Assembly: GCA_900470445.1 (NCBI GenBank)
Contig: UCAU01000012.1
Coordinates: forward strand, 62,001 to 126,000
From: Hyphomicrobiales bacterium
Lineage (GTDB): Bacteria; Pseudomonadota; Alphaproteobacteria; Rhizobiales; Devosiaceae
Reading direction: 5' to 3'
DNA: 64,000 nucleotides
The notes below the pieces were generated by a model. The model was not told the origin of the DNA, did no database searches, and was given only the letters and a program-made list of their open reading frames with translations. The position numbers were made by a program, and so were the translations under genes. Positions 1 through 64,000 of the stretch are shown here, one piece after another. Each line of letters opens with the position of its first letter. Within the stretch, counting starts at the first letter, position 1.

Positions 1-122
1 TCGCTCAGCGTCGAGAGCGGCAGCTCGGCGGAGACTTCGCCCGTGGCCGGATTGAACACCGGCACACGGCGGCCAGTCGAGACATAGCGTTTTCCGGCAA
101 CGGCGTTTTCGATAACGTTCAT
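1..122 (-). CDS. mmsA: Methylmalonate-semialdehyde dehydrogenase (CoA-acylating), N-terminal part
   Basis: Only the first 40 or so codons are in the window; the gene continues past the left edge. The reading begins MNVIENAVAGKRY and then has RRVPVFNPATGEVSAELPLS, the usual N-terminal strand of MmsA-type aldehyde dehydrogenases. This family converts malonate or methylmalonate semialdehyde to acetyl- or propionyl-CoA. The start codon shares one base with the stop of the upstream aminotransferase (TAATG), so the two are translationally coupled. Aminotransferase plus MmsA form a two-step route from beta-alanine or beta-aminoisobutyrate. The family call rests on the N-terminus and context only. 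Confidence 0.8.
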   Translation of the reverse strand, partial: MNVIENAVAGKRYVSTGRRVPVFNPATGEVSAELPLSTLS

Positions 123-1450
123 TATGCAATCCCCCGCAGCACCGTGCGAATACCGTCAATCAATTCGTCGATCTGGCCCTTGGAGATGATCAGCGGGGGA
201 GAGAGCGCAATGATGTCGCCGGTGGTGCGGATCAGGTAGCCACTTTCATAGGCGGCAAGGAAAGCCGAGAAGGCGCGCTTGGTGGGCGAGCCGGCAATCG
301 GATCAAGCTCGATGGCGCCGACCATGCCGATATTGCGAATATCGATGACATGCGGCTCGCCCTTGAGCGAGTGCAGCGCATCGGCGAAATAGGGCGCGAG
401 CTCCGCGCCGCGCGTCAGCAGGTCGTCCTGCTTATAGGTTTCGAGCGTGGCGAGCGCGGCGGCCGAAGCCACCGGATTGCCCGAATAGGTATAGCCGTGG
501 AAGAACTCGATGACATGCTCGGGGCCGCCCATGAAGGCATCGTGGATTTCCGGCGAAACCAGCACGGCGCCCATTGGGATAATGCCATTGGTCAGGCCCT
601 TGGCGGTGACCATGATATCGGGCGTGACGCCGAAATAGTCGGCGGCGAATGGGGTGCCAAGGCGCCCAAAGCCGGTAATGACCTCGTCAAAAATCAGCAG
701 GATACCGTGCTTTTTGGTGATGTCGCGCAAGCGCTGCAGATAGCCCTTGGGCGGGATCAATACGCCGGTGGAGCCGGCGACCGGCTCGACGATGACCGCG
801 GCAATGGTAGAAGCATCATGCAGAGTGACGATGCGTTCGAGCTCGTCCGCTAGGTCCAGGCCGTGCTCGGGCTCGCCCCGGGTAAAGGCGTTTTTGCTTA
901 GGTTATGGGTATGCGGCAGGTGGTCGACGCCGGTCAGCAACGTGCCGAACATTTTGCGGTTGGTGACAATGCCGCCCACCGAAATGCCGCCGAAATTGAC
1001 GCCGTGATAGCCGCGCTCGCGGCCGATCAGGCGGAAGCGGCTGCCATCGCCTTTGACACGATGATAAGCAAGCGCCACCTTGAGCGCCGTTTCGACCGAC
1101 TCAGATCCCGAATTGGTGAACAGCACATGATCGAGCCCCTTGGGCGCGATATCGACCAGCCGATTGGCCAATTCGAACGCCTTGGGATGGCCCATCTGGA
1201 AGGCCGGCGCATAATCGAGTTCGGCGGCCTGCTTGGCGATGGCCTCTACAATCAGCGGGCGGGCATGGCCGGCATTGACGCACCACAGCCCGGCGGTGCC
1301 ATCGAGCACCTGCCGGCCGTCCGAGGTGGTGTAATGCATGTCCTTGGCCGCCACAAACATGCGCGGCGATTTCTTGAATTGCCGGTTGGCCGTAAACGGC
1401 ATCCAGAAAGCGCTCAGATCGTTTGGCGCATTGTTTGTTGAGGTGGACAC
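122..1450 (-). CDS. Omega-amino acid (beta-alanine):pyruvate aminotransferase, class III PLP
   Basis: A complete 442-residue class III aminotransferase. The motif LLIFDEVITGFGRLG carries the PLP-binding Asp at about residue 255, and the Schiff-base lysine is in VTAKGLTNG (about K284). GLWCVNAGH near residue 55 is typical of omega-amino acid:pyruvate transaminases rather than ornithine or GABA enzymes. It should move the amino group of beta-alanine or beta-aminoisobutyrate to pyruvate, giving malonate-type semialdehydes for the overlapping mmsA product. It is transcribed away from a RutR-like regulator, with candidate RutR sites in the shared 133-bp gap. This suggests a role in pyrimidine or beta-alanine breakdown. 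Exact substrate is inferred. Confidence 0.9.
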   Translation of the reverse strand: MSTSTNNAPNDLSAFWMPFTANRQFKKSPRMFVAAKDMHYTTSDGRQVLDGTAGLWCVNAGHARPLIVEAIAKQAAELDYAPAFQMGHPKAFELANRLVDIAPKGLDHVLFTNSGSESVETALKVALAYHRVKGDGSRFRLIGRERGYHGVNFGGISVGGIVTNRKMFGTLLTGVDHLPHTHNLSKNAFTRGEPEHGLDLADELERIVTLHDASTIAAVIVEPVAGSTGVLIPPKGYLQRLRDITKKHGILLIFDEVITGFGRLGTPFAADYFGVTPDIMVTAKGLTNGIIPMGAVLVSPEIHDAFMGGPEHVIEFFHGYTYSGNPVASAAALATLETYKQDDLLTRGAELAPYFADALHSLKGEPHVIDIRNIGMVGAIELDPIAGSPTKRAFSAFLAAYESGYLIRTTGDIIALSPPLIISKGQIDELIDGIRTVLRGIA

Positions 1451-1475
1451 GATAGCCTCGCTCCCGAATTCTTAT

Positions 1476-1492
1476 ATGACGTTATTGGTCAT
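1476..1492. promoter_or_regulatory. Inverted repeat ATGAC-N7-GTCAT (possible RutR-like site)
   Basis: A perfect 5-bp inverted repeat with a 7-base spacer lies 26 bp upstream of the aminotransferase start. Its right half TTGGTCAT resembles the RutR half-site TGGTCAA, but the spacing is one base longer than the consensus TTGACCA-N2-TGGTCAA. The same outline also fits the generic TGA-N9-TCA iron motif, so assignment is uncertain. Confidence 0.4.
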
Positions 1493-1532
1493 GTTTTTTG
1501 GCTCTTGACGTGGGAACGCGTTACCAAGAATT

Positions 1533-1548
1533 TTGACCAGTTGGAAAA
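1533..1548. promoter_or_regulatory. Candidate RutR operator TTGACCA-GT-TGGAAAA
   Basis: The left half is identical to the E. coli RutR consensus half-site TTGACCA, the spacer is two bases, and the right half keeps TGG. The site sits 36 bp before the preferred rutR start codon. It is therefore placed for autoregulation and for control of the divergent aminotransferase-mmsA operon. A site here also argues against translation starting further upstream at the TTG that overlaps it. Confidence 0.5.
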
Positions 1549-1583
1549 ATGTTAGCACTCCCAAAACTTCCCGCAAGGCGAAA

Positions 1584-2303
1584 ATGCCGCCGATCAAGTT
1601 GAAAAGCTCTCCGTCGCCCGCCGCCGCCAAACGCCAGCACAAGGCGGCGGCGAAAGCAGCCACGCAGCCAAAGGAAAAACCCCGGCCGCTGACCCGGATT
1701 CAGCGGGAAAAACAGGACATTATCCTGGAAGCCGCGCTTGACGTTTTTTCTCTGCACGGCTTCCGCGGCGCCACGATCGACCAGATCGCCGAGGTGGCGG
1801 GCATGAGCAAGCCGAACCTGCTGTATTATTTCCCGCGCAAGGAAGAGATTCACCGCCGCCTGATCTCCGAATTGCTGGTTACCTGGCTGGCACCGCTGCG
1901 CGAAATGGATGCCGATGGCGATCCCTTCCCCGAAATCCGCTCCTATATTCGGCGCAAGCTCGAGATGGCGCGCGACTTTCCGCGCGAGAGCCGGCTCTTT
2001 GCCAATGAAATGCTGCAAGGCGCCCCGCGCATTATCGAGATGATCGAGGTTGATCTGAAAAACCTCGTCGATGAAAAGGCCGCGGTGCTGACCACCTGGA
2101 TGGACCAGGGCCGCATCGCGCGGACCGATCCCTATCACCTGATCTTTTCGATCTGGGCGACCACCCAGCATTATGCCGATTTCGACGTGCAGGTGCGGGC
2201 CGTGCTCGGCCCGGCGCGCGGCGGCGAGGGGCGCTTTGAAGATGCGGCGCGCTATCTCGAGCAATTGTTCCTCTATGGACTGACACCGCGCTCGAAGCGC
2301 TGA
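1584..2303 (+). CDS. rutR: TetR-family regulator, RutR-like
   Basis: A 239-residue regulator. After a basic, alanine-rich N-terminal tail comes a TetR helix-turn-helix (IILEAALDVFSLHGFRGATIDQIAEVAGMSKPNLLYYF). The C-terminal ligand domain (AVLTTWMDQGRIARTDPYHLIFSIWATTQHYADF) is of the RutR type, the uracil/thymine-sensing regulator of pyrimidine use. I chose the ATG at 1584 because AAGGCG precedes it and upstream TTG codons fall in a candidate operator. It diverges from the aminotransferase-mmsA pair, which can process the beta-amino acids released by reductive pyrimidine breakdown. Ligand identity is inferred. Confidence 0.75.
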   Translation: MPPIKLKSSPSPAAAKRQHKAAAKAATQPKEKPRPLTRIQREKQDIILEAALDVFSLHGFRGATIDQIAEVAGMSKPNLLYYFPRKEEIHRRLISELLVTWLAPLREMDADGDPFPEIRSYIRRKLEMARDFPRESRLFANEMLQGAPRIIEMIEVDLKNLVDEKAAVLTTWMDQGRIARTDPYHLIFSIWATTQHYADFDVQVRAVLGPARGGEGRFEDAARYLEQLFLYGLTPRSKR

Positions 2304-2340
2304 CGGCTCAGCGTGGCTTGACAGAGGTGTTGCATCATTC

Positions 2341-2356
2341 TATTACTTAAGTAATA
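2341..2356. promoter_or_regulatory. Perfect 16-bp palindrome TATTACTTAAGTAATA
   Basis: An AT-rich perfect palindrome sits in a GC-rich intergenic region 22 bp upstream of the reductase start codon. Its position and symmetry fit an operator for a dimeric regulator. A partial copy of the half-site (AAGTTAAGTGAT) follows directly. The regulator is unknown. Confidence 0.5.
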
Positions 2357-2377
2357 AGTTAAGTGATGGAGCGGGAA

Positions 2378-2980
2378 ATGACCCAGCAGGTTGGCGCGCA
2401 TATGATGCTTTCTCTGGATGGCTTCGGGACTGGCCTCAACCAGACCCGTGAGCGCCCCTTCGGCGATATGGACCTGCAACAGCTGGCCCGCTGGCGGTTC
2501 GAGGACGGCGAGAATAGCCGGGCCGAGCTCGACGCCATCTGCGATTACGGCGCCTTCATCATGGGGCGCAACATGTTTGCCGCCCCCGGTCCCGATGTCT
2601 GGGAGCCGGAATGGAAGGGCTGGTGGGGCCCCAATCCGCCCTATCATGCCCCGGTATTCGTGTTGACCCATCATGCCCGGCCGCCGATCACCATGGAGGG
2701 CGGTACGATGTTTAATTTCGTGTCCGAGGGGCCCGAAGTGGCGTTGGCCCGGGCGCGCGAAGCGGCGGGTGCGCGTAACGTCGCGGTGGCTGGCGGGGTC
2801 AGCACCTTGCGGCACTATCTCAATACCGGCGCCGTCGATCTCCTGCACCTGCAAGTGTCGACGCTGATCTGCGGCCAGGGCGAGCGCCTGTGGGACGGCC
2901 TGACGGCTAAGCTCGAACCCATTGGCGCCCGGACCACCAGGTTTGCCACCCACATGGATTATCGCGTGGCTAAATCCTGA
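2378..2980 (+). CDS. Dihydrofolate reductase / RibD C-terminal family protein
   Basis: A 200-residue protein of the RibD C-terminal (DHFR-like) family, widespread NADPH-dependent reductases of mostly unknown substrate. Features seen are the early strand MMLSLDGFGTG, the FIMGRNMF segment, the strand VFVLTHHARPP, the cofactor loop NVAVAGGVSTLRHYL and DLLHLQVSTLICGQGERLW near the C-terminus. ATG 2378 is preferred because GGAG lies six bases upstream; GTG 2363 or ATG 2366 would add five or four residues. An unusual AT-rich palindrome precedes it. It is followed by a DoxX gene in the same direction. Confidence 0.8.
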   Translation: MTQQVGAHMMLSLDGFGTGLNQTRERPFGDMDLQQLARWRFEDGENSRAELDAICDYGAFIMGRNMFAAPGPDVWEPEWKGWWGPNPPYHAPVFVLTHHARPPITMEGGTMFNFVSEGPEVALARAREAAGARNVAVAGGVSTLRHYLNTGAVDLLHLQVSTLICGQGERLWDGLTAKLEPIGARTTRFATHMDYRVAKS

Positions 2981-3083
2981 TTTAGTCGGCATTGCCTGCC
3001 CTGAAATGCGGTGAATTCTCCTGATCGCCGCAACGAAACGTCCGGCCGGGCATTCGACAGGCATGGCTTTGAGGAGATCCAGC

Positions 3084-3509
3084 ATGATCTGGCCCGCCGC
3101 TGCTCCCGTCCTTGTCGATTTCACCCTCCTGTTGCTGCGCCTGACCATCGGGGTGATGTTTGCCCTGTCGGGCTTTTTCAAGCTCGCCAAGCCCGAGCGC
3201 GGCCAAAAGATGGCCCGCTCGCTTACTGATGCCGGCCTGCCGACCGGGCTGGCACCCGTGATTGCGCTGGGTGAACTTCTGGGCGGCGTCGGCGTGGTGT
3301 TGGGTCTGTTCACCCTGCCCGCCGCGCTGGTCTTGTTCGTCATCAGCGTCGGCGCCATGGTCACGACGAGCATTCCCAACGCCAAGGGAAGCGGCATCCA
3401 CAAGCTCGAAAACCTGCTCTATGCCCCCGAAGCCATCCTCGCGGCGGCGCTGCTGGCCTTGGCGGCACTGGGTGCTGGTGGCTGGAGTCTTGACCGGGCG
3501 CTATTTTAG
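3084..3509 (+). CDS. DoxX family membrane protein
   Basis: A 141-residue protein with four predicted membrane segments (about residues 9-28, 53-70, 75-95 and 115-135). It has the DoxX pattern LLRLTIGVMFALSGFFKL near the N-terminus. DoxX proteins are small inner-membrane proteins linked to quinone or redox partners; the specific role here is unknown. ATG 3084 follows GAGGAG with a seven-base spacer, so it is preferred over the in-frame ATG at 3063. The gene converges on a second DoxX gene, with only 49 bp between stop codons. Confidence 0.75.
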   Translation: MIWPAAAPVLVDFTLLLLRLTIGVMFALSGFFKLAKPERGQKMARSLTDAGLPTGLAPVIALGELLGGVGVVLGLFTLPAALVLFVISVGAMVTTSIPNAKGSGIHKLENLLYAPEAILAAALLALAALGAGGWSLDRALF

Positions 3510-3558
3510 AGCGCACCGGCGACGACTAGAAGTTGCTGCCCAAGCCATGGCCCCCGAG

Positions 3559-3936
3559 TCAGAGGCCTACGGCGACAACAAGCAGGAACGCGCCGGCCAG
3601 TCCGGCATTCATGATGGTCGCGTTGACATGGTTGGCGCGGTCGGCACCCTCATAGTCCCAGAAATTATGGAACAGCACGGTGGCGAGCACGACGAAGACA
3701 ATCAGGCCGGCACCACCCCAGGCGCCGAATGGCCCGATCGCGGTCAGCGCCCCGCCGATGATCTGTAACGCCACCCCGATAATGGCGGCGATGCGGGGGA
3801 GAGGCAGCCCGCGTGCGGTGAGGCCGGCGGTGAGCGGGCCGATATTGGTAATGTTGCGGAGACCGAAAACCAGAAAGGCGCCCCCCAGCAGCAGGCGGGC
3901 GAGCAGGATGAGTGTCGAAGTCAGATCGGTTGGCAT
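3559..3936 (-). CDS. DoxX family membrane protein
   Basis: A 125-residue, four-helix membrane protein starting MPTDLTSTLILLARLLLGGAFLVFGLRN, the DoxX signature. A central VALQIIGGALTAIG helix and a C-terminal AGLAGAFLLVVAVGL helix follow. ATG 3936 has AGGA seven bases upstream; the open frame extends further but the extra residues look non-coding. It faces the other DoxX gene. The two are divergent enough not to look like a recent duplication. Function is unknown beyond the family. Confidence 0.75.
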   Translation of the reverse strand: MPTDLTSTLILLARLLLGGAFLVFGLRNITNIGPLTAGLTARGLPLPRIAAIIGVALQIIGGALTAIGPFGAWGGAGLIVFVVLATVLFHNFWDYEGADRANHVNATIMNAGLAGAFLLVVAVGL

Positions 3937-4872
3937 GGCGAAGTCCTGTGATGAAGAGTGGGTAATGCTGCTATGACGCTCGACGCTGACAGAATTCGAC
4001 AGCATGACGCCCGCTATCGCCATGGCTGGACAAAATAGTTGATGCGCTGGGGAGGACATGGACGGCAGGCGTGGCAAAGCGCCGGAAAGCGGGGGCTTCC
4101 GGTTGCGGTTTGAGCGACGATGGCGAGACCGGCGTCTCTAGGGTTTGGTAGATGGTGAAACGTCGGCCTCGCCATCGCGCCGGGATTTTTTCACAGGGCC
4201 GGATGAGCTTGCCTTGTTATGAGGCGAGCCGTCGTACCTCTGCGTGGCCGGAGCGACCTCCAACCCCCGGCATTCACCCAGCCCATCCACTCGTCATGAC
4301 CGCGCTCTGGCGGGGTGATGGAGGGATAGTGGCATGAGGCGCGTGGGGCGGGGATAAGAGGGATAAGTGGGATAAGTGGGGAGTGCGGTGCAACCACCAT
4401 TGCTTCCAATATCACCGGGTCTCCCTCGGGTCGGGCCCGAGGGAGATGCGGTGGACAGGAGGAATGGTTCAGGGCACCAGCGCGCAGGCCCAAAACGGCA
4501 CAAAACCTGCCTTTTTCTCGCCCTATTACATCCTGTTCTGCCTTGTGATCTCCCGAATTCTTGCCGGAACCTTCGTGAAAATGCGATTTTTCGGCATAAG
4601 GCATGGAACCGTGACCCATCGGCCACAGCGGGCAAGATGAATCCCGTATTGGATGGAATCCTCGTCTTGCGTTTTATCAGATCGGCGAATCGAGGATTCA
4701 TTTCCTGCAATTGCGGCGCAAATCTTGCCAATAGGGTGGTAATGCAGCGCGGAATCCTGCGGCATATGCGCAACAGCAGGTGCTTTGAGGCCAGTCCTGG
4801 GCTTGATGCCCACATTATGGCCGGGCGGGGCCATTAATCGATTGCTCACCGTAACTACGTGAGTTTTTCAGC
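3937..4872. other. 936-bp region without a convincing gene
   Basis: Open frames on both strands lack ribosome-binding sites and any recognisable protein pattern. Visible structure consists of a short tandem repeat of GGGATAAG units near 4350-4380, a strong hairpin at 4420-4446, and a 9-bp inverted repeat, GAATCCTCG at 4656-4664 with CGAGGATTC at 4691-4699. The region may hold a regulatory RNA or remnants, but nothing is firmly supported. Confidence 0.5.
4420..4446. repeat. GC-rich palindromic element (11-bp stem)
   Basis: The arms CTCCCTCGGG and CCCGAGGGAG (plus a closing T-A pair) surround a TCGGG loop. The CTCCCTC/GAGGGAG core recurs at 52539-52559 and, in a variant form, at 59504-59580. 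This suggests a family of dispersed intergenic palindromes. Confidence 0.6.
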
Positions 4873-5226
4873 TTGATTAGAAAAGTCGTTTCCGCCGCCG
4901 CAATTGCTGCAGCATTGCTCTCGCTTTCCACTGCAGCCTATGCCCAATGCGGCGGCGCTTCCTGGTATGGCCCTGGCTTCAATGGCAAAAAGGCCGCATC
5001 GGGTGAGACCTTCAACGAAAACGCCATGACGGCGGCCCATCGCTCCCTTCCCTTCGGCACCAAGTTGCGCGTTACCGACCAGCGCACCGGCCGGCAAATC
5101 CAGGTTACCATCAACGATCGTGGTCCATATATCGGCGGCCGCATCATCGATCTGTCCAAAGCCGCTGCCGGCCAGCTCGGTTTCCGCAATCGCGGGACCA
5201 CTTCGGTCTGCATCGAACAGATCTGA
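4873..5226 (+). CDS. Septal ring lytic transglycosylase RlpA-like protein, single domain
   Basis: A 117-residue exported protein: signal peptide about residues 1-24 (ending AAYA-QC) followed directly by one RlpA-like double-psi beta-barrel. The motifs GGASWYGPGFNGKKAASGE, AAHRSLPFGTKLRV and VTINDRGPYIGGRIIDLS are typical, including the catalytic-type Asp in NDRGPY. There is no SPOR domain, so it is shorter than full RlpA. The start must be TTG 4873: an in-frame stop lies at 4852-4854 and no ATG or GTG occurs before the domain. It probably acts in the periplasm on peptidoglycan. Confidence 0.85.
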   Translation: MIRKVVSAAAIAAALLSLSTAAYAQCGGASWYGPGFNGKKAASGETFNENAMTAAHRSLPFGTKLRVTDQRTGRQIQVTINDRGPYIGGRIIDLSKAAAGQLGFRNRGTTSVCIEQI

Positions 5227-5248
5227 CACAGACATAACTGACTGTGTA

Positions 5249-5281
5249 ACGGGCCGCCCAGCTGGAGCGGCCCGTTTTTTT
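5249..5281 (+). terminator. Rho-independent terminator after the RlpA-like gene
   Basis: A perfect 9-bp stem, ACGGGCCGC with GCGGCCCGT, encloses a nine-base loop and is followed by seven T. Its T tract overlaps the stop codon of the convergent aldo-keto reductase, so the hairpin is also transcribed near that gene's end. Confidence 0.9.
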
Positions 5282-6257
5282 ATGCCGAGCGCAGGCCAAG
5301 CGCATCGATGGCCGCGACCTGATCGGGCTCGAGCGGGCCGGCTCGCTCCGCCGCCAGCGCCTGTTCCAGTTCGGCGACGGTTTTGACGCCCAGCACCAGC
5401 GTATCGACGCCGTCGAGGCCCAAGGCATAGCGATGGGCAACGATGGCGGGATCCTCGCCCCATCGCTGACACAGCGCGCGATAGGGCGCGGCACGATCAA
5501 AGTCATTGCCAGTGGCGCGCTGGTCTTCGGTGATCGGCCGGTCAAGGCCCGCGGTCAAAGCACCAGCCTGCGCGGCACGCACGCCCATGACGCCAACGCC
5601 ATTTGCCTTGGCGGCGGCGATGATATCGCGCGGCCGACCGGGCGTGCCGGTGCCGTTCATTTCCCCGGCGCTATCCATTAAATTGGCGATGGCCTGCAGA
5701 GCGGCCGGCCGGGTGCCGAAAGAAATGGCATTGATGGTCGCCCCGGTATGGTTGAAGCCGGTAATGCCCCAAGTGGCGATCAGCCCGTCGGCGGCCAATC
5801 GCTCGAAGGCGGGCACGACCGCGTCGCGATAGAGGCTGAGGCTGGTGGAGCGTTCGTCGCGCGGCCGATCATTGTTGGGATAGACGAAATCGTCGGGCCG
5901 GATTTCGGTGTGCAGCAGCATCATGTCGGCCTGGCTGATGCGCATCGCCGCAAGGCTGGCTTCGAGCGAGGCGCGCAGGCGGGGATAGACCTCGGCGGCT
6001 TGCGGATTGCCCAGGCCGTATTTGGTGGTGATGCGCACGCCCTGCGGAATGCGGCCCTCAAAAGCCCTCGCGATCATCGCCTCGCAGGTCTTGTAGCCGG
6101 GTGCGGTGTCGATGAGATCGATGCCCGCCTCGACCGCACGGTGCAGGGTGCCGATCGCGTCCTCTTCCGAGGCGGGGCCCCAGACCATGCCGATGCCGCC
6201 GCCGCCCAGCGTGAGGCGGCTGACCTTTCCGAATGGGCCCAAGATATTGTGTTGCAT
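5280..6257 (-). CDS. Aldo/keto reductase
   Basis: A 325-residue AKR-superfamily protein. It starts with the barrel strand LGPFGKVSRLTLGGGGIGMVWG, then has GIDLIDTAPGYKTCEAMIARAF (catalytic Asp and Tyr of the DxxxxY pattern) and ITTKYGLG (catalytic Lys). Histidine occurs in MMLLHTEIRPDDFVY. Substrate cannot be told from sequence. GGAG precedes ATG 6257. It lies 21 bp behind a second aldo/keto reductase and a DUF1127 mini-gene in one operon, divergent from a LysR gene. Confidence 0.85.
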   Translation of the reverse strand: MQHNILGPFGKVSRLTLGGGGIGMVWGPASEEDAIGTLHRAVEAGIDLIDTAPGYKTCEAMIARAFEGRIPQGVRITTKYGLGNPQAAEVYPRLRASLEASLAAMRISQADMMLLHTEIRPDDFVYPNNDRPRDERSTSLSLYRDAVVPAFERLAADGLIATWGITGFNHTGATINAISFGTRPAALQAIANLMDSAGEMNGTGTPGRPRDIIAAAKANGVGVMGVRAAQAGALTAGLDRPITEDQRATGNDFDRAAPYRALCQRWGEDPAIVAHRYALGLDGVDTLVLGVKTVAELEQALAAERAGPLEPDQVAAIDALGLRSA

Positions 6258-6278
6258 TGTGGTGCTCCGTTTTTGCGA

Positions 6279-7286
6279 TCAGGCGAGGGCAGGCTCTGCG
6301 AGCTCATCCAGGATGGTGGTGATTTCGGCCATGGTGGCGGCGGGCAGCGGACCCTTTTCAAGCGCGCCCAGATTGTCGCGCACCTGGGCCTCGGATTTGA
6401 AGCCCGGGACGGGCAGCGTGTGTGGCGAGCGGGCCAATATCCAGCCCAGCGCGCCCTGCGCCGGGCTGCGCCCGCCACTGGTCAGGAGCTCGCGAATGGC
6501 CTCGATCCTTGCCAGGGCTTCGGACAATGGCTTGCCCTCTTTGAAGAAGCGCACCCATTCATGCCCGGCGCCGCGCACATCCGAGCTAGGCAGCACCGAA
6601 GCGGCGGTGAATTTGCCGGTCAGCATGCCCATGGCCAAAGGCGAGCGATTGAGGCTGGCAAGGTTCTGTTCGGCGCAGAGCTCGAGCATGTCGGGCCCGT
6701 CCTTGAACACGCTCAATTCCTGCTGCACGGCGGCAAAATGGGGGAATTTGACCATGCGGGCGGCTGCGGCGGCATTGTCGGTGCTCCAGCCCCAGGCGCG
6801 AATCTGGCCGCTCTCGGCGAGCTGTTCCAGCGCTTCGCCGGCGGCGTCGGCCGCAGCGTCGGCCAGCTCGCCGACATGGATCTGCAGCAGATCGATATAG
6901 TCGGTACCCAGCCGGGCCAGCGATTGGGTGCAGGCCCATTGCACATAGGCTGGGCTCACATCGGTGGCGAGCAGCGCCTTGGCCCTGGAATCATAGGTAT
7001 AGCCGAACTTGGTGGCAATGACCGCCTCGCTGCGGCGCCCGGCCAAAGCCCGGCCGAGCACGCTTTCGCTGTGGCCGGTGCCATAGGCGTCGGCGGTGTC
7101 GAACAGGGTCGCGCCCAGTTCGAGCGCCACCTGGATGGCGCGGATCGATTGGGCATCGTCGATATCACCCCAGCCATCGGATTTGCCATTGAGCAGGAAG
7201 GGGCCGCCAATGGCCCAGCAGCCCATGCCGATGGCACTGGCCTTGATGCCGGAGCGGCCGATGGAGCGGAATTTGGAGAAGGTCAT
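6279..7286 (-). CDS. Aldo/keto reductase
   Basis: A 335-residue AKR protein beginning MTFSKFRSIGRSGIKASAIGMGCWAIGG. It contains the active-site pattern LFDTADAYGTGHSE (Asp, Tyr), the lysine strand VIATKFGYTYD, and histidine in LLQIHVGE. The C-terminal AQGALGWILARSPHTLPVPGFKSEAQVRDNL is the NADP-binding end of the barrel. ATG 7286 has AAGGAA upstream and lies ten bases after the DUF1127 stop. The natural substrate is unknown; the neighbouring LysR gene is the obvious candidate regulator. Confidence 0.85.
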   Translation of the reverse strand: MTFSKFRSIGRSGIKASAIGMGCWAIGGPFLLNGKSDGWGDIDDAQSIRAIQVALELGATLFDTADAYGTGHSESVLGRALAGRRSEAVIATKFGYTYDSRAKALLATDVSPAYVQWACTQSLARLGTDYIDLLQIHVGELADAAADAAGEALEQLAESGQIRAWGWSTDNAAAAARMVKFPHFAAVQQELSVFKDGPDMLELCAEQNLASLNRSPLAMGMLTGKFTAASVLPSSDVRGAGHEWVRFFKEGKPLSEALARIEAIRELLTSGGRSPAQGALGWILARSPHTLPVPGFKSEAQVRDNLGALEKGPLPAATMAEITTILDELAEPALA

Positions 7287-7296
7287 GATGGGTTCC

Positions 7297-7449
7297 TTAG
7301 TGACAGGCGTGAATGCGGATGAAATCGGCGAGGCAGTCGCGACTGGTGCCCAGATCGGCGAGCTGGCGGTCGTCCATGCCGCGCAGGGTGCGCAGGGCGA
7401 CATGGTCCAGCCAGACGGCGCGGACCCGGCGGAGCAGAGTTTGCAGCAT
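7297..7449 (-). CDS. DUF1127 domain mini-protein
   Basis: A 50-residue protein reading MLQTLLRRVRAVWLDH, then LRTLRGMDDRQLADLG and RDCLADFIR. The pattern L..MDDRQLADLG is the core of DUF1127 (YjiS-like), a family of short arginine-rich proteins common in alphaproteobacteria. Some members affect RNA turnover or phosphate and carbon metabolism. GGAA precedes the ATG. It is the first gene of an operon with two aldo/keto reductases. The role here is unknown. Confidence 0.8.
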   Translation of the reverse strand: MLQTLLRRVRAVWLDHVALRTLRGMDDRQLADLGTSRDCLADFIRIHACH

Positions 7450-7627
7450 TGCAAGGTTCCTTCAGGCAAAGCCGAACCCGTGGCCGGCAGCGTGGCGACC
7501 GGCTTTGCAGGTTTGGCTGTTTTGATTTCCGCTCGGCGCCTTTTCTGGGGCCGTTGCAGCCATACTTGCGCAAATTCGCGGCCAGCCGCTATGCTCAAGA
7601 ACGCAACGCACTTTGCAGAAATGAAAA

Positions 7628-8500
7628 ATGGATTTCAGCTGGGACGATCTGAGGCTGTTCCTGGACGTCGCGCGGCTGGGCGGATTGAGCGCCGCTACGG
7701 GAACGACCGGCCTGAGCGCCGCCACTTTGGGTCGCCGCATCACGACGCTTGAACGCCAATTGGGCGAGCCGCTGTTTGCCCGCTCGCAGACCGGCTATCG
7801 CCTGACCCCGGCGGGCGAGGCGCTGCTGGCCCGCGCCGAGGATGTCGAGACGGCCATGCTCTCGCTCAAGCGCTGGAAGGAGGGGGCGATCGGCGAGCGG
7901 GTGGTGCGGGTCTCGGCCGGCGCCTGGACTTCGGCCTTTCTCGCCGCCCATATCGGAACGCTGTGGAGCGTGGAGGATCGCTTCGGGCTCGAACTGGTCA
8001 CCGCCAATGAGAAGATCGATATCGGCCGGCGCAATGCAGATCTGGGCATCCGCAACCAGCGCCCCTCCGAGCAATGGCTGGCCGGCCGGTTGATCGGCAA
8101 GGTGGCCTATGGCCTCTATTCGGGCCTCAACCTGGTCAATGGCATTGCCGCCGGATATTTCGTCGGCATTGCCGGCGACGGCGCCCAGACCCAATCGGCC
8201 CGCTGGATGCAGGCGCGCCATGGCGATCGCATCGCGGTCCGCGGCAATGACTCGATGAGCGTGCGCGAATTGGTGACGGCCGGAGCCGGGCTTTCGGTGT
8301 TTCCATGTTTCGTGGGCGACAGCGACCCAAGGTTGATCCGCGTGGCGCCGCTGATCACCGAACTCGAAACCGACCAATGGCTGGTCAGCCACCATGAGGA
8401 ACGCCACACCCCCGCCGTGCGCGCGGTGGCCGATCGGATCGGCAAATTGATGGGTGAGCACGGGGCGCTGTTCCGGGGCGAGCGGCCGGGACATCAGTGA
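7628..8500 (+). CDS. LysR-family transcriptional regulator
   Basis: A 290-residue LysR protein. The N-terminal winged helix-turn-helix reads WDDLRLFLDVARLGGLSAATGTTGLSAATLGRRITTLERQLGEPLFARSQTGYRLTPAGEALL, followed by the substrate-binding fold. It diverges from the DUF1127/aldo-keto reductase operon across 178 bp. That arrangement is typical for a LysR regulator and its target, so it probably controls those genes; the inducer is unknown. Confidence 0.85.
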   Translation: MDFSWDDLRLFLDVARLGGLSAATGTTGLSAATLGRRITTLERQLGEPLFARSQTGYRLTPAGEALLARAEDVETAMLSLKRWKEGAIGERVVRVSAGAWTSAFLAAHIGTLWSVEDRFGLELVTANEKIDIGRRNADLGIRNQRPSEQWLAGRLIGKVAYGLYSGLNLVNGIAAGYFVGIAGDGAQTQSARWMQARHGDRIAVRGNDSMSVRELVTAGAGLSVFPCFVGDSDPRLIRVAPLITELETDQWLVSHHEERHTPAVRAVADRIGKLMGEHGALFRGERPGHQ

Positions 8501-8630
8501 GCGCCACAATGGCGCTGTGATCGAGTTGCAACGTTATAATAATGTCGCTAAAGCGCTTGCAGGCCCTATTTTACTCCTTGGCGAAATGCACTAGCGTGCG
8601 CCTCGCTTCTGTTTGCGAGTAGCTTTTATT

Positions 8631-9803
8631 ATGAGATTCGGCATTGAGCTGCCGCCCCAGATCAAGGTCTATGGGGCGTTCTTTGTTTATTCATTTTGCA
8701 TGGGGAGCCTTTATCCCCGCCTGCCCGATATTCAGCGCGCCATGGGCGTGGGCGAAGGCGCGCTGGGGTTTGCGCTGATCGGGGCCGCCATGGGCACGCT
8801 GATCTCGCTGACCTTTGCCGGCCCGATCATCGAGCGCATCGGCTATCGCCGTACGCTGCTGACGGCATTGCCGCTGCTGGCGGCGTTTTACGCCTTGGCC
8901 AGTTGGGCGACCACGCCGCTCATGCTGTTCCTGTTGTTGGTGCCGGTCGGGCTGACCATCGGCGCGGTAGAAATCATCGTCAATCTCGAAGCCGACCGGG
9001 TGGAACATGCCATCGGCCGGCGCATCATGAACCGCTCGCATGCCTTTTGGAGCTTCGGCATTTTTGGCGCCGGGCTGGTAGGTTCGCTGATCGCCCAGAC
9101 CGGGCTGTCGCCGCAATTGCATCTGCTGATCATGGTGCCGGTCATCGCGCTGGCGACGGCCGTGCTCCTGGGACGCTTCGAGCCGGCCGAGCACCGCACC
9201 GGCGGCAGCACCGAACCGGGACCGCGCTTTGCCCGCCCGACCCTGGCCATTCTCGTGCTGGTGACGGTGTGCCTGTCGGCCATGATCATGGAGGGCGCCG
9301 GTATCGACTGGTCGGCCATCTATATGCGCGATGTGTTCGGCGCGGCCCCGTTCTGGGCCGGTTTCGGGGTGGCCTTGGGCGCCGGCGCGCAGGCGGTGAC
9401 GCGGTTTTTCGCCGATAGTTTCGTCGAGCGCTGGAGCCCGGTGATCGTGGCGCGGGGCCTGCTGACCATTCTGGGCATCGGCACGCTGCTGGTGTTTTTC
9501 ACTCCCGCGCAATGGGCTGCTTATGTGGGCCTAGCGCTGATGGGCGTGGGCACCAGTGCCATCTTCCCGCTGGCCATGTCGGCGGCGGCGCAGCGCACCG
9601 ACCGGCCGGCCGCCGTCAATGTGGCGGCCTTGGCGCAGATTTCCTTTGTCGCTTTCCTCCTGGGACCGCCGCTGCTGGGCTATATTGCCGAGCATTTCGG
9701 CATTCGCTGGGCCTTTGGCATCGGGCTGCCGCTCGTCGCGTTGAGCCTGTTCGCCGCCTCGGCCCTGGGCCCCAAACCTATCAGATCGACCGTGACCCCA
9801 TGA
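8631..9803 (+). CDS. MFS transporter (tandem copy 1)
   Basis: A 390-residue major-facilitator protein with about 12 membrane segments. The start ATG 8631 (MRFGIELPPQIKVYGAFF) is preferred; an in-frame TTG at 8613 adds six residues. It shares many blocks with the next gene: SLISLTF-GPIIE, VNLEADR, IMNRSHAFWS, GAGIDWSAIYMRDVFG and AAAQRTDRPAAVNVAAL. The fold resembles the YbjJ/fucose-permease group. Its stop overlaps the start of copy 2 (ATGA). Substrate is unknown. Confidence 0.85.
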   Translation: MRFGIELPPQIKVYGAFFVYSFCMGSLYPRLPDIQRAMGVGEGALGFALIGAAMGTLISLTFAGPIIERIGYRRTLLTALPLLAAFYALASWATTPLMLFLLLVPVGLTIGAVEIIVNLEADRVEHAIGRRIMNRSHAFWSFGIFGAGLVGSLIAQTGLSPQLHLLIMVPVIALATAVLLGRFEPAEHRTGGSTEPGPRFARPTLAILVLVTVCLSAMIMEGAGIDWSAIYMRDVFGAAPFWAGFGVALGAGAQAVTRFFADSFVERWSPVIVARGLLTILGIGTLLVFFTPAQWAAYVGLALMGVGTSAIFPLAMSAAAQRTDRPAAVNVAALAQISFVAFLLGPPLLGYIAEHFGIRWAFGIGLPLVALSLFAASALGPKPIRSTVTP

Positions 9804-10993
9804 TTATCGCGCCTCAATACCGCATCTATGCGGGCTTTTTCCTGTTTGCCATCACCACCGGCGCCCTGATGGCGCGGCTGCCCGATATCCAGACCCATCT
9901 GGGGGTTTCGGAAAGCCAGCTGGGCCTGACCATGATCGGCATGTCGCTCGGCTCGCTGATTTCGCTGACCTTTGGCTCCCCAGTGATCGAAAAGGTCGGG
10001 CCGCGCACCACCGCCCTGGTCACTGTGCTGGGGCCATCCCTGCTGTTTGCTTTGATCCCGTGGTTGCCGGTGGCGCCAGCGGTGTTCGTCGTGATGTTCT
10101 TCACCGGGCTCTTGTCCGGGGCGCTCGAAATCAATCTCAATGTCGAGACCGACCGGCTCGAAACGGCCAGCGGCAAGCGCTACATGAACCGTGCCCACGG
10201 GTTCTGGAGCGTCGGCTTCTTCGTCACGGCTTTGTTCGGCGCCATGATCCGCCAATCGGGGCTCAGCGCCCAATGGCATATGGGGATCATCGCGGTGATC
10301 GTCGTGCTGGTGGGCGGCTACATGTTTTTCGGTATGGTGGCGGCGCCCAAGCCTAAGGGTCAGGGCCACGACGCCGGCGCGCACCGCATCGCCTTTCCCA
10401 ATTGGGGTCTGGTGCCGCTCTGCATTATCGGTTTTGCCGCTTTCCTCGTCGAAGGCGCGGGCATCGACTGGTCGGCCATCTATATGCGCGACGTGTTTTC
10501 GGCGCAGCCCTTCGTCGGCGGCATGGGGCTGACGTTGTTCGCCTTCTTCATGGCGGCGATGCGGCTCACTGCCGATCCGGTCGTGGCCCGCTATGGTCCG
10601 CGCAATGTGGCCATGGTGCTGCTGGTGCTGGCGGCAATCGGCGTGCTGATGGTGGGATTGGCGCCCGAAACCTGGATAGCGCTGGCTGGCTTCTCGCTGA
10701 TGGGCATTGGCTGCTCGGCGGTCTATCCGTTGGCCGTTTCGGCGGCGGCGCAGCGCACCGACCGGCCGGCCGCGGTCAATGTGGCGGCGCTTGGACAGGT
10801 GAGCTTCGTGGTGTTCTTCCTCGCGCCGCCGCTATTGGGCTTCGTTGCCGAATATCTGGGCATCCGCAATTCCTACCTGATCTGCCTGCCGTTGCTGGTG
10901 GCCGGGCTGTGGGCGGCCAGCTTCGCCCTGGGTCCGCGCAAGGTGGACAATCCGCATGGCCTGCCGCCCGAGCCCGTACCGCCCCATGGCTGA
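9800..10993 (+). CDS. MFS transporter (tandem copy 2)
   Basis: A 397-residue 12-segment MFS protein starting MIIAPQYRIYAGFFLFAITTG, with its ATG overlapping the stop of copy 1 by four bases. It is a clear paralogue of its neighbour, with identical stretches such as GAGIDWSAIYMRDVF and AAAQRTDRPAAVNVAAL. The DNA is also nearly identical in those stretches. The duplicated pair may be a heteromeric or functionally diverged transporter; substrate is unknown. Its 3' end overlaps the mmcB-like gene by eight bases. Confidence 0.85.
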   Translation: MIIAPQYRIYAGFFLFAITTGALMARLPDIQTHLGVSESQLGLTMIGMSLGSLISLTFGSPVIEKVGPRTTALVTVLGPSLLFALIPWLPVAPAVFVVMFFTGLLSGALEINLNVETDRLETASGKRYMNRAHGFWSVGFFVTALFGAMIRQSGLSAQWHMGIIAVIVVLVGGYMFFGMVAAPKPKGQGHDAGAHRIAFPNWGLVPLCIIGFAAFLVEGAGIDWSAIYMRDVFSAQPFVGGMGLTLFAFFMAAMRLTADPVVARYGPRNVAMVLLVLAAIGVLMVGLAPETWIALAGFSLMGIGCSAVYPLAVSAAAQRTDRPAAVNVAALGQVSFVVFFLAPPLLGFVAEYLGIRNSYLICLPLLVAGLWAASFALGPRKVDNPHGLPPEPVPPHG

Positions 10994-11447
10994 GCTGCCG
11001 CCCATTGTCGACCTGCGCCAATCGGCCACCGCGCTGCGCGTGCAGCGCGGTGTGATGCGGCTGCTGCGCGAAACCTATGACATGGCCTGCTATGCCGAGG
11101 TGACCTTGCGCAGCGGCCGGCGGGCCGATGTGCTGGGGGTGGGGCCCAAGGGGGAAATCTGGATCGTCGAGATCAAGTCGAGCCTCATGGATTTCCAGGT
11201 CGACAAGAAATGGCACGAATACCGGGAATTTTCCGACCGGTTCTTCTTTGCCAAGCCGCCGGAGCTGGATGCGGGGATTTTCCCCGAGAGCGAGGGCCTG
11301 ATCGTGGCCGATGGGCATGACGGCGCGATCCTGCGCGATAGCCCGGATACGCCCATGGCCCCCGCACGGCGCAAGGCGCTGATGCTGAAGCTGGCGCGAT
11401 TGGGGGCGGACCGGATCCATGTGTTGATGGATCCGGGGCCGAAATAG
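10986..11447 (+). CDS. mmcB: MmcB-family DNA repair protein
   Basis: A 153-residue protein. The central block CYAEVTLRSGRRADVLGVGPKGEIWIVEIKSSLMDFQVDKKW is the MmcB-family nuclease-like fold with E..D..ExK residues of the PD-(D/E)xK type. LDAGIFPESEGLIVADGHDGAI follows. In Caulobacter the family is LexA-regulated and protects against mitomycin C. ATG 10986 lies inside the end of the MFS gene. No SOS box could be placed because the start is inside coding sequence. Confidence 0.8.
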   Translation: MAELPPIVDLRQSATALRVQRGVMRLLRETYDMACYAEVTLRSGRRADVLGVGPKGEIWIVEIKSSLMDFQVDKKWHEYREFSDRFFFAKPPELDAGIFPESEGLIVADGHDGAILRDSPDTPMAPARRKALMLKLARLGADRIHVLMDPGPK

Positions 11448-11457
11448 CGGGGCTGCT

Positions 11458-13926
11458 TTACCCCGCCATCGTCTCGCTGAGTTTTCGCCGCTGGATCAGG
11501 GGCTCAATGCTCATATTGGGATGGGCCACGGCCTTGCCGTCCACCGACAACCCAGTGCTCCAATCCAGCTCGATATTGCCGCTGGGCAGGCCCGTGAGGG
11601 TTAGGTGGCGGCCGTCGAGGCTGAGCTCTAGCCCGGCAATGCGGCGGGCAAAGGCCGCGATATCATCGCCCTCTGCGACCAGGGCCATCCAGCCCATCAC
11701 CTTGCCATAACAGCGGTATTCGCGACCCTTGCTGGCGCCTTTGGTGACGGGCTCCAGCGGGGCGGTGGCTTTGTAGGCGAGTAGCCCATTGCCCGAGCGC
11801 AGGATCAGCGCGCCATCGATCAGATGCGCCTCTACGCCCGCCTGCGAGATATAGGCATGGGTGAAATCGAGGCGGGGATTGCTGCCCAGGTCGTAGAGCA
11901 GGAGGGCGACGTTCTCGTGCTGGGCGGCGCGCGGGAGCACGCCATTGCCGGCCCAATAGGAAGGGCGCTGGCTGCCCCAAGGGTCGTCTTCGCCGGGATG
12001 GTTGATCCAGCTCCGGGCCAGCGGATGGGCAGAGAACAGCACGTCGACGACATGCTGCTGATGGCCGTAGCCGCCCGGCTTGGCGCCGGCATTGCTCGAG
12101 AGCTGCACCGCCGGAGTCTTGAACAGCGAGAGATGGGCGGCGTGGTCATAGCCTTGGGTGTAATGCGCCGTGATGGCGCTGCCCGGCTCGGGCCAGGCGA
12201 GTTCGCCCAGTTCGGGCGGCGGCAGATAATTGCCGGCGGCGAAAAGGGGAAGCGAGGCAACGCCCTGGTTGAACCAGCCCTTGCCGAAAGCCACGGTGGC
12301 AAAGGGAGCGAGTTCGGTCAGCGGACCGGCGCGCAATTCCTTGTCATAGGCGCGGCCCATGCTGCCGGCGGGAACCCCGCCCAAAGTGTGCAGCGCCGTC
12401 ATGGTGAAGATGCGGTCGGTGACGCGGCGGGCGCGTGTGGCAATGTCAGTGGGAGCGAAGTCGACCAAGGCCAAAAGACCGATGAAATCAACGGGGTAAT
12501 AGGCCGACGAATTCCATTCGGCGAGGCCCTCGGCCTCGACCGCGTCGAACCACAGATGCAGCCGCTCGGCGGCGAGGCGGGCTTGTTCGTTTCCGTTGCG
12601 ATTGGCGGCGGTGAAGTGGCCATCGGGGAAGATCTGCCCGGCCATGAGCTGGGAGACGTGGAAGCACAAAGCATGGTTCTCGCTCCAGAACCACATGACG
12701 TCATTGCCCGGCTCGTCCACCCAATAGCGGAAATTGAGCAACGCCGTTTTAGTCCGGGTGCGCAAGTCCACGGGGAATTGGGCGGCATATCGCGCATAGG
12801 CCCAGAGCAGGGGCACGCTGACGAAATCGGCGCAGTCCCAGCGCTCCTCGATAAGGGTCAGGGTTTCTTCGAGAATGTCGCGGAAACGCTGGTCGGGCTC
12901 AAGGCCTGCAGCCAGCATGGCAAGGGCGGTGCCCATGCGCATTTCGCCTTCCCTGGCGCTGTGCAACAGGGCTTCGCGCTTGCGCTCGGCAATGTCGGGA
13001 TGGCGAGGCTGGGGGGCGATGTCATGGATGATTGCGCAGGCGATCTGGCGGGAGACACGGGTGTCGTCGACGATGAAGGTCAGATCGAGAATGTGATAGC
13101 CCTCGGGCAATTCGTCGCCGCGGCAGAGGGTGACTTTTGTCTCGCCGGCGTTGAGGGTCACCGTGCGGTCGAGCATGGTGTGCTTGGCGTGCGAGGTCGA
13201 GCCGACCTTGGCGTGGATGGCGACGGCGAGGGTTGCCGGCGTGTCGAATTCGAGCACCAGCGGGTCGTTTGGGCCGGTAAATTCCCCGGCTGGCCGGACT
13301 TCTGCGGCCAATGCCTTGAGACTGTCGAGGTGGGCGTCAGCGGGGGCGCCGGGGAGGTGGACGGCGAGGGGGACGTCGTCGAGCAGGGTGAGTTCGAAGA
13401 ACCAATTGGTGTCGCGCTCGGCCATGTCTTCGGTCAGCACGACGATGTCGCTGCCAGCCGCCTTGATGGGCAAGTGGACGACGCTTTGCTCGGTGGAATT
13501 GCGGGTAAAGGGTTCAAAACGCGCAGCTATTTCGCCATCGACCCAGATATGCACGCCGCCTCGTGTTGAGAGGCGGAACGAGCAATAACGGTCGACCGGG
13601 GCGCTCAGACTGGTGCGGCACCAGCGGGCCAAACGGGTTGGCGTGGAGCGGAATTGGCTGAATTCGACGCGGCGATTGGCGCCGGGGAGATAGAGGCTTT
13701 CGACCGGCCAGCTGGTGTCGAGCGTGACAGTGCGGGTGGCGACGTCGCGCCAGGTGGCGACGCGGCAGGGTAGGTCGCCGACATCGACGAAGCCATTGAT
13801 ATATTTGTAGTTTTGCTTGTCCTCGGCGGGCGCCGGAATGCCCGGAAAGGGCGTGGCGATGACCGGCGACAGGGCCCAGGCGGCAAGGCTTTCGCCACGG
13901 TTGAGGATGAGAAGCGGTTTTGACAT
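11458..13926 (-). CDS. Putative glycan-degrading enzyme, family not recognised
   Basis: An 822-residue protein with no signal peptide. Residues about 40-200 look like a beta-sandwich (Trp/Phe-rich, with STRGGVHIWVDGEIAARFEPF), like the sugar-binding domain before many glycosidases. Residues about 330-620 are helix-rich with repeated acidic and aromatic patches (EERWDCADF, MWFWSENHALCFH, EWNSSAYYPVDF), consistent with an alpha/alpha toroid. The C-terminus returns to beta-structure (HPGEDDPWGSQRPSYWAGN). This layout resembles heparinase-like lyases and toroid glycosidases, but no family signature is certain. It is last in an ABC-transporter operon beside uronate dehydrogenase genes. A cytoplasmic glycosidase or lyase for an imported uronate oligosaccharide is inference. 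Confidence 0.6.
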   Translation of the reverse strand: MSKPLLILNRGESLAAWALSPVIATPFPGIPAPAEDKQNYKYINGFVDVGDLPCRVATWRDVATRTVTLDTSWPVESLYLPGANRRVEFSQFRSTPTRLARWCRTSLSAPVDRYCSFRLSTRGGVHIWVDGEIAARFEPFTRNSTEQSVVHLPIKAAGSDIVVLTEDMAERDTNWFFELTLLDDVPLAVHLPGAPADAHLDSLKALAAEVRPAGEFTGPNDPLVLEFDTPATLAVAIHAKVGSTSHAKHTMLDRTVTLNAGETKVTLCRGDELPEGYHILDLTFIVDDTRVSRQIACAIIHDIAPQPRHPDIAERKREALLHSAREGEMRMGTALAMLAAGLEPDQRFRDILEETLTLIEERWDCADFVSVPLLWAYARYAAQFPVDLRTRTKTALLNFRYWVDEPGNDVMWFWSENHALCFHVSQLMAGQIFPDGHFTAANRNGNEQARLAAERLHLWFDAVEAEGLAEWNSSAYYPVDFIGLLALVDFAPTDIATRARRVTDRIFTMTALHTLGGVPAGSMGRAYDKELRAGPLTELAPFATVAFGKGWFNQGVASLPLFAAGNYLPPPELGELAWPEPGSAITAHYTQGYDHAAHLSLFKTPAVQLSSNAGAKPGGYGHQQHVVDVLFSAHPLARSWINHPGEDDPWGSQRPSYWAGNGVLPRAAQHENVALLLYDLGSNPRLDFTHAYISQAGVEAHLIDGALILRSGNGLLAYKATAPLEPVTKGASKGREYRCYGKVMGWMALVAEGDDIAAFARRIAGLELSLDGRHLTLTGLPSGNIELDWSTGLSVDGKAVAHPNMSIEPLIQRRKLSETMAG

Positions 13927-13951
13927 AGGACCCGATTTGGTTAGCGGACTG

Positions 13952-14996
<1,045 letters not shown>

Positions 14997-15004
<8 letters not shown>

Positions 15005-16040
15005 GGGCTGGCTCCTGCTGTTCGGTTTGGGCGAATTGCTCGGCAATATGGCAGCGCGACATCTGGCTGCCAAAGCGGAGCTCGGGCGGCACTTGGGTGT
15101 CGCAGAGACCCGGCACGGCATGGATGCAGCGCGGGTTGAAGGCGCAGCCATTGGGCACGCTGAACGGATCGGGCACCATGCCCGGAATGGTGGGCAGGCG
15201 CCGGCCCTGATCGACGCCGAGACGCGGAATGGAGCGGAGCAGCGCCTGGGTATAGGGATGCTTGGGGGCGTAGAAAATGTCGTCGACATCGGCGGTTTCG
15301 ACAATGCGGCCCAGATACATCACCGAGACGCGGTCGGCGATATCAGCGACGACACCGAAATTGTGGGTGATGAAGACGATGGCCATGCCCAGCTCGGATT
15401 TGAGCTCCTTGAGCAGCTCGATGATCTGGGCCTCGGTGGTGACGTCGAGCGCAGTGGTCGGTTCGTCGGCAATCAGCAGGCTGGGATCACAGGAAATGGC
15501 CAGCGCGATCATGGCGCGCTGGCGCATGCCGCCCGAGAGTTGGTGGGGATAGGCATCGACCAATTGGGCGGGGCGCGGCATCTGCACTTTGGCCAAAAGT
15601 TCGATGGCGCGGGCGCGGGCATCGGCCTTGCTCAGCCCCTTGTGCAATTGCACGGTGCGCATGATCTGGGTGCCGATGGTGTGGACCGGGGAGAGCGCGG
15701 TCATCGGCTCCTGAAAGATCATGCCGATATGATTGCCGCGCACCTTGCGCACGGCGCGGCTATTGCGATCGAGCGCGGAGAGTTCGAATTCTTCGCCGGT
15801 GCGGGGACGCAGGCGAATGCTGCCGCCGGTCTCTTTGGCGTTCTTGGGCAGCAAGCGCATGATGGCGCGGGCGGTGATGGATTTGCCCGAGCCGCTTTCG
15901 CCGACAATCCCGAGCACTTCGCCCTTGTTGACGTGGTAGGACACGCCATTGACGGCCTTGACCAGGCCCTCGCGCATGGGGAACTGCACCTGCACATTGT
16001 CCAGTTCGAGCAGCCGGTTTGCAGGCATGGAATTGGTCAT
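14997..16040 (-). CDS. ABC transporter ATP-binding protein, oligopeptide/oligosaccharide type (DppD-like)
   Basis: A 347-residue ATPase with Walker [14 protein letters not shown]-loop [17 protein letters not shown], signature [15 protein letters not shown], Walker [13 protein letters not shown], and [22 protein letters not shown]. It also has the C-terminal [17 protein letters not shown] cysteine motif. ATG 16040 lies four bases after the permease stop; an ATG five codons earlier is possible. Together with the DppF-like gene it makes the heterodimeric motor of the importer. Confidence 0.92.
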
Positions 16041-16044
16041 GATG

Positions 16045-17172
16045 CTATTGCCCATAAGGATCGGCCGCGTCGCGCAGGCCATCGCCGAGGAAATTGAAGG
16101 CCAGCACGGTGAGCACCACCGCCAGACCCGGCGAAAGCAGCCAGGGCGCCATCGAGATCGAACGCAGATTTTGTGCATCCTGCAGCAACACGCCCCAGCT
16201 GACGACGGGGGGACGCAGGCCGAGACCCAGGAAACTGAGCGCAGTTTCGCCCAGGATCATTTCAGGCACGGCGAGCGTCAGCGCCGCGATGATATAGGAG
16301 GTCATCGAGGGCAGCATATGCTTGGTGATGATGCGGTATTCCGAAGCGCCGGCGAGGCGGGCCGCCATCACGAAATCCTCGTTGCGGATGGCCATGAATT
16401 GCCCGCGCACCACGCGCGCCAGATGGGTCCAGCCGATCAGCGCCAGAATGAGGGTAATCAGCACATAGACAAAGATGGGGTCCCAGGCGATGGGCAGGGC
16501 CGCGGCCAGACCCATCCAGAGCGGGATGGTGGGGATGGAGCGGATGAATTCCATGAGGCGCTGGATGGAAGAATCGATCCAGCCGCCGAAATAGCCCGAG
16601 ATCGAGCCCAGGGTGAGGCCGAGCACGAAGGCAAAGATCACGCCCACCAGACCCGCCGAGAGGGTGACGCGGCCGCCATGCATGAGGCGGGAGAAGACGT
16701 CGCGCCCCAGATCGTCGGTGCCGAGCAGGTTGATCTGCTCGCGCCGGTCATCGACGCCGAACAGGTGGATATTGGACTTGAACAGGCCGAGGAAATTGTA
16801 GTCGTCGCCCTGGTAAAAGAACTGGATCGGTAGCACCGTTTCGGGATCGGCCTCGTAGAGCACGCGGGCCGTTTCGGGGTCGCGTTCGCGCGACAGGCCA
16901 TAGACGAAGGGGCCGACGAACTGGCCTTCGTGGAACAGGTGAATGCCGGTCGGCGGCGCGAGGGTGCGCAGGCGCTGCACCTTGAACGGATCATAGGGCG
17001 CCACCTGATCGGCAAAGATTGCGGTCAGCGCCAGCAGGATCAGGAACCACAGCGAGATGACGGCGAGCAAATGCTTGGAAAAGCGGCGCCATACCAATTG
17101 CCAGGGCTTGGCGGTGAAGAGGTCTTCCTTGTGGTCGCGGACTTTGGGGGCTTCGAGGGCGGAATCGGTCAT
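16045..17172 (-). CDS. ABC transporter permease, oligopeptide/oligosaccharide type (DppC-like)
   Basis: A 375-residue inner-membrane permease. It has an N-terminal cytoplasmic segment, a first helix (LLAVISLWFLILLALTAIFA), a long periplasmic loop (about residues 60-165), and then the transmembrane core. LLGTDDLGRDVFSRLMHGGRVTL and the EAA-like loop MAARLAGASEYRIITKHMLPS are the binding-protein-dependent transport signatures. The start at 17172 follows the upstream permease stop by eleven bases. The long loop is characteristic of the carbohydrate-type branch of this family. Confidence 0.9.
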   Translation of the reverse strand: MTDSALEAPKVRDHKEDLFTAKPWQLVWRRFSKHLLAVISLWFLILLALTAIFADQVAPYDPFKVQRLRTLAPPTGIHLFHEGQFVGPFVYGLSRERDPETARVLYEADPETVLPIQFFYQGDDYNFLGLFKSNIHLFGVDDRREQINLLGTDDLGRDVFSRLMHGGRVTLSAGLVGVIFAFVLGLTLGSISGYFGGWIDSSIQRLMEFIRSIPTIPLWMGLAAALPIAWDPIFVYVLITLILALIGWTHLARVVRGQFMAIRNEDFVMAARLAGASEYRIITKHMLPSMTSYIIAALTLAVPEMILGETALSFLGLGLRPPVVSWGVLLQDAQNLRSISMAPWLLSPGLAVVLTVLAFNFLGDGLRDAADPYGQ

Positions 17173-17183
17173 GGGCGCACTCC

Positions 17184-18170
17184 TCACGCGTAGCGGATGC
17201 GCGGGTCGAACCACGCCAGCAGGATGTCGGAGACCAGCGTGCCGATGACGGTAAAGACGCTGAGGATGAGAATGAAGCTGCCCGCCAGATACATGTCCTG
17301 CATCTTGAGGGCCTGCAGCAGTAATGGGCCGGTCGTGGGCAGGTTGAGCACGACGGCGGTGATCACGTCGCCCGAGAACAGGGCCGGCAGCGACCAGCCG
17401 ACGGTGGAAATGAAGGGATTGAGCGCGACGCGCACCGGGTAGTTCCACACCACCTGGCGCTCGGAAAGGCCCTGCGCATAGGCGGTCTCGACATAGGGCT
17501 TGCCCAATTCATCGAGCATATTGGCGCGCATGACGCGAATGAGGCCAGCCGCACCGCCCGTCGCCAGCACGACCAGCGGAATCCACAGGTGCGAGAGCAG
17601 GTTGACGACTTTGTCCCAGCTCCAGGGCGCGTTCTGATATTGCGGAGAGAACAGCCCGCCCACATCGATATTCAGATACATGAAGCCGATCCACATCAGG
17701 ATCAGCGCGAGCAGAAAATCGGGCACGCCCTTGCCCAGGAAGCCGAAGACCGTGAAGAGGTGGTCGAGAATGGAATATTGCCGCGTGGCCGAATAAACGC
17801 CGACCGGAATGGCGATGATCCAGGTAAAGACCAGGCTGAGCGAGGAAATGGCGAGGGTGAGCGCCAGCCGGTCCCAGATCAGGCTGCCCACGGGGGCATT
17901 CCATTCCAGGGAATGGCCGAAATCGCCGCGGAACACGATATTGGAAATCCAGCGCCAATATTGCACCAGAATGGGGTCATTGAGCCCCAGATTCTGCCGC
18001 ATGATCGCTTCCTGCGCGATGGAAATATAGTCGCCCTGCTGGCGCAGCTGGGCCGCATAGGAGGTGACATAATCGCCCGGCGGCAGCTGGATGATCACGA
18101 AGGATATGAACGAGATAAAGATCAGCGTCGGTATCGCCAGAAGCGCACGCCGCCCGATAAAGGCAATCAT
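17184..18170 (-). CDS. ABC transporter permease, oligopeptide/oligosaccharide type (DppB-like)
   Basis: A 328-residue permease beginning MIAFIGRRALLAIPTLIFISFISFVIIQLPPGDY, the classic DppB N-terminus. NLGLNDPILVQYWRWI and the cytoplasmic coupling loop PYVETAYAQGLSERQVVWNYPVRVALNPFI follow. GGAGAGAG precedes the ATG. It lies downstream of the binding-protein gene, separated by a strong stem-loop that could set the expression ratio between binding protein and membrane parts. Confidence 0.9.
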   Translation of the reverse strand: MIAFIGRRALLAIPTLIFISFISFVIIQLPPGDYVTSYAAQLRQQGDYISIAQEAIMRQNLGLNDPILVQYWRWISNIVFRGDFGHSLEWNAPVGSLIWDRLALTLAISSLSLVFTWIIAIPVGVYSATRQYSILDHLFTVFGFLGKGVPDFLLALILMWIGFMYLNIDVGGLFSPQYQNAPWSWDKVVNLLSHLWIPLVVLATGGAAGLIRVMRANMLDELGKPYVETAYAQGLSERQVVWNYPVRVALNPFISTVGWSLPALFSGDVITAVVLNLPTTGPLLLQALKMQDMYLAGSFILILSVFTVIGTLVSDILLAWFDPRIRYA

Positions 18171-18198
18171 ACTGCAGCTCTCTCCCCTTGCCGGCACG

Positions 18199-18228
18199 CC
18201 ACGGCCCGGCTTGGAGTCCGGGCCGTGG
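18199..18228 (-). promoter_or_regulatory. Intercistronic stem-loop between binding protein and permeases
   Basis: An 11-bp perfect GC-rich stem (arms CCACGGCCCGG and CCGGGCCGTGG) with an eight-base loop. No T tract follows on the minus strand, so it is more likely an mRNA-stabilising or processing hairpin than a full terminator. Such hairpins behind binding-protein genes commonly raise their relative expression. Confidence 0.7.
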
Positions 18229-18274
18229 GGCCAAGATGGCGCGCGGGCGAAAGCTCCGCGCGCCGTTGCGCCTA

Positions 18275-20182
18275 TCAGGGCTGCTTGAGCCAGAACTGCT
18301 GGGTGCGGGCCAGGCCAATGCCGCGGAAAATGTCGTCCTGCACCAGATCAGGCTGCACGTTCTGCATGGTATTGCCGACGATATTGACCACCGGGCCTTC
18401 GCCATAGACCCCGATCACCCAACCCTGTTCGGTAAAGATGCGGGCCATTTCGTTGACCGAGACATCGGCCTCCTCGATCGAGGCTGATTGGGAGGCTTTG
18501 TCCCAGAGGGCCCAGATCTCGCGGACCGGATCGTCGGCGGGCGGCTCGATGCCTTCGGCGCCGTCCGTGCTGTACCATTTGAAATATTCGTTGCCGTAAC
18601 CATCCCAACCCATCAGGCGGCGCGGGTCGGCGGGCAGATAGGTCATGCGGTCGAACGGGATCCAGTGCATCTGGAAGTCGTTATTGGCGCGGTTATTGTC
18701 CCACTGGGTGCGGTCGATGACGCGGGGCAGCATTTCAATGCCCACCTCCGCATAGTTTTCGGTCAGCAATTCCAGCGTCTTGGCATGGGCCGCGTCGCTG
18801 GTTTCGACCACAAGGCTAAACCGCTTGCCATCCGGGCGCAGCCGGAAGCCCTGGGCGTCGCGTTGATCAAGGCCCGCTTCGTCGAGCAATTGATTGGCCA
18901 GGTCCGGATCGTATTCGGTCCAATGGGTGGACAACTCTGCATTGTAATATTGCGTGCCGGTCACGGGCGCCGCCTGGATCGGCTGGGCCATGCCCGACTG
19001 GGTCAATTCGATGATCAGTTCGCGATCGACCGCGATGGAGAAGGCTTCGCGCACTTTCTCGTCGGCGAAGAGGGCCGCCAGTACCTCGTCCTTGACGGTC
19101 ATATTGGGCACCAGCGACCAGACATTGGTGTCCTTCCAATTGACCGTGTGATAGCCGCCGCGCGCTTCGTTTTCCTTGTAGAAGGTGAAATTGGTGAGGG
19201 TCAGCCCGCGATCCTGCATGTCGAGCTGGCCCTGCGCGATCATCAGGTTGAGCGTTTCGGGGTCCTGATAGAGGCGGTGCTCGATGCGGTCGATATAGGG
19301 GAGCTGGTTGCCCGCCTGATCGACGGCGTAATAATAGGGATTGCGCACCATCACCACCGTGTCGGCCGGTGGTGGGGTCTCGATCTTCCAGGCAGTGATG
19401 ACGGGCAGGTCCGGATTGGACCACCAGGCGGTGGCGGCGCCCTTGGAGCCCCATAGATCGGTCCAGGCGGCGACGTTGAACTTTTTCGCCGCTGCTGCCA
19501 GTTCCTCGTCGCTGGCATAGTTGTTGTTGAACTGGCTCAGGTAATGCTTGGGGAAGAGGAAGCTGGGGCGGTCCAGGCTCGGCTCCCCGGTGGAATCCTT
19601 GGCCAGGATTTGCAGGAAATACACATAGGGCTGGGCGAATTTCACCTTAAAGGTGCGCGCATCCACCACTTCGAGTTCGAGCGGCACGCCGCCCGGCGCA
19701 AAGGTCGGCTCCAGCGTGGGCACGATTTTGCGGTTGAGGAAGATGTCATTGTACCAGAAGGCGACGTCTTCGGTGGTCACCGGCTCGCCATCGGACCATT
19801 TTAGGCCATCCAAAAGGGTGAAGGTGAATTCGGTCGAGTTCTCGTTGACCGCGTAGCTTTCGATATAGCCCGGGGTCAGCACGGCGCCGCCATTGGCATC
19901 GGCGGTCCATTTGAGGACGCGTTCTTCCATCAGCTTGGTCGGACCCCAGCGATCGCCCGGGCCGCTGAAGGCGCGGCGCCAGGTGCCGCCATATTGGCCA
20001 ACCTCGAGGGCATTGACCACAGTCGGTTTGGTGGGCAGGCGTTCATCGACCGGCGGCAGGCTGCCGGCTTCGACCAACTCGGTCAGCATTGGGGCTTCCT
20101 GGAAGGCCCAGGCCAGGCTTGTCAGCCCGGTCGTGCACAGGATCCCGGTTGCCAAAGCGGCAACCCATCTCTTGGAATTCAT
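18275..20182 (-). CDS. ABC transporter substrate-binding protein, family 5 (oligosaccharide type)
   Basis: A 635-residue periplasmic binding protein. The signal peptide is about residues 1-27 (ending AWAF). The N-terminal pattern GSLPPVDERLPTKPTVV and GQYGGTWRRAFSGPGDRW belong to the large family-5 binding proteins usually linked to oligosaccharides rather than dipeptides. WSDGEPVTTEDVAFWYNDI and VREAFSIAVDRELI are the family-5 core. ATG 20182 follows GGGGAGGA. It is the first gene of the six-gene transport and hydrolase operon, divergent from a ROK regulator. The ligand is probably a plant or microbial oligosaccharide; uronate content is inferred from udh nearby. Confidence 0.85.
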   Translation of the reverse strand: MNSKRWVAALATGILCTTGLTSLAWAFQEAPMLTELVEAGSLPPVDERLPTKPTVVNALEVGQYGGTWRRAFSGPGDRWGPTKLMEERVLKWTADANGGAVLTPGYIESYAVNENSTEFTFTLLDGLKWSDGEPVTTEDVAFWYNDIFLNRKIVPTLEPTFAPGGVPLELEVVDARTFKVKFAQPYVYFLQILAKDSTGEPSLDRPSFLFPKHYLSQFNNNYASDEELAAAAKKFNVAAWTDLWGSKGAATAWWSNPDLPVITAWKIETPPPADTVVMVRNPYYYAVDQAGNQLPYIDRIEHRLYQDPETLNLMIAQGQLDMQDRGLTLTNFTFYKENEARGGYHTVNWKDTNVWSLVPNMTVKDEVLAALFADEKVREAFSIAVDRELIIELTQSGMAQPIQAAPVTGTQYYNAELSTHWTEYDPDLANQLLDEAGLDQRDAQGFRLRPDGKRFSLVVETSDAAHAKTLELLTENYAEVGIEMLPRVIDRTQWDNNRANNDFQMHWIPFDRMTYLPADPRRLMGWDGYGNEYFKWYSTDGAEGIEPPADDPVREIWALWDKASQSASIEEADVSVNEMARIFTEQGWVIGVYGEGPVVNIVGNTMQNVQPDLVQDDIFRGIGLARTQQFWLKQP

Positions 20183-20459
20183 CGTCTCAATCCTCCCCAA
20201 CATGAACCGGGTTCCCTTGGCCGGGCGCAATGCTCAGCCTGTGATTTTGTGCGGAAGCAGCCTCGCTACAATGAAAATATTTGCATGAGTTAGATTCTCC
20301 CGCCGGCAGGGCATTTGGAACCGGCGCGATTTTCTCGTCTTTCCGGTGGCTTCTGCCGCTACACTTTCATAATTGCGTCACTCGTCGTATGAATCAACTA
20401 GAAAAATTTTGCACGAATGGCATTATGCGGCCGAGTGGAGGGGAAGGAGTCTATCTTGA
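20183..20459. promoter_or_regulatory. Divergent promoter region of the carbohydrate operon and ROK gene
   Basis: This 277-bp AT-richer gap must carry both promoters. A 6-bp inverted repeat, TTCATA at 20366-20371 with TATGAA at 20388-20393, is a possible operator. No single operator is convincing. Confidence 0.5.
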
Positions 20460-21674
20460 ATGGAAGATTGGCAGATAAATCAATCGCCTAGCGAACAACG
20501 GCAGAATCCGGCAGATTTAACCAAGGTACGTGCCTCAAATTCCGCGCCGCGCCAGCTGCGCCAATTGGCCGAGGTGCTGATCGAGGCGGGAGCGCTGCAA
20601 CGCCCCGCTCTGGCCAAACGGGTCGGGATTTCCAAACAGGCCGTGTCCGAATTGCTCTCGGTGCTGGAACAGCGCGGGCTGGTGCAGGTGGCCGGGCCCC
20701 TCAATGGCCTGCCGGGGCGCTCGAGCCTGAGCTATGCGCTACGGCCCGATGCGGCTCTGGCGCTGGGTTTTGATATCGGGGGCACCAAGATCGCCGCGGC
20801 CCTGGTCGATTTGCGCGGCAAGGTGCTGGCCGAAACCGTGGTGCCGACGGCTTTGGGTGGGCTCGATCAATTGGTCGGGCAATTGGTGGAGTTGGCCGAG
20901 ACACTGGCGCGGACTGGCGCGGTGCAACGGTTTCGCGTGCAGGCCTGCACCGTGGGTGTGCCGGCGGCGGTCAATCCGGCGACGGGCATTTTGAACCTAG
21001 CGGCCAATCTGCCGGGGCTCGAGGCGGTTGATCTACATGCCCGGCTGACCAGGGCGCTGGGCTGTCCGGTCTCGATCGAGAATGATGTCAATCTGGCGCT
21101 GCTGGGGGAAGTTGCTAGCGGCAGCGGCCAGGGCAAGCGCGATATCGCCTTTATCGCTTTGGGCACCGGGGTCGGCGCGGGGCTGATGGTCAATGGAAGG
21201 CTGCTGCGCGGCGCCACTGGCGGGGCGGGGGAAATCGCCTATCTGCCGCTGCCCGATCATCGCACCACCGCGCGCTCGCTGGCGCAGGGGCACTTTGAAA
21301 CCATGGTGGGCGAGGCGGGCATTCGCGAAGCTTTCGCTCGGCGCGGTGGGGCGGCGGATGCGTCGGTGCGGGCGATTTTCGATCTGGCGACCGCGGGCGA
21401 TGCCCGGGCGCTGCAGACCATTGATGAGCTGGCGGGGCATGTGGCGCTGGGCATCGTGTCGCTGATTGCGCTGGTCGATCCCGAACTGGTGGTGCTGGGC
21501 GGCAGCGTTGGCGCGCGGCCGGAACTGATCGAGCGCGTGCAGGCGGAACTGGCGGCGCGTTTCGAGCGGCCGGTGCCGATTGTGGCGAGCAATACCGGCT
21601 CGCGGGCCGGGCTGGCCGGGGCGCTGGAAATGGCGCGGCGGCATTTGCTGGCAGATTTGTTTGGAGAGGAGTGA
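20460..21674 (+). CDS. ROK-family transcriptional regulator
   Basis: A 404-residue protein. The N-terminal winged helix (about residues 32-80, LRQLAEVLIEAGALQRPALAKRVGISKQAVSELLSVLEQRGLV) is joined to a ROK sugar-kinase fold. The ATP-type loop is LGFDIGGTKIAAALVDLRG, the catalytic-type Asp is in ENDVNLALLGE, and FIALGTGVGAGLMVNGRLLRGATGGAGEIAY follows. The usual ROK zinc motif (CxCGxxGC) is absent, so it may not bind zinc. GGAAGGAG lies ten bases upstream. It is divergent from the ABC transporter operon and likely represses it in response to a sugar. Confidence 0.85.
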   Translation: MEDWQINQSPSEQRQNPADLTKVRASNSAPRQLRQLAEVLIEAGALQRPALAKRVGISKQAVSELLSVLEQRGLVQVAGPLNGLPGRSSLSYALRPDAALALGFDIGGTKIAAALVDLRGKVLAETVVPTALGGLDQLVGQLVELAETLARTGAVQRFRVQACTVGVPAAVNPATGILNLAANLPGLEAVDLHARLTRALGCPVSIENDVNLALLGEVASGSGQGKRDIAFIALGTGVGAGLMVNGRLLRGATGGAGEIAYLPLPDHRTTARSLAQGHFETMVGEAGIREAFARRGGAADASVRAIFDLATAGDARALQTIDELAGHVALGIVSLIALVDPELVVLGGSVGARPELIERVQAELAARFERPVPIVASNTGSRAGLAGALEMARRHLLADLFGEE

Positions 21675-21681
21675 GGGGGCC

Positions 21682-22731
21682 TTAAACCAGCCGCCGTGCG
21701 CTGTTGCGGACGGTCAGCCTACAGCCTAGCTCCAGCCGGTGGGCGGGGGGGTGCTGGGCCGCATTGACGATGCGTTGCTCGAGCAGGTGCAGGGCGGCGG
21801 TGCCCATATGTTCGAGCGGCACGCTGACCGTCGTAAGGCTGGGCGTGGTCAATTCGCCGATGGCCACGCCGTCAAAGCCGACAATGGAGACATCGCGGGG
21901 CGGGGTCAGTCCGGCCTTGCTCAGCGCGGCGAGCGCGCCCAAAGCCAGGTTATCGGCGGCGCAGAAAATCGCCGTCACCCCGCCCAGGCCATTGTGCTCG
22001 GCGAGCCACGCGGTAAGCGCCGCTTCGCCCTGATCGGGCAGAAAGCCTTCGGCCAGATGGATATGGGCGGTATCGAGCGGCAGGCCATTGGCGCGGAAGG
22101 CGTCGAGGAAACCGTCGCGGCGGCGGCGGATGGTCGAGCGGCCTTCCCAGGTCAGGTGCAGGATCGAGCGGTGGCCTTCCTCGATCAGCCAATTGGTGGC
22201 GTAGCGCGCGGCAAAGCGATTGCCCGGCGTGACGCTGTCGATCTGCATTTCATGATCTTCGCCATTGATCAGCACGGCCGGGATTTCCGAGGCCGCGATG
22301 TCGCGCAGCACCTCACGGCGGTCTTCGCTGAGCAGCAAGATGCCGTCCACCTCGGCGGCGCGGGCTTCGGCAACGATTCTATCGCCGCTGATATCGGGCC
22401 GGTCGATTTCGATGGGGACGACGCGAATGGCGCGCCGCTCGCATTCGCGCATCAGCGTGCTCAGCAGTGTCCAGGAGAACAGGTTGAACTCATTATGCGG
22501 CAGCGTATCGCTGGGCACGGCCAAAAGGATGGAGCGCAGCACGGCGATCGATGCCTTTTCGCGCCGCTTGGCGAGATAGCCCAATTGCCCGGCGGCATCG
22601 AGCACGCGGGAGCGGACCTCGGGCGAGATGGGCGCCGTGCCATTGAGCACATGCGACACGGTCGAAATGGCCACATCGGCCTGTTGCGCGATTTCCTTGA
22701 AGCCGACCTTCTTGTGCTGCACCGGCTTCAT
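21682..22731 (-). CDS. LacI-family transcriptional regulator
   Basis: A 349-residue LacI regulator. The helix-turn-helix is VGFKEIAQQADVAISTVSHVLNGTAPISPEVRSRVLDAAGQLGYLAKRR, and a periplasmic-binding-protein-like sensor domain follows. Sensor features are IPAVLINGEDHEMQIDSVTPGNRFAARYATNWLIEEGHRSI and VSIVGFDGVAIGELTTPSLTTVSVP. Its ATG overlaps the udh stop by four bases, so dehydrogenase and regulator are co-translated. It probably responds to a uronate or its lactone and controls this locus. Confidence 0.88.
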   Translation of the reverse strand: MKPVQHKKVGFKEIAQQADVAISTVSHVLNGTAPISPEVRSRVLDAAGQLGYLAKRREKASIAVLRSILLAVPSDTLPHNEFNLFSWTLLSTLMRECERRAIRVVPIEIDRPDISGDRIVAEARAAEVDGILLLSEDRREVLRDIAASEIPAVLINGEDHEMQIDSVTPGNRFAARYATNWLIEEGHRSILHLTWEGRSTIRRRRDGFLDAFRANGLPLDTAHIHLAEGFLPDQGEAALTAWLAEHNGLGGVTAIFCAADNLALGALAALSKAGLTPPRDVSIVGFDGVAIGELTTPSLTTVSVPLEHMGTAALHLLEQRIVNAAQHPPAHRLELGCRLTVRNSARRLV

Positions 22732-23504
22732 TCTACGACGCGGCGCGCCATGCCGCCGCCCAGGAACATATTGGCCGGATCCTCGAGATCGATGGAGGCA
22801 CGCGGATCGGGGAAATCGTGCAGCAGCGAGCTGCCTTCGGGCGCCCAGCCCAGCGCGTTGTCGGGCGGGTTGGTGAAGAAAGCGCCCGGATTGTCCGAGA
22901 TGCCGTAAAGGGTCTGGCAGCCCAGATCGTCCACGCTCAGCGCCCGGTCGACCATGCGGGAGAGATCGGTGGGATCGCACCAATTGCGGGATTCGCGCGG
23001 CGTTTTCGGCCTATGGGCCGAGCAGATGCGGATCGACAGCGACTGCACGCCGTATTTGTCGAAATAAAACCGGGCCAGGTTCTCCCCGAAAGCCTTGGAG
23101 ACGCCGTAGAGGGTGTCGGGGCGAAAAGGCACATCCACCGGCAGCGGCGCCTGCGCCGTGGGGTAGAACCCGGCCACGTGATAGGACGAGGCATAGATCA
23201 CCCGGCGCACGCCATGGCGACGGGCGGCCTCGAAAATATTGTAGCAGCCCATGATATTGGCGCGCAGGATCAGGTCCCAATCGCCCTCATTGGCCATGCC
23301 GCCCAGATGCAGCACGGCATCGGGCTGCTGCGCCATCAGCGCGTCAATGGCTGCGGCATCGGCTAGGTCGGCAAGCTCGATTGGCGTGCCATCGGGCCCG
23401 GGGCGCATATCGGTAGCCAGCACGGCATGGCCCTGCGCAACGAGCGCTGGGCGAAGCTGTGTTCCCAGATAGCCGGAGGCTCCGGTGAGCAGGATGCGGG
23501 ACAT
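22728..23504 (-). CDS. udh: NAD-dependent uronate dehydrogenase
   Basis: A 258-residue short-chain epimerase/dehydratase-type protein. It has the Rossmann start SRILLTGASGYLGTQLRPAL, the catalytic serine/tyrosine region YASSYHVAGFYP with RPDTLYGVSKAFGENLARFYFDKYG, and SIRICSAHRPKTPRESRNW. These blocks closely follow Agrobacterium uronate dehydrogenase (YASSNH-type and LYGVSK-FGENLARMYFDK). The family oxidises glucuronate or galacturonate to the aldaro-lactone. It overlaps the LacI gene and diverges from an SMP-30 lactonase, the expected next step. Confidence 0.8.
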   Translation of the reverse strand: MSRILLTGASGYLGTQLRPALVAQGHAVLATDMRPGPDGTPIELADLADAAAIDALMAQQPDAVLHLGGMANEGDWDLILRANIMGCYNIFEAARRHGVRRVIYASSYHVAGFYPTAQAPLPVDVPFRPDTLYGVSKAFGENLARFYFDKYGVQSLSIRICSAHRPKTPRESRNWCDPTDLSRMVDRALSVDDLGCQTLYGISDNPGAFFTNPPDNALGWAPEGSSLLHDFPDPRASIDLEDPANMFLGGGMARRVVE

Positions 23505-23574
23505 GGAACCGAAGCCCTTATGCGCGCCGGAAAGTGTTGGCATGGCACGATTGCCGATTGAGCGGTGCAAAAGT

Positions 23575-23585
23575 TGGTATGACTA
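23575..23585. promoter_or_regulatory. Candidate GntR/FCD-type operator TGGT-ATG-ACTA
   Basis: The sequence fits the FCD-type GntR consensus TNGT-N3-ACNA, and outer flanking bases extend the symmetry. It lies between udh and the divergent lactonase gene. No GntR gene is in the window, so the assignment depends on a regulator elsewhere. Confidence 0.35.
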
Positions 23586-23644
23586 ATCGGGCCGTGAGGC
23601 AAGATAGCGTCATCAGGGCGTCTGGCCCGAATCGGGAGTGTGCC

Positions 23645-24547
23645 GTGAGCGAGACAGCGCGTGAGCAATTGGCCCTGGGGCCGGTGACATTTCTGGTGCG
23701 CGAGCGCTTCGGCGTGGGCGAAAGCCCGGTCTGGGACGCTGCACAGAATCGGCTCTGGTGGTGCGATATCGAAGCGGGGGTGATCCATGCCCTCTCGCTG
23801 GGCGATGGCACGCGGCAGGCGCTGCGCTTTGACGAGCCGGTGGGCAGTTTTGGCCTCGCCGGCCCCGGTCAATTGGTGGTGGCGTACCGGCGGACAATTG
23901 AGTTGGTCGATATTGCCACCGGCACAAGAACGCCGCTTGCCGCGGTCGAGCATGCCAAGCCCAATATGCGGTTCAATGACGGCAAGGTGGGGCCGGACGG
24001 CGCCTTTTATGTCGGCAGCATGGACTTTGGCAGTCCCGGCGAGCCGGAAGGGCGGCTTTATCGCGTCACGCCGGCGGGCAAGGTCAGTGTGTTGGCAAGC
24101 GGGGTGACCATTACCAATGGGCTGGCCTGGAACCGGGAGGCGACCACGCTTTACCACTCCGATTCGCGTGGGCAGATGTGGGTGGATGCCTGGGATTTCG
24201 ATGCCGGCACCGGGCATGTGGCCAATCGCCGCCGGCTGCGCGATCGCGACGAGGCCAATGGCCGTGCCGATGGGGCCGCCTGCGATATGGATGGCTTTTA
24301 CTGGTCGGCCGCGCCCAGCCGCAGCCGCATCAACCGCATTGCGCCCGATGGCACACTGACCGGCTGGGTCGACCTGCCGCTGGCCCACCCCACCATGCCC
24401 TGTTTCGGCGGGGCCGATATGCGCACGATCTTTGTCACCAGCCTCAATTCAGGCAGTGACACGGAGGGACGCGACGGCGTGGTGCAATTCCGCGTCGCCG
24501 TGCCCGGCGTGCCGGTCTGCCGGTTTGGCGTTCCGCAGCAAGCCTAG
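23645..24547 (+). CDS. SMP-30/gluconolactonase-family lactonase
   Basis: A 300-residue six-bladed beta-propeller of the SMP-30/gluconolaconase/LRE family. The metal ligands are visible in order: Glu in FGVGESPVWD, Asn in NMRFNDGKVGPDG, Asn in VTITNGLAWN and Asp in YHSDSRGQMW. GTG 23645 is preferred because GGGAG precedes it and an upstream ATG (23579) sits in a candidate operator. Paired divergently with udh, it is well placed to open aldaro-lactones made by that enzyme. Its stop codon shares CTAG with the convergent gene. Confidence 0.85.
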   Translation: MSETAREQLALGPVTFLVRERFGVGESPVWDAAQNRLWWCDIEAGVIHALSLGDGTRQALRFDEPVGSFGLAGPGQLVVAYRRTIELVDIATGTRTPLAAVEHAKPNMRFNDGKVGPDGAFYVGSMDFGSPGEPEGRLYRVTPAGKVSVLASGVTITNGLAWNREATTLYHSDSRGQMWVDAWDFDAGTGHVANRRRLRDRDEANGRADGAACDMDGFYWSAAPSRSRINRIAPDGTLTGWVDLPLAHPTMPCFGGADMRTIFVTSLNSGSDTEGRDGVVQFRVAVPGVPVCRFGVPQQA

Positions 24548-25371
24548 AACGAGAAGCGCCGCGCCAAACCCACTCCGACGGTAAACTGCTGCTCGCTGCC
24601 GGCCTTGACCACGGGCGACTGGCTGATGTCTCCAACATAGCTGCTATAGGAGGCATTGAGGCTGACAAAGGTGTCGGGTACGAATTCGTAGCGCGCCTCG
24701 AGCTTGACCCCGACCGATTTAACGCCGCCGCTGGGATCGAATGCCTCGAGGCGTCCGCCCGATGCGGCTGATTCGGCCGGGGTGACGCCAAAATAGGTGT
24801 CCATGTAGCCTTCCGAAGCGAAATTGACGACGGGACCGCCAATGATCTCGAGCTCCGGGGTGAGCTTGGCGGTGATATCGACACCTGCTTCCCCGACCCA
24901 GCCCCTGGCGCCGCCAAAGGCATAGCGCGCCGCGCCATAGATTTCGGCCGAGAGCATATCGTCGAACACGAATTCATAACCGATGCGGGCGCCCAGCGCG
25001 TAAGTGGCGCCGACATCGTCGAGCCCGGTCAAGGCCGCATGATCTTCGCTGCGGCGTTCGCCTTCATAGCCGGCCGAAGGCGAAAATTTGAACCCGCCGG
25101 GCCTTTTCTCGCCATCGATATCGATCCAGCCCCATTGCAGCTTTTCGACCTTGATGATGGGCTTGAACGTCATCGTATAGTCCGAAGCGCCCTCATAGGC
25201 GGCAGCCGTACCGACACCCAGGCCCAGGATGACGATGAAATCGGAGTCCGGCTGGATCGGCGCCAATTCAGCGGGAGCCGCGCCATAGAGGTCGAAATTT
25301 GCCGCCTGCGCGGGGCCGGCAAAAGCGGCGCCCAGCGCCAGGATGGCCATCAGGCGGCGATGAAGAGGCAT
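24544..25371 (-). CDS. MipA/OmpV family outer-membrane protein
   Basis: A 275-residue protein with a signal peptide (about residues 1-24, ending PAQAA). A MipA/OmpV beta-barrel follows: ILGLGVGTAAAYEGASDYTMTFKPII, SPSAGYEGERR, VGATYALGARIGYEF, and a terminal strand ending FTVGVGLARRFSF with C-terminal Phe. It may serve as an outer-membrane scaffold or channel; substrate is unknown. ATG 25371 is preferred. The stop overlaps that of the lactonase in a shared CTAG. Confidence 0.85.
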   Translation of the reverse strand: MPLHRRLMAILALGAAFAGPAQAANFDLYGAAPAELAPIQPDSDFIVILGLGVGTAAAYEGASDYTMTFKPIIKVEKLQWGWIDIDGEKRPGGFKFSPSAGYEGERRSEDHAALTGLDDVGATYALGARIGYEFVFDDMLSAEIYGAARYAFGGARGWVGEAGVDITAKLTPELEIIGGPVVNFASEGYMDTYFGVTPAESAASGGRLEAFDPSGGVKSVGVKLEARYEFVPDTFVSLNASYSSYVGDISQSPVVKAGSEQQFTVGVGLARRFSF

Positions 25372-25517
25372 GCAAGCTCCGGGTGATGCTGCGGCCGGAC
25401 GGCCAGGCACGATCAATGCACCAGCAATGCTTACGCTCTTGTTACGAGCGCGGGTAAATGGGGTTGAGCATCGCGCTGCACCGTCTTAGCCTGCCGCGCC
25501 GGCAAGGAGAGGCGCCG

Positions 25518-26867
25518 ATGACCCCGTTTTATCATCTGCTGGGCAATAATCTGATTGCCAACATCACCAACTTCACCGTGTGGTTCGCACTGACCTTCTG
25601 GGTCTATATCGAGACCCAATCGGTGTTCGCCACCGGCATGATTGCCGGCGTCTATCTGGTGTTCACGGCGGGGTTCGGCTTCTGGCTGGGCAGCATTGTC
25701 GACCACAATCCCAAAAAGCTCGCCATGCTGGGCTCGAGCGTGGTGTCGGCGGCCTTCTATGCCGTGTCGCTGGCGCTGTTGCTGCTCTCGCCAGCCGAGG
25801 CCTTCACCAATCCCTATGGTCCCCAGCTCTGGATCCTGGTGCTCCTGGTCATGCTGGGCGTCATTGCCGGCAATATCCGCTCCATCGCATTGCCCACCCT
25901 GGTCACCATCCTTATTCCCGAGGATCGCCGCGACAAGGCCAATGGGCTGGTCGGCATGGTCACCGGCATCGGCTTTCTGACCACCTCGGTGATCAGCGGG
26001 TTCCTCGTGGCGTGGGGCGGCATGGTGGCGACTTTGGCGCTGGCCCTGGTCTTGACGCTATTGACCTTTGCCCATCTGTTTCCGGTGCGGATCGATGAAG
26101 GGCGCGTGGAAGCCGTGCCGGGTGAACCGGCCGCGCCCAAGCGGGTCGATATCAAGGGCACGATTGCGGTAATCGCCGCCGTGCCGGGCCTGTTCGCGCT
26201 GATCTTTTTTGCCACCTTCAACAATTTCCTGGGCGGCATATTCATGGCGCTGCTCGATGCCTATGGCCTGTCGCTGGTGTCGGTGCAGGTCTGGGGCCTG
26301 CTGTTTGGCGTGCTGTCGACGGCGTTCATCCTGAGCGGGATCATCATCGCCAAGACGGGGCTGGGCAGGAATCCGTTGCGCACGCTGCTGCTGGTCAATC
26401 TGATCACCTGGTCGGTGTGCTGCGTCTTTACCATCCAGCCCTCGATCTGGCTTTTGGCGGGCGGCTGTTTCATCTGGATGCTGCTGGGGCCCTATGCCGA
26501 GGCCGCCGAACATACGACGCTGCAAAAAGTGGTGCCGCTCGAACGACAAGGCCGGGTTTTCGGCTTTGCCCAATCGGTGGAGCAGTCGGCTTCGCCCCTG
26601 ACCGCTTTCCTGATCGGCCCGCTGACCCAATTCATCGTTATTCCATTCATGACCGATGGCGCGGGGGCCGACGCCATTGGCGGCTGGTTCGGCACCGGGC
26701 CGGCGCGGGGCATTGCGCTGGTCTTTACGCTGGCCGGCGTGGTGGGCGTGGTGGTGACTATATTGGCGCTACGCTCGAAATATTACCGCCAGCTGTCGGC
26801 GGCCTATGCCGGTGGTCCGGATGACGACGACCTGAATGGCGAGGGCGCCAAAGCCAGCCCCGCCTGA
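25518..26867 (+). CDS. MFS transporter
   Basis: A 449-residue MFS protein. AAGGAGA sits seven bases before ATG 25518 (MTPFYHLLGNNLIANITNF). About 12 membrane segments are visible, with the loop GSIVDHNPKKLAMLGSSV between helices 2 and 3 typical of antiporters. The middle loop carries VEAVPGEPAAPKRVDIKGT and the C-terminus is acidic (PDDDDLNGEG). It is followed 74 bp on by another MFS gene. Substrate is unknown. Confidence 0.8.
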   Translation: MTPFYHLLGNNLIANITNFTVWFALTFWVYIETQSVFATGMIAGVYLVFTAGFGFWLGSIVDHNPKKLAMLGSSVVSAAFYAVSLALLLLSPAEAFTNPYGPQLWILVLLVMLGVIAGNIRSIALPTLVTILIPEDRRDKANGLVGMVTGIGFLTTSVISGFLVAWGGMVATLALALVLTLLTFAHLFPVRIDEGRVEAVPGEPAAPKRVDIKGTIAVIAAVPGLFALIFFATFNNFLGGIFMALLDAYGLSLVSVQVWGLLFGVLSTAFILSGIIIAKTGLGRNPLRTLLLVNLITWSVCCVFTIQPSIWLLAGGCFIWMLLGPYAEAAEHTTLQKVVPLERQGRVFGFAQSVEQSASPLTAFLIGPLTQFIVIPFMTDGAGADAIGGWFGTGPARGIALVFTLAGVVGVVVTILALRSKYYRQLSAAYAGGPDDDDLNGEGAKASPA

Positions 26868-26941
26868 CGCAATTGGCCTTGTTCGCGCGCCGGCAATCGG
26901 CCATGGCTGGGCGATAGTGATCCGCCCAGTCCGGTAGCCGC

Positions 26942-28156
26942 GTGCCCATTGCCCCTTTTCTGCTGCTGTCCAATCAGTTCATCTTCATGGTCGGATTCTA
27001 CATGGTGGTGCCGTTTCTGGCGGCCTTCATGCGCGACGACCTGCGGCTCGAAAGCGCCGCCATCGGGCTGGTGCTCGGGCTGCGGACCTTTTCCCAGCAG
27101 GGGCTTTATGTTATCGGCGGCGGCTTTGCCGACAGGCTCGGCGCCCGGCGGCTGATCCTGCTCGGCTGCATGCTGCGGGTGGTGGGCTTTGTCACGCTGG
27201 GCCTGAGCGACAATTTCGTCACCGTGCTGATCGGCGCCTGTCTCACGGGGCTGGCCGGTTCGCTGTTTTCGCCCGCCATATCGACGCTGGCCGCCCAGGT
27301 GGGCGAGGAAGCGGCGCGCCGTGGCAAGGGCACGCGGGTGCAGTTTTTTGCGCGGCTGGCGGTGTGGGGCGAACTGGGCGCAGTGGTCGGGCCGTTGCTC
27401 GGGGCCTTGCTGCTGGGCATTGGCTTTCAGGCCATGGCCTTTGCCGGCGCCGCTGTGTTCCTTCTGGCCTATATCGTGCTGCATCTCTGTCTGCCGCGGG
27501 CGGATACATTGGTGGTGCCCAAGCAGGACGGCGTCTGGTGGCATGCTTTTACCGACCGGCTGTTTCTCGCCTTCACGCTGGCCCATGCGGGATTTCTGTT
27601 CAGCTATAACCAGCTCTATTTTGCCCTGCCGGTCGAGGTGACCCGGGCCGGCGGCAGCGATATGGACCTGGCGCCGCTGTTCATGATCGCCTCGGTGATG
27701 ATCGTGGTGCTGCAAATGCCGATTGCGCGGCTGGCGCAGAAGATCAGCTGGACGGCGAGCCTGTCCACCGGGTTCCTGCTGATGGCTTTGGCCTTTGGCG
27801 TTACCGCCTTGTGTGCCACCCTGCCGGCGCCGCCTGGCATGCTGCGGCTGTTGCCGGCCATCGCCATGGTCGTGCTGCTGATATTGGGGCAGATGATCGT
27901 CAAGCCCATTGCCATGGACATTATCCCCCGCTTTGCCAAAGGGCGGCCGACCGGCATTTATTACGGTGCGCTGGCCTCAATGGGTGGGCTCGCCGTGCTG
28001 GTGGGCAATGTGCTGCTGGGGCCGATTCTCGATCTATCGCTGGTGCCCTCGCCGGCGGCGGCCATTCCCTGGCTGGCGCTGGCCGTGGTGCCGGCTTTGG
28101 GCGGGCTGGCCATGGTGCCGATCATGCGGCGGCTGCGGCGGCGCGAGACGGCTTGA
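26942..28156 (+). CDS. MFS transporter, multidrug-efflux type
   Basis: A 404-residue MFS protein starting at GTG 26942 (MPIAPFLLLSNQFIFMVGFYMVVPFLAAFM). GGFADRLGARRLILLGCMLRVVG is the conserved loop between helices 2 and 3, and FFARLAVWGELGAVVGPLLGALLL is the antiporter-like motif C. It resembles MdtH-type exporters. It precedes an iron-siderophore binding protein with an iron-type operator between them, so a siderophore-export role is conceivable but unproven. Confidence 0.8.
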   Translation: MPIAPFLLLSNQFIFMVGFYMVVPFLAAFMRDDLRLESAAIGLVLGLRTFSQQGLYVIGGGFADRLGARRLILLGCMLRVVGFVTLGLSDNFVTVLIGACLTGLAGSLFSPAISTLAAQVGEEAARRGKGTRVQFFARLAVWGELGAVVGPLLGALLLGIGFQAMAFAGAAVFLLAYIVLHLCLPRADTLVVPKQDGVWWHAFTDRLFLAFTLAHAGFLFSYNQLYFALPVEVTRAGGSDMDLAPLFMIASVMIVVLQMPIARLAQKISWTASLSTGFLLMALAFGVTALCATLPAPPGMLRLLPAIAMVVLLILGQMIVKPIAMDIIPRFAKGRPTGIYYGALASMGGLAVLVGNVLLGPILDLSLVPSPAAAIPWLALAVVPALGGLAMVPIMRRLRRRETA

Positions 28157-28188
28157 CTTCACCGGCGCCGCAGGATTGATGTCCAAAC

Positions 28189-28205
28189 ATGACTTCTATT
28201 GTCAT
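28189..28205. promoter_or_regulatory. Candidate iron-responsive operator ATGAC-N7-GTCAT (TGA-N9-TCA)
   Basis: A perfect 5-bp inverted repeat contains TGA-N9-TCA, the published RirA iron-responsive operator pattern of rhizobia. It lies 16 bp before the start of an iron-siderophore binding-protein gene. Its position also supports the ATG at 28221 over an upstream ATG at 28179. Confidence 0.55.
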
Positions 28206-28220
28206 TTTTATGGACCAAAG

Positions 28221-29141
28221 ATGATCACTCGCCGCCTGTTTTCGCTTCTGGCCATCCCGGCCATGCTGACCCTGCTCGCGCCCACAGCCTTTGGCCGCGA
28301 CGTCACCCACATCATGGGCACGACCACTGTGCCCGACGCGCCGCTGCGCATCGTTGCCCTCACCAATGAGGCAACCGAGGACCTGCTGGCGCTGGGCATC
28401 GTGCCGGTCGGCGCGGTGCGTTCGGCCAATGCCAATCCATGGTTCGAGCATGTCGCGGCCCAATTGGCCGATACGACACTGGTCGGCGAAGAACTGGCCC
28501 CGGACATGGAAACCATTGCCGCGCTGCAGCCCGACCTGATCATCGGCAACAAGAAGCGGCACGAAAAGATCTACGACCAGCTTTCGGCCATCGCCCCCAC
28601 GGTGTTTGTCGAGAACATTACCGGCCAGTGGCGGGAAAACCTGGCAGTCTATGCCGAGGCCGCCGGCAAGACCGCGGAAGCCGAAGTGGCGCTGGCCGAC
28701 TATCAGCGTCGGGTGACCGCCATCCAGGCGGCCCTGGGCGAGCGCCGCGCCGAAAAGGTGGGGCTGGTGCGCTTCATCGCCGGGCAGAATTATGCCTATG
28801 ACAATGACAGTTTCTCGGGCTCGATCCTGCGCGACATTGGCTTCGGACGGCCGCAGGCCCAGGACAAGCCCGGCCTGGCCGAGCCGATCACCAAGGAACG
28901 CATTCCCGAACTCGATGGCGACCGGTTGCTGTATTTCTCCTACGAGACCGGCGACGGGCTGGCGCTCGAGGAAGAACAGAACTGGCTGAGCGATCCGCTC
29001 TGGCAGAACCTGGCAGTGGCCAAAGCCGGCCATGTCTATGGCGTGTCCGACACTGTGTGGGCAACCGCCGGCGGGATCCTGGCGGCCCATCTGGCGCTCG
29101 ATGATATCGAGCGCATCTACGGGATCGCGTCGACGCGCTGA
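28221..29141 (+). CDS. Iron-siderophore ABC transporter substrate-binding protein
   Basis: A 306-residue periplasmic protein. The signal peptide is about residues 1-25 (ending AFGRD); the FhuD/FepB fold follows. LRIVALTNEATEDLLALGIVPVG, PDMETIAALQPDLIIGNKKRHEKIYDQLSAIAPTVFV and the terminal VWATAGGILAAHLALDDIERI are typical of Fe3+-hydroxamate/citrate binding proteins. No permease or ATPase follows, since the next gene is panC on the other strand. It must work with a transporter encoded elsewhere. Confidence 0.85.
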   Translation: MITRRLFSLLAIPAMLTLLAPTAFGRDVTHIMGTTTVPDAPLRIVALTNEATEDLLALGIVPVGAVRSANANPWFEHVAAQLADTTLVGEELAPDMETIAALQPDLIIGNKKRHEKIYDQLSAIAPTVFVENITGQWRENLAVYAEAAGKTAEAEVALADYQRRVTAIQAALGERRAEKVGLVRFIAGQNYAYDNDSFSGSILRDIGFGRPQAQDKPGLAEPITKERIPELDGDRLLYFSYETGDGLALEEEQNWLSDPLWQNLAVAKAGHVYGVSDTVWATAGGILAAHLALDDIERIYGIASTR

Positions 29142-29154
29142 TGGCGGCTCGCTG

Positions 29155-30000
29155 CTAGCTTAGCAACAGGTTGTCGATGAGCCGCGTACTGCCCAGATGT
29201 GCGGCGACGGCAAGGAGAGCGCCTTCGGGGCCGATCGTTGCGATGGGTTCAAGGCTCTGCGGGTGGCGCACTTCCCAATATTGCTGGGCGATGCGCGGCT
29301 CGCTGGCCAGGCTTGCCCGGCCGATGGCAGCAAGCGTGGCGGCGTTGCGTTCGCCGCCGTCGAAGGCTTTGCGGGCGGCCTCAAGACTCCTGAAAATCGC
29401 CGGGGCGGCTTGGCGGTCGGCGGGTTCGAGATAGATATTGCGCGAACTCAGGGCCAGGCCATCGGCTTCGCGCACAATGGGGCCGCGCAGGATCTGCACG
29501 CGCAGGTTGAGATCGCGCACCATGCGCTCGATCACCACGCATTGCTGGGCGTCCTTCTGGCCGAATACCGCAAGGTCCGGCGCCACGATATTGAAGAGCT
29601 TGAGCACCACCGTGGTGACACCCCGGAAATGGCCGGGCCGCACCGCGCCGCAGAGATGGCTCGAAACGCTGTCCTCGGTGACGAAGGTGGAAGCATCCGG
29701 CGGATAAAGCTCATGCACCGGCGGCAGGAACACCGCGTCGACGCCCGCCGCCTCGAGTAGAGCGAGATCCTGCTCGATGGGGCGGGGATATTTGCTCAGA
29801 TCCTCATTGGGCCCGAATTGCAGCGGGTTGACGAAAATGCTGGCGATGGTGCGGTCGGCATGGCGGCGTGCCAGCTCCATCAGGCTGATATGGCCGGCAT
29901 GGAGCGCGCCCATAGTGGGCACGAAGCCCAGTTTTTCGGTGCCGGGCAGGCTGTCGCGCCAGGCCCGGACCTCGGCAATGGTCCGCAATATGGTGATCAT
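29155..30000 (-). CDS. panC: Pantoate--beta-alanine ligase
   Basis: A 281-residue PanC. It has the ATP-binding HIGH-like motif in VPTMGALHAGHISLM, the pantoate site in FVNPLQFGPNEDLSKYPR, PGHFRGVTTVVLKLFNIVAPDLAVFGQKDAQQ and the KMSKS-like GLALSSRNIYL. It makes pantothenate from pantoate and beta-alanine in the cytoplasm. The start overlaps the coaBC stop in ATGA. It is third in the operon panB-coaBC-panC. Confidence 0.97.
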   Translation of the reverse strand: MITILRTIAEVRAWRDSLPGTEKLGFVPTMGALHAGHISLMELARRHADRTIASIFVNPLQFGPNEDLSKYPRPIEQDLALLEAAGVDAVFLPPVHELYPPDASTFVTEDSVSSHLCGAVRPGHFRGVTTVVLKLFNIVAPDLAVFGQKDAQQCVVIERMVRDLNLRVQILRGPIVREADGLALSSRNIYLEPADRQAAPAIFRSLEAARKAFDGGERNAATLAAIGRASLASEPRIAQQYWEVRHPQSLEPIATIGPEGALLAVAAHLGSTRLIDNLLLS

Positions 30001-31208
30001 GCAATCAGGTCCCAGAGGCGTTTGGCGAGCTCGGTCTTGTTCATCACCGGCAGGGCGAGCGCCTCGCCCCCGGCGCGGAACAGGGTGCCGCCATTGGTGG
30101 GCACGGAAAATCCGGTGGCGCTGGTTTCTCCGCTGCGGGCGACGGGATTGGCAAACAGGAAATCGAGTTTCTTGCCCTCGAGCTTCTTGCGGCCATTGGC
30201 TTCGACATTATCGGTTTCGGCGGCAAAGCCTAAAAACCACTGGCTGGTGGCAGCGTCCTTCAAGGCGCCCAGCACGTCCACCGAGGGCACCATATCAAGC
30301 GCCACGGCTTCGTTGGCGCGCTTGAGCTTGTTGGCCGAAGGGGCGGCCACGCGATAATCCAGCACGGCGGCGGTGGCGATCACGCCATTGACCTGCGGCA
30401 GGAAACCCAGCGCGGCCTGCGCCATCTCCTCGGCGGTCTGCACCTCGACCAGAGTGAGGCGGCCGGCGCTGTTCCTGGGTGGAACCGGGCGCACCACGCC
30501 CTTGTCCATGCCCAGCACATAGCGCACCGAAGCGCCGCGCCGCAGCGCTTCTTCGGCCATGGCCGCGCCCATGCGGCCGGTCGAGTGATTGGTGATGTAG
30601 CGCACCGCGTCGATCGGGCTGGTGGTGGGACCGGCGGTGATCAGCACGGTGGTGCCGGCAAGATCGGTGGCGGGCTGGACGAGGGCCGCTTCGATGGCGG
30701 CGACAATGGCGGGGATAGGGGCCAATTTGCCGATCCCCACTTCGCCGCAGGCCAGCGTTCCGGCGGCGGGATCGATCACCCCGACGCCGCGCTGCTGCAG
30801 GGTCTGCAGGTGGGCCTGGGTGGCGGGATGCTCCCACATCACCGTGTTCATGGCCGGGGCGATCAGCATGGGTGCCTTGGTGGCAAGTGCCACCGTGGTC
30901 AGCAGGTCATCGGCCAGGCCCAGCGCCAGCTTGGCCAGCACATTGGCCGTGGCCGGGGCCACGACGAAGACATCGGCCCAGCGCGCCAGGTCGATATGCT
31001 CGGTGCCGGATATGTCGGCGCCGAACAGGTCCGATTTGACCGGCCGTCCGCTCAGCGTTTCGAGCACCAGCGGGGTGATGAACTGCTGCGCGCTGGCGCT
31101 CAGGATGCACTGCACCTGATGGCCCTGCTTGGTGAGGGCGGAGACGACATCGGCAATTTTATAGGCCGAGATGCTGCCGGTGACGGCAATGAGGATGTTA
31201 CTGGCCAA
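29997..31208 (-). CDS. coaBC: Phosphopantothenoylcysteine decarboxylase / phosphopantothenate--cysteine ligase
   Basis: A 403-residue bifunctional flavoprotein. CoaC part: GSISAYKIADVVSALT, PAMNTVMWEHPATQ, and the ACGEVGIGKL flap. CoaB part from about residue 190: VLITAGPTTSPIDAVRYITNHSTGRMG, ATAAVLDYRV and the K-rich KLKR nucleotide region. The start is TTG 31208, with AAAGGA eight bases upstream; it overlaps the last codons of panB. In most bacteria coaBC is elsewhere, so its position inside the pan operon couples pantothenate synthesis to the next CoA steps. Confidence 0.95.
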   Translation of the reverse strand: MASNILIAVTGSISAYKIADVVSALTKQGHQVQCILSASAQQFITPLVLETLSGRPVKSDLFGADISGTEHIDLARWADVFVVAPATANVLAKLALGLADDLLTTVALATKAPMLIAPAMNTVMWEHPATQAHLQTLQQRGVGVIDPAAGTLACGEVGIGKLAPIPAIVAAIEAALVQPATDLAGTTVLITAGPTTSPIDAVRYITNHSTGRMGAAMAEEALRRGASVRYVLGMDKGVVRPVPPRNSAGRLTLVEVQTAEEMAQAALGFLPQVNGVIATAAVLDYRVAAPSANKLKRANEAVALDMVPSVDVLGALKDAATSQWFLGFAAETDNVEANGRKKLEGKKLDFLFANPVARSGETSATGFSVPTNGGTLFRAGGEALALPVMNKTELAKRLWDLIA

Positions 31209-32004
31209 GGGAGGGGTCCTTTGGAGTTTTGACCTCTGCGATATAGGCAGTGGCGGCGGCGCGGACAATCGCAGCGACATCGGCTTTCGGCTTGGCAAAG
31301 CCGGGCGGCGGGGTGACGCTCAGCCCGATCAGGTCATTGATCACCAGCACCTGCCCGGCGCAATCGGCACCCGAGCCGATGCCGATGGTGGGAATGTCCA
31401 GCAATTGGGTAATCTCGGCGGCCAGTTCGGGCACGAGGAATTCCAGCACGATGGCAAAGGCCCCCGCCGCCTGCAGCGCCTTGGCCGATGCGATCAGCTC
31501 GCGCGCCTCTTCCTCCTGCTTGCCATGGCGGTAATAGCCACCCAATTGATGCACCGATTGCGGCGTCAGCCCGATATGGGCCATGACGGCAATGCCCTGT
31601 CCGACCAGGCGGGACACGATCGGTGCGGCTGCTGCCCCGCCCTCGATCTTGACGGCCTGGACCCCGGTCTGCTGCAACAGGGTGACCGCATTGCGCAGGG
31701 CGGTGTCGGGATCGGTCGCGGTGCCGAAGGGCAGGTCGCACACCACCAGCGCGTGATTGGTGCCGCGCTGTACGGCGGCCGCATGGCGGATCATGTCGTC
31801 CAGGGTGACGGGCAGGGTGGTTTCATGTCCCAGTACCACATTGCCCAGGCTGTCGCCGACCAGCAGGATATCGATTCCTGCCTGATCGAGCAGTGCCGCG
31901 GTCACATAATCATAGGCGGTGAGCATGGCGAGATTCTCGCCGCTGCGCTTCTTGGCCCGTATATCGCGCGTGGTAAGGCGCTTGGCCTGGCTCTGGACAG
32001 ACAT
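31198..32004 (-). CDS. panB: 3-methyl-2-oxobutanoate hydroxymethyltransferase
   Basis: A 268-residue ketopantoate hydroxymethyltransferase. It has MLTAYDYVTAALLDQAGIDILLVGDSLGNVVLG with the Mg2+-binding Asp, VKIEGGAAAAP, and HIGLTPQSVHQLGGYYRHG with the substrate loop; LLDIPTIGIGSGADCAGQVLVINDLIG follows. AGGGA lies five bases before ATG 32004. It begins the panB-coaBC-panC operon. Upstream, a 197-bp gap separates it from a LysR gene transcribed the same way. Confidence 0.96.
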   Translation of the reverse strand: MSVQSQAKRLTTRDIRAKKRSGENLAMLTAYDYVTAALLDQAGIDILLVGDSLGNVVLGHETTLPVTLDDMIRHAAAVQRGTNHALVVCDLPFGTATDPDTALRNAVTLLQQTGVQAVKIEGGAAAAPIVSRLVGQGIAVMAHIGLTPQSVHQLGGYYRHGKQEEEARELIASAKALQAAGAFAIVLEFLVPELAAEITQLLDIPTIGIGSGADCAGQVLVINDLIGLSVTPPPGFAKPKADVAAIVRAAATAYIAEVKTPKDPSLGQ

Positions 32005-32201
32005 GGCATTCCCTGCATTTGGCGAAGACCGCGTGCCCCCGCGCGCCTTCATTAATGCGTTCGCGCGCTCAAGGCTATGTCGGTGTTCCCGCGGCACTGG
32101 GGCGATGCCGGCAAGCCTCGCGGCCAATGCGGCGGCACGTACCTGAAGTGGGTCCAGTCCTCACACCAGGCCCTAATCGGACTTCGAGGCGCGCTCCTGA
32201 G

Positions 32202-33110
32202 TCATCGCCGGGAGATCGCAAAATCGCTGCGGCTGAGCGCTGCGGCAAGTGCATCGATCGCCGCGACAACGCGCTTGGGCAGCAGCCGGCGCGACGGGTA
32301 GATCGCATGGATGGACATGGAATCCGTGCCGAAGTCCTCTAGCAACTGGACCAGGCTGCCATCCTGCAGGTCTGGCCGCACCAGATCGGCCGGCAGGTAG
32401 GCGATGCCGCCGCCCTGCCGTGCAATGATCCGCTGTGCTTCGTCGCTATCCAGCTGCAAGGCGCCCGAAATCCTGGCGGCAATCGCCTCGCCCTTGGCAC
32501 CGGTGAAGTGCCAGACATCGGGCGGGTTGAAATTGCTGTTCACGATGCAGCCGCCCGTGGCCAGATCCATGGGCGCAGCCGGTCGCCCATGCAGGGCCAG
32601 CCACGATGGTGCGGCGCAGCAGATGAGGCGATAGGTGCCGATGCGCCGGCTCACCAGCGTGGACGAGGGAAGATCGCCGACACGGATCGCCAGATCATAG
32701 CCCTCGGCGACAAGATCTACCCGCCGGTTCGACAGCGACAATTCCACCGACAGTGCCGGATGGGCCTTGGCAAATTCTGATATCGCCGGTCCCAGTGTCG
32801 TAACGCCCAGCGTGGTTGGGGCCGAGATGCGCAGGCTCCCCTTGAGCGCGGCAGCCGGACTGGACAATTCATCAAGGACCGCAAGCTCATCGAGAATGCG
32901 GATCGATTGCTCCAGAAACTGCGTGCCGAACATTGTCAGCTTATGAACCCGCGTCGTCCGCTCGAGCAAGCGAGCGCCGTAGCGGTCTTCAAGGTTCTGG
33001 ATACGGCGGCCGACCATGGTGGCAGAGATGCCGAGTTGCTGTGCGGCCGCAGCGAAACTGCCAAGCCGCGCCGTCGCAACAAAGGTCTCCAGTTCGGTCA
33101 GCTCCTGCAT
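32202..33110 (-). CDS. LysR-family transcriptional regulator
   Basis: A 302-residue LysR protein of the AaeR/DmlR-like subgroup. The helix-turn-helix is MQELTELETFVATARLGSFAAAAQQLGISATMVGRRIQNLEDRYGARLLERTTRVHKLT, and the effector domain contains LRISAPTTLG and ALSVELSLSNRRVDLVAEGYDLAIRVG. ATG 33110 has GGGAG upstream. It diverges from the quinone-oxidoreductase gene, its likely target; the inducer is unknown. Confidence 0.85.
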   Translation of the reverse strand: MQELTELETFVATARLGSFAAAAQQLGISATMVGRRIQNLEDRYGARLLERTTRVHKLTMFGTQFLEQSIRILDELAVLDELSSPAAALKGSLRISAPTTLGVTTLGPAISEFAKAHPALSVELSLSNRRVDLVAEGYDLAIRVGDLPSSTLVSRRIGTYRLICCAAPSWLALHGRPAAPMDLATGGCIVNSNFNPPDVWHFTGAKGEAIAARISGALQLDSDEAQRIIARQGGGIAYLPADLVRPDLQDGSLVQLLEDFGTDSMSIHAIYPSRRLLPKRVVAAIDALAAALSRSDFAISRR

Positions 33111-33200
33111 TCCAAACTCCCATGCACGATTGAACCAACTTATAGCCCAATACCGAACCAAAAGGCAGCGCGCTATGTCTGGGCCTCGCAAGAGGTGCCG

Positions 33201-33341
33201 ATGATGTACAAGAGATTGATGCCCGCAGCTGCGGTGTTCGCCGCGCTGAACTCCAAAGCTGTCATGCGGGGGCTGCTCGGCGCTCTTTCAACGCAAATGG
33301 CACCCGCGCTGGTCCTGGCGTGCCTGAACGCAGGCAGGTAG
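33201..33341 (+). CDS. Possible small ORF of unknown function
   Basis: A 46-residue frame, MMYKRLMPAAAVFAALNSKAVMRGLL and onward, with AGAGG five bases upstream. It ends four bases before the quinone oxidoreductase start. It is hydrophobic, with no recognised family. It could be a translated leader or a chance frame. Confidence 0.25.
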   Translation: MMYKRLMPAAAVFAALNSKAVMRGLLGALSTQMAPALVLACLNAGR

Positions 33342-33345
33342 CCCA

Positions 33346-34311
33346 ATGTCGATGATGCAAGCAGCCGTGATGCGGGGCCCCGGCGGCCCAGAAGTCCTCC
33401 ACATTGAGACCATCCCGGTCCCGGTGCCCAAGCCCGGCCAGGTTCTGATCAAGGTAAAGGCCTTCGGGCTCAACCGATCCGAGCTGTTCACTCGCCAGGG
33501 ACATTCCCCGGACGTTCAGTTCCCACGTGTTCTGGGCATCGAGGCAGTCGGGATCGTCGAGCAGGCGCCTGGTGGCGAGTTCGCGGTTGGCGACACAATT
33601 GCCACCGTCATGGGCGGCATGGGCCGGCAGTTCGATGGCGGCTATGCCGAATTCACCTGCGTGCCTGCCCACCAGGTTCGAAAATTCTCATCCGAACTGC
33701 CCTGGGAAATTATCGGAGCCATCCCCGAAATGTTCCAGACCGCCTGGGGTTCGGTGTTCAAGGCACTCGACCTGCAGCCCGGTGAACGCTTGCTCATTCG
33801 AGGCGGGTCGACCTCGGTCGGCCTTGCCGCGGCGGGCCTGGCCCGCAATCACGGCGCTTATGTGCTGAGCACAACGCGCCAGGCAACGCGTACGGCTCTG
33901 CTGCTTGAGCACGGCGCCAACGAGGCTGTCGTGGATGATGGGCATCTGGGCGCCAGCATCGAAAAAGTCGATAAGGTCCTCGAATTGGTGGGCACAGGCA
34001 CCCTGGCCGATTCCCTCCTCTGCGCCCGTCCGGGCGGTGTCGTCTGCATGGCCGGCATGGTCGGCGACCGCTGGGCCTTCGACAATTTTGCGCCCATGGA
34101 TGTCATTCCCAATTATGTGCGCCTGACCACCTATTCGGGCGGTGTGCCCGAGTTCATAGAAATGCCGCTCGACAGCATTCTGGCAGACATTGCGGCCGGC
34201 AAGCTGAAAGTGCCGCTTGGCCCCAGCGCCCGGCTCAGCGAGATCGTCGTGGCCCATCGCTGGATGGAGCAAAACCAGGCGGCTGGAAAGATCGTTGTCC
34301 TGACCACTTAG
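33346..34311 (+). CDS. Zinc-independent alcohol dehydrogenase / quinone oxidoreductase family protein
   Basis: A 321-residue medium-chain reductase. The N-terminal GroES-like part has VKAFGLNRSELFTRQGHSP and FPRVLGIEAVGIVEQAPGG; the NADPH-binding part has GERLLIRGGSTSVGLAAAGLARNHGA. The structural zinc cysteines are missing, as in quinone oxidoreductases. It is divergent from the LysR gene and followed 85 bp later by a SnoaL-like gene, which may be co-transcribed. Substrate is unknown. Confidence 0.85.
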   Translation: MSMMQAAVMRGPGGPEVLHIETIPVPVPKPGQVLIKVKAFGLNRSELFTRQGHSPDVQFPRVLGIEAVGIVEQAPGGEFAVGDTIATVMGGMGRQFDGGYAEFTCVPAHQVRKFSSELPWEIIGAIPEMFQTAWGSVFKALDLQPGERLLIRGGSTSVGLAAAGLARNHGAYVLSTTRQATRTALLLEHGANEAVVDDGHLGASIEKVDKVLELVGTGTLADSLLCARPGGVVCMAGMVGDRWAFDNFAPMDVIPNYVRLTTYSGGVPEFIEMPLDSILADIAAGKLKVPLGPSARLSEIVVAHRWMEQNQAAGKIVVLTT

Positions 34312-34396
34312 CACGCTTTCGCGGTGACCCGAGCTTGGGACGAAACGCCTGGCGTGCGGGCGGCCGACCGCGCCAACGATTTTTAACGGAGATATC

Positions 34397-34828
34397 ATGT
34401 CTGCCATTGCCGACGCATTCATGCGGCGCTTCGTCGAGTTCATCAACACGGCCGACGAGACGCTCGGCAATGCGCTGATCGCCAGTGAGGCAATCTTCCA
34501 CGTCCCGAACCAGCGCGAGCCCATGCAGGGCCTTGGCGGCTATCTTGGCATCATCGGGATGATGCGCAGCGGTTTCCCTGACATCCAATGGGCGCTGGAA
34601 GAGATAATTGCCGAAGAGCGCGGAGCCGGCGATATGCGGATCGCAGCGCGCTTCACCATGCGGGGAACGCACCAGGGCGATTTTTTTGGGATTCCCGCCA
34701 CCGGGCGATCGATCGCCGTCCAGGCGGTGAATTTTTACCGCGTTTCCAATGGCAAGATCGTCGAGGAGCGCGGGCAGCCGGACCTCTTGGGTCTTATGCA
34801 ACAGATCGGAGCGGCGCCGGTATCGTAG
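34397..34828 (+). CDS. SnoaL-like / ester cyclase family protein
   Basis: A 143-residue NTF2-fold protein. Typical elements are MRRFVEFINTADETL, the loop EAIFHVPNQREPMQGLGGYL, MRSGFPDIQWALEEIIAE, FTMRGTHQGDFFGIPATGRSIAVQAVNFYRVSNGKIVEERGQPD. This ending is the common SnoaL/ester-cyclase signature. Function is not assignable. It probably belongs with the preceding oxidoreductase under the LysR regulator. Confidence 0.8.
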   Translation: MSAIADAFMRRFVEFINTADETLGNALIASEAIFHVPNQREPMQGLGGYLGIIGMMRSGFPDIQWALEEIIAEERGAGDMRIAARFTMRGTHQGDFFGIPATGRSIAVQAVNFYRVSNGKIVEERGQPDLLGLMQQIGAAPVS

Positions 34829-34892
34829 TGTCTGACAGCTCTCAGGTTAAGCCGTTCGTCTTTGAATGGCGTGGGCCGGTCGCACTTCTTTG

Positions 34893-34909
34893 TTGCGAAT
34901 GATTTGCAA
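34893..34909. promoter_or_regulatory. Candidate Mur (manganese-Fur) box upstream of sitABCD
   Basis: TTGCGAATGATTTGCAA is a 17-bp near-perfect palindrome with one mismatched pair around a central G. It closely follows the TTGCAAAT-N-ATTTGCAA-type Mur boxes of rhizobial sit operons. It lies 38 bp before the sitA start. It should repress transport when manganese is plentiful. Confidence 0.7.
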
Positions 34910-34947
34910 TTGCACTATTGATAGGGCGTTCTGTTCTGGAGTGCCCG

Positions 34948-35838
34948 ATGCGTCGTCGCTTGTTTTGTGTGCTTGCTGTGTCCGCTTTTGTCCTCGCCTC
35001 GCTGCCGGCTTCCGCTCAGGATCGTCTGAAAGCCGTCACTACATTCACCATCATCGCCGACATGGCGCGCAATGTTGCGGGCGACGCGGCCGATGTGGTG
35101 TCGATCACCAAGCCCGGCGCTGAAATTCACAATTACCAGCCAACCCCCGGCGATCTGATTGCGGCGCAGGATGCCGACCTGATCCTGTGGAACGGACTGA
35201 ACCTGGAACAATGGTTCGCCCAATTCCTCGCCAATCTGGGCGATGTGCCCAATGTGGTGGTCACCGAGGGCGTCGATCCGATGGGCATCGGCGAGGGACC
35301 CTATGCGGGCAAGCCCAACCCGCATGCCTGGATGTCGCCCACCAATGGGCTGATCTATGTGGAAAATATCCGCAAGGCGTTCGTCGCGGCCGACCCGGCC
35401 AATGAAGCGACCTATAATGCCAATGCCGCTGCCTATTCGGCGGAGATTACCGCGACGGTCGAGCCGATCCGCGTCGCTCTTGCCGCGATCCCCGAGGAGC
35501 GGCGGTGGCTGGCGACATCGGAAGGCGCCTTCAGCTATCTGGCGCGCGATTTCGGGCTCAAGGAACTCTACCTTTGGCCGATCAATGCCGACCAGCAGGG
35601 CACCCCGCAACAGGTGCGCCATGTGATCGATGAAGTGCGCACCAATGACGTGCCGGCCATCTTTTCGGAATCCACCATCTCCTCCAAGCCTGCCGAACAG
35701 GTGGCGCGCGAAACCGGCATCAAATATGGCGGCGTGCTCTATGTGGATTCGCTCTCGGAGGCCGATGGCCCGGTGCCGACCTATCTCGACCTGCTCAAAG
35801 TCACCACCTCCACCATTGTAAAGGGCCTCGAGCCATGA
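34948..35838 (+). CDS. sitA: Manganese/iron ABC transporter substrate-binding protein
   Basis: A 296-residue cluster-9 metal-binding protein. The signal peptide covers about residues 1-23 (ASAQ). Metal ligands appear as the His in [13 protein letters not shown], the His in PNPHAWMSP, the acidic [18 protein letters not shown] and the Asp in [12 protein letters not shown]. The missing His-rich loop argues for Mn2+/Fe2+ (SitA) rather than zinc (ZnuA). GGAG precedes ATG 34948. It overlaps sitB by ATGA. Confidence 0.93.
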
Positions 35839-36713
35839 ATGCCGCCCAGCAACCGGGCCTGGCGGTCAGCGACATCACCGTCGCTTACCGCAACGGGACG
35901 ACCGCGATAAAGCATGCCAGCTTCTCCATCCCGCGCGGTTCCATAACTGCGCTGGTGGGCGTCAATGGTTCGGGCAAATCCACCCTGTTCAAGGCCATTA
36001 TGGGCTTTGTGCCGCTGGCCGCCGGGTCGGTCGAAATTCTGGGCGTGCCGGGCGGGCAGGCGCTCAAGCGCAATCTCGTCGCCTATGTGCCGCAATCCGA
36101 AGATGTCGACTGGAATTTCCCGGTGCTGGTCGAAGACGTGGTGATGATGGGGCGCTATGGCCACATGAACATGCTGCGCCGCCCCCGCGCCATCGACCAC
36201 CAGATGGTCACAGAGGCTTTGGAGCGGGTGAACCTGCTCGAATTCCGCCACCGCCAGATTGGCGAACTCTCCGGCGGGCAAAAAAAGCGTGTCTTTCTCG
36301 CCCGGGCTCTGGCCCAGCAAAGCGAGGTCATCCTGCTCGACGAGCCGTTTACCGGCGTCGACGTCAAGACCGAGGATTCTATCGTCGCCCTGCTGCGCGC
36401 GCTGCGCGACGAAGGCAAGGTGATGCTGGTCTCGACCCACAATCTGGGCTCGGTGCCCGAATTCTGCGACCGCACGGTGCTGGTCAAGGGCACGGTTTTG
36501 GCCTCCGGCCCGACCGCGGAAGTGTTTACCCGCGAATGGCTGGAAATCACCTTTGGCGGCGCCTTGCGCCACTTCGTGCTGGCGGGTTCGGACCTGCATG
36601 ATGACGACGATCCGCGCCATATCTCGGTGCTGACCGACGATGAACGCCCGCTCGTCATGTATGGCGAAGAGGGCAAGATGAAAACCCGGCAGTCGGACCC
36701 GGTCGAAAAATGA
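35835..36713 (+). CDS. sitB: Manganese/iron ABC transporter ATP-binding protein
   Basis: A 292-residue ATPase: Walker [11 protein letters not shown]-loop [13 protein letters not shown], signature [15 protein letters not shown], Walker [13 protein letters not shown] and the H-loop STHN. The [12 protein letters not shown] block is characteristic of metal-type importers. The C-terminal tail (from about residue 250) is acidic with HDDDDPRH and may sense metal. It overlaps both neighbours by four bases. Confidence 0.93.
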
Positions 36714-37564
36714 TCGAAACCCTGCTGCTGCCCTTCAACTATCACTACATGATCAACGCCATCTGGGTGTCGGCCCTGGTCGGCGGCGTCTGTGCGTTCC
36801 TCTCGGCCTATCTCATGCTCAAGGGCTGGTCGCTGATTGGCGATGCGCTGAGCCATTCCATCGTTCCCGGCGTTGCCGGCGCCTATATGCTGGGCCTGCC
36901 CTTTTCGCTGGGCGCCTTCTTTTCCGGCGGGCTGGCGGCCGGGGCCATGCTGTTTTTGACCCAGCGCACCAAGCTCAAGGAAGATGCGGTGATCGGGCTG
37001 ATCTTCACTGCGTTTTTCGGCCTGGGCCTGTTCATGATTTCGCTGTCGCCGACGGCAGTGAATATCCAGACCATTGTCATGGGCAATATCCTGGCGGTGA
37101 CGCCCGAGGATACGCTGCAGCTGGTGATCATTGCCGTGGTGACGCTGGCCATCATGCTGGTGATCTGGAAGGATCTGATGGTCACCTTTTTCGATGAAAG
37201 CCATGCCCGCACCATCGGGCTCAATCCCCCGATGCTGCGGGTGATCTTTTTCACCCTTTTGGCAGCCTGCACGGTCGCGGCCATGCAGACCGTGGGAGCA
37301 TTCCTGGTCATCGCCATGGTGGTGACGCCGGGGGCGACAGCCTATCTGCTCACCGATCGCTTTCCGCGGCTGATCCTGATCGCCGTGGCGGTAGGGACGC
37401 TATCGAGCCTCTTCGGCGCCTATATCTCCTTCTTCCTTGATGGAGCGACCGGCGGCGTTATCGTCGTGCTGCAGACCGGGGTGTTCCTCCTCGCCTTCTT
37501 CTTTGCGCCCAAGCATGGCCTGCTGGCTGCCAAGCGTCGCACCGCCGAGGAAATCGCCAAATGA
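36710..37564 (+). CDS. sitC: Manganese/iron ABC transporter permease
   Basis: A 284-residue ABC-3-type permease with eight or nine membrane helices. It has [33 protein letters not shown], the conserved membrane signature, then [23 protein letters not shown] and the C-terminal [16 protein letters not shown]. It pairs with SitD. It overlaps sitB and sitD by ATGA. Confidence 0.93.
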
Positions 37565-38409
37565 ACGAATTCCTCGTCTACGCGCTCTGGCCGTTCCACT
37601 TCCCCTTCATGACCTCGGCCATGGCGATTGCCGTCATGGTCGCCATCCCTACAGCCTTGCTCTCGTGCTTTTTGGTGCTCAAGGGCTGGTCGCTGATGGG
37701 CGACGCCATCTCCCATGCCGTGCTGCCGGGCGTGGTGCTGGCCTATATCGTGGGCCTGCCGCTCGGCATCGGCGCCTTTGCCGCCGGCATGGGCTGCGCC
37801 CTGTCGGTGGGGTATCTCAAGGAAAATAGCCGCATCAAGGAAGACACCGTGATGGGCGTGGTGTTTTCGGGCCTGTTTGGCCTGGGCATCGTGCTCTACA
37901 CCTCGATCCAGACCGAGGTGCATCTCGACCATATCCTGTTCGGCGACATTCTAGGCGTCAGCACTGGGGACCTGATCCAGACCGGTGTCATTGCGCTGGT
38001 GGTGACCGTGATCGTGCTCGCCAAATGGCGGGACCTGCTGCTCTTCACCTTCGATCCGCAGCAGGCTGGGGCCATCGGCCTGCCGGTGCGCGTGCTGCAT
38101 TATGGGCTGCTGGCGCTACTCTCGCTGACCATCGTCGCGGCGCTGACGGCGGTGGGCATCGTGCTGGTGATCGCGCTGCTGGTGGCGCCCGGGGCCATCG
38201 CCTATCTCATCAGCAAGCGCTTCGCGCCGATGATGCTGATTGCGGTGACAGTGTCGGTGGTGTCGTCGCTGGTGGGCATCTATGCCAGCTTCTTCATCGA
38301 CTCGGCGCCCGCGCCGACCATCGTGCTGCTGATGTCAGCGACGTTTATCGTGACCTTCGTGGTGACGACAATGCGACGGCCGGCGCCGCTGGCTGCGGCT
38401 GGCGCCTAG
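37561..38409 (+). CDS. sitD: Manganese/iron ABC transporter permease
   Basis: A 282-residue ABC-3-type permease, the second membrane subunit of the Sit importer. The same signature appears as CFLVLKGWSLMGDAISHAVLPGVVLAYIVG, then SRIKEDTVMGVVFSGLFGLGI and LLVAPGAIAYLISKRFAP. It is the last gene of sitABCD; a strong stem-loop follows 24 bp after its stop. Confidence 0.93.
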   Translation: MNEFLVYALWPFHFPFMTSAMAIAVMVAIPTALLSCFLVLKGWSLMGDAISHAVLPGVVLAYIVGLPLGIGAFAAGMGCALSVGYLKENSRIKEDTVMGVVFSGLFGLGIVLYTSIQTEVHLDHILFGDILGVSTGDLIQTGVIALVVTVIVLAKWRDLLLFTFDPQQAGAIGLPVRVLHYGLLALLSLTIVAALTAVGIVLVIALLVAPGAIAYLISKRFAPMMLIAVTVSVVSSLVGIYASFFIDSAPAPTIVLLMSATFIVTFVVTTMRRPAPLAAAGA

Positions 38410-38432
38410 CCGATCTGTACGGCTTATCCCCG

Positions 38433-38466
38433 CCTTTGCCGGCCGGCCTAGACTGGCCGGCAAAGG
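38433..38466 (+). promoter_or_regulatory. Stem-loop covering the ribosome-binding site of the S74 protein
   Basis: A 12-bp perfect stem (arms CCTTTGCCGGCC and GGCCGGCAAAGG) has a ten-base loop. The 3' arm contains most of the AAAGGAG Shine-Dalgarno sequence of the following gene. It is not followed by a T tract. It may limit sit transcript read-through, or block translation of the S74 gene until melted. Confidence 0.65.
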
Positions 38467-38475
38467 AGTTTCCCC

Positions 38476-39540
38476 ATGGATCAAAGCCCGCGCCTGTCAT
38501 TGCCGCTCATCATGCCGCAGCAGGCCCAGAAACACGTGACGCATAACGAGGCGATCCAGGCGCTCGATGCGCTGGTGCAACCGATCGTGGAAAGCCGCAC
38601 ATTGGCGACCCCGCCCGCGAGCCCGCTGGCGGGGGAGGCCTATATCGTGCCCGCCGCCGCGACGGGGGCCTGGGCCGGCCACGCCAATGAAATCGCCGCA
38701 TTCCAGTCCGGCGCCTGGATGTTCTACGATCCGGCCGCCGGCTGGCAGGCCTATGTCAAAGCCGATCACACATTCTGTGTGTTCGACGCGGGGGATTGGG
38801 TGCCGCTGGCCTCGCTCGGCTCGGGCCTGCCGCAATTGGGCATCAATGCCTCCGCCGATGCGACCAACCGGCTGGCGGTTTCCAGCCCGGCGACCTTGCT
38901 CAACCATGCCGGCAATGGCCACCAGCTCAAGCTCAACAAGGCTTCTGCCGGCGATACGGCAAGCCTGTTGTTCCAGAGCAATTGGTCGGGCCGCGCCGAA
39001 ATGGGGCTGGCCGGGGACGATCACTGGCGGCTCAAGGTCAGCGCCGATGGCTCGAGCTGGATCAATGCGTTGGCCATTGACGCAGCGAGCGGCGCCGCCA
39101 GCTTTGCCGCGTCCGTGCGGCCTGCCGCCGACAATGCGGTGACGCTGGGCGCCAGCGGTGCGCGCTGGGCCTCGGTCTGGTCGGCAACGGGCGCCATCCA
39201 GACCTCGGACGCGCGCCAGAAAACCGATATTGCGCCCAGCGATCTCGGCCTCGATTTCATCCTGTCACTGCAGCCGGTGAAATATCGCTGGATTGCCGGC
39301 GGGGTGGAAGACGGCGCCGCGCGCCCAGGCCGCCGCACCCATTATGGGCTCCTGGCGCAGCAGGTGAAATCGGCGCTCGAGGCGGCGGGCTGCGCGGATT
39401 TTGCCGGACATGTGAAGGCTGATCCTGCCGATGCCGAAAGCGAGGAGGGTCTGCGCTATGACGCTTTTATCGGGCCGCTGATCGCAGCGATGCAGCAATT
39501 GGCCGGCCGCGTTGAGCGCCTGGAACGCGCTAAATCTTGA
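38476..39540 (+). CDS. DUF2793 protein with C-terminal peptidase S74 (intramolecular chaperone) domain
   Basis: A 354-residue protein. Residues about 6-115 form a DUF2793 domain (RLSLPLIMPQQAQKHVTHNEAIQALDALVQ and AGEAYIVPAAATGAWAG). This domain is common in phage or gene-transfer-agent tail proteins of alphaproteobacteria. Residues 240-350 hold the S74 auto-processing chaperone: TSDARQKTDI with the cleavage-site Ser (about 244), then LDFILSLQPVKYRWI. In phage tail spikes this chaperone trims itself after trimerisation. No phage or GTA genes surround it. It overlaps the convergent TetR gene by 11 bases. Confidence 0.85.
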   Translation: MDQSPRLSLPLIMPQQAQKHVTHNEAIQALDALVQPIVESRTLATPPASPLAGEAYIVPAAATGAWAGHANEIAAFQSGAWMFYDPAAGWQAYVKADHTFCVFDAGDWVPLASLGSGLPQLGINASADATNRLAVSSPATLLNHAGNGHQLKLNKASAGDTASLLFQSNWSGRAEMGLAGDDHWRLKVSADGSSWINALAIDAASGAASFAASVRPAADNAVTLGASGARWASVWSATGAIQTSDARQKTDIAPSDLGLDFILSLQPVKYRWIAGGVEDGAARPGRRTHYGLLAQQVKSALEAAGCADFAGHVKADPADAESEEGLRYDAFIGPLIAAMQQLAGRVERLERAKS

Positions 39541-40111
39541 GTCCGCGGATCAAGGCCTTGATAGCCTTGCGATAATCGCTGACCTCTTCGGGCGGGGCCA
39601 GCGCCGCCCGATCGAACAGCGCATTGAGCAGATGCGCCAGCGGCACGGCGGGCAGCTCGCGGATCGCTTTGGCGTCCATCGCTGCCGTCACGCCCTCGAC
39701 CAGGGTGCGCAGGCCATGCCGGCCATCGATCTCGTCCACAATTGCCCGGCCAAGCACGGCCGGCGCATCCACCAGCAGGATGCGCCGCCTTCCCTTGTCC
39801 TGCATGGCATCGAGAAATGCATCCCCGCCAGCGATCAGCGCCTTGACCGGCCCCGGTTCGTCCTCGCCCTCGGTGGCAGCATTGATCGCCATGGCCAGCA
39901 ACATGTGCTCTTCCTCGACCACGGTGGCAAACAAAGCCGCCTTGTCGGCAAAGTGGTGATAGAGCGCGCCGCGCGTCACCCCGGCCGCCTGCACGATTTC
40001 CGGCGTACCCGTCCCGGCATAGCCGTTTTGGGCAAAGAGGGCGCGGGCCGCGCTGACCAGGGCGGCACGGGTGCCGCTGCGTCGCTCGGCCTGGCTTCGG
40101 CGCTCTTGCAT
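39530..40111 (-). CDS. TetR-family transcriptional regulator
   Basis: A 193-residue TetR protein. The helix-turn-helix is RAALVSAARALFAQNGYAGTGTPEIVQAAGVTRGALYHHFADKAALF, and a C-terminal ligand domain with FLDAMQDKGRRRILLVDAPAVLG follows. ATG 40111 abuts a 17-bp operator-like palindrome, which implies autorepression. It is divergent from a VOC-family gene, its likely target. Confidence 0.88.
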   Translation of the reverse strand: MQERRSQAERRSGTRAALVSAARALFAQNGYAGTGTPEIVQAAGVTRGALYHHFADKAALFATVVEEEHMLLAMAINAATEGEDEPGPVKALIAGGDAFLDAMQDKGRRRILLVDAPAVLGRAIVDEIDGRHGLRTLVEGVTAAMDAKAIRELPAVPLAHLLNALFDRAALAPPEEVSDYRKAIKALIRGLKI

Positions 40112-40128
40112 ACGTACAGACTGTATGT
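40112..40128. promoter_or_regulatory. TetR operator ACGTACAGACTGTATGT
   Basis: An 11-bp perfect palindrome (TACAG-A-CTGTA) extends to 17 bp with one mismatch. It lies directly against the TetR start codon in the divergent promoter. This form is typical for TetR/AcrR binding sites. Confidence 0.7.
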
Positions 40129-40185
40129 TAGGTGATATTACAGACAGATTGCACGTAAACTTCATCCCATGCAAGGATGTTTATC

Positions 40186-40596
40186 ATGAAAATGCTCAAT
40201 GCCTATCCGCTTCTCCAGGTCGAAGACGTTGCGGCGACTGCGGCTTTCTACCAGACCCATCTCGGTTTCGCCCCGGTCTTCGACAGCGACTGGTATGTGC
40301 ATATGCGCTCCACTGCCAAGGAGCATATCGAGCTTGCCGTCATTGCCTATGATCACCAAACCATCCCCGAAATCGGCCGCATGCCGACCGCAGGCCTGAT
40401 CCTGAGCTTTGAAGTCGAACACGCGGGGGCAGAATATGAGCGCCTGCGCAGTGCCGGCGTGGCCATCGCGCAACCGCTGCGCGACGAGGTTTTCGGCCAG
40501 CGCCATTTCATCGCTGCGGACCCCAATGGGGTGTTGCTCGACATCATCACCCCCATCGAACCCGACGCCGACTGGCTGGCCAGCCAACAGCACTAG
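40186..40596 (+). CDS. VOC-family (glyoxalase/bleomycin resistance) protein
   Basis: A 136-residue single VOC domain: [52 protein letters not shown], and [23 protein letters not shown]. Glu and His positions match metal-binding members. ATG 40186 has AAGG nine bases upstream; ATG 40177 lies on that site. It is divergently controlled with TetR. The substrate may be a toxic electrophile or antibiotic; not assignable. Confidence 0.8.
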
Positions 40597-40642
40597 ACGG
40601 GTTCGCGCTAGCCTAGCCGCTTGTGGTGGGTTATGGCACGGC

Positions 40643-41827
40643 ATGGCTATCGACATTGCGCAATCCGACGCGACCATTGCCGCGTCCTCCCCAGTCCTGC
40701 TGTCCGAAGCAGGATCGCTCCGGCGATTGCCGCTGGGTCCCGAGCTGGAACGGCCGCAGAGCTTTTATGACCGGTTCGATGACTGGGCGGTGTTTTATGA
40801 CGTGTTCCGCGACCACACGGGGCGGCATGTCTACCTGATGGGGCCAATGGCGCTCAATCTGGCGCCCCATATCGATGGGCTCGTGCTCGAAGGTGTTCAA
40901 ACCGGGACTATCGTCCGGCCAAAGATACATCACGGCGTGCAGGCAATCATCTTGCGCGCAACATTGCCCAAAGCAGATACCCATCTGCGGCTCAGCATTG
41001 GCGATCAGCAGTTCGAACTGGCCATTCAGCCGAACCAGAGCCAGGCGCTTGCCGGCGATCGCGCCATTTTCACCATCAACAAAGACAACGATCTCCAATG
41101 GATCGCCGATTGGGCGCGCTTTTACGTTAGGGAACATGGCGCCACCGCTGTAGTCGTCTACGACAACGGCTCGACGGAATACGGCCTTGACGATGTTCGC
41201 AGAACTCTCTCTGCCGTCGAAGGGCTCAAGAAATTCTTGGTCATTCCCTGGCCCTATCGGTACGGCTCGATGGGCGATGTCTATACCAAGCACAAGTTCG
41301 GCGGGCATTGGCCGCAGTTTGCGCAGCCGACCCTGTTCGTTCAGTTCTTCCGTAAATATGCCATGCAGGCGCGTTCCATCCTCAATGTCGATGTGGACGA
41401 GTTGGTGATGTCCCCGTTCCGCAAATCGGTGTTCAAGGCGGTCGAGCGTTCTCCCTTCGGGCTGCTGCGCTTCAACCGGGTCTGGGTGCTCAATGCGCGC
41501 GAGGAGGAGGGGCCGCCGCGCCATCGCCAGTTCGTCATCCGCAAGAAGGGTATCGCCGCCCGCGACCGCGGCAAGAAATGGGCGCTGGCGCCGGGCAGGG
41601 CATTCTTTGCCAGCTGGCGCGCGCAGCCCTGGACCCACCAGGTCAAGGGCTGGCTTAATCTAGCGGGTTCCTCGGATCGCTTTTACGGCTACCACTTCAT
41701 CGGCATCTCGCATTCCTGGTATTGGGATCGCACCGAAAAGATCGTATTCGACCCTAAACTGCATGTGCGGGACCCATTGATGATCAAGACCTTCGCCGAT
41801 GTGTTCGGCCCGGAACCCAAGCAATGA
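40643..41827 (+). CDS. Glycosyltransferase (GT-A fold, GT2/GT92-like)
   Basis: A 394-residue protein. After an N-terminal domain of about 150 residues comes a GT-A-like core: WARFYVREHGATAVVVYDNGSTEYG, SILNVDVDELVM with the DxD metal motif (VDVDE), then FGLLRFNRVWVLNA. HFIGISHSWYWDR lies near the C-terminus. This pattern resembles family 92 or related transferases. The start ATG 40643 has a weak ribosome-binding site. Its stop overlaps the next GT gene by ATGA. Likely polysaccharide assembly. Confidence 0.7.
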   Translation: MAIDIAQSDATIAASSPVLLSEAGSLRRLPLGPELERPQSFYDRFDDWAVFYDVFRDHTGRHVYLMGPMALNLAPHIDGLVLEGVQTGTIVRPKIHHGVQAIILRATLPKADTHLRLSIGDQQFELAIQPNQSQALAGDRAIFTINKDNDLQWIADWARFYVREHGATAVVVYDNGSTEYGLDDVRRTLSAVEGLKKFLVIPWPYRYGSMGDVYTKHKFGGHWPQFAQPTLFVQFFRKYAMQARSILNVDVDELVMSPFRKSVFKAVERSPFGLLRFNRVWVLNAREEEGPPRHRQFVIRKKGIAARDRGKKWALAPGRAFFASWRAQPWTHQVKGWLNLAGSSDRFYGYHFIGISHSWYWDRTEKIVFDPKLHVRDPLMIKTFADVFGPEPKQ

Positions 41828-42624
41828 GCCTGCCCACCATTGTCAGCTTCTGGCATGGCCCGATGAGTTGGCTCGAAGCGCTGTCCATCGCCTCGTTCCG
41901 CCGCCACGGTCATCGCGTCGAGGTCTATTCCTTCGACCCCGTGCCCGGCCTGCCCGAGGGCGCGGTGGCGATGGATGCCGCCGAAGTGCTGCCGCGCGAC
42001 AAGCTGGTTTTCTACAAAGGGAAAGGCACGCCCGGCGTGTTTTCGGATTATTTCCGCATGAGCCTGCTGCGGCAGGGGCGCGGGGTCTATGCCGATCTCG
42101 ACGTCTATTGCGTGCGCCCCATTGAAGGGCCGCCCGATTATCTGATGGCCTATGAGCGCCCCGGCTCGGTCAATGGCGCGGTGCTGCATATTCCGGCGGA
42201 TGCACCGCTGCTTGATGATCTGCTCGCCATTTTTACCGATACCAAACGTCCGCTCTTGGAGCCGCATCTGCCCCCGTTCCGGCGGCTGGAAGTCGCCGCA
42301 AGGCGTCTCATGGGCGAAAAAATCGCGCCCGAAGATATGCAATATGGCGCGACGGGACCTTTTGCGCTGACCCATTATGTGCGCCAGCGCGGACTGCAGC
42401 ATCTGGTGCGCCCTAGCAGCGTATTTTATCCCATCCCCTATGAGGGCATCCCCGCCCTGATGCAGCCTGGCTCCAGCATTGATGCGGCGATCGGCTCCGA
42501 CACGCTGGCGGTTCACATTTGGCGCAGCCAGCTGACCCGTCGCGGTCGGGCCGACATGCCACCGCCCGTGCCTGGCAGCGCGCTGGCCGAACTCTGCGCC
42601 CGCGAAGGGGTCGTGCCCGGCTAG
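41824..42624 (+). CDS. Glycosyltransferase, GT32-like (DXD sugar-binding)
   Basis: A 266-residue protein. FWHGPMSWLEALSIASFRRHGHRVEVYSFDP begins the domain, and FSDYFRMSLLRQGRGVYADLDVYCVRPIEG holds the DxD motif (DLD) of the Gly_transf_sug family. It probably transfers a hexose from a nucleotide sugar in capsule or lipopolysaccharide synthesis. The family's SDxxR segment is present (SDYFR). It is translationally coupled to the preceding transferase and converges on a GT8 gene with one base between stop codons. Confidence 0.8.
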   Translation: MSLPTIVSFWHGPMSWLEALSIASFRRHGHRVEVYSFDPVPGLPEGAVAMDAAEVLPRDKLVFYKGKGTPGVFSDYFRMSLLRQGRGVYADLDVYCVRPIEGPPDYLMAYERPGSVNGAVLHIPADAPLLDDLLAIFTDTKRPLLEPHLPPFRRLEVAARRLMGEKIAPEDMQYGATGPFALTHYVRQRGLQHLVRPSSVFYPIPYEGIPALMQPGSSIDAAIGSDTLAVHIWRSQLTRRGRADMPPPVPGSALAELCAREGVVPG

Positions 42625-42625
42625 T

Positions 42626-43516
42626 CTATTTGCCCAGGCCCAGTCGCTTCTTCCACCAGCGCTTCCAGCGATGGCGGGCAAAGCGATAGAACAGTTCATT
42701 GGTCATCACGTGCCGATAGAGCCGGGCAAAGGCCACGCTTTGCAGCATGCCCGAGAAAATGCCCCAGGGCTTAGCCTCGCCCGTATAGTGCAGGATGGCC
42801 GGGTCGAGCCCCTCATGGGCATGGCGTGCATCGATCGTGTTCCAGCGCCAGGGCAATTGCAGCCAATTGCGCTGAAACACCAGATTGAGGAAATCCTGGT
42901 CGTAATAGATGCGGGCCATCACCCCATCCTTGAGCGCCTGTTCCAGCCGCCCGACAATATCGGCCTCGCGCCATTTGGCGACATCGATCAGCACCATGCC
43001 GGCATTGAAATAGGCATCCGCCGGGTCGAAGATATCGCGATTGTTGCGCAGGTCCCGCCCGCCGGTGATGAAGGCGCCGCCAGTGTCGCGCACCGCAGCA
43101 ATCGGGTGACCCTCGATATCGCATTCGATAAGCTTCTCGATCGCATCGCGCACCATCATGTCGCAATCGAGATAGAGGATGCGCTCGACCTCTGGGGGCA
43201 GGAAGCGGTCGATGATCAGCCGTGCATAGACGATGTTGGATAGCCGCCGGTTCTCCGGCATGCGCAGGGCGATGTCGGCAAAGAGCGGGGAACCGTCCAG
43301 GTCGTAGAATCGCAGCTGCGCGCCGAACTCGCTTGCTATGCCCTCCAGATCGTTGCGGTGGGCTTCCAGCAGCGGCCGGTGAAAAAGATGAAAGACGAGA
43401 TCCTCGCGCCGCCGGGTAAACAGGCACACTGAGCGCATCGTGGCATAGGCCGGCGCCCAGAAATTATCGTCGAAGGTCAGCGCGATATGCAGGGATTGGC
43501 CAGTGGCTTGAGACAT
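42626..43516 (-). CDS. Glycosyltransferase family 8
   Basis: A 296-residue GT8 enzyme: IALTFDDNFWAPAYATMRSVCLFT, YARLIIDRFLPPEVERILYLDCDMMV with the DxD motif (DCD), FITGGRDLRN, DAYFNAGMVLIDVAKW, YYDQDFLNLVF, and ILHYTGEAKPWG with the His of the C-terminal HxxGxxKPW motif. Retaining galactosyl- or glucosyltransferase in LPS core or glycogenin-like families. It is a close paralogue of the gene 11 bp upstream. Confidence 0.9.
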   Translation of the reverse strand: MSQATGQSLHIALTFDDNFWAPAYATMRSVCLFTRRREDLVFHLFHRPLLEAHRNDLEGIASEFGAQLRFYDLDGSPLFADIALRMPENRRLSNIVYARLIIDRFLPPEVERILYLDCDMMVRDAIEKLIECDIEGHPIAAVRDTGGAFITGGRDLRNNRDIFDPADAYFNAGMVLIDVAKWREADIVGRLEQALKDGVMARIYYDQDFLNLVFQRNWLQLPWRWNTIDARHAHEGLDPAILHYTGEAKPWGIFSGMLQSVAFARLYRHVMTNELFYRFARHRWKRWWKKRLGLGK

Positions 43517-43527
43517 GACAGACCTTG

Positions 43528-44421
43528 CTAGCGGCGCCCCAGACCCAGCTTGGCGCGCCAGAACCGGGTCCAGCGTCGCCGGAGAAACATGTAGTAGATG
43601 CGGTTGGTCATCACATGGCGGTAAAGCCTGGCGAAGGCAATGGTGCGCAGCACGCCGGCGCGCAATGTCCAGGGGCGGGCCTGCAGTGTGTAGTGCAGCA
43701 CCACCGGTTCCATGGCCTGATGCGCCATGTGTGGATCAACGATGTTGAAGCGCCAATCCAGCGACTGCCAATCGTCCTTGAACACCAGGTTCAGGATGTC
43801 CTGGTCGTAGTAAAGGCGCTTGAGAATGCCTGTGCGCTCGAACTCCTGCAGACGTCCCTCGATATTGGCTGCCGAGAAGCGGGGGAGATCGATCAGCAGC
43901 ACACCGGAGTTGAAATAGGGGCTGGCGGGAGCGAACAGGTCACGTTTTTCTCTCAGGTCCCGACCATGCATGCTGAAAAGACGCATAGGATCACTGACCG
44001 CGCCGAGCGTGCGTCCCGACAGCGGCGTGTTCCATATCTGGGCGATGTCTCCCACGACCATGGTGTCGCTATCCAGATAAAGCACCCGCTTGACGTCTGA
44101 GGGCAAAATCTTGTCGAGAAGCAACCGGGCGTAGATGATGCGCCGGAAACGACGCTCCATCGGCAGGCGCGCGCTGATGGCTGCCAGGTCGGCATGAGAA
44201 TCCAGCCGATAATGCAGGATTTGTGCACCAAACTCGCGGGCTATATCGTTGAGTTCGACCCGGTGGGCGTCACTCAATCCGTCCTGACAAAGATGAAAGC
44301 GCAATAGCTCGGGCTTGGGCGTGGTGAGGCAAACCGAGCGCATCACTGCATAGGCCGGTGCCCAGAAATTGTCGTCAAAGCATAGCGCGATGTCGATCAA
44401 GGCGGCGGGGGCCTCATTCAT
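43528..44421 (-). CDS. Glycosyltransferase family 8
   Basis: A 297-residue GT8 enzyme with IALCFDDNFWAPAYAVMRSVCL, YARLLLDKILPSDVKRVLYLDSDTMV (DxD as DSD), SPYFNSGVLLIDLPRF, YYDQDILNLVF and VLHYTLQARPW. The last motif lacks the GxK of its paralogue (LQARPW instead of GEAKPW). This could change donor binding. It overlaps the O-antigen-ligase gene by eight bases and probably adds a sugar to the same polysaccharide. Confidence 0.88.
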   Translation of the reverse strand: MNEAPAALIDIALCFDDNFWAPAYAVMRSVCLTTPKPELLRFHLCQDGLSDAHRVELNDIAREFGAQILHYRLDSHADLAAISARLPMERRFRRIIYARLLLDKILPSDVKRVLYLDSDTMVVGDIAQIWNTPLSGRTLGAVSDPMRLFSMHGRDLREKRDLFAPASPYFNSGVLLIDLPRFSAANIEGRLQEFERTGILKRLYYDQDILNLVFKDDWQSLDWRFNIVDPHMAHQAMEPVVLHYTLQARPWTLRAGVLRTIAFARLYRHVMTNRIYYMFLRRRWTRFWRAKLGLGRR

Positions 44422-45685
44422 TTGGCGTAGTCCTGGAGGCGGTGTCGCGGCAGAGCATCACGATGGCCGCTGGCATGGCAACCAGAAACATCTTGGACAG
44501 TTCCGTCATAAACAGCACGTCCGTTGTGCCGCTCGCAACCAAGCCAAATACCAGCGTCGTGACCAGATATAACCGCACCGTGCTATGGTTGTCGTCTGGT
44601 ACCTGCTTCAGCGCGACAAAGGGCGCGAATAGCCAGAGGAGATAGGCGGCAATGCCAAAGACGCCGGCCGAGACCGCAAAGCCAAGCAGATCGTTGTGCA
44701 GATATGACCATTGCTCGGTGGCATAACCCTCTCGGCCGAACTCACTCATATAGGGCAGAGCGGCCGCGATTTGATTATGCCAGCCATAGCCGAAGATCGG
44801 AGCATGCCAGAAAGCCATTAGCCCTGCGCGATACATTTCCAGTCTATATGCGCTTGACGCATCCCCAACGGCTTCGCCGGACACAAGCTCTCGCAGCACG
44901 ACAAGGGTTTCATAGGGGCGCGTGTAGCCGGCAAGATGTCCAAGCACGGCGATCAAAACCAACCCGGATGCAACTGTTATCACTGCACCTGTTTTGAGGC
45001 GGAGTGCTTCCGGTCTTCGAAGGAAAACGAAGAGCGCGAAGACCACGGCAAGCACAAGTGCAACCACAAAGGCAGCGCGCGTCCCCGCAAGAGTAGCCGC
45101 TACCAAGCCAAGGATAGGGCCGGCCAACAATGGCCAGGTGCGGCGAGCCTTGGGGATCAACGTTCCTCCCATCGCCATGAAACCGAGAATGACCGAAAAA
45201 TCCGCAAAATGAATGGGGCTGTTGCTCAGCCCGTTGGCCCTGCCTTTTCCAAGCAGGTAGACGTCACAAATGCCGACGATCGCCGCGGCGGCCACGCCGG
45301 CTAACAACAGCCAGCAAAAACCCATCGTACCAATGCGGCCTCGTAGGCTGGTCAAAGCGACGGCAAACAGAAAAGCCAAGGGAAAGTACAGGAAGTCGCC
45401 AATGGAGGCGAGGTTTTGACGGTCACCGATACTGGCGAATGCAATGGCCAGCAATACGAAACCAAGCGCAAACATCCGTAGCCACGTTTGTTTCAGCAGT
45501 GCATGCGCTGTCGATTGGTTCCAGTTCAGGATCGTGCCAAGCAGTGCAAAGGGTATAGCGACATAGGCGGCGGTATTGCCGAGCGGGGCCCAAAGCATGG
45601 TTACTGCGAAAATTGTGCCGCAACCGGCCACCAGCGCGGCCCGGTTACGCCAAGCCGGAAGCTGCTTGGCATCTAGTGAATGCAA
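44414..45685 (-). CDS. O-antigen ligase / polymerase family membrane protein
   Basis: A 423-residue protein with about 12 membrane helices. The large loop carries the Wzy_C/WaaL-type pattern: SSAYRLEMYRAGLMAFWHAPIFGYGWHNQIAAAL and YLHNDLLGFAVSAGVFG. His and Arg of the HxxH-free ligase loop are seen here. It may polymerise or ligate surface polysaccharide in the periplasm. It heads the minus-strand operon with two GT8 genes, facing two plus-strand transferases. Confidence 0.8.
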   Translation of the reverse strand: MHSLDAKQLPAWRNRAALVAGCGTIFAVTMLWAPLGNTAAYVAIPFALLGTILNWNQSTAHALLKQTWLRMFALGFVLLAIAFASIGDRQNLASIGDFLYFPLAFLFAVALTSLRGRIGTMGFCWLLLAGVAAAAIVGICDVYLLGKGRANGLSNSPIHFADFSVILGFMAMGGTLIPKARRTWPLLAGPILGLVAATLAGTRAAFVVALVLAVVFALFVFLRRPEALRLKTGAVITVASGLVLIAVLGHLAGYTRPYETLVVLRELVSGEAVGDASSAYRLEMYRAGLMAFWHAPIFGYGWHNQIAAALPYMSEFGREGYATEQWSYLHNDLLGFAVSAGVFGIAAYLLWLFAPFVALKQVPDDNHSTVRLYLVTTLVFGLVASGTTDVLFMTELSKMFLVAMPAAIVMLCRDTASRTTPNE

Positions 45686-45749
45686 ATGAGAGGTCTCCCC
45701 TAAAGACGCGACGGGTCCGCTTTTGTGTCACTTGATTATAGTGGCGGAC

Positions 45750-46352
45750 CTACCACCGATAGCTGAGTGCACCTGCTGTTGTCGCGTCGAAATGGACCGT
45801 CACCTCGGTGTCCTTGCCGGTTTCGTGTACGTCGTCCACATATTGGCGCTGGGTCAGCGTGATCGTCTGGTTTTCTGCATCGGCGGAAGTGTAGACATAG
45901 TCAAAGCAATCCAGGCTGTCCTCTGAGCGCAGGTCGGCTATTTCGGCCTTGAGTTTTGCCAGGTCGCGGCCGCCGATCACGCTGCCGTCCGAACGTCTGG
46001 TGGCGCGCAGGTTGGGCACCCAATCGGTGCCGGTTTCGCAGATATAGCGGCCGTCGCGAAACTCACCGCGATCGGTGAAGGCGATGTCGACATCCTCGTT
46101 CCAGGCATTGCCGATTTCGAACTCGGCGCCGCTCTTGCCGACATCGAGATAGATATCGGACCATGAGCAGGTGCCGTCCTGCTCGAGATAGCACCAGCGC
46201 TCGCTGGCAGCCATCAGGTGAGCCACATCGGCAAGGCGGATCAGCTTGCCGGGCTTGTACTGGTCGATGATCCCCTGCGTCCTGCTGTCGAAACCGAAGG
46301 CTGCCGATGTGGCGACGAGCAGCAGCAATGCGGCGGCGAGTGGGATCTTCAT
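45750..46352 (-). CDS. Hypothetical exported protein
   Basis: A 200-residue protein of no recognised family. Residues 1-20 form a signal peptide (LAAALLLLVATSAAFG). Four cysteines occur in the mature part: ERWCYLEQDGTCSW, RYICETG and SLDCFDY. These could form two disulphides. It has a Trp/Tyr-rich, acidic beta-type composition. The gene stands alone between the polysaccharide cluster and the FAD reductase, so context gives no function. Confidence 0.65.
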   Translation of the reverse strand: MKIPLAAALLLLVATSAAFGFDSRTQGIIDQYKPGKLIRLADVAHLMAASERWCYLEQDGTCSWSDIYLDVGKSGAEFEIGNAWNEDVDIAFTDRGEFRDGRYICETGTDWVPNLRATRRSDGSVIGGRDLAKLKAEIADLRSEDSLDCFDYVYTSADAENQTITLTQRQYVDDVHETGKDTEVTVHFDATTAGALSYRW

Positions 46353-46430
46353 GGACTACTCCAGCGGAAACTGGCGCGATCCTAGCCGCAAATCGCCAGC
46401 GACGGAACCGACCTTGACTCCGCAGGCTTA

Positions 46431-46451
46431 ATGTAACAAATAAAGTTACAT
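46431..46451. promoter_or_regulatory. Inverted repeat ATGTAAC-N7-GTTACAT
   Basis: A perfect 7-bp inverted repeat with an AT-rich seven-base spacer, 49 bp before the start of the FAD-dependent reductase gene. It looks like an operator of a TetR, ArsR or HxlR-type regulator that is not encoded next to it. Confidence 0.6.
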
Positions 46452-46500
46452 GAAACGTGCGCGTTCGACGTCGCACCCTGCCTATCTTCTGGAGATCATC

Positions 46501-47391
46501 ATGGATGACGTCATCATCATCGGCGGCAGCTTTGCCGGCCTAGCCGGGGCTCTCCAACTCGGGCGGGCGCGGCGCAAGGTCACCGTGCTTGACACTGGCC
46601 TGCCGCGCAATCGCTTTGCCAGCCATTCCCACGGCCTGCTCGGCCACGACCACAAACCGCCCGCCGATATCCTGGCGGCCGCCCGCCAGCAGCTTGAGCG
46701 CTATCCAACGGTGCGGCTGGTCAATGCCCGGGCCGCTAGTGTCAGCGGTGCACTGGATGATTTTGCCGTCCTCACCGACGATGGCGCAACGCTCAAGGCG
46801 AGGCGCCTGCTGCTGACCTATGGGGTGGCCGACCAGATGCCGGCCATTCCCGGTTTTGCCGAATGCTGGGGCAAGTCGATCGTGCCATGCCCCTATTGTG
46901 ATGGGTTTGAAGTGGCCGGCCAGCATTGGGGCCTGGTCTATTCCGGGCCGCATAGCCTGCATGCCATTTCGCTGTTTGGTGACTGGACCGACAAACTGAC
47001 GCTGTTCGCCGATGGGCATGAACTGGATGCCGAGGCGCGGGCGGATCTGGCGCGGCGCAATGTGCCGGTGATCGATGGCAGACTGGAAAGCATCGCACAT
47101 GACAATGGCCATTTGAGTGCGATCCATCTCGATACTGGTCGCGCGGCGTCGGTCGACGTGCTGTTCGCCCATCCGCGCAATCGGCCATCCGCCAGCCTGC
47201 ATGGAGCTCTGGGATTGGAAACGGTCGAGGCGCCGCTGGGCATCTTCCTCAAGGTCGATGATCGCCGCCAGACCTCAATGGAGGGCATCTATGCCGCCGG
47301 CGATCTGGCCAATCCCATGGCGAGCGTGACATTGGCCTCTTCCAGCGGGGCCATGGCGGCGATTTTCGCCCAGCAATCCATGCTGCAATAG
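46501..47391 (+). CDS. Thioredoxin-reductase-like NAD(P)/FAD-dependent oxidoreductase
   Basis: A 296-residue flavoprotein. It has FAD-binding DVIIIGGSFAGLAGALQLGRARRKVTVLDTG, a CPYC redox pair in SIVPCPYCDGFEVAG, and the closing GIYAAGDLANPMASVTLASSSGAMAA. The NAD(P)-binding middle domain is atypical, since the GxGxxG loop is replaced by WGLVYSGPHSLHAISLFG. ATG 46501 with CTGGAG is preferred to an upstream ATG at 46450. The partner substrate is unknown. Confidence 0.85.
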   Translation: MDDVIIIGGSFAGLAGALQLGRARRKVTVLDTGLPRNRFASHSHGLLGHDHKPPADILAAARQQLERYPTVRLVNARAASVSGALDDFAVLTDDGATLKARRLLLTYGVADQMPAIPGFAECWGKSIVPCPYCDGFEVAGQHWGLVYSGPHSLHAISLFGDWTDKLTLFADGHELDAEARADLARRNVPVIDGRLESIAHDNGHLSAIHLDTGRAASVDVLFAHPRNRPSASLHGALGLETVEAPLGIFLKVDDRRQTSMEGIYAAGDLANPMASVTLASSSGAMAAIFAQQSMLQ

Positions 47392-47413
47392 CGGTCGCGA
47401 GGCTTGCCATCAG

Positions 47414-47430
47414 TTTAGAATGGTTCTAGA
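47414..47430. promoter_or_regulatory. Irr (ICE) box 1, TTTAGAA-TGG-TTCTAGA
   Basis: It matches the Irr iron-control element TTTAGAA-N3-TTCTAAA except at one position. Together with box 2 it forms a larger 15-bp inverted repeat around the mbfA promoter. Confidence 0.75.
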
Positions 47431-47435
47431 CAATG

Positions 47436-47452
47436 TTTAGAACCATTCTAAA
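47436..47452. promoter_or_regulatory. Irr (ICE) box 2, TTTAGAA-CCA-TTCTAAA
   Basis: A perfect match to the Irr consensus, 12 bp before the mbfA start codon. Binding here would block transcription or ribosome access, consistent with known Irr repression of mbfA under low iron. Confidence 0.85.
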
Positions 47453-47464
47453 CGAGATCGCGTC

Positions 47465-48445
47465 ATGTTTTCCCTACTGCCCGATGCCCGCCGCTCTTTT
47501 TCCAGCCTTTCCGAACGCGAAATCCTGGCTTTGGCGATTGCGGCAGAGGAAGAGGATGGCAGCATCTATTCCGAATTCGCCACGCGGCTGGCGCCGACCT
47601 ATCCCGGCTCGGCGGCTCTGTTCGAGGGCATGGCGGCCGAGGAGGACGAGCATCGCCGCCGCCTGCTCGATCTTTATGTCGAGCGCTTCGGCAAAAGGCT
47701 GGTGCCGATCCGGCGCGTGCATGTGCGCGGCTTCATCAATCGCAAGCCGATCTGGCTGCTGAAAAACCTCACGCTCGAGGCCGTGCGCCAGCAGGTCTGG
47801 GAGATGGAGGAGGGCGCCTATCGCTTTTATATGGAGGCGGCCAAGCAGGTCAGTGATGCCGGCACGCGCAAGCTGCTGGGCGATCTGGCCGCGCAGGAAC
47901 GCCGCCATGCCGATGCCGCCGACCGGATCGACGAGGCGGTGCTGGGCGCCGAAGGGCGCGATGTCGAAAAAAGCGAGAACCATCGCCAGTTCGTGCTGAC
48001 TTATGTACAGCCGGGTCTGGCCGGCTTGATGGATGGCTCGGTTTCGACGCTGGCGCCGGTTTTTGCCGCCGCCTTTGCCACCGGGGACACGCATCAGACT
48101 TTTCTGGTGGGTTTGGCCGCGGCCATCGGCGCCGGCATTTCCATGGGCTTTACCGAAGCGGCCTCCGACGATGGCAAGCTGACGGGGCGCGGTTCGCCTG
48201 TTAAGCGCGGGCTGGCCGCCGGCATCATGACGGCCGTGGGCGGGCTGGGGCATGCTCTGCCCTATCTGATCCATGATTTCTTCACCGCCACCGCGCTCGC
48301 CATCGTCATCGTGCTGATCGAACTCTGGGCCATCGCCTTCATCCAGAACCGCTATATGCAAACCCCGTTCTGGCGCGCCGTCATGCAGGTCGTGCTGGGC
48401 GGCTCGCTGGTGTTTGCTGCAGGTATTTTGATCGGCAATGCCTGA
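47465..48445 (+). CDS. mbfA: Membrane-bound ferritin-like iron exporter MbfA
   Basis: A 326-residue fusion. Residues about 15-165 are a ferritin-like/rubrerythrin four-helix domain with Glu and ExxH ligands (AEEEDGSIY, AEEDEH, MEEGAYRFY, AAQERRH). Residues 180-326 are a VIT1/CCC1-type membrane domain (PGLAGLMDGSVSTLAPVFAAAFA). MbfA exports ferrous iron and protects against iron and peroxide stress in Agrobacterium and Bradyrhizobium. Two Irr boxes precede it. The gene stands alone. Confidence 0.95.
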   Translation: MFSLLPDARRSFSSLSEREILALAIAAEEEDGSIYSEFATRLAPTYPGSAALFEGMAAEEDEHRRRLLDLYVERFGKRLVPIRRVHVRGFINRKPIWLLKNLTLEAVRQQVWEMEEGAYRFYMEAAKQVSDAGTRKLLGDLAAQERRHADAADRIDEAVLGAEGRDVEKSENHRQFVLTYVQPGLAGLMDGSVSTLAPVFAAAFATGDTHQTFLVGLAAAIGAGISMGFTEAASDDGKLTGRGSPVKRGLAAGIMTAVGGLGHALPYLIHDFFTATALAIVIVLIELWAIAFIQNRYMQTPFWRAVMQVVLGGSLVFAAGILIGNA

Positions 48446-48506
48446 CTTGCCGGTTCTGCTAGGGCGTGACAGGTTCCGGCTGGGCTGAACCCGGCGCAGG
48501 AGAAGG

Positions 48507-49304
48507 CTGATTTCTGTTCGAACTCTGAGCGCTGCGGACGGCACGCCGCTGGCCTACCGCCTGCATGGTCCCGCGCATGGCCAACCCCTGGTGCTCTGCC
48601 ATGGGCTGGCGGCAAGCGGGCTGCAATTTGCTGCCGATGCCGAATTCTTTGCGGCGCAAGGCTTTCGCGTGCTGGTGCCCGATTTGCGCGGCCATGGGCA
48701 ATCGGGCGTTCCGGCCACGCGCAATAGCCGGAGTTTTGCCATCCCGACGCTGGCCGATGATCTGGTCGCCATGCTGGATCACGCCCAGCTCGGGCCGGTC
48801 CATTGGGTGGGCAATTCGCTGGGCGGCATCGTGGCGCTCGATCTGGTAGCGCGGGCGCCGGAGCGGTTCAAAACGCTTGCCATGTTCGGCACGGCCTTTT
48901 CGCTGAACCTGCCGCAGGCGCTGGGGCGGGTCCTGCCGCCGATCCACTTTCTGCTTGGTCCGCGACGTCTGGCAGCGCTGACGGCCTGGTCCACGACTGG
49001 CGACAAGTCGGCCCGCAAGGTCATTGCCGCTATGGCCGAAGCCATCGACCCGCAGACAATTGCGACAATCGCCGCCAGTATCAGCCGCTATGATCTGTCC
49101 CATGCCGTAACGGGGTTTACCGGACCAATGCTGGTTCTGGTCGGCGGGCGCGACCGGGCGGTCAATCTGGCGCTCAGGCCGGCCCTGGCGCGCATTGGGG
49201 CACGGGACAATCTCGCCATTGTGGACCTGCCCTATGGCGGGCATTGCGCCAATCTGGACGCCACCGCGGATTGGCGTGCGGCGTTGCTGCGGTTCTGGTC
49301 CTAG
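48507..49304 (+). CDS. Alpha/beta hydrolase with no standard start codon
   Basis: An alpha/beta-hydrolase of about 265 residues. The oxyanion segment is VLCHGLAASG, the nucleophile elbow VGNSLGGIVALD, the acid in VLVGGRDRAVN and the His in DLPYGGHCAN. The frame opens at 48489 after a TGA, and conserved N-terminal coding (SAADGTPLAYRLHG) lies before the first GTG at 48591. Only CTG 48507 or ATT 48510 follow an AGGAG at 48498-48502. The GTG would remove the first strand. The start is therefore probably non-standard. Stop shares CTAG with the LysR gene. Confidence 0.75.
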   Translation: MISVRTLSAADGTPLAYRLHGPAHGQPLVLCHGLAASGLQFAADAEFFAAQGFRVLVPDLRGHGQSGVPATRNSRSFAIPTLADDLVAMLDHAQLGPVHWVGNSLGGIVALDLVARAPERFKTLAMFGTAFSLNLPQALGRVLPPIHFLLGPRRLAALTAWSTTGDKSARKVIAAMAEAIDPQTIATIAASISRYDLSHAVTGFTGPMLVLVGGRDRAVNLALRPALARIGARDNLAIVDLPYGGHCANLDATADWRAALLRFWS

Positions 49305-50233
49305 GCGACCTTGTTGCCCAGGGCCGCCAGCCGATTGTCGAGGATGACGCCGACCTTGGCGCATTCCTGCGCGATTTCGGCGATGAAATCGGCCAGCATG
49401 TCGCGATCGAGCGCGGCGAGCGAGCGGACGACCATGGCGGTGTCGCGATGCAGCGGCTCAAAATCGGGTGGGGCGATTTCGACCAGCCGGCCCGCCTCGA
49501 TATCGTCGGCCACGGCAGAGCTGACAAAAAAGCCCAGGCCCTCACCCTTGATGGCGAGGCGTCTCGCCGGCCCGGTGGGCAGTTCGACACTGGTCTTGGC
49601 CAGCCGCACCAAAGCGGCGGCGGTTTCGGGTTCGGCCTGCCACCAGCGCAGCGAGATGACGCGGGGCACCAGCGCCAGCACATCCTCGATGCTGAATTGA
49701 GCGGGCAGCCGCGCGGCGATTTCGGGCGCTACGACCAGGGGCACGCGTTCGCGCATGATGACCAGCGGCACCAGATCCACGATCAGCGGATCGATATTGG
49801 GCCAGCACAATATGCCCATTTCAGCGTCGCGCTCATGCAGCATGGCGGCGATCTGGGCCTGCCTGCCCTCATGCACCACCACATCGACACTGGGATATTT
49901 CTGCTGAAAACGTAGCAATGCCTCGGTGATCAGCGGGGAGACCAGACTGCGCAGCGAGGCAATGGCGATGCGGCCGCGCTCGACCCGGCGCAGCGCCTCG
50001 CGGCCTTCTTGCGCGGTGCCGATAATGCGGCGGGCAAAGGGCAGGAAGGTCATGCCCTGATCGGTCAGCGTCACGGTGCGGCCGCGCTGAAACAGGGTGA
50101 CGCCCAATAGCTGCTCGAGGGCGCGGATGCGCATCGAGGCGGTGGCCTGGGTGATGTGGAGATACGCGGCGGCTTTGGTGAAACTCTGGTCGCGAACGAT
50201 GCGATCAAAAGTGCGAAGCTGGTCGAGGTCCAT
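49301..50233 (-). CDS. LysR-family transcriptional regulator
   Basis: A 310-residue LysR protein. The helix-turn-helix is MDLDQLRTFDRIVRDQSFTKAAAYLHITQATASMRIRALEQLLGVTLFQRGRTVTLTDQG; the effector domain follows (YPSVDVVVHEGRQAQIAAML). Its stop overlaps that of the hydrolase in CTAG. No divergent partner is obvious because trhO, 77 bp upstream, is also on the minus strand and points toward it. Confidence 0.85.
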   Translation of the reverse strand: MDLDQLRTFDRIVRDQSFTKAAAYLHITQATASMRIRALEQLLGVTLFQRGRTVTLTDQGMTFLPFARRIIGTAQEGREALRRVERGRIAIASLRSLVSPLITEALLRFQQKYPSVDVVVHEGRQAQIAAMLHERDAEMGILCWPNIDPLIVDLVPLVIMRERVPLVVAPEIAARLPAQFSIEDVLALVPRVISLRWWQAEPETAAALVRLAKTSVELPTGPARRLAIKGEGLGFFVSSAVADDIEAGRLVEIAPPDFEPLHRDTAMVVRSLAALDRDMLADFIAEIAQECAKVGVILDNRLAALGNKVA

Positions 50234-50309
50234 CGGGAATGCTTATGCGGCTGGAGCTATTGCGAGTAATTTTCAGCCTAGCATTGCATTTTGCGATGGG
50301 GAAGCAGAC

Positions 50310-51326
50310 TCAACCCGCCTTGTTGCGCTCGCGCGAGGCTTCCGCCTCTGCGCGTTTGCGGGCCCGGGCGCGGGTGGCGGCTTGGGCGGCATCGTCGCCC
50401 AGATGGGTGCTGCCGCGCTGGCGGGCAAGGTCCATCTGTTTTTGCCGTTCGGCGGCAGCGGCATGCTTGGCCAGGTCATCGCTGCAATGGGGGCAGGCAA
50501 TGCCTTCGCGATACTTGGGATCGGCGCGGTCGGCTGCGGTCAGCGGATGCCGGCAGGCCCGGCACAAAGTGGCGCCGCCTTCGACCAGGCCATGGCCGAC
50601 CGAGACGCGTTCGTCGAAGACGAAGCATTCGCCGGCAAAGCGGCTCTCTTCCGCGGGGACTGTTTCGAGGTATTTGAGAATCCCGCCCTTGAGGTGGAAC
50701 ACTTCCTCAAAGCCCTTGCTCAGCAGATACGACGATGCCTTCTCGCAGCGAATGCCGCCGGTGCAGAACATGGCCACCTTCTTGTCGCGCGCCGGATCGA
50801 GATGGGTTTCGACATAGTCCTTGAACTCGGTAAAGCTCTTGGTGGCGGGGTCGAGCGCGCGCTGGAACGTGCCCAGGCCCACTTCGTAATCATTGCGGGT
50901 ATCGACCAGCACCACGTCATTGCGCTCGATCAGGCCATTCCAGTCTTCCGGCTCGACATAGGTGCCCACCGCCTTGGCCGGATTGGCCTCGGGCGCCCGC
51001 AGAGTGACGATTTCGGGCTTGAGGCGCACTTTCATGCGCAGGAAGGGCATGGTGGCGGCGGTCGAGAACTTGATCTCGGCGCCGATGAGGCGGGTGCCAA
51101 AATCGGGGCCGTCCGAGAGATAGCGTTCCAGCGCATCGATGGCCTCGACACTGCCCGCCACGGTGCCGTTAATGCCCTCGGGCGCCAGGATCAGCGTGCC
51201 CTTGATGCCGAGCCCGCAGCAGAATTTAGCGAGCCTGGGCTGCAATTCGGCGCAGTCGGGCAGGTCGGCAAATTTATAGATCGCCATCACCTTGTATGGC
51301 TGATTGGCTTGGGGCAGACTGGACAT
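50310..51326 (-). CDS. trhO: tRNA uridine(34) hydroxylase, rhodanese type
   Basis: A 338-residue TrhO (YceA) protein. The N-terminal acylphosphatase-like part has GIKGTLILAPEGINGTVAGS; the rhodanese domain has VVLVDTRNDYEVGLGTF and the active-site loop MFCTGGIRCEKASSYLLSKGF with the catalytic Cys. CxxC zinc-like pairs follow in LCRACRH and IACPHCSDD. It makes 5-hydroxyuridine in tRNA with prephenate-linked and oxygen-dependent routes. The start ATG 51326 has a weak ribosome-binding site; ATG 51350 is possible. Confidence 0.92.
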   Translation of the reverse strand: MSSLPQANQPYKVMAIYKFADLPDCAELQPRLAKFCCGLGIKGTLILAPEGINGTVAGSVEAIDALERYLSDGPDFGTRLIGAEIKFSTAATMPFLRMKVRLKPEIVTLRAPEANPAKAVGTYVEPEDWNGLIERNDVVLVDTRNDYEVGLGTFQRALDPATKSFTEFKDYVETHLDPARDKKVAMFCTGGIRCEKASSYLLSKGFEEVFHLKGGILKYLETVPAEESRFAGECFVFDERVSVGHGLVEGGATLCRACRHPLTAADRADPKYREGIACPHCSDDLAKHAAAAERQKQMDLARQRGSTHLGDDAAQAATRARARKRAEAEASRERNKAG

Positions 51327-51420
51327 GGGCGTATTATCGGGCGGGCACATGGCCCCGCTCATACCACTCGTCGCGCCGCCCGTCACGCATGGGCAAATCG
51401 CAAATTCTCAGGAGGACGTC

Positions 51421-52458
51421 ATGACCTATCGGGCCGATCCGGCACGCTATGACAGCATGCAATATCGCCATTCGGGCCGCTCGGGGCTCAAGCTGCCGGT
51501 CATCAGCCTGGGCCTATGGCAGAATTTCGGCGGTACGCGGGATTATCCCGGCGCCATGGAAATCCTGGGTCATGCGTTCGACGCGGGTATTACCCATTTC
51601 GACCTGGCCAATAATTACGGCCCGCCCGCCGGCTCGTCCGAAGAGCTGTTCGGCCAGGTCATGGCGCGCGATTTCCGGCCCTATCGGGACGAGCTGATCA
51701 TTTCCACCAAGGCCGGCTACAATATGTGGCCCGGCCCCTATGGCGAATTCGGCAGCCGCAAATATCTGATCGCGAGCCTGGACCAGAGCCTCAAGCGCAT
51801 GGGGCTCGATTATGTCGATATTTTCTATTCCCACCGCTACGATCCCAATACCCCGCTCGAGGAAACCATGGGCGCGCTGGCCCAGGTGGTGCGGCAGGGC
51901 AAGGCGCTCTATGTCGGGATTTCGAGCTATCCCGAGGCCGAAACCCGCGAGGCGCATCGGATTTTGAAGGAAATGGGCGTCGCCACCACCATCCATCAGC
52001 CCAGCTATTCCGTGCTCAATCGCTGGATCGAGAATGACCGCACCATCGACGCCTGTGGCGAGCTGGGCATCGGCATCATCGCCTTCTCGCCGCTGGCGCA
52101 GGGCGTGTTGAGCGGCAAGTACAATACCGGCGCCAAGGAAGGCACCCGGGCGGCATCGAGCAATACGACGCTGCGCGCCAGCCATGTCGAGCCGCGCGTG
52201 CTGGAGGCGGTGGACAAGTTGGGCGCCATTGCCCGGGCGCGGGGCCAGTCCATGGTGCAACTGGCCCTGAGCTGGGCGTTGCGGCGCAAGGAAATGACCT
52301 CGGCGCTAGTGGGCGTGCGCACGCTCGATCAGCTCAAGGACAATCTGGGCGTGCTCAATAATCTGGAGCTGAGTGCGGACGAGATCGCGCAGATCGATGA
52401 CGCGACCAAGGATGGGCAGATGGAGCTGCATCCCAGTCCGAAGGGGTGGTTGCGCTAG
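51421..52458 (+). CDS. gpr: Aldo/keto reductase, YghZ/Gpr (L-glyceraldehyde 3-phosphate reductase) type
   Basis: A 345-residue AKR14-type protein: YRHSGRSGLKLPVISLGLWQNFGG, GITHFDLANNYGPPAGSSEELFGQVM (catalytic Asp/Tyr), ELIISTKAGYNMWPGPYG (Lys), DIFYSHRYDP (His) and FSPLAQGVLSGKY. These blocks match E. coli YghZ, which reduces L-glyceraldehyde 3-phosphate and methylglyoxal. AGGAGG precedes the ATG. It diverges from trhO. Confidence 0.9.
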   Translation: MTYRADPARYDSMQYRHSGRSGLKLPVISLGLWQNFGGTRDYPGAMEILGHAFDAGITHFDLANNYGPPAGSSEELFGQVMARDFRPYRDELIISTKAGYNMWPGPYGEFGSRKYLIASLDQSLKRMGLDYVDIFYSHRYDPNTPLEETMGALAQVVRQGKALYVGISSYPEAETREAHRILKEMGVATTIHQPSYSVLNRWIENDRTIDACGELGIGIIAFSPLAQGVLSGKYNTGAKEGTRAASSNTTLRASHVEPRVLEAVDKLGAIARARGQSMVQLALSWALRRKEMTSALVGVRTLDQLKDNLGVLNNLELSADEIAQIDDATKDGQMELHPSPKGWLR

Positions 52459-52505
52459 GGGCTTCTGCACTTCTGGCATGGGAGAGCGCAGTACCCCTCA
52501 CCCTG

Positions 52506-52559
52506 ATTATTCTTCTGGACGAAGAATAATCTGTCCCTCTCCCTCAAGGGGCGAGGGAG
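52506..52559. repeat. Intergenic palindromic repeat, two adjacent hairpins
   Basis: The first hairpin is ATTATTCTTC-TGGAC-GAAGAATAAT (10-bp perfect stem, 52506-52530). The second is CTCCCTC with GAGGGAG around AAGGGGC (52539-52559). They lie between two convergent genes and could act as a bidirectional terminator or a dispersed repeat. The second core resembles the elements at 4420 and 59504. Confidence 0.7.
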
Positions 52560-52576
52560 GGCCGGTGGTTAGTTAG

Positions 52577-53626
52577 CTAGTCCCAATCAAACCGCGGCAC
52601 GTCGAGCGCGGTGAGGGTGTCCGCGCTCTCCCCGCCGATCCTGCGCAGCAATAGCGTGCCCAGGCTGTGGCCAGCCTTGGTGAAATCCTCAAAGACCGTT
52701 TCGGCGCCCGGCTGGAACTGCGCGAAGAGTTGGGAAGCCTGTTTGGTGACCACGTGAGCCGATTGCCCGACCGTCTTGCCGGCTTCGTTCAGCGCACCGA
52801 TCACCGCCAGCGCAGAAATCTCGGAGGCGCAGACATAGCCGTCGGGGCCGCCATCGGGGCGGCGGGCGCGTTTGGCGACATGGGTGCGGATGGCGTCGGT
52901 GGGGCTGCCCAGATTGATGTCGGCGGCAAATTCGTAGGCGATGCCGGCTTCCCCGGCCGCCCGGGCAATGCCGGCCTTGAGGTGTTCGGTATAGGTCAGG
53001 GCGCTGTCGGGCAGCACGATGGACACCAGCCGGCAGCCCTTCTGCACCAGGCGCTTGACCGCTCCATAGGCAAAAGCCTCGTTGTCGAAATCCACCCAGG
53101 GATGGGCGTCGGGCCAGCGGCTGCGGCCATGGCTGATAAAGGGGAAATCATTGTCGAGCAGGAAGCGGGCGCGCTCGTCATAGATTTCGGCCTTGGAGAA
53201 AATCACCCCATCGGCCATGCGATTGCGCACGATATGGCGGATCGGCTCCATCGGCGACACATTGCGGAACAGCGGGGTGATGACCAGGTGGTAGGGCGTG
53301 TTGCGCATCGCCTCGGTCAACCCGCTGACGATGGAGGTGCCAAAGCCGTAGATTTGTTCATCCGGCTCCAGCACCAGCGAGAGCACATTGGTGCGGCCGG
53401 TCTTGAGCCGCAAAGCGGCGCGATCTGGCAGATAGCCGATTTCGGCGGCCACCCTTTGCACCTTGTCGCGGGTGTCCTGCGCCAGCTCGGGCGCATTGTT
53501 GAGCGCGCGCGACACGGTGGTCACGGCAAAGCCGGTCAATTCGGCAATGGTCTTGAGCGTCGGCTTGCCGGATGGCTTGACGCCCCGCTTGGCCGCCGGT
53601 TCGGCCGGCATATCGTCGTCAGGCAC
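52577..53626 (-). CDS. LacI-family transcriptional regulator
   Basis: A 349-residue LacI regulator. The helix-turn-helix is PTLKTIAELTGFAVTTVSRALNNAPELAQDTRDKVQRVAAEIGYLPDRAALRLKTGRTN, with a sugar-sensing domain after it (FPFISHGRSRWPDAHPWVDFDNEAFAYGAVKRLVQKGCRLVSIV). GTG 53626 with AAGGGG six bases upstream is preferred; ATG 53611 is possible. A 15-bp palindrome lies about 105 bp upstream. Its target is unknown; it is convergent with gpr. Confidence 0.85.
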   Translation of the reverse strand: MPDDDMPAEPAAKRGVKPSGKPTLKTIAELTGFAVTTVSRALNNAPELAQDTRDKVQRVAAEIGYLPDRAALRLKTGRTNVLSLVLEPDEQIYGFGTSIVSGLTEAMRNTPYHLVITPLFRNVSPMEPIRHIVRNRMADGVIFSKAEIYDERARFLLDNDFPFISHGRSRWPDAHPWVDFDNEAFAYGAVKRLVQKGCRLVSIVLPDSALTYTEHLKAGIARAAGEAGIAYEFAADINLGSPTDAIRTHVAKRARRPDGGPDGYVCASEISALAVIGALNEAGKTVGQSAHVVTKQASQLFAQFQPGAETVFEDFTKAGHSLGTLLLRRIGGESADTLTALDVPRFDWD

Positions 53627-53730
53627 GCGGCACCCCTTCTGGCCACCCTGGCGGGCAGCGATCATCTATCGGGGGCGGACATCACCAGATTGTCACGGCC
53701 ACTGCAAGCACGGTGGTGGTGTCATGGCTC

Positions 53731-53745
53731 TGTCATAATATGACA
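53731..53745. promoter_or_regulatory. Palindrome TGTCAT-AAT-ATGACA
   Basis: A perfect 6-bp inverted repeat with a three-base spacer lies upstream of the LacI gene, in an AT-rich part. It could be an operator for autoregulation, although LacI sites usually have a CG centre. Confidence 0.45.
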
Positions 53746-53915
53746 AAACTACACCAGTTTTCGTTCTGCGCCCAAAGTCGAGTAGGCTTTTTTCAGAAAT
53801 CGTCATTCTATGGCGTTGCCCGGGCTGGAAATCTGCCTCGAACGCTCCTATCTTGCCTTCACCGCTGGCAGAGCCCCGGCGGCCTTATCGTTCAACCCGC
53901 AGGAGAGGACTGAAG

Positions 53916-54023
53916 ATGACATCATCGAATACCTTCACCATCCATGCTGGCTGCGCGAATGTACGTATTTCCATGCAAGCCTCAAAACGCTGGCAACGGA
54001 TCTGTCGCTCCAAACGAATGTGA
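53916..54023 (+). CDS. Possible 35-residue leader peptide
   Basis: The frame MTSSNTFTIHAGCANVRISMQ and onward ends CRSKRM. AGGAGAGG lies seven bases before the ATG, one of the best ribosome-binding sites in the area. It is basic with two cysteines and matches no family I know. Its stop codon lies in a perfect hairpin (54019-54033), and another hairpin follows before the next gene, an arrangement seen in attenuators. Confidence 0.35.
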   Translation: MTSSNTFTIHAGCANVRISMQASKRWQRICRSKRM

Positions 54024-54033
54024 CCTCGTCACA
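54019..54033 (+). promoter_or_regulatory. Hairpin TGTGAC-CTC-GTCACA over the leader stop codon
   Basis: A perfect 6-bp stem with a three-base loop; the TGA stop of the small upstream frame lies in its 5' arm. Confidence 0.4.
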
Positions 54034-54073
54034 ACCTCGTCTCAAATAACCGATAGAACCCCAGCGTTGCTGA

Positions 54074-54116
54074 TTCACCCCGGTGGTCCACACGGACCAA
54101 CCTCCAGGGTGGTGAA
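54074..54116 (+). promoter_or_regulatory. Nested stem-loop upstream of a small hypothetical gene
   Basis: The inner stem is TGGTCC-ACAC-GGACCA (54084-54099). Outer arms TTCACC (54074-54079) and GGTGAA (54111-54116) pair around it. It ends 29 bases before the following ATG. Confidence 0.45.
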
Positions 54117-54145
54117 CGAGTCGACGCCAAGTGGAGCATCCACTG

Positions 54146-54367
54146 ATGCAGGAAAACAGTCTAGATCGGGCCAAGGCCCACAAGCCTATCGTCATTGAAG
54201 TGGGCGGCGAGCCTTTGGGCGTCGTCGTGCCGCATGAAGCGGGTTATCGCTTCCTCGCCGTTCGCCTGCCCGCTTTCGCTATCGATGGCCAGCAGTTCGA
54301 AACCGTCGAAAAGGCGCATTTTGCCGTGTCGCAGGCTGTCCGCAAGGGCAGCGCCGACGCGGCCTGA
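54146..54367 (+). CDS. Small hypothetical protein
   Basis: A 73-residue soluble protein with the strand-rich core KPIVIEVGGEPLGVVVPHEAGYRFLAVRLPAFAIDGQQFETVEKAHFAVSQAV. GGAG lies upstream of ATG 54146. No family is recognised. It is followed by a strong bidirectional terminator and preceded by a structured leader. Confidence 0.6.
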   Translation: MQENSLDRAKAHKPIVIEVGGEPLGVVVPHEAGYRFLAVRLPAFAIDGQQFETVEKAHFAVSQAVRKGSADAA

Positions 54368-54392
54368 ATTCAGCTTCACGAAAACTAAAAAC

Positions 54393-54430
54393 AAAAAAGG
54401 CATTCCCATGAGCGGGAATGCCTTTTTGTT
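54393..54430. terminator. Bidirectional rho-independent terminator
   Basis: A 9-bp stem (GGCATTCCC with GGGAATGCC) has an A tract on the left and T tract on the right. It serves the plus-strand small gene and the minus-strand small operon that converge here. Confidence 0.9.
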
Positions 54431-54434
54431 TGCC

Positions 54435-54641
54435 TCAATCGTCATTGGTGGCGTTGAGGTCCTCGGGGCGCTTGCCCTCTTCGGCATCGTGAGCCGGGGG
54501 CGCATTGATCGCCGCCATGATGGCGTCCGTCAGGGCCGTGACATCGACATTGCGCGCGTCCTGCCGGGCCAGTTCCCCCGCAATCGCGGCAATCAAGGTG
54601 TCGCGCAGCGGGGCGAGGTCATAATCGCTAGCCATTGCCAT
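54435..54641 (-). CDS. Small hypothetical protein
   Basis: A 68-residue acidic protein with a helical core (LAPLRDTLIAAIAGELARQDARNVDVTALTDAIMAAI) and an unstructured Asp/Glu-rich tail. It overlaps the end of the small membrane-protein gene by 14 bases (or 8 if ATG 54635 is used). GGGGA lies nine bases upstream of ATG 54641. No family is recognised. Confidence 0.6.
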   Translation of the reverse strand: MAMASDYDLAPLRDTLIAAIAGELARQDARNVDVTALTDAIMAAINAPPAHDAEEGKRPEDLNATNDD

Positions 54642-54774
54642 CAATGGAAATCCCCTGTTCGTCCAGCCGAACCTCGACGCCGGGGCGGTTCTGCTGCTGA
54701 TAGGTATAGATGGCAAACGCTACCACCGCGACCAGCAGGATGGCGATCACGGCATAAAGACCATTGCGATTCAT
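54628..54774 (-). CDS. Small single-helix membrane protein
   Basis: A 48-residue protein with one N-terminal helix (YAVIAILLVAVVAFAIYTY, about residues 7-25) and a short polar tail, QQQNRPGVEVRLDEQGISIDGNG. It is the first gene of a two-gene operon. Function is unknown. Confidence 0.6.
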   Translation of the reverse strand: MNRNGLYAVIAILLVAVVAFAIYTYQQQNRPGVEVRLDEQGISIDGNG

Positions 54775-54846
54775 GAAAACTCCGGACGCTTGACGCTTGT
54801 TGTTCAAACACAACGCGTTGGCGCCCAAGTGGTTCACTCCCTTGGC

Positions 54847-55983
54847 TTAGCTGACCCTCTGGCCCTCGCGCCAGACGCCATGCACGACGGGCAGTGGCCC
54901 AGCCCGGCGCACCCGCACCAGGTCCGCCCGCTTGCCGATGGCGATCTGCCCGCGATCCTCAAGCCCCGCCGCTTTGGCAGGATTGAGGGTGACCATGGCC
55001 AATGCCTGGGAGAGGCTGAGCCCCTTAACCCGTTCGGGTAGGATGAACACCGCCTGCAACAGGGCAAATGGCACATAATCCGAACTCAGAATATCGAGGA
55101 GCCCGGCCCGCACCAGGTCGGTCGCCGAGATATTGCCCGAATGCGACTTACCGCGCACCACATTGGGCGCGCCCATCAGGATGGCAAGGCCCGCATCATG
55201 GGCGGCAGCGGCTGCCGCGAGCGAGGTGGGAAATTCGGCAATGGCAACGCCATCGGCCAGTGCCTCTTCGACATGAGCCAGCGTCGCATCATCGTGGCTC
55301 GCCAGCGGCAGGTTCATGGCACGCGACCGCTCGACCAGATGCCTGCGATTGGGTCCAGCATATTGCTCATGCCTGGCCAGTGCGGCGGCTAGATAGCGTT
55401 CCACTTCTTCCTGGGTCACGCCCAACTGCTTTTTATAAAACACCTTGTAGGTTTCCAGTGACGTGAACTGGCGCTGACCGGGCGTGTGATCCATCAGCGA
55501 AATCAGTCGCGTCGTCGGGTGATCTACAAAGCTCTCGAAGTGGTCGATCACATCGGCGCTGGGCAGTTCGCAGCGCAGGTGGATGAGATGGTCGGCCCGC
55601 AGCCAATCCGCCGAGCGCGCATCCCGTACCGCGCCAACCAGGCGACCGGCATGCTCGCGCATTTCGGGCATGTCGAGGTCCGAGCCGATCCGTATCGCGT
55701 CGAACACCGTGGTAATGCCCGAGCCGGCAATCTGCACGTCATGGGCATGCAAGGAGGCCAAAGGATCCCAGAACACGCCGGGGCGGGGGCGATAATAGCT
55801 TTCCAATTGGTCGGTGTGGAGTTCGACGAGGCCCGGGATGAGGTAATCGCCCGCGAAATCCTCGCCGGCCTGGCTGGGGCCGCTGTCGATTGCGGTGATC
55901 ACGCCATCCGCGATGGCGACACTGCCCTCGATCACCTCGTCGGCCAGCACGATCCTGGCATTGCGCAAGACTTGCCCTTCCAT
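54847..55983 (-). CDS. phnM: Alpha-D-ribose 1-methylphosphonate 5-triphosphate diphosphatase
   Basis: A 378-residue amidohydrolase-superfamily PhnM. LIPGLVELHTDQLESYYRPRPGVFWDPLASLHAHD holds the metal histidines, RLISLMDHTPGQRQF is characteristic, LASHDDATLAHVEEAL gives the later His/Asp, and LSSDYVPFALL is near the end. It works in the carbon-phosphorus lyase pathway after PhnGHIL. Its ATG shares one base with the DUF1045 stop (TGATG). No other phn core gene is in the window. Confidence 0.92.
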   Translation of the reverse strand: MEGQVLRNARIVLADEVIEGSVAIADGVITAIDSGPSQAGEDFAGDYLIPGLVELHTDQLESYYRPRPGVFWDPLASLHAHDVQIAGSGITTVFDAIRIGSDLDMPEMREHAGRLVGAVRDARSADWLRADHLIHLRCELPSADVIDHFESFVDHPTTRLISLMDHTPGQRQFTSLETYKVFYKKQLGVTQEEVERYLAAALARHEQYAGPNRRHLVERSRAMNLPLASHDDATLAHVEEALADGVAIAEFPTSLAAAAAAHDAGLAILMGAPNVVRGKSHSGNISATDLVRAGLLDILSSDYVPFALLQAVFILPERVKGLSLSQALAMVTLNPAKAAGLEDRGQIAIGKRADLVRVRRAGPLPVVHGVWREGQRVS

Positions 55984-56678
55984 CAATCCTTGCCCCCCAG
56001 CGCAAATTCGGCGACGCGGCGGAACGGCCGGCCTTTCTCGGGCTCGACGAAGAGCGACAGGCTATCGATCACCAGCTCATCGTCCAGTATGGGCGAGAAC
56101 CAGGTCGTGGCGGCCTTGGCGATATCGGTGGCGTCTTCCGCGCTCAGCCGGTCGGTCAGCGTCATGTGGAACTGGAATTGCTCGAACACATAGGGGTAGC
56201 CATAGCCATCGAGCAGTTCCACCTGCCGCTCGGTCAGGCCCTTGCCGAGGCGGGCGGCGCGGTCCTTGACGCTCATCGGCGCGCGGAACACTTCGAAACT
56301 TTCCACCACATGGGCGGCGAAGTCCTGCAATTTTTCGCTGGAGTTTTCGGGAGTGAGCGCCAGAAAACCATCGAGCGACGCCAGCTTGAGCTTGCCGATA
56401 GAGAAGGGGGCATGCTCGGCGGTAAAGCTTGTGAGGGCGGCGCGCAGATTGGCTTCGGTGGCGCCATCGGCCAGCGCCATCGGCGCCTTGATCGTGGCGT
56501 GAAAGCCGTAGCGATTGGCCGATTGGGTGAGATTGAGCAGGCGTGACCGATCGATCCCGGCGACGGGTCCATCAAACAGATCGCCATCGGCGGCGTCGCG
56601 GCCCAGCCAGGTTGCGGCGCGTTCCCACAGGCTCCCCGTGGCCGGAGGGGCAAAATAAATCGCGTATCGTTCAGTCAT
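55983..56678 (-). CDS. DUF1045 phosphonate-associated 2H phosphoesterase
   Basis: A 231-residue protein of the PhnM-associated DUF1045 family. Two HxT motifs, in NRYGFHATIKAPM and QFQFHMTLTDRL, define the 2H phosphoesterase active site. It is expected to cleave a cyclic phosphodiester sugar intermediate of the C-P lyase pathway, replacing PhnP; this is inference from family and overlap with phnM. AAGGGG precedes ATG 56678. Confidence 0.85.
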   Translation of the reverse strand: MTERYAIYFAPPATGSLWERAATWLGRDAADGDLFDGPVAGIDRSRLLNLTQSANRYGFHATIKAPMALADGATEANLRAALTSFTAEHAPFSIGKLKLASLDGFLALTPENSSEKLQDFAAHVVESFEVFRAPMSVKDRAARLGKGLTERQVELLDGYGYPYVFEQFQFHMTLTDRLSAEDATDIAKAATTWFSPILDDELVIDSLSLFVEPEKGRPFRRVAEFALGGKD

Positions 56679-56819
56679 TTTTTTGCCCCTTTGCAATCAG
56701 CGCCCGCCAGCCGCTATCGGTATTCTATGTCCGTCGTTTGACAGCGCATAACTGGACAGCCCTAAATGGCTGCGCCACAAGTTGGCTACCCTTGGCCGTA
56801 TCGAGTCGCAACCCAGCCC

Positions 56820-58073
56820 ATGGATCGCATCCTACTTCAATCGTTGTTTCAGGCGGCTGTCGCCAAGGCGCAACCCGCTTTGGCCGTGCGCCTCAACCTG
56901 CCACCCAAGCCGGTCGGGCGCACTCTGGTCATCGGCGCGGGCAAAGCCTCCGCGCAAATGGCCAAAGCATTTGAAGCGGCCTGGGACGGGCCGCTGAGCG
57001 GGCTGGTGGTCACGCGCTATGGCTATGGCGAGACCTGCGAGCGCATCGAAATCGTCGAAGCGGCCCATCCCGTGCCCGACGAGGCGGGGTTCCTTGCGGC
57101 GCGGCGGATCATGGAGACGGTGTCTGGCCTGTCCGCCGATGATCTGGTCGTGGCGCTGATTTCGGGCGGTGGCTCCTCGCTGCTGCCCGCGCCGGCGCTG
57201 GGCCTGACGCTCGATGACGAGCAGGAGATCAATCGCACGCTGCTGGCTTCGGGCGCGCCGATCGGGGTGATGAACCTGATCCGCAATCAGTTCTCGACCA
57301 TCAAGGGCGGGCGCCTGGCCGCGCACTGCGCGCCGGCCCGGGTGGCAACGCTGGTCGTGTCCGATGTGCCGGGGGATGATCCGGCCATTGTCGCCTCCGG
57401 CCCGACCATTGCCCTGCCCGGAACGCGCGAACTGGCGCGCAAATATGCCAATCTTTATCGGCTCGAGCTGCCGCCAGCGGCGCAGGCGCTGCTGGCTGGC
57501 GAGGACAATCTTGCGCCCCTGCCCAGCGATCCGGTTTTCGCGCAACACACCGTACGCACCATTGCCTCGGCAGCCCTGTCACTGGAAGCGGCCGCCGACA
57601 TTGCGCGGTCCCAAGGCATCGAAGCGGCAATCCTCTCAGATTCCATCGAGGGCGAATCGCGCGATGTGGCGCAGGTGCACGCCGCCATGGCCCGCGAAAT
57701 CGCCGTGCGCAATCGCCCCTTCAACAAGCCCGTCGTGCTGCTCTCGGGCGGAGAAACCACGGTGACGCTGCGCGGCAAGGGGCGGGGCGGGCGTAATGCC
57801 GAATTCTTGCTTGCCTTCGCCATCGCCATTGATGGCGTCGAGGGTATTTCGGCCGTGGCTGCCGATACGGACGGGATTGATGGTTCGGAGGACAATGCCG
57901 GCGCCTTTGCCGATGGCGGCACCGCCACGCGGCTGCGCCATGCCGGTATCGACCCGCTGGTGGCCCTGGCCAACAACGACGCCTATTCTGCCTTTTCCGC
58001 CATTGGTGACCTGCTGGTCACCGGCCCGACCGGCACCAATGTGAATGACTTCCGCGCAATCCTGATCCGATAG
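56820..58073 (+). CDS. Glycerate 2-kinase / MOFRL-family kinase
   Basis: A 417-residue protein of the glycerate kinase type II (MOFRL) family. N-terminal domain: GRTLVIGAGKASAQMAKAFE and LISGGGSSLLPAPALG, then RNQFSTIKGGRLAAHCAPA and LVVSDVPGDDPAIVASGPT. C-terminal MOFRL: VLLSGGETTVTLRGKGRGGRNAEFLLAFAI and AADTDGIDGSEDNAGAF. It makes 2-phosphoglycerate or acts on hydroxypyruvate in aldarate or glycolate routes. ATG 56820 is the best start. It could process glycerate from the uronate/aldarate pathway encoded at 11-25 kb. Confidence 0.9.
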   Translation: MDRILLQSLFQAAVAKAQPALAVRLNLPPKPVGRTLVIGAGKASAQMAKAFEAAWDGPLSGLVVTRYGYGETCERIEIVEAAHPVPDEAGFLAARRIMETVSGLSADDLVVALISGGGSSLLPAPALGLTLDDEQEINRTLLASGAPIGVMNLIRNQFSTIKGGRLAAHCAPARVATLVVSDVPGDDPAIVASGPTIALPGTRELARKYANLYRLELPPAAQALLAGEDNLAPLPSDPVFAQHTVRTIASAALSLEAAADIARSQGIEAAILSDSIEGESRDVAQVHAAMAREIAVRNRPFNKPVVLLSGGETTVTLRGKGRGGRNAEFLLAFAIAIDGVEGISAVAADTDGIDGSEDNAGAFADGGTATRLRHAGIDPLVALANNDAYSAFSAIGDLLVTGPTGTNVNDFRAILIR

Positions 58074-58082
58074 GAGGGAGTT

Positions 58083-58442
58083 ATGGCAAAAACGACTGGC
58101 ATTGGCGGATTTTTCTTCCGGTCTCATGATACTCCGGCGCTTGCCGCTTGGTATGAAAAGCATCTGGGCGTGACCGAACTCTGGAACCAGGATGCCGGGC
58201 TCACCGTCTTCGCGCCGTTCAAGCAGACCAGCACCTATTTTCCGGCCGACAAGCAATGGATGATCAATTTCCGCGTCGATGACCTGGATGGCATGATGGC
58301 GCAGTTGCGGGCCGAAGGCATTGCCGTCGAGACGCGGCCGGACGAGTGGGACACGCCCGAGACTGGACGCTTTGCGCGCATTCACGATCCCGAGGGCAAT
58401 CAGATCGAACTCTGGGAGCCTTCGGAGCCACAGCCGCAATAA
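58083..58442 (+). CDS. VOC-family protein
   Basis: A 119-residue single VOC domain: GGFFFRSHDTPALAAWYEKHLGV, INFRVDDLDGMMAQLRAEGI and FARIHDPEGNQIELWEP with the conserved metal-type Glu. A GGAGGGAG site precedes the ATG, nine bases after the glycerate-kinase stop, so the two are probably co-transcribed. Substrate unknown. Confidence 0.82.
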   Translation: MAKTTGIGGFFFRSHDTPALAAWYEKHLGVTELWNQDAGLTVFAPFKQTSTYFPADKQWMINFRVDDLDGMMAQLRAEGIAVETRPDEWDTPETGRFARIHDPEGNQIELWEPSEPQPQ

Positions 58443-58529
58443 AAATCATACTTTTATGGCGACAGACCTTGGCGGTCTGCCCGGTCTCTGCTCTAAACAC
58501 CCCGCAAAAAGCGGCTCGGGGAAATCGAC

Positions 58530-59468
58530 ATGGCCAAACGCAAAATCGCTGTTATCGGTGTAGGCAAGATTGCGCAGGATCAGCACCTGCCGGTTATCGA
58601 CAGGTCCGAAGATTTCGAATTGGCGGCGACGGTGTCGACGCGAGGCCTGGGCCATAATGGCCTGCCCGTGTTCAAGACCCCGGCCGAGCTTTACGAAGCC
58701 CTGCCCGAGGTGTCGCTGGTCTCGATCTGCACCCCGCCCGGCATCCGCCATCAATATGTCCGCGAGGCGCTCGAGGCGGGCAAGGACGTGATAATGGAAA
58801 AGCCGCCCACCACCACGATTTCCGAACTGGACGATCTGGTCGCCTATGCCGGAAGGCTGGGCCGTGTGCTCTACCAGACCTGGCATTCCCAATATAACGC
58901 CGCGGTCGATCGCACCCGCGATATCCTGGCTGAAAGCGGCGTCAAATCGGTGCGCATCGACTGGCGCGAAAGCGTGCGCAAATGGCATCCGGGACAGGAT
59001 TGGGTGTGGGAGCCCGGCGGTTTCGGCGTCTGCGACCCGGGCATTAATGCCATGTCGATCTTCACCAAGGTCATGCCCTTCCCGGTCTTCGTGGAATCGA
59101 GCAAGCTGACCTTCCCAGCCAACCGGCAAACCCCGGTCGATGTCGAAATCGTCTTCAAGTCCGGCCAATTGCACAAGCCCAGCCTCTCGGCCGGGTTCAA
59201 CTGGCTCGAAGAGAGCGGAGAAATCTGGACCATCCGCTTCGAGACCATGGCTGGCGATGTGCTCAAGTTGGAAAATGGCGGCCGCAGCCTGCGCGTCAAT
59301 GACGAGCTGGTGCTCCAGCATGGTGACGAGGAATATGGCCTGATGTATGAGCGCTTCGCGACCCTCTTGGATCGGCACGAAACCGATGTCGATGCCGCGC
59401 CCTTGCGGCTGATGGCAGATGTGTTCTTGCTGGGTGCGCGGGTGAATGGGCCGGCGTTTGAGTGGTAG
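58530..59468 (+). CDS. Gfo/Idh/MocA oxidoreductase, D-galactose 1-dehydrogenase-like
   Basis: A 312-residue protein. Rossmann start KIAVIGVGKIAQDQHLPVI, EKPP loop VIMEKPPTTTISELDD, and the blocks WHSQYNAAVDRTRDIL, IDWRESVRKWHPGQDWVWEPGGFGVCDPGINAMSIFTKVMPFPVFVESSKL. These match Pseudomonas D-galactose 1-dehydrogenase very closely. It should oxidise D-galactose (or L-arabinose) to the lactone with NAD(P)+. It lies alone beside an aldo/keto reductase. Confidence 0.85.
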   Translation: MAKRKIAVIGVGKIAQDQHLPVIDRSEDFELAATVSTRGLGHNGLPVFKTPAELYEALPEVSLVSICTPPGIRHQYVREALEAGKDVIMEKPPTTTISELDDLVAYAGRLGRVLYQTWHSQYNAAVDRTRDILAESGVKSVRIDWRESVRKWHPGQDWVWEPGGFGVCDPGINAMSIFTKVMPFPVFVESSKLTFPANRQTPVDVEIVFKSGQLHKPSLSAGFNWLEESGEIWTIRFETMAGDVLKLENGGRSLRVNDELVLQHGDEEYGLMYERFATLLDRHETDVDAAPLRLMADVFLLGARVNGPAFEW

Positions 59469-59485
59469 GCTCTGATATCGAGGCT

Positions 59486-59594
59486 CTCACCCCCACCCTT
59501 GATCCCTCCCCACAAGGGGGAGGGAGACGATGGAACTGAGGGGGTGGTTCTAGCGCATCCCTCCCCTTGATGGGGAGGGAATGAGGGTGGGGTG
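59486..59594. repeat. Intergenic palindromic repeat with two internal hairpins
   Basis: The left arm (59486-59511) and right arm (59572-59594) are near-inverse copies of a CACCC-CACCCTT-GAT-CCCTCCCC module. Inside are two hairpins: CCCTCCCC with GGGGAGGG at 59504-59526 and TCCCTCCCC-TTGAT-GGGGAGGGA at 59558-59580. It lies between convergent genes and resembles the element at 52506-52559. Confidence 0.7.
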
Positions 59595-59617
59595 GCGTGA
59601 GCCACAGAACCCGTCTG

Positions 59618-60559
59618 CTATTTCCCAGCAGCACTCAGCGTCTTCAAATCCGCATCACTCAGTTTCAGCCGCACGCCCTTGGCGAGGCTTTTGACCTGGT
59701 CCACCGAAGTGGCCGAGGCGATGGGGGCGCTGACGCCGGGTTGGGCGACGAGCCAGGCCAGCGAGACTTCGGCCGGTGTGGCGTCATTGGCCTTGGCGAC
59801 GCTGTCGAGTGCGCCCAGGATCGCCTCGCCCTTTTTATCGAGATATTTTTCGATACCGCCGCCGCGCTGGCTTTTGCCCAGATCCGCCTTGGAGCGGTAT
59901 TTGCCGGTCAGGAACCCTGCGGCGAGGCTATAATAGACGATGGTGCCGATTTCCTGCTCGATGGCGAGCTTTTGCAGCTCGCCTTCGAAATCGGCCCGGT
60001 CATAGAGATTATATTTGGGCTGCAGCACTTCGTAGCGCGGCAGCGATTTGATCACCGAAATCTCCTCGGCATCGCGGATCATTTGCGGGGTGTAGTTCGA
60101 CGCCCCGACCACCCGCACTTTGCCGGCGCGGATCAGCACATCATAGGCGCCCAGCGTTTCCTCGTGGCTGGCATCGGGATCGGGCCAGTGGCTGAAATAG
60201 AGATCGACATAATCGGTCTGCAGCCGCTTGAGCGAGGCTTCGATGGAGGTCTTGATATTGTCCGCGCTCAGCCCGTTCTTGACCTTGCCGGAATTGACCT
60301 TGGTGATGATGTGAACATTGTCGCGATTGCCGCGCGCCTTGAGCCATTTCCCGATAATGGTCTCGCTCATGCCCGGCGGATTGCCCGGCACCCAATTGGG
60401 ATAGCCTTCGGCCGTGTCGATGGCGGTAAAGCCGGCATCGACATAGGCGTCGAGAATGTCGAAGCCCTGTTTTTCGTCGACCGTCCAGCCGAACACATTG
60501 CCCCCCAGCACAAGCGGTTCGATGACAAGTTCACTGCGTCCGAGCGGGCGGCGATCCAT
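59618..60559 (-). CDS. Aldo/keto reductase
   Basis: A 313-residue AKR: PLVLGGNVFGWTVDEKQGFDILDAYVDAGFTAIDTAEGYPNWVPG (Asp/Tyr), HIITKVNSGKV (Lys), DLYFSHWPDPDA (His), GASNYTPQMIRDA and IVYYSLAAGFLTGKYRSKADL. AGGAGA precedes ATG 60559. It converges on the galactose-dehydrogenase-like gene. Its closest pattern is the general stress AKR group; substrate unknown. Confidence 0.87.
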   Translation of the reverse strand: MDRRPLGRSELVIEPLVLGGNVFGWTVDEKQGFDILDAYVDAGFTAIDTAEGYPNWVPGNPPGMSETIIGKWLKARGNRDNVHIITKVNSGKVKNGLSADNIKTSIEASLKRLQTDYVDLYFSHWPDPDASHEETLGAYDVLIRAGKVRVVGASNYTPQMIRDAEEISVIKSLPRYEVLQPKYNLYDRADFEGELQKLAIEQEIGTIVYYSLAAGFLTGKYRSKADLGKSQRGGGIEKYLDKKGEAILGALDSVAKANDATPAEVSLAWLVAQPGVSAPIASATSVDQVKSLAKGVRLKLSDADLKTLSAAGK

Positions 60560-60647
60560 AGGTCTTCTCCTGTTATGATGCTGACTAAACGCGTTGGGCG
60601 GCTTTCCGTTCGCCCCCTTGTATAGGTGGTGCGCAAAACGCCTGAGG

Positions 60648-61040
60648 CTAGGACCTGGGCTCGATAAGGTCCCATTTATTGCCATAGAGGTCTTCGAATA
60701 CGGCGACGCTGCCATAAGGCTCATGCCGGGGTGCTTCGAGAAAGCGGACGCCGCGCGCCGTCATGGCGGCATGGGTGCCCGAAAAATCGTCAGTTTCGAG
60801 AAATAGCATGACCCTTCCGCCGGTCTGGTTACCGATGGCTTTACGCTGCTCGGGACCATCGGCGCGGGCCAGCAGCAGCCGCGCGCCATTCCCGCCCGGC
60901 GGCGCCACCAGGACCCAGCGCTTGCCCCCGCCCATATCGGTGTCGGCGAGCAGGGCAAAACCGGCCTGATCCCGGTAAAAGACTATGGCTTCATCATATT
61001 CTGCGACGAGCAGGGCGATTGTGGCGATTGAACTGGTCAT
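60648..61040 (-). CDS. VOC-family protein
   Basis: A 130-residue VOC protein: IATIALLVAEYDEAIVFYRDQAGFALLADTDMGGGKRWVLVAPP, VMLFLETDDFSGTHAAMTARGVRF and YGSVAVFEDLYGNKWDLIEP. The closing VFEDLYGNKWDLIE is typical. It lies 88 bp upstream of the aldo/keto reductase on the same strand. Its promoter region is shared with dppA, which diverges from it. Confidence 0.82.
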   Translation of the reverse strand: MTSSIATIALLVAEYDEAIVFYRDQAGFALLADTDMGGGKRWVLVAPPGGNGARLLLARADGPEQRKAIGNQTGGRVMLFLETDDFSGTHAAMTARGVRFLEAPRHEPYGSVAVFEDLYGNKWDLIEPRS

Positions 61041-61150
61041 ATCCTGTTGGATCACTCCCTCCTGCGGGGCGTCAAGCGGCGCCGGGCCAGCCGAACGGAT
61101 CGCAATAAAACCGTCCAATACTGTGGAATGGCGTCCGGACCGTCATCGAA

Positions 61151-61166
61151 TTGACCAAATGGTCAA
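61151..61166. promoter_or_regulatory. Perfect RutR-type operator TTGACCA-AA-TGGTCAA
   Basis: A perfect 16-bp palindrome identical to the E. coli RutR consensus TTGACCA-N2-TGGTCAA. It lies 99 bp before the dppA start and 110 bp before the divergent VOC gene. It is the best match to RutR in the window. Confidence 0.7.
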
Positions 61167-61265
61167 ACTGACCCATTGCGCTCCCCTAAATTCTACGCTT
61201 TGTTGGCGCCCAAGCTTCGGCCGGCAAACCGAACGCGCAAAAAACTTTCTCGGGAGACAACAATC

Positions 61266-62861
61266 ATGAAATTGATGACCACCCTGCTGGCGGCTTCGGC
61301 CATGCTGGCGCTGGCCGCGGGCGCCGCCCAGGCCAAGCAATTGGTATTCTGTTCGGAAGCTTCGCCTGCTCACTTCGATCCCGGTCCGACCACCGGCGGC
61401 AATGATTTCGACGCCTCCTCGCGCACCATCTATAATCGCCTGGTTGAGTTCGAAAAGGGCGGCACCGCCATCGAGCCGGGCCTGGCCGAAAGCTGGGCCA
61501 CCTCCGAGGACGGCAAGGAGATCACCTTCAAGCTTCGCCCCGGCGTCAAGTTCCACACCACGTCCTATTTCACCCCCACCCGCGATCTCAATGCTGACGA
61601 CGTGATCTTCAGCTTCGAGCGCCAGTGGAAGGAAGACAATCCGTGGTTCGCCTATCTCGAAGGCATGACCTGGGACTATTTCCAGGGCATGGACATGCCC
61701 AAATATATCAAGGAAATCGTCAAGGTTGACGATCTGACCGTCAAGTTCGTGCTCAACGAACCCAATGCCCCGATGATCGCCAACCTGGCCATGGATTTCG
61801 CGTCCATCGTGTCCAAGGAATATGCCGATCAGCTCGCAGCGTCCGGCGATCTGGCCGCCTTCTCGACCCAGCCGATCGGCACCGGCCCGTTCGTCTTCTC
61901 AGACTACCAGCTCGACACCGTCATCCGCTACCAGGCTTTCCCCGACTACTGGGCCGGCAAGCAGCCGATCGACGATCTGATCTTCGCCATCACCACCGAT
62001 CCGTCGGTGCGTGCCCAGCGTCTGCTGGCCGGCGAATGCGATATCATGCCCTATCCGGCGCCTGCCGATATCGCTCAATTGCAGGCTGATCCGAACCTGA
62101 CGGTTCTGGAGCAGGAAGGCCTCAATATCGGCTACATGTCCTACAACACCACCGAGCCGCCGTTTGACAATGTCAACGTGCGCAAGGCCCTCTCCATGGC
62201 CGTCGACAAGGCTGCCATCATCGAGGCGGTGTACCAGGGTGCTGGCCAGGACGCCAAGAACCTGATTCCGCCCACCATGTGGAGCTACAACAACAATATC
62301 CCCGCCGACAAATATGATCCGGAAGCCGCCAAGAAGCTGCTCGAGGAAGCCGGCGTAACCAACCTCACCACCGATCTCTGGGCCATGCCCGTGTCGCGTC
62401 CTTACAATCCCAACGCCCAGCGCGTTGCCGAACTGATCCAGGCCGACTGGGCGGCGATTGGCGTTACCGCCAATATCGTCTCCTACGAATGGACCGAATA
62501 TCGCGAGCGCGGCAAGCAGCCCGACCGCAAGGGTCCGTTCCAGATCGGCTGGACCGGCGACAATGGTGATCCGGATAACTTCTTCGCGACCCTCTTCTCC
62601 TGCTCGGCCATTGGCGTGTCCAACTATTCGAGCTGGTGCAATCAGGAATTCGAAGACCTGATCCAGAAGGCCAAGACCACTCCCGACCAGGCCGAGCGCA
62701 CCGCGCTCTATGAAAAGGCCCAGGAAGTGTTCAAGGCCGAAGAGCCCGCCCTGACGCTGGCTCACTCGAAAGTGTTCATGCCCATGAACAAGCGCGTCAT
62801 CGGCTTCAAGATGGACCCGCTGGGCATTCACCGCTTTGACGGCGTCGACGTCGCCGAGTAA
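61266..62861 (+). CDS. dppA: Dipeptide ABC transporter substrate-binding protein
   Basis: A 531-residue family-5 binding protein. Signal peptide about residues 1-23 (AQAK). KQLVFCSEASPAHFDPGPTTGGNDFDASSRTIYNRLVEFEKG, PGLAESWATSEDGKEITFKLRPGVKFH and NADDVIFSFERQW are typical DppA blocks. Two cysteines (FCSE and SSWCNQ) may form the DppA disulphide. GGGAGA precedes ATG 61266. A strong hairpin separates it from dppB. Its promoter carries a perfect RutR-type operator, so the transported compound may be linked to pyrimidines. Confidence 0.93.
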   Translation: MKLMTTLLAASAMLALAAGAAQAKQLVFCSEASPAHFDPGPTTGGNDFDASSRTIYNRLVEFEKGGTAIEPGLAESWATSEDGKEITFKLRPGVKFHTTSYFTPTRDLNADDVIFSFERQWKEDNPWFAYLEGMTWDYFQGMDMPKYIKEIVKVDDLTVKFVLNEPNAPMIANLAMDFASIVSKEYADQLAASGDLAAFSTQPIGTGPFVFSDYQLDTVIRYQAFPDYWAGKQPIDDLIFAITTDPSVRAQRLLAGECDIMPYPAPADIAQLQADPNLTVLEQEGLNIGYMSYNTTEPPFDNVNVRKALSMAVDKAAIIEAVYQGAGQDAKNLIPPTMWSYNNNIPADKYDPEAAKKLLEEAGVTNLTTDLWAMPVSRPYNPNAQRVAELIQADWAAIGVTANIVSYEWTEYRERGKQPDRKGPFQIGWTGDNGDPDNFFATLFSCSAIGVSNYSSWCNQEFEDLIQKAKTTPDQAERTALYEKAQEVFKAEEPALTLAHSKVFMPMNKRVIGFKMDPLGIHRFDGVDVAE

Positions 62862-62883
62862 GGCTGAGGCCACGTAAATCCAA

Positions 62884-62918
62884 GGAGTCCCACGCCGGTT
62901 TTACCGGTGCGGGGCTCC
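62884..62918 (+). terminator. Stem-loop between dppA and dppB (partial terminator)
   Basis: A 16-position stem with one mismatch and two wobble pairs (arms GGAGTCCCACGCCGGT and ACCGGTGCGGGGCTCC) has a TTT loop. It is followed by CCTTTCATTTT. It may terminate part of the transcripts or protect dppA mRNA, giving more binding protein than permease. Confidence 0.75.
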
Positions 62919-63040
62919 CCTTTCATTTTAGAGCAGGGTAAGGAGGCGCCGGCCAACGGCACCCCGACAATTGCCTCGCCACAACAGGAAACGCGCACCC
63001 TGCCGGTTTGCCGGCGCGGCGCATTAGGGTAAAGACCCGC

Positions 63041-64000
63041 ATGCTCAATTACATTCTGCGCAGACTTGCGCTGATCGTGCCGACCATTGTCGGCATTTCC
63101 ATCTGTGCTTTTGCTTTTGTCCGGGTGCTGCCGGGCGACCCCATCCTGGCCATGGCTGGCCAGCATGGCGTGACGCCGGAGCGCTACGAAATCCTGCGCG
63201 AACAGTTCGGCTACAATCTGCCGATCTGGCAGCAATATTTCAATTATCTGGGCGGCGTCCTGCAGGGCAATTTCGGCGTCTCGCTGGCCACCAAGCGCCC
63301 CGTCATCACCGAATTCATGACCCTGTTCCCCGCCACGATCGAACTGGCCCTGGTCGCCATGTTCCTGGCGGTCATCATCGGCATACCCGCCGGCATCTTT
63401 GCCGCTGTCAAGCGCGGCTCCTGGTTCGATCAATTGACCATGGGCGTGGCGCTGACAGGCTATTCCATGCCCATCTTCTGGTGGGGCCTGCTGCTGATCA
63501 TCTTCTTTTCCGGCTATCTGGGCTGGACGCCGGTTTCGGGACGCATCGCGCTCTCCTTCTTCCTGCGCCCCATTACCGGCTTCATGCTGGTCGATACCCT
63601 GCTCTACGGCAATTGGCCGGCCTTCGTTTCGGCTTTGCGCCATCTGATCCTGCCCGCGGTGGTGCTGGGCACCATCCCCCTGGCGGTCATCGCGCGGCAG
63701 ACCCGTTCGGCCATGCTTGAAATCCTGGGCGAAGACTATGTGCGTACCGCCCGCGCCAAGGGCATGTCGCCCCGCCGCGTGGTCAATGTGCATGCTCTGC
63801 GCAATGCGCTGATCCCGGTGGTCACCACGATTGGCCTGCAGGTGGGGCTGCTCATGGGCGGCGCCATCCTCACCGAAACCATTTTTTCCTGGCCGGGCAT
63901 CGGCAAATGGATGATCGATTCCATTTCCAAGCGCGACTATGTCGTCGTGCAATCGGGGCTCTTGCTGATCGCGCTCATCGTCATGGCGGTGAACCTGCTG
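63041..64000 (+). CDS. dppB: Dipeptide ABC transporter permease, partial at the right edge
   Basis: The first 320 codons are present. MLNYILRRLALIVPTIVGISICAFAFVRVLPGDPI is the DppB N-terminus; QFGYNLPIWQQYFNYLGGVLQGNFGVSLATKRPV and the coupling loop YVRTARAKGMSPRRVVNVHALRNALIPVV follow. Most of the six-helix permease is in view; the last few residues are missing. It belongs to the dppABC-type operon continuing past the window. Confidence 0.93.
   Translation, partial: MLNYILRRLALIVPTIVGISICAFAFVRVLPGDPILAMAGQHGVTPERYEILREQFGYNLPIWQQYFNYLGGVLQGNFGVSLATKRPVITEFMTLFPATIELALVAMFLAVIIGIPAGIFAAVKRGSWFDQLTMGVALTGYSMPIFWWGLLLIIFFSGYLGWTPVSGRIALSFFLRPITGFMLVDTLLYGNWPAFVSALRHLILPAVVLGTIPLAVIARQTRSAMLEILGEDYVRTARAKGMSPRRVVNVHALRNALIPVVTTIGLQVGLLMGGAILTETIFSWPGIGKWMIDSISKRDYVVVQSGLLLIALIVMAVNLL

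Follow-up and report, generated by a model that had tools for sequence, protein, structure and literature searches.

What does a perfect palindrome in front of a dipeptide transporter operon do, and which regulator would bind it? The question was raised by a 64,000-nucleotide stretch of a Devosia genome (referred to here as the window), in which the palindrome lies about 60 kb from a gene for a RutR-like regulator. The initial annotation had taken the two for operator and regulator, and had proposed that the transporter imports compounds other than dipeptides alone. We examined both proposals by comparison with related genomes.

A perfect palindrome precedes the dpp operon

The features at this end of the window are as follows.

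61151..61166, no strand: candidate RutR-type operator TTGACCAAATGGTCAA, a palindrome (motif scan and conservation at dppA)
61266..62861, plus strand: dppA-like gene for a dipeptide-binding protein of 531 aa (PF00496; NF043070; E. coli DppA the best match in PDB)
63041..64000, plus strand: dppB-like permease gene, running off the window (gene calls, named by eye)
60648..61040, minus strand: divergent gene of the glyoxalase/VOC family (PF00903, 60 bits; start at 61040 taken from the translation)

We observed that TTGACCAAATGGTCAA is a perfect palindrome across its 14 defined bases. It sits in the gap between dppA and the divergent VOC-family gene, and 99 bp separate its end from the dppA ATG (61266). 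Genes resembling dppC, dppD and dppF follow dppB beyond the window (gene calls, named by eye). The binding protein scored 694.1 bits against NF043070, under the cut-off of 1005, and is therefore named DppA-like.

The exact palindrome was present as first described, and it is the sole exact match to TTGACCA-N2-TGGTCAA in the whole 4.8-Mb genome. Base composition predicts 9e-5 exact matches per window and 0.007 per genome, in agreement with the earlier statement that such a match is unlikely by chance. When up to two mismatches were allowed, the count in the genome rose to 57, compared with 22 for the reversed control, and many of these further matches lay inside genes or before genes without an evident pyrimidine role. 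The motif alone is thus unspecific at two mismatches. The window itself held four matches at up to three mismatches, a number that was reached by 9 of 100 shuffles, so that the exact match and its conservation carry the case. Readings of the palindrome as a CRP/FNR-type or a sigma-54-type site were dropped, since the half-site spacing does not fit the consensus sequences of these sites.

TTGACCA-N2-TGGTCAA was given in the initial annotation as the published E. coli RutR consensus; this literal form was not found in the open-access literature searched. The best match to the motif in the E. coli rutA-rutR gap was TGGACTAAACGGTCAA, with three mismatches. RutR is described as binding a palindrome of about 16 bp (PMC10891134).

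The site is conserved at dppA in Devosia and its family

The congeneric sample consisted of 29 dppA loci, namely our own and those of the 28, out of 36 congeneric genomes, that have a dppA orthologue at the threshold (27 of the loci were among the best 30 of 37 matches, and those for G009 and G025 came from separate readings). All 29 carried the motif, 27 of them exactly and two (G016 and G021) with one mismatch, and its first base lay 107-131 bp upstream of the matched dppA start. Mean pairwise identity over 27 dppA loci was 96.7% in the 16-bp site as against 53% in the 30-bp flanks. Judged from these alignments, strong purifying selection acts on the putative operator in front of dppA in all the Devosia genomes read. 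Among the named genomes, 36 Devosia dppA loci gave 29 exact sites, four with one mismatch, two with two and one locus without upstream DNA; these come largely from the same genomes as the congeneric sample and are thus not independent of it.

The dppA genes of G009 (L136) and G025 (L138) were split over two frames, which may reflect a broken gene or an assembly error; the site was nevertheless exact in both. A short stem-loop with co-changing arms was also seen by eye in the Devosia dppA leader (61198-61268 of the window); the stem was not recovered when 14 loci were folded with RNAalifold.

The wider family contributed 23 additional dppA loci (taken from the best 30 of 42 matches), of which 21 had a site at two or fewer mismatches and two (L269 and L275) had none at this threshold. 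Outside the family, the site was found in none of the three dppA relatives of a first sample, and none of 44 dppA loci of other organisms (mostly Mesorhizobium; also Ensifer, Halomonas and others) had one with fewer than three mismatches. Conservation upstream of dppA in relatives was the check that the initial annotation had set for its reading; the site was conserved in Devosia and in its family, but not beyond the family. Since it is present in Devosia and in nearly all family loci and absent from the loci read outside, the link between dpp and the site probably arose in Devosia's family and has been kept since.

The RutR-like regulator lies beside a pyrimidine-degradation operon

At the other end of the window we found the following.

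1..121, minus strand: end of a semialdehyde-dehydrogenase-like gene (gene calls, named by eye)
122..1450, minus strand: gene for an AptA-type omega-aminotransferase, the beta-alanine step (NF052567, 752 bits; cut-off 500)
1476..1492, no strand: a repeat earlier called related to the operator (readable in the sequence; the stretch is variable across 29 aligned loci)
1533..1548, no strand: half-degenerate operator candidate TTGACCAGTTGGAAAA with two mismatches, in the gap between aptA and the RutR-like gene (motif scan)
1584..2303, plus strand: gene for a RutR-like regulator of the TetR family (PF08362, 167.9 bits; cut-off 25; E. coli RutR the best match in PDB)

The protein encoded at 1584 is the only PF08362 protein of its genome. 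It scored under both NCBI cut-offs for RutR (230.7 of 368 bits for TIGR03613 and 213.2 of 230 bits for NF011584), and we therefore call it RutR-like and not an E. coli-type RutR equivalog. In E. coli RutR, uracil is described as being held by W77, Y97, W167, Q171 and Q179 (PMC10891134). The Devosia protein keeps all five of these residues as well as the DNA-contact lysines K52 and K62. The uracil-pocket residues were identical in all 30 rutR-like loci read (our own and 29 congeners, the best 30 of 36 matches), and the two lysines were kept there as well.

Leftwards, past the edge of the window, the gene calls include an ABC transporter as well as a ureidopropionase-like amidase and a dihydropyrimidinase, all identified by eye. 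The amidase and the dihydropyrimidinase of G035, which are 95% identical to our own, pass the TIGR01879 and TIGR02033 cut-offs. By its gene families, the operon beside the RutR-like gene encodes those steps of reductive pyrimidine degradation that start from dihydrouracil.

The partial match at 1533-1548 proved to be real: the site was kept in 30 of 30 congeneric rutR-like loci, letter for letter in 27 and as close variants, likewise two mismatches from the motif, in the other three. A further 28 rutR-like loci of the family all had an upstream site with up to three mismatches. The repeat at 1476-1492 fared differently. It varied among the 29 loci aligned (one of the 30 was left out), so that it is probably no operator, and we rejected it as one. 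Around the rutR site, a block at 1529-1560, AATTTTGACCAGTTGGAAAAATGTTAGCACTC, was conserved past the operator, and the next 14 bp were 86% identical on average.

The motif accompanies pyrimidine genes and the RutR family

We counted the motif across 41 Devosia genomes and found 50 exact copies in 34 of them, against three for the reversed control; seven genomes had none. By neighbour, 30 of the copies were at dppA, 11 at an F420 locus, four at cydAB-DUF1127-like genes and three at cpdB, with one at another SBP5-type gene and one inside a gene. The four copies in the third of these groups (L119, L120, L127 and L134, from 4 of the 41 genomes) lie between cydAB-like and small DUF1127-like genes, as named by eye. 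In our own genome, the sites differ from the motif by no mismatch at dppA, one at cpdB and two each at the FGD-like gene, at the TIGR03842 gene and between rutR and aptA.

CpdB is a 2',3'-cyclic nucleotide phosphodiesterase/3'-nucleotidase by family match (NF006938 over its cut-off, TIGR01390 under its own), and is located in the periplasm. A site with two or fewer mismatches lay within 300 bp of cpdB in 24 of 30 loci (the best 30 of 38). At the FGD-like genes such a site was found directly at FGD in 26 of 30 loci (the best 30 of 34), and the other four have the TIGR03842 gene first, with its own site. Seven Devosia genomes bear preA, and TTTATCAATTGGTCAA, with two mismatches, precedes preT in all six readable loci among them; the G018 locus, whose upstream DNA is missing, was left out. 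Here the name preT reflects the gene's position ahead of preA; its scores against the families fell short of the cut-offs.

Does the motif belong to the RutR-like protein? As RutR is found in 78 of 81 genomes of the family, presence or absence against the site is uninformative there. Of 120 genomes of the order, 59 have PF08362 (56 over the cut-off). The exact motif was found in 11 genomes, and ten of these have PF08362 (Fisher p 0.004, with kinship ignored); 49 of the 59 PF08362 genomes are without the exact motif. The exact motif adjoins a PF08362 gene in three other genera (G075, G130 and G088). In G075 it lies between an AptA-type aminotransferase gene and two PF08362 genes, with a dihydropyrimidinase gene nearby, a layout that resembles that of the window. 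In other genera, a site with two or fewer mismatches lay near the gene at 16 of the 30 PF08362 loci read; six of these 30 loci showed no helix by pattern and were anchored at the frame start, and L172 had no usable frame. Several relatives outside Devosia (L186 10462-11807 and L187 6410-8026) also have two adjacent PF08362 regulators. One has a recognition helix of the SKPNLLYYF type and the other of the PKANLHYYF type, and paired sites often lie upstream of the latter.

The dppA site could also be occupied by another regulator with a motif that matches that of RutR by coincidence, as members of the TetR family often share similar palindromes. The genome G053, which is the one exact-motif genome of the order without PF08362, and the mere half-match at the RutR-like gene's own site would both fit such a regulator. 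We consider it unlikely, since the same motif recurs at preT, at cpdB and in the pyrimidine-operon gap within the genus, and at PF08362 genes in other genera. Furthermore, both dppA sites read in the genus g86 have the right half TGGAAAA, as at rutR, and no TetR-family gene was seen by eye beside the dpp operon.

Taken together, the comparisons make the initial observation stronger than was first claimed, and support well the identity of 61151-61166 as an operator of the RutR family. The proposed tie between the regulator at 1584 and the dpp operon 60 kb away is supported by the conservation of the site and by the sites at pyrimidine genes. We conclude that the RutR-like repressor encoded at 1584-2303 very probably has 61151-61166 as an operator, through which it would control dppABCDF.

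The importer and its substrate

From the co-regulation with pyrimidine genes, it had been suggested that the transporter takes pyrimidine-derived or beta-amino compounds rather than dipeptides only. G001 might be read in the same way: it has no dppA at the threshold, and another SBP5-type binding protein (L128 4001-5697) carries the exact site there. In E. coli DppA, R383 is reported to hold the carboxyl end and D436 the amino end of the dipeptide, and reversing both charges abolished dipeptide binding (PMC12136057). We observed that the equivalents of both residues are kept in our own DppA-like protein and in all 32 full-length Devosia DppA proteins (four short or frameshifted ones were set aside), and that the best PDB matches are dipeptide-binding proteins. 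This leaves the suggestion unsupported, and an importer of pyrimidine derivatives seems to us improbable. DppA most likely carries ordinary dipeptides. With both end-clamping residues kept, a dipeptide importer under pyrimidine control would be the simplest reading, and one that suits the sequence better than import of pyrimidine derivatives.

The site lies in a divergent gap, and it could therefore serve mainly the VOC gene with dppA as a bystander. In G001, VOC-like and aldo/keto reductase-like neighbours (named by eye) persist beside the different transporter, as this would predict. In G093, however, which is of another genus, the exact site stands before dppA with no VOC gene called alongside, and a binding protein of a transporter adjoins the site every time in the loci read. 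We give the VOC gene as main target a somewhat smaller probability than either alternative above. A chance palindrome or a mere -35 box, which TTGACC resembles, was rejected as practically negligible, given the 9e-5 matches expected per window, motif counts in excess of the reversed control, the conservation of both half-sites while the flanks drift, and the lack of a matching -10.

An F420 gene cluster may take the place of preA

Our own genome has no match to PreA, though the later pyrimidine steps are present. It does have an F420 cluster (C43:85419-91803, equal to L016 4420-10804), which comprises a member of the deazaflavin nitroreductase family, FGD (TIGR03554), CofE, an ABC transporter and a TIGR03842 protein. 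Across the 41 Devosia genomes we found PreA in seven and an FGD-like gene (TIGR03554) in 34. Only G029 has both, and only G016, which is 62% complete, has neither; this near-exclusion gave a Fisher p of 1e-5, with kinship ignored. A CpdB tree of 31 genomes shows five changes for preA and four for F420, which implies several switches. Independent pairs showed three opposite changes, one without difference and none in the same direction, too few for significance. Judged by DppA, which is 97% identical, the nearest other species is G035. Its genome carries preTA next to rutR and lacks an FGD-like gene; our own genome shows the opposite pattern.

Among relatives, 31 of the 34 F420 loci were read (L394-L413 and L423-L433; G061 and G062 were left out, and our own was read separately). 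All 31 encode relatives of our own FGD, CofE and TIGR03842 proteins, with 86-93% identity for TIGR03842. At two or fewer mismatches, a site was present at the operon in 31 of 31 and just before the TIGR03842 gene in 30 of 31. Our own TIGR03842 protein scored 480.6 bits over a cut-off of 295.45, which places it in a family of F420-type LLM oxidoreductases, and its nearest matches in PDB are F420-dependent methylene-tetrahydromethanopterin reductases. An AlphaFold model of it had a mean pLDDT of 48 and was not used. CofE, the F420 biosynthesis gene scored, reached 227.8 bits for TIGR01916, over its cut-off of 180.65, and 290.1 bits for NF009810, under its cut-off of 304.

There are precedents for such chemistry. 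In mureidomycin biosynthesis, reduction of the C5-C6 bond of the uracil ring is described as needing a predicted F420/FMN oxidoreductase, with genetic support; the authors report no activity for it in vitro (PMC10714638). For Chloroflexota, an F420-dependent reductase has been proposed that acts on a purine-derived ring (PMC12507026). F420-dependent reduction of uracil to dihydrouracil as such was not found in the open-access literature. Based on the near-exclusion with preA, the RutR-type sites, the kinship of the TIGR03842 protein and these two precedents, we predict that uracil degradation in most Devosia relies on an F420H2-dependent reductase instead of the NAD-dependent dihydropyrimidine dehydrogenase, a prediction that we hold to be about evenly balanced. 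In this route FGD would make F420H2 and CofE would tail the cofactor. The TIGR03842 protein would reduce uracil to dihydrouracil, to be fed to the dihydropyrimidinase encoded beside rutR. The sites may thus mark out a RutR-type regulon with one potentially new enzyme.

Beside the F420 genes lies a cluster resembling one for nucleoside salvage (C43:73546-85337; L184, L016), with a RihC/UriH-like nucleoside hydrolase and a TRZ/ATZ-type deaminase, both below the cut-offs, as well as an amidase and NMT1-like binding proteins (by eye). In several genomes a MYG1-like gene (L117 4130-5086 and homologues, by eye) diverges from the F420 operon across the operator; it had no NCBIfam match at 1e-5.

A proposed role in scavenging

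How would the operator work? We infer repression rather than activation from the behaviour of the family, because a promoter scan recognised no sigma-70 promoter near either the dppA site or the rutR site. When pyrimidines are lacking, a dimer of the RutR-like protein would bind the operator and hold dppABCDF down, and uracil or a close product would release it. Dipeptide import, periplasmic nucleotide hydrolysis by CpdB and pyrimidine breakdown would then rise together. Such a response may amount to a scavenging programme for the material of dead cells, as free uracil would mark lysed cells, where nucleic acid and protein are both available.

The locus is of interest as a genus-wide and sharply conserved case in which a pyrimidine sensor is apparently wired to peptide import, and this link points to uracil as a cue for dead-cell scavenging. 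With the operator as a guide, it also yields a new enzyme prediction, that of F420-dependent uracil reduction in an alphaproteobacterium.

Comparison with known systems

The Devosia regulator resembles E. coli RutR in its C-terminal domain (PF08362) and in its uracil- and DNA-contact residues. The putative operator is again a palindrome of about 16 bp, and the gene again lies beside genes of pyrimidine degradation. Unlike E. coli RutR, the Devosia protein is under the NCBI equivalog cut-offs, its neighbours are genes of the reductive pathway and not rutA-G, and its proposed regulon would take in dpp, cpdB and the F420 cluster. A comparative-genomics study of 68 genomes describes RutR regulons that average about 11 genes and a motif that varies between taxa; its main text contains no 'dppA', and its one 'dipeptide' concerns HypR (PMC5343134). 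RutR in Devosia, or RutR with dipeptide-import or cpdB targets, was not found in the open-access literature.

The transporter is like E. coli DppABCDF in having a binding protein of the same family with the R383/D436 pair (PMC12136057), and in Devosia the dpp operon is preceded by the putative RutR-type operator. The predicted reductase has its closest likeness in the biosynthesis of mureidomycin and napsamycin, where a predicted F420/FMN oxidoreductase acts on the uracil ring (PMC10714638). That system makes an antibiotic, whereas the Devosia enzyme would be catabolic and under the control of RutR.
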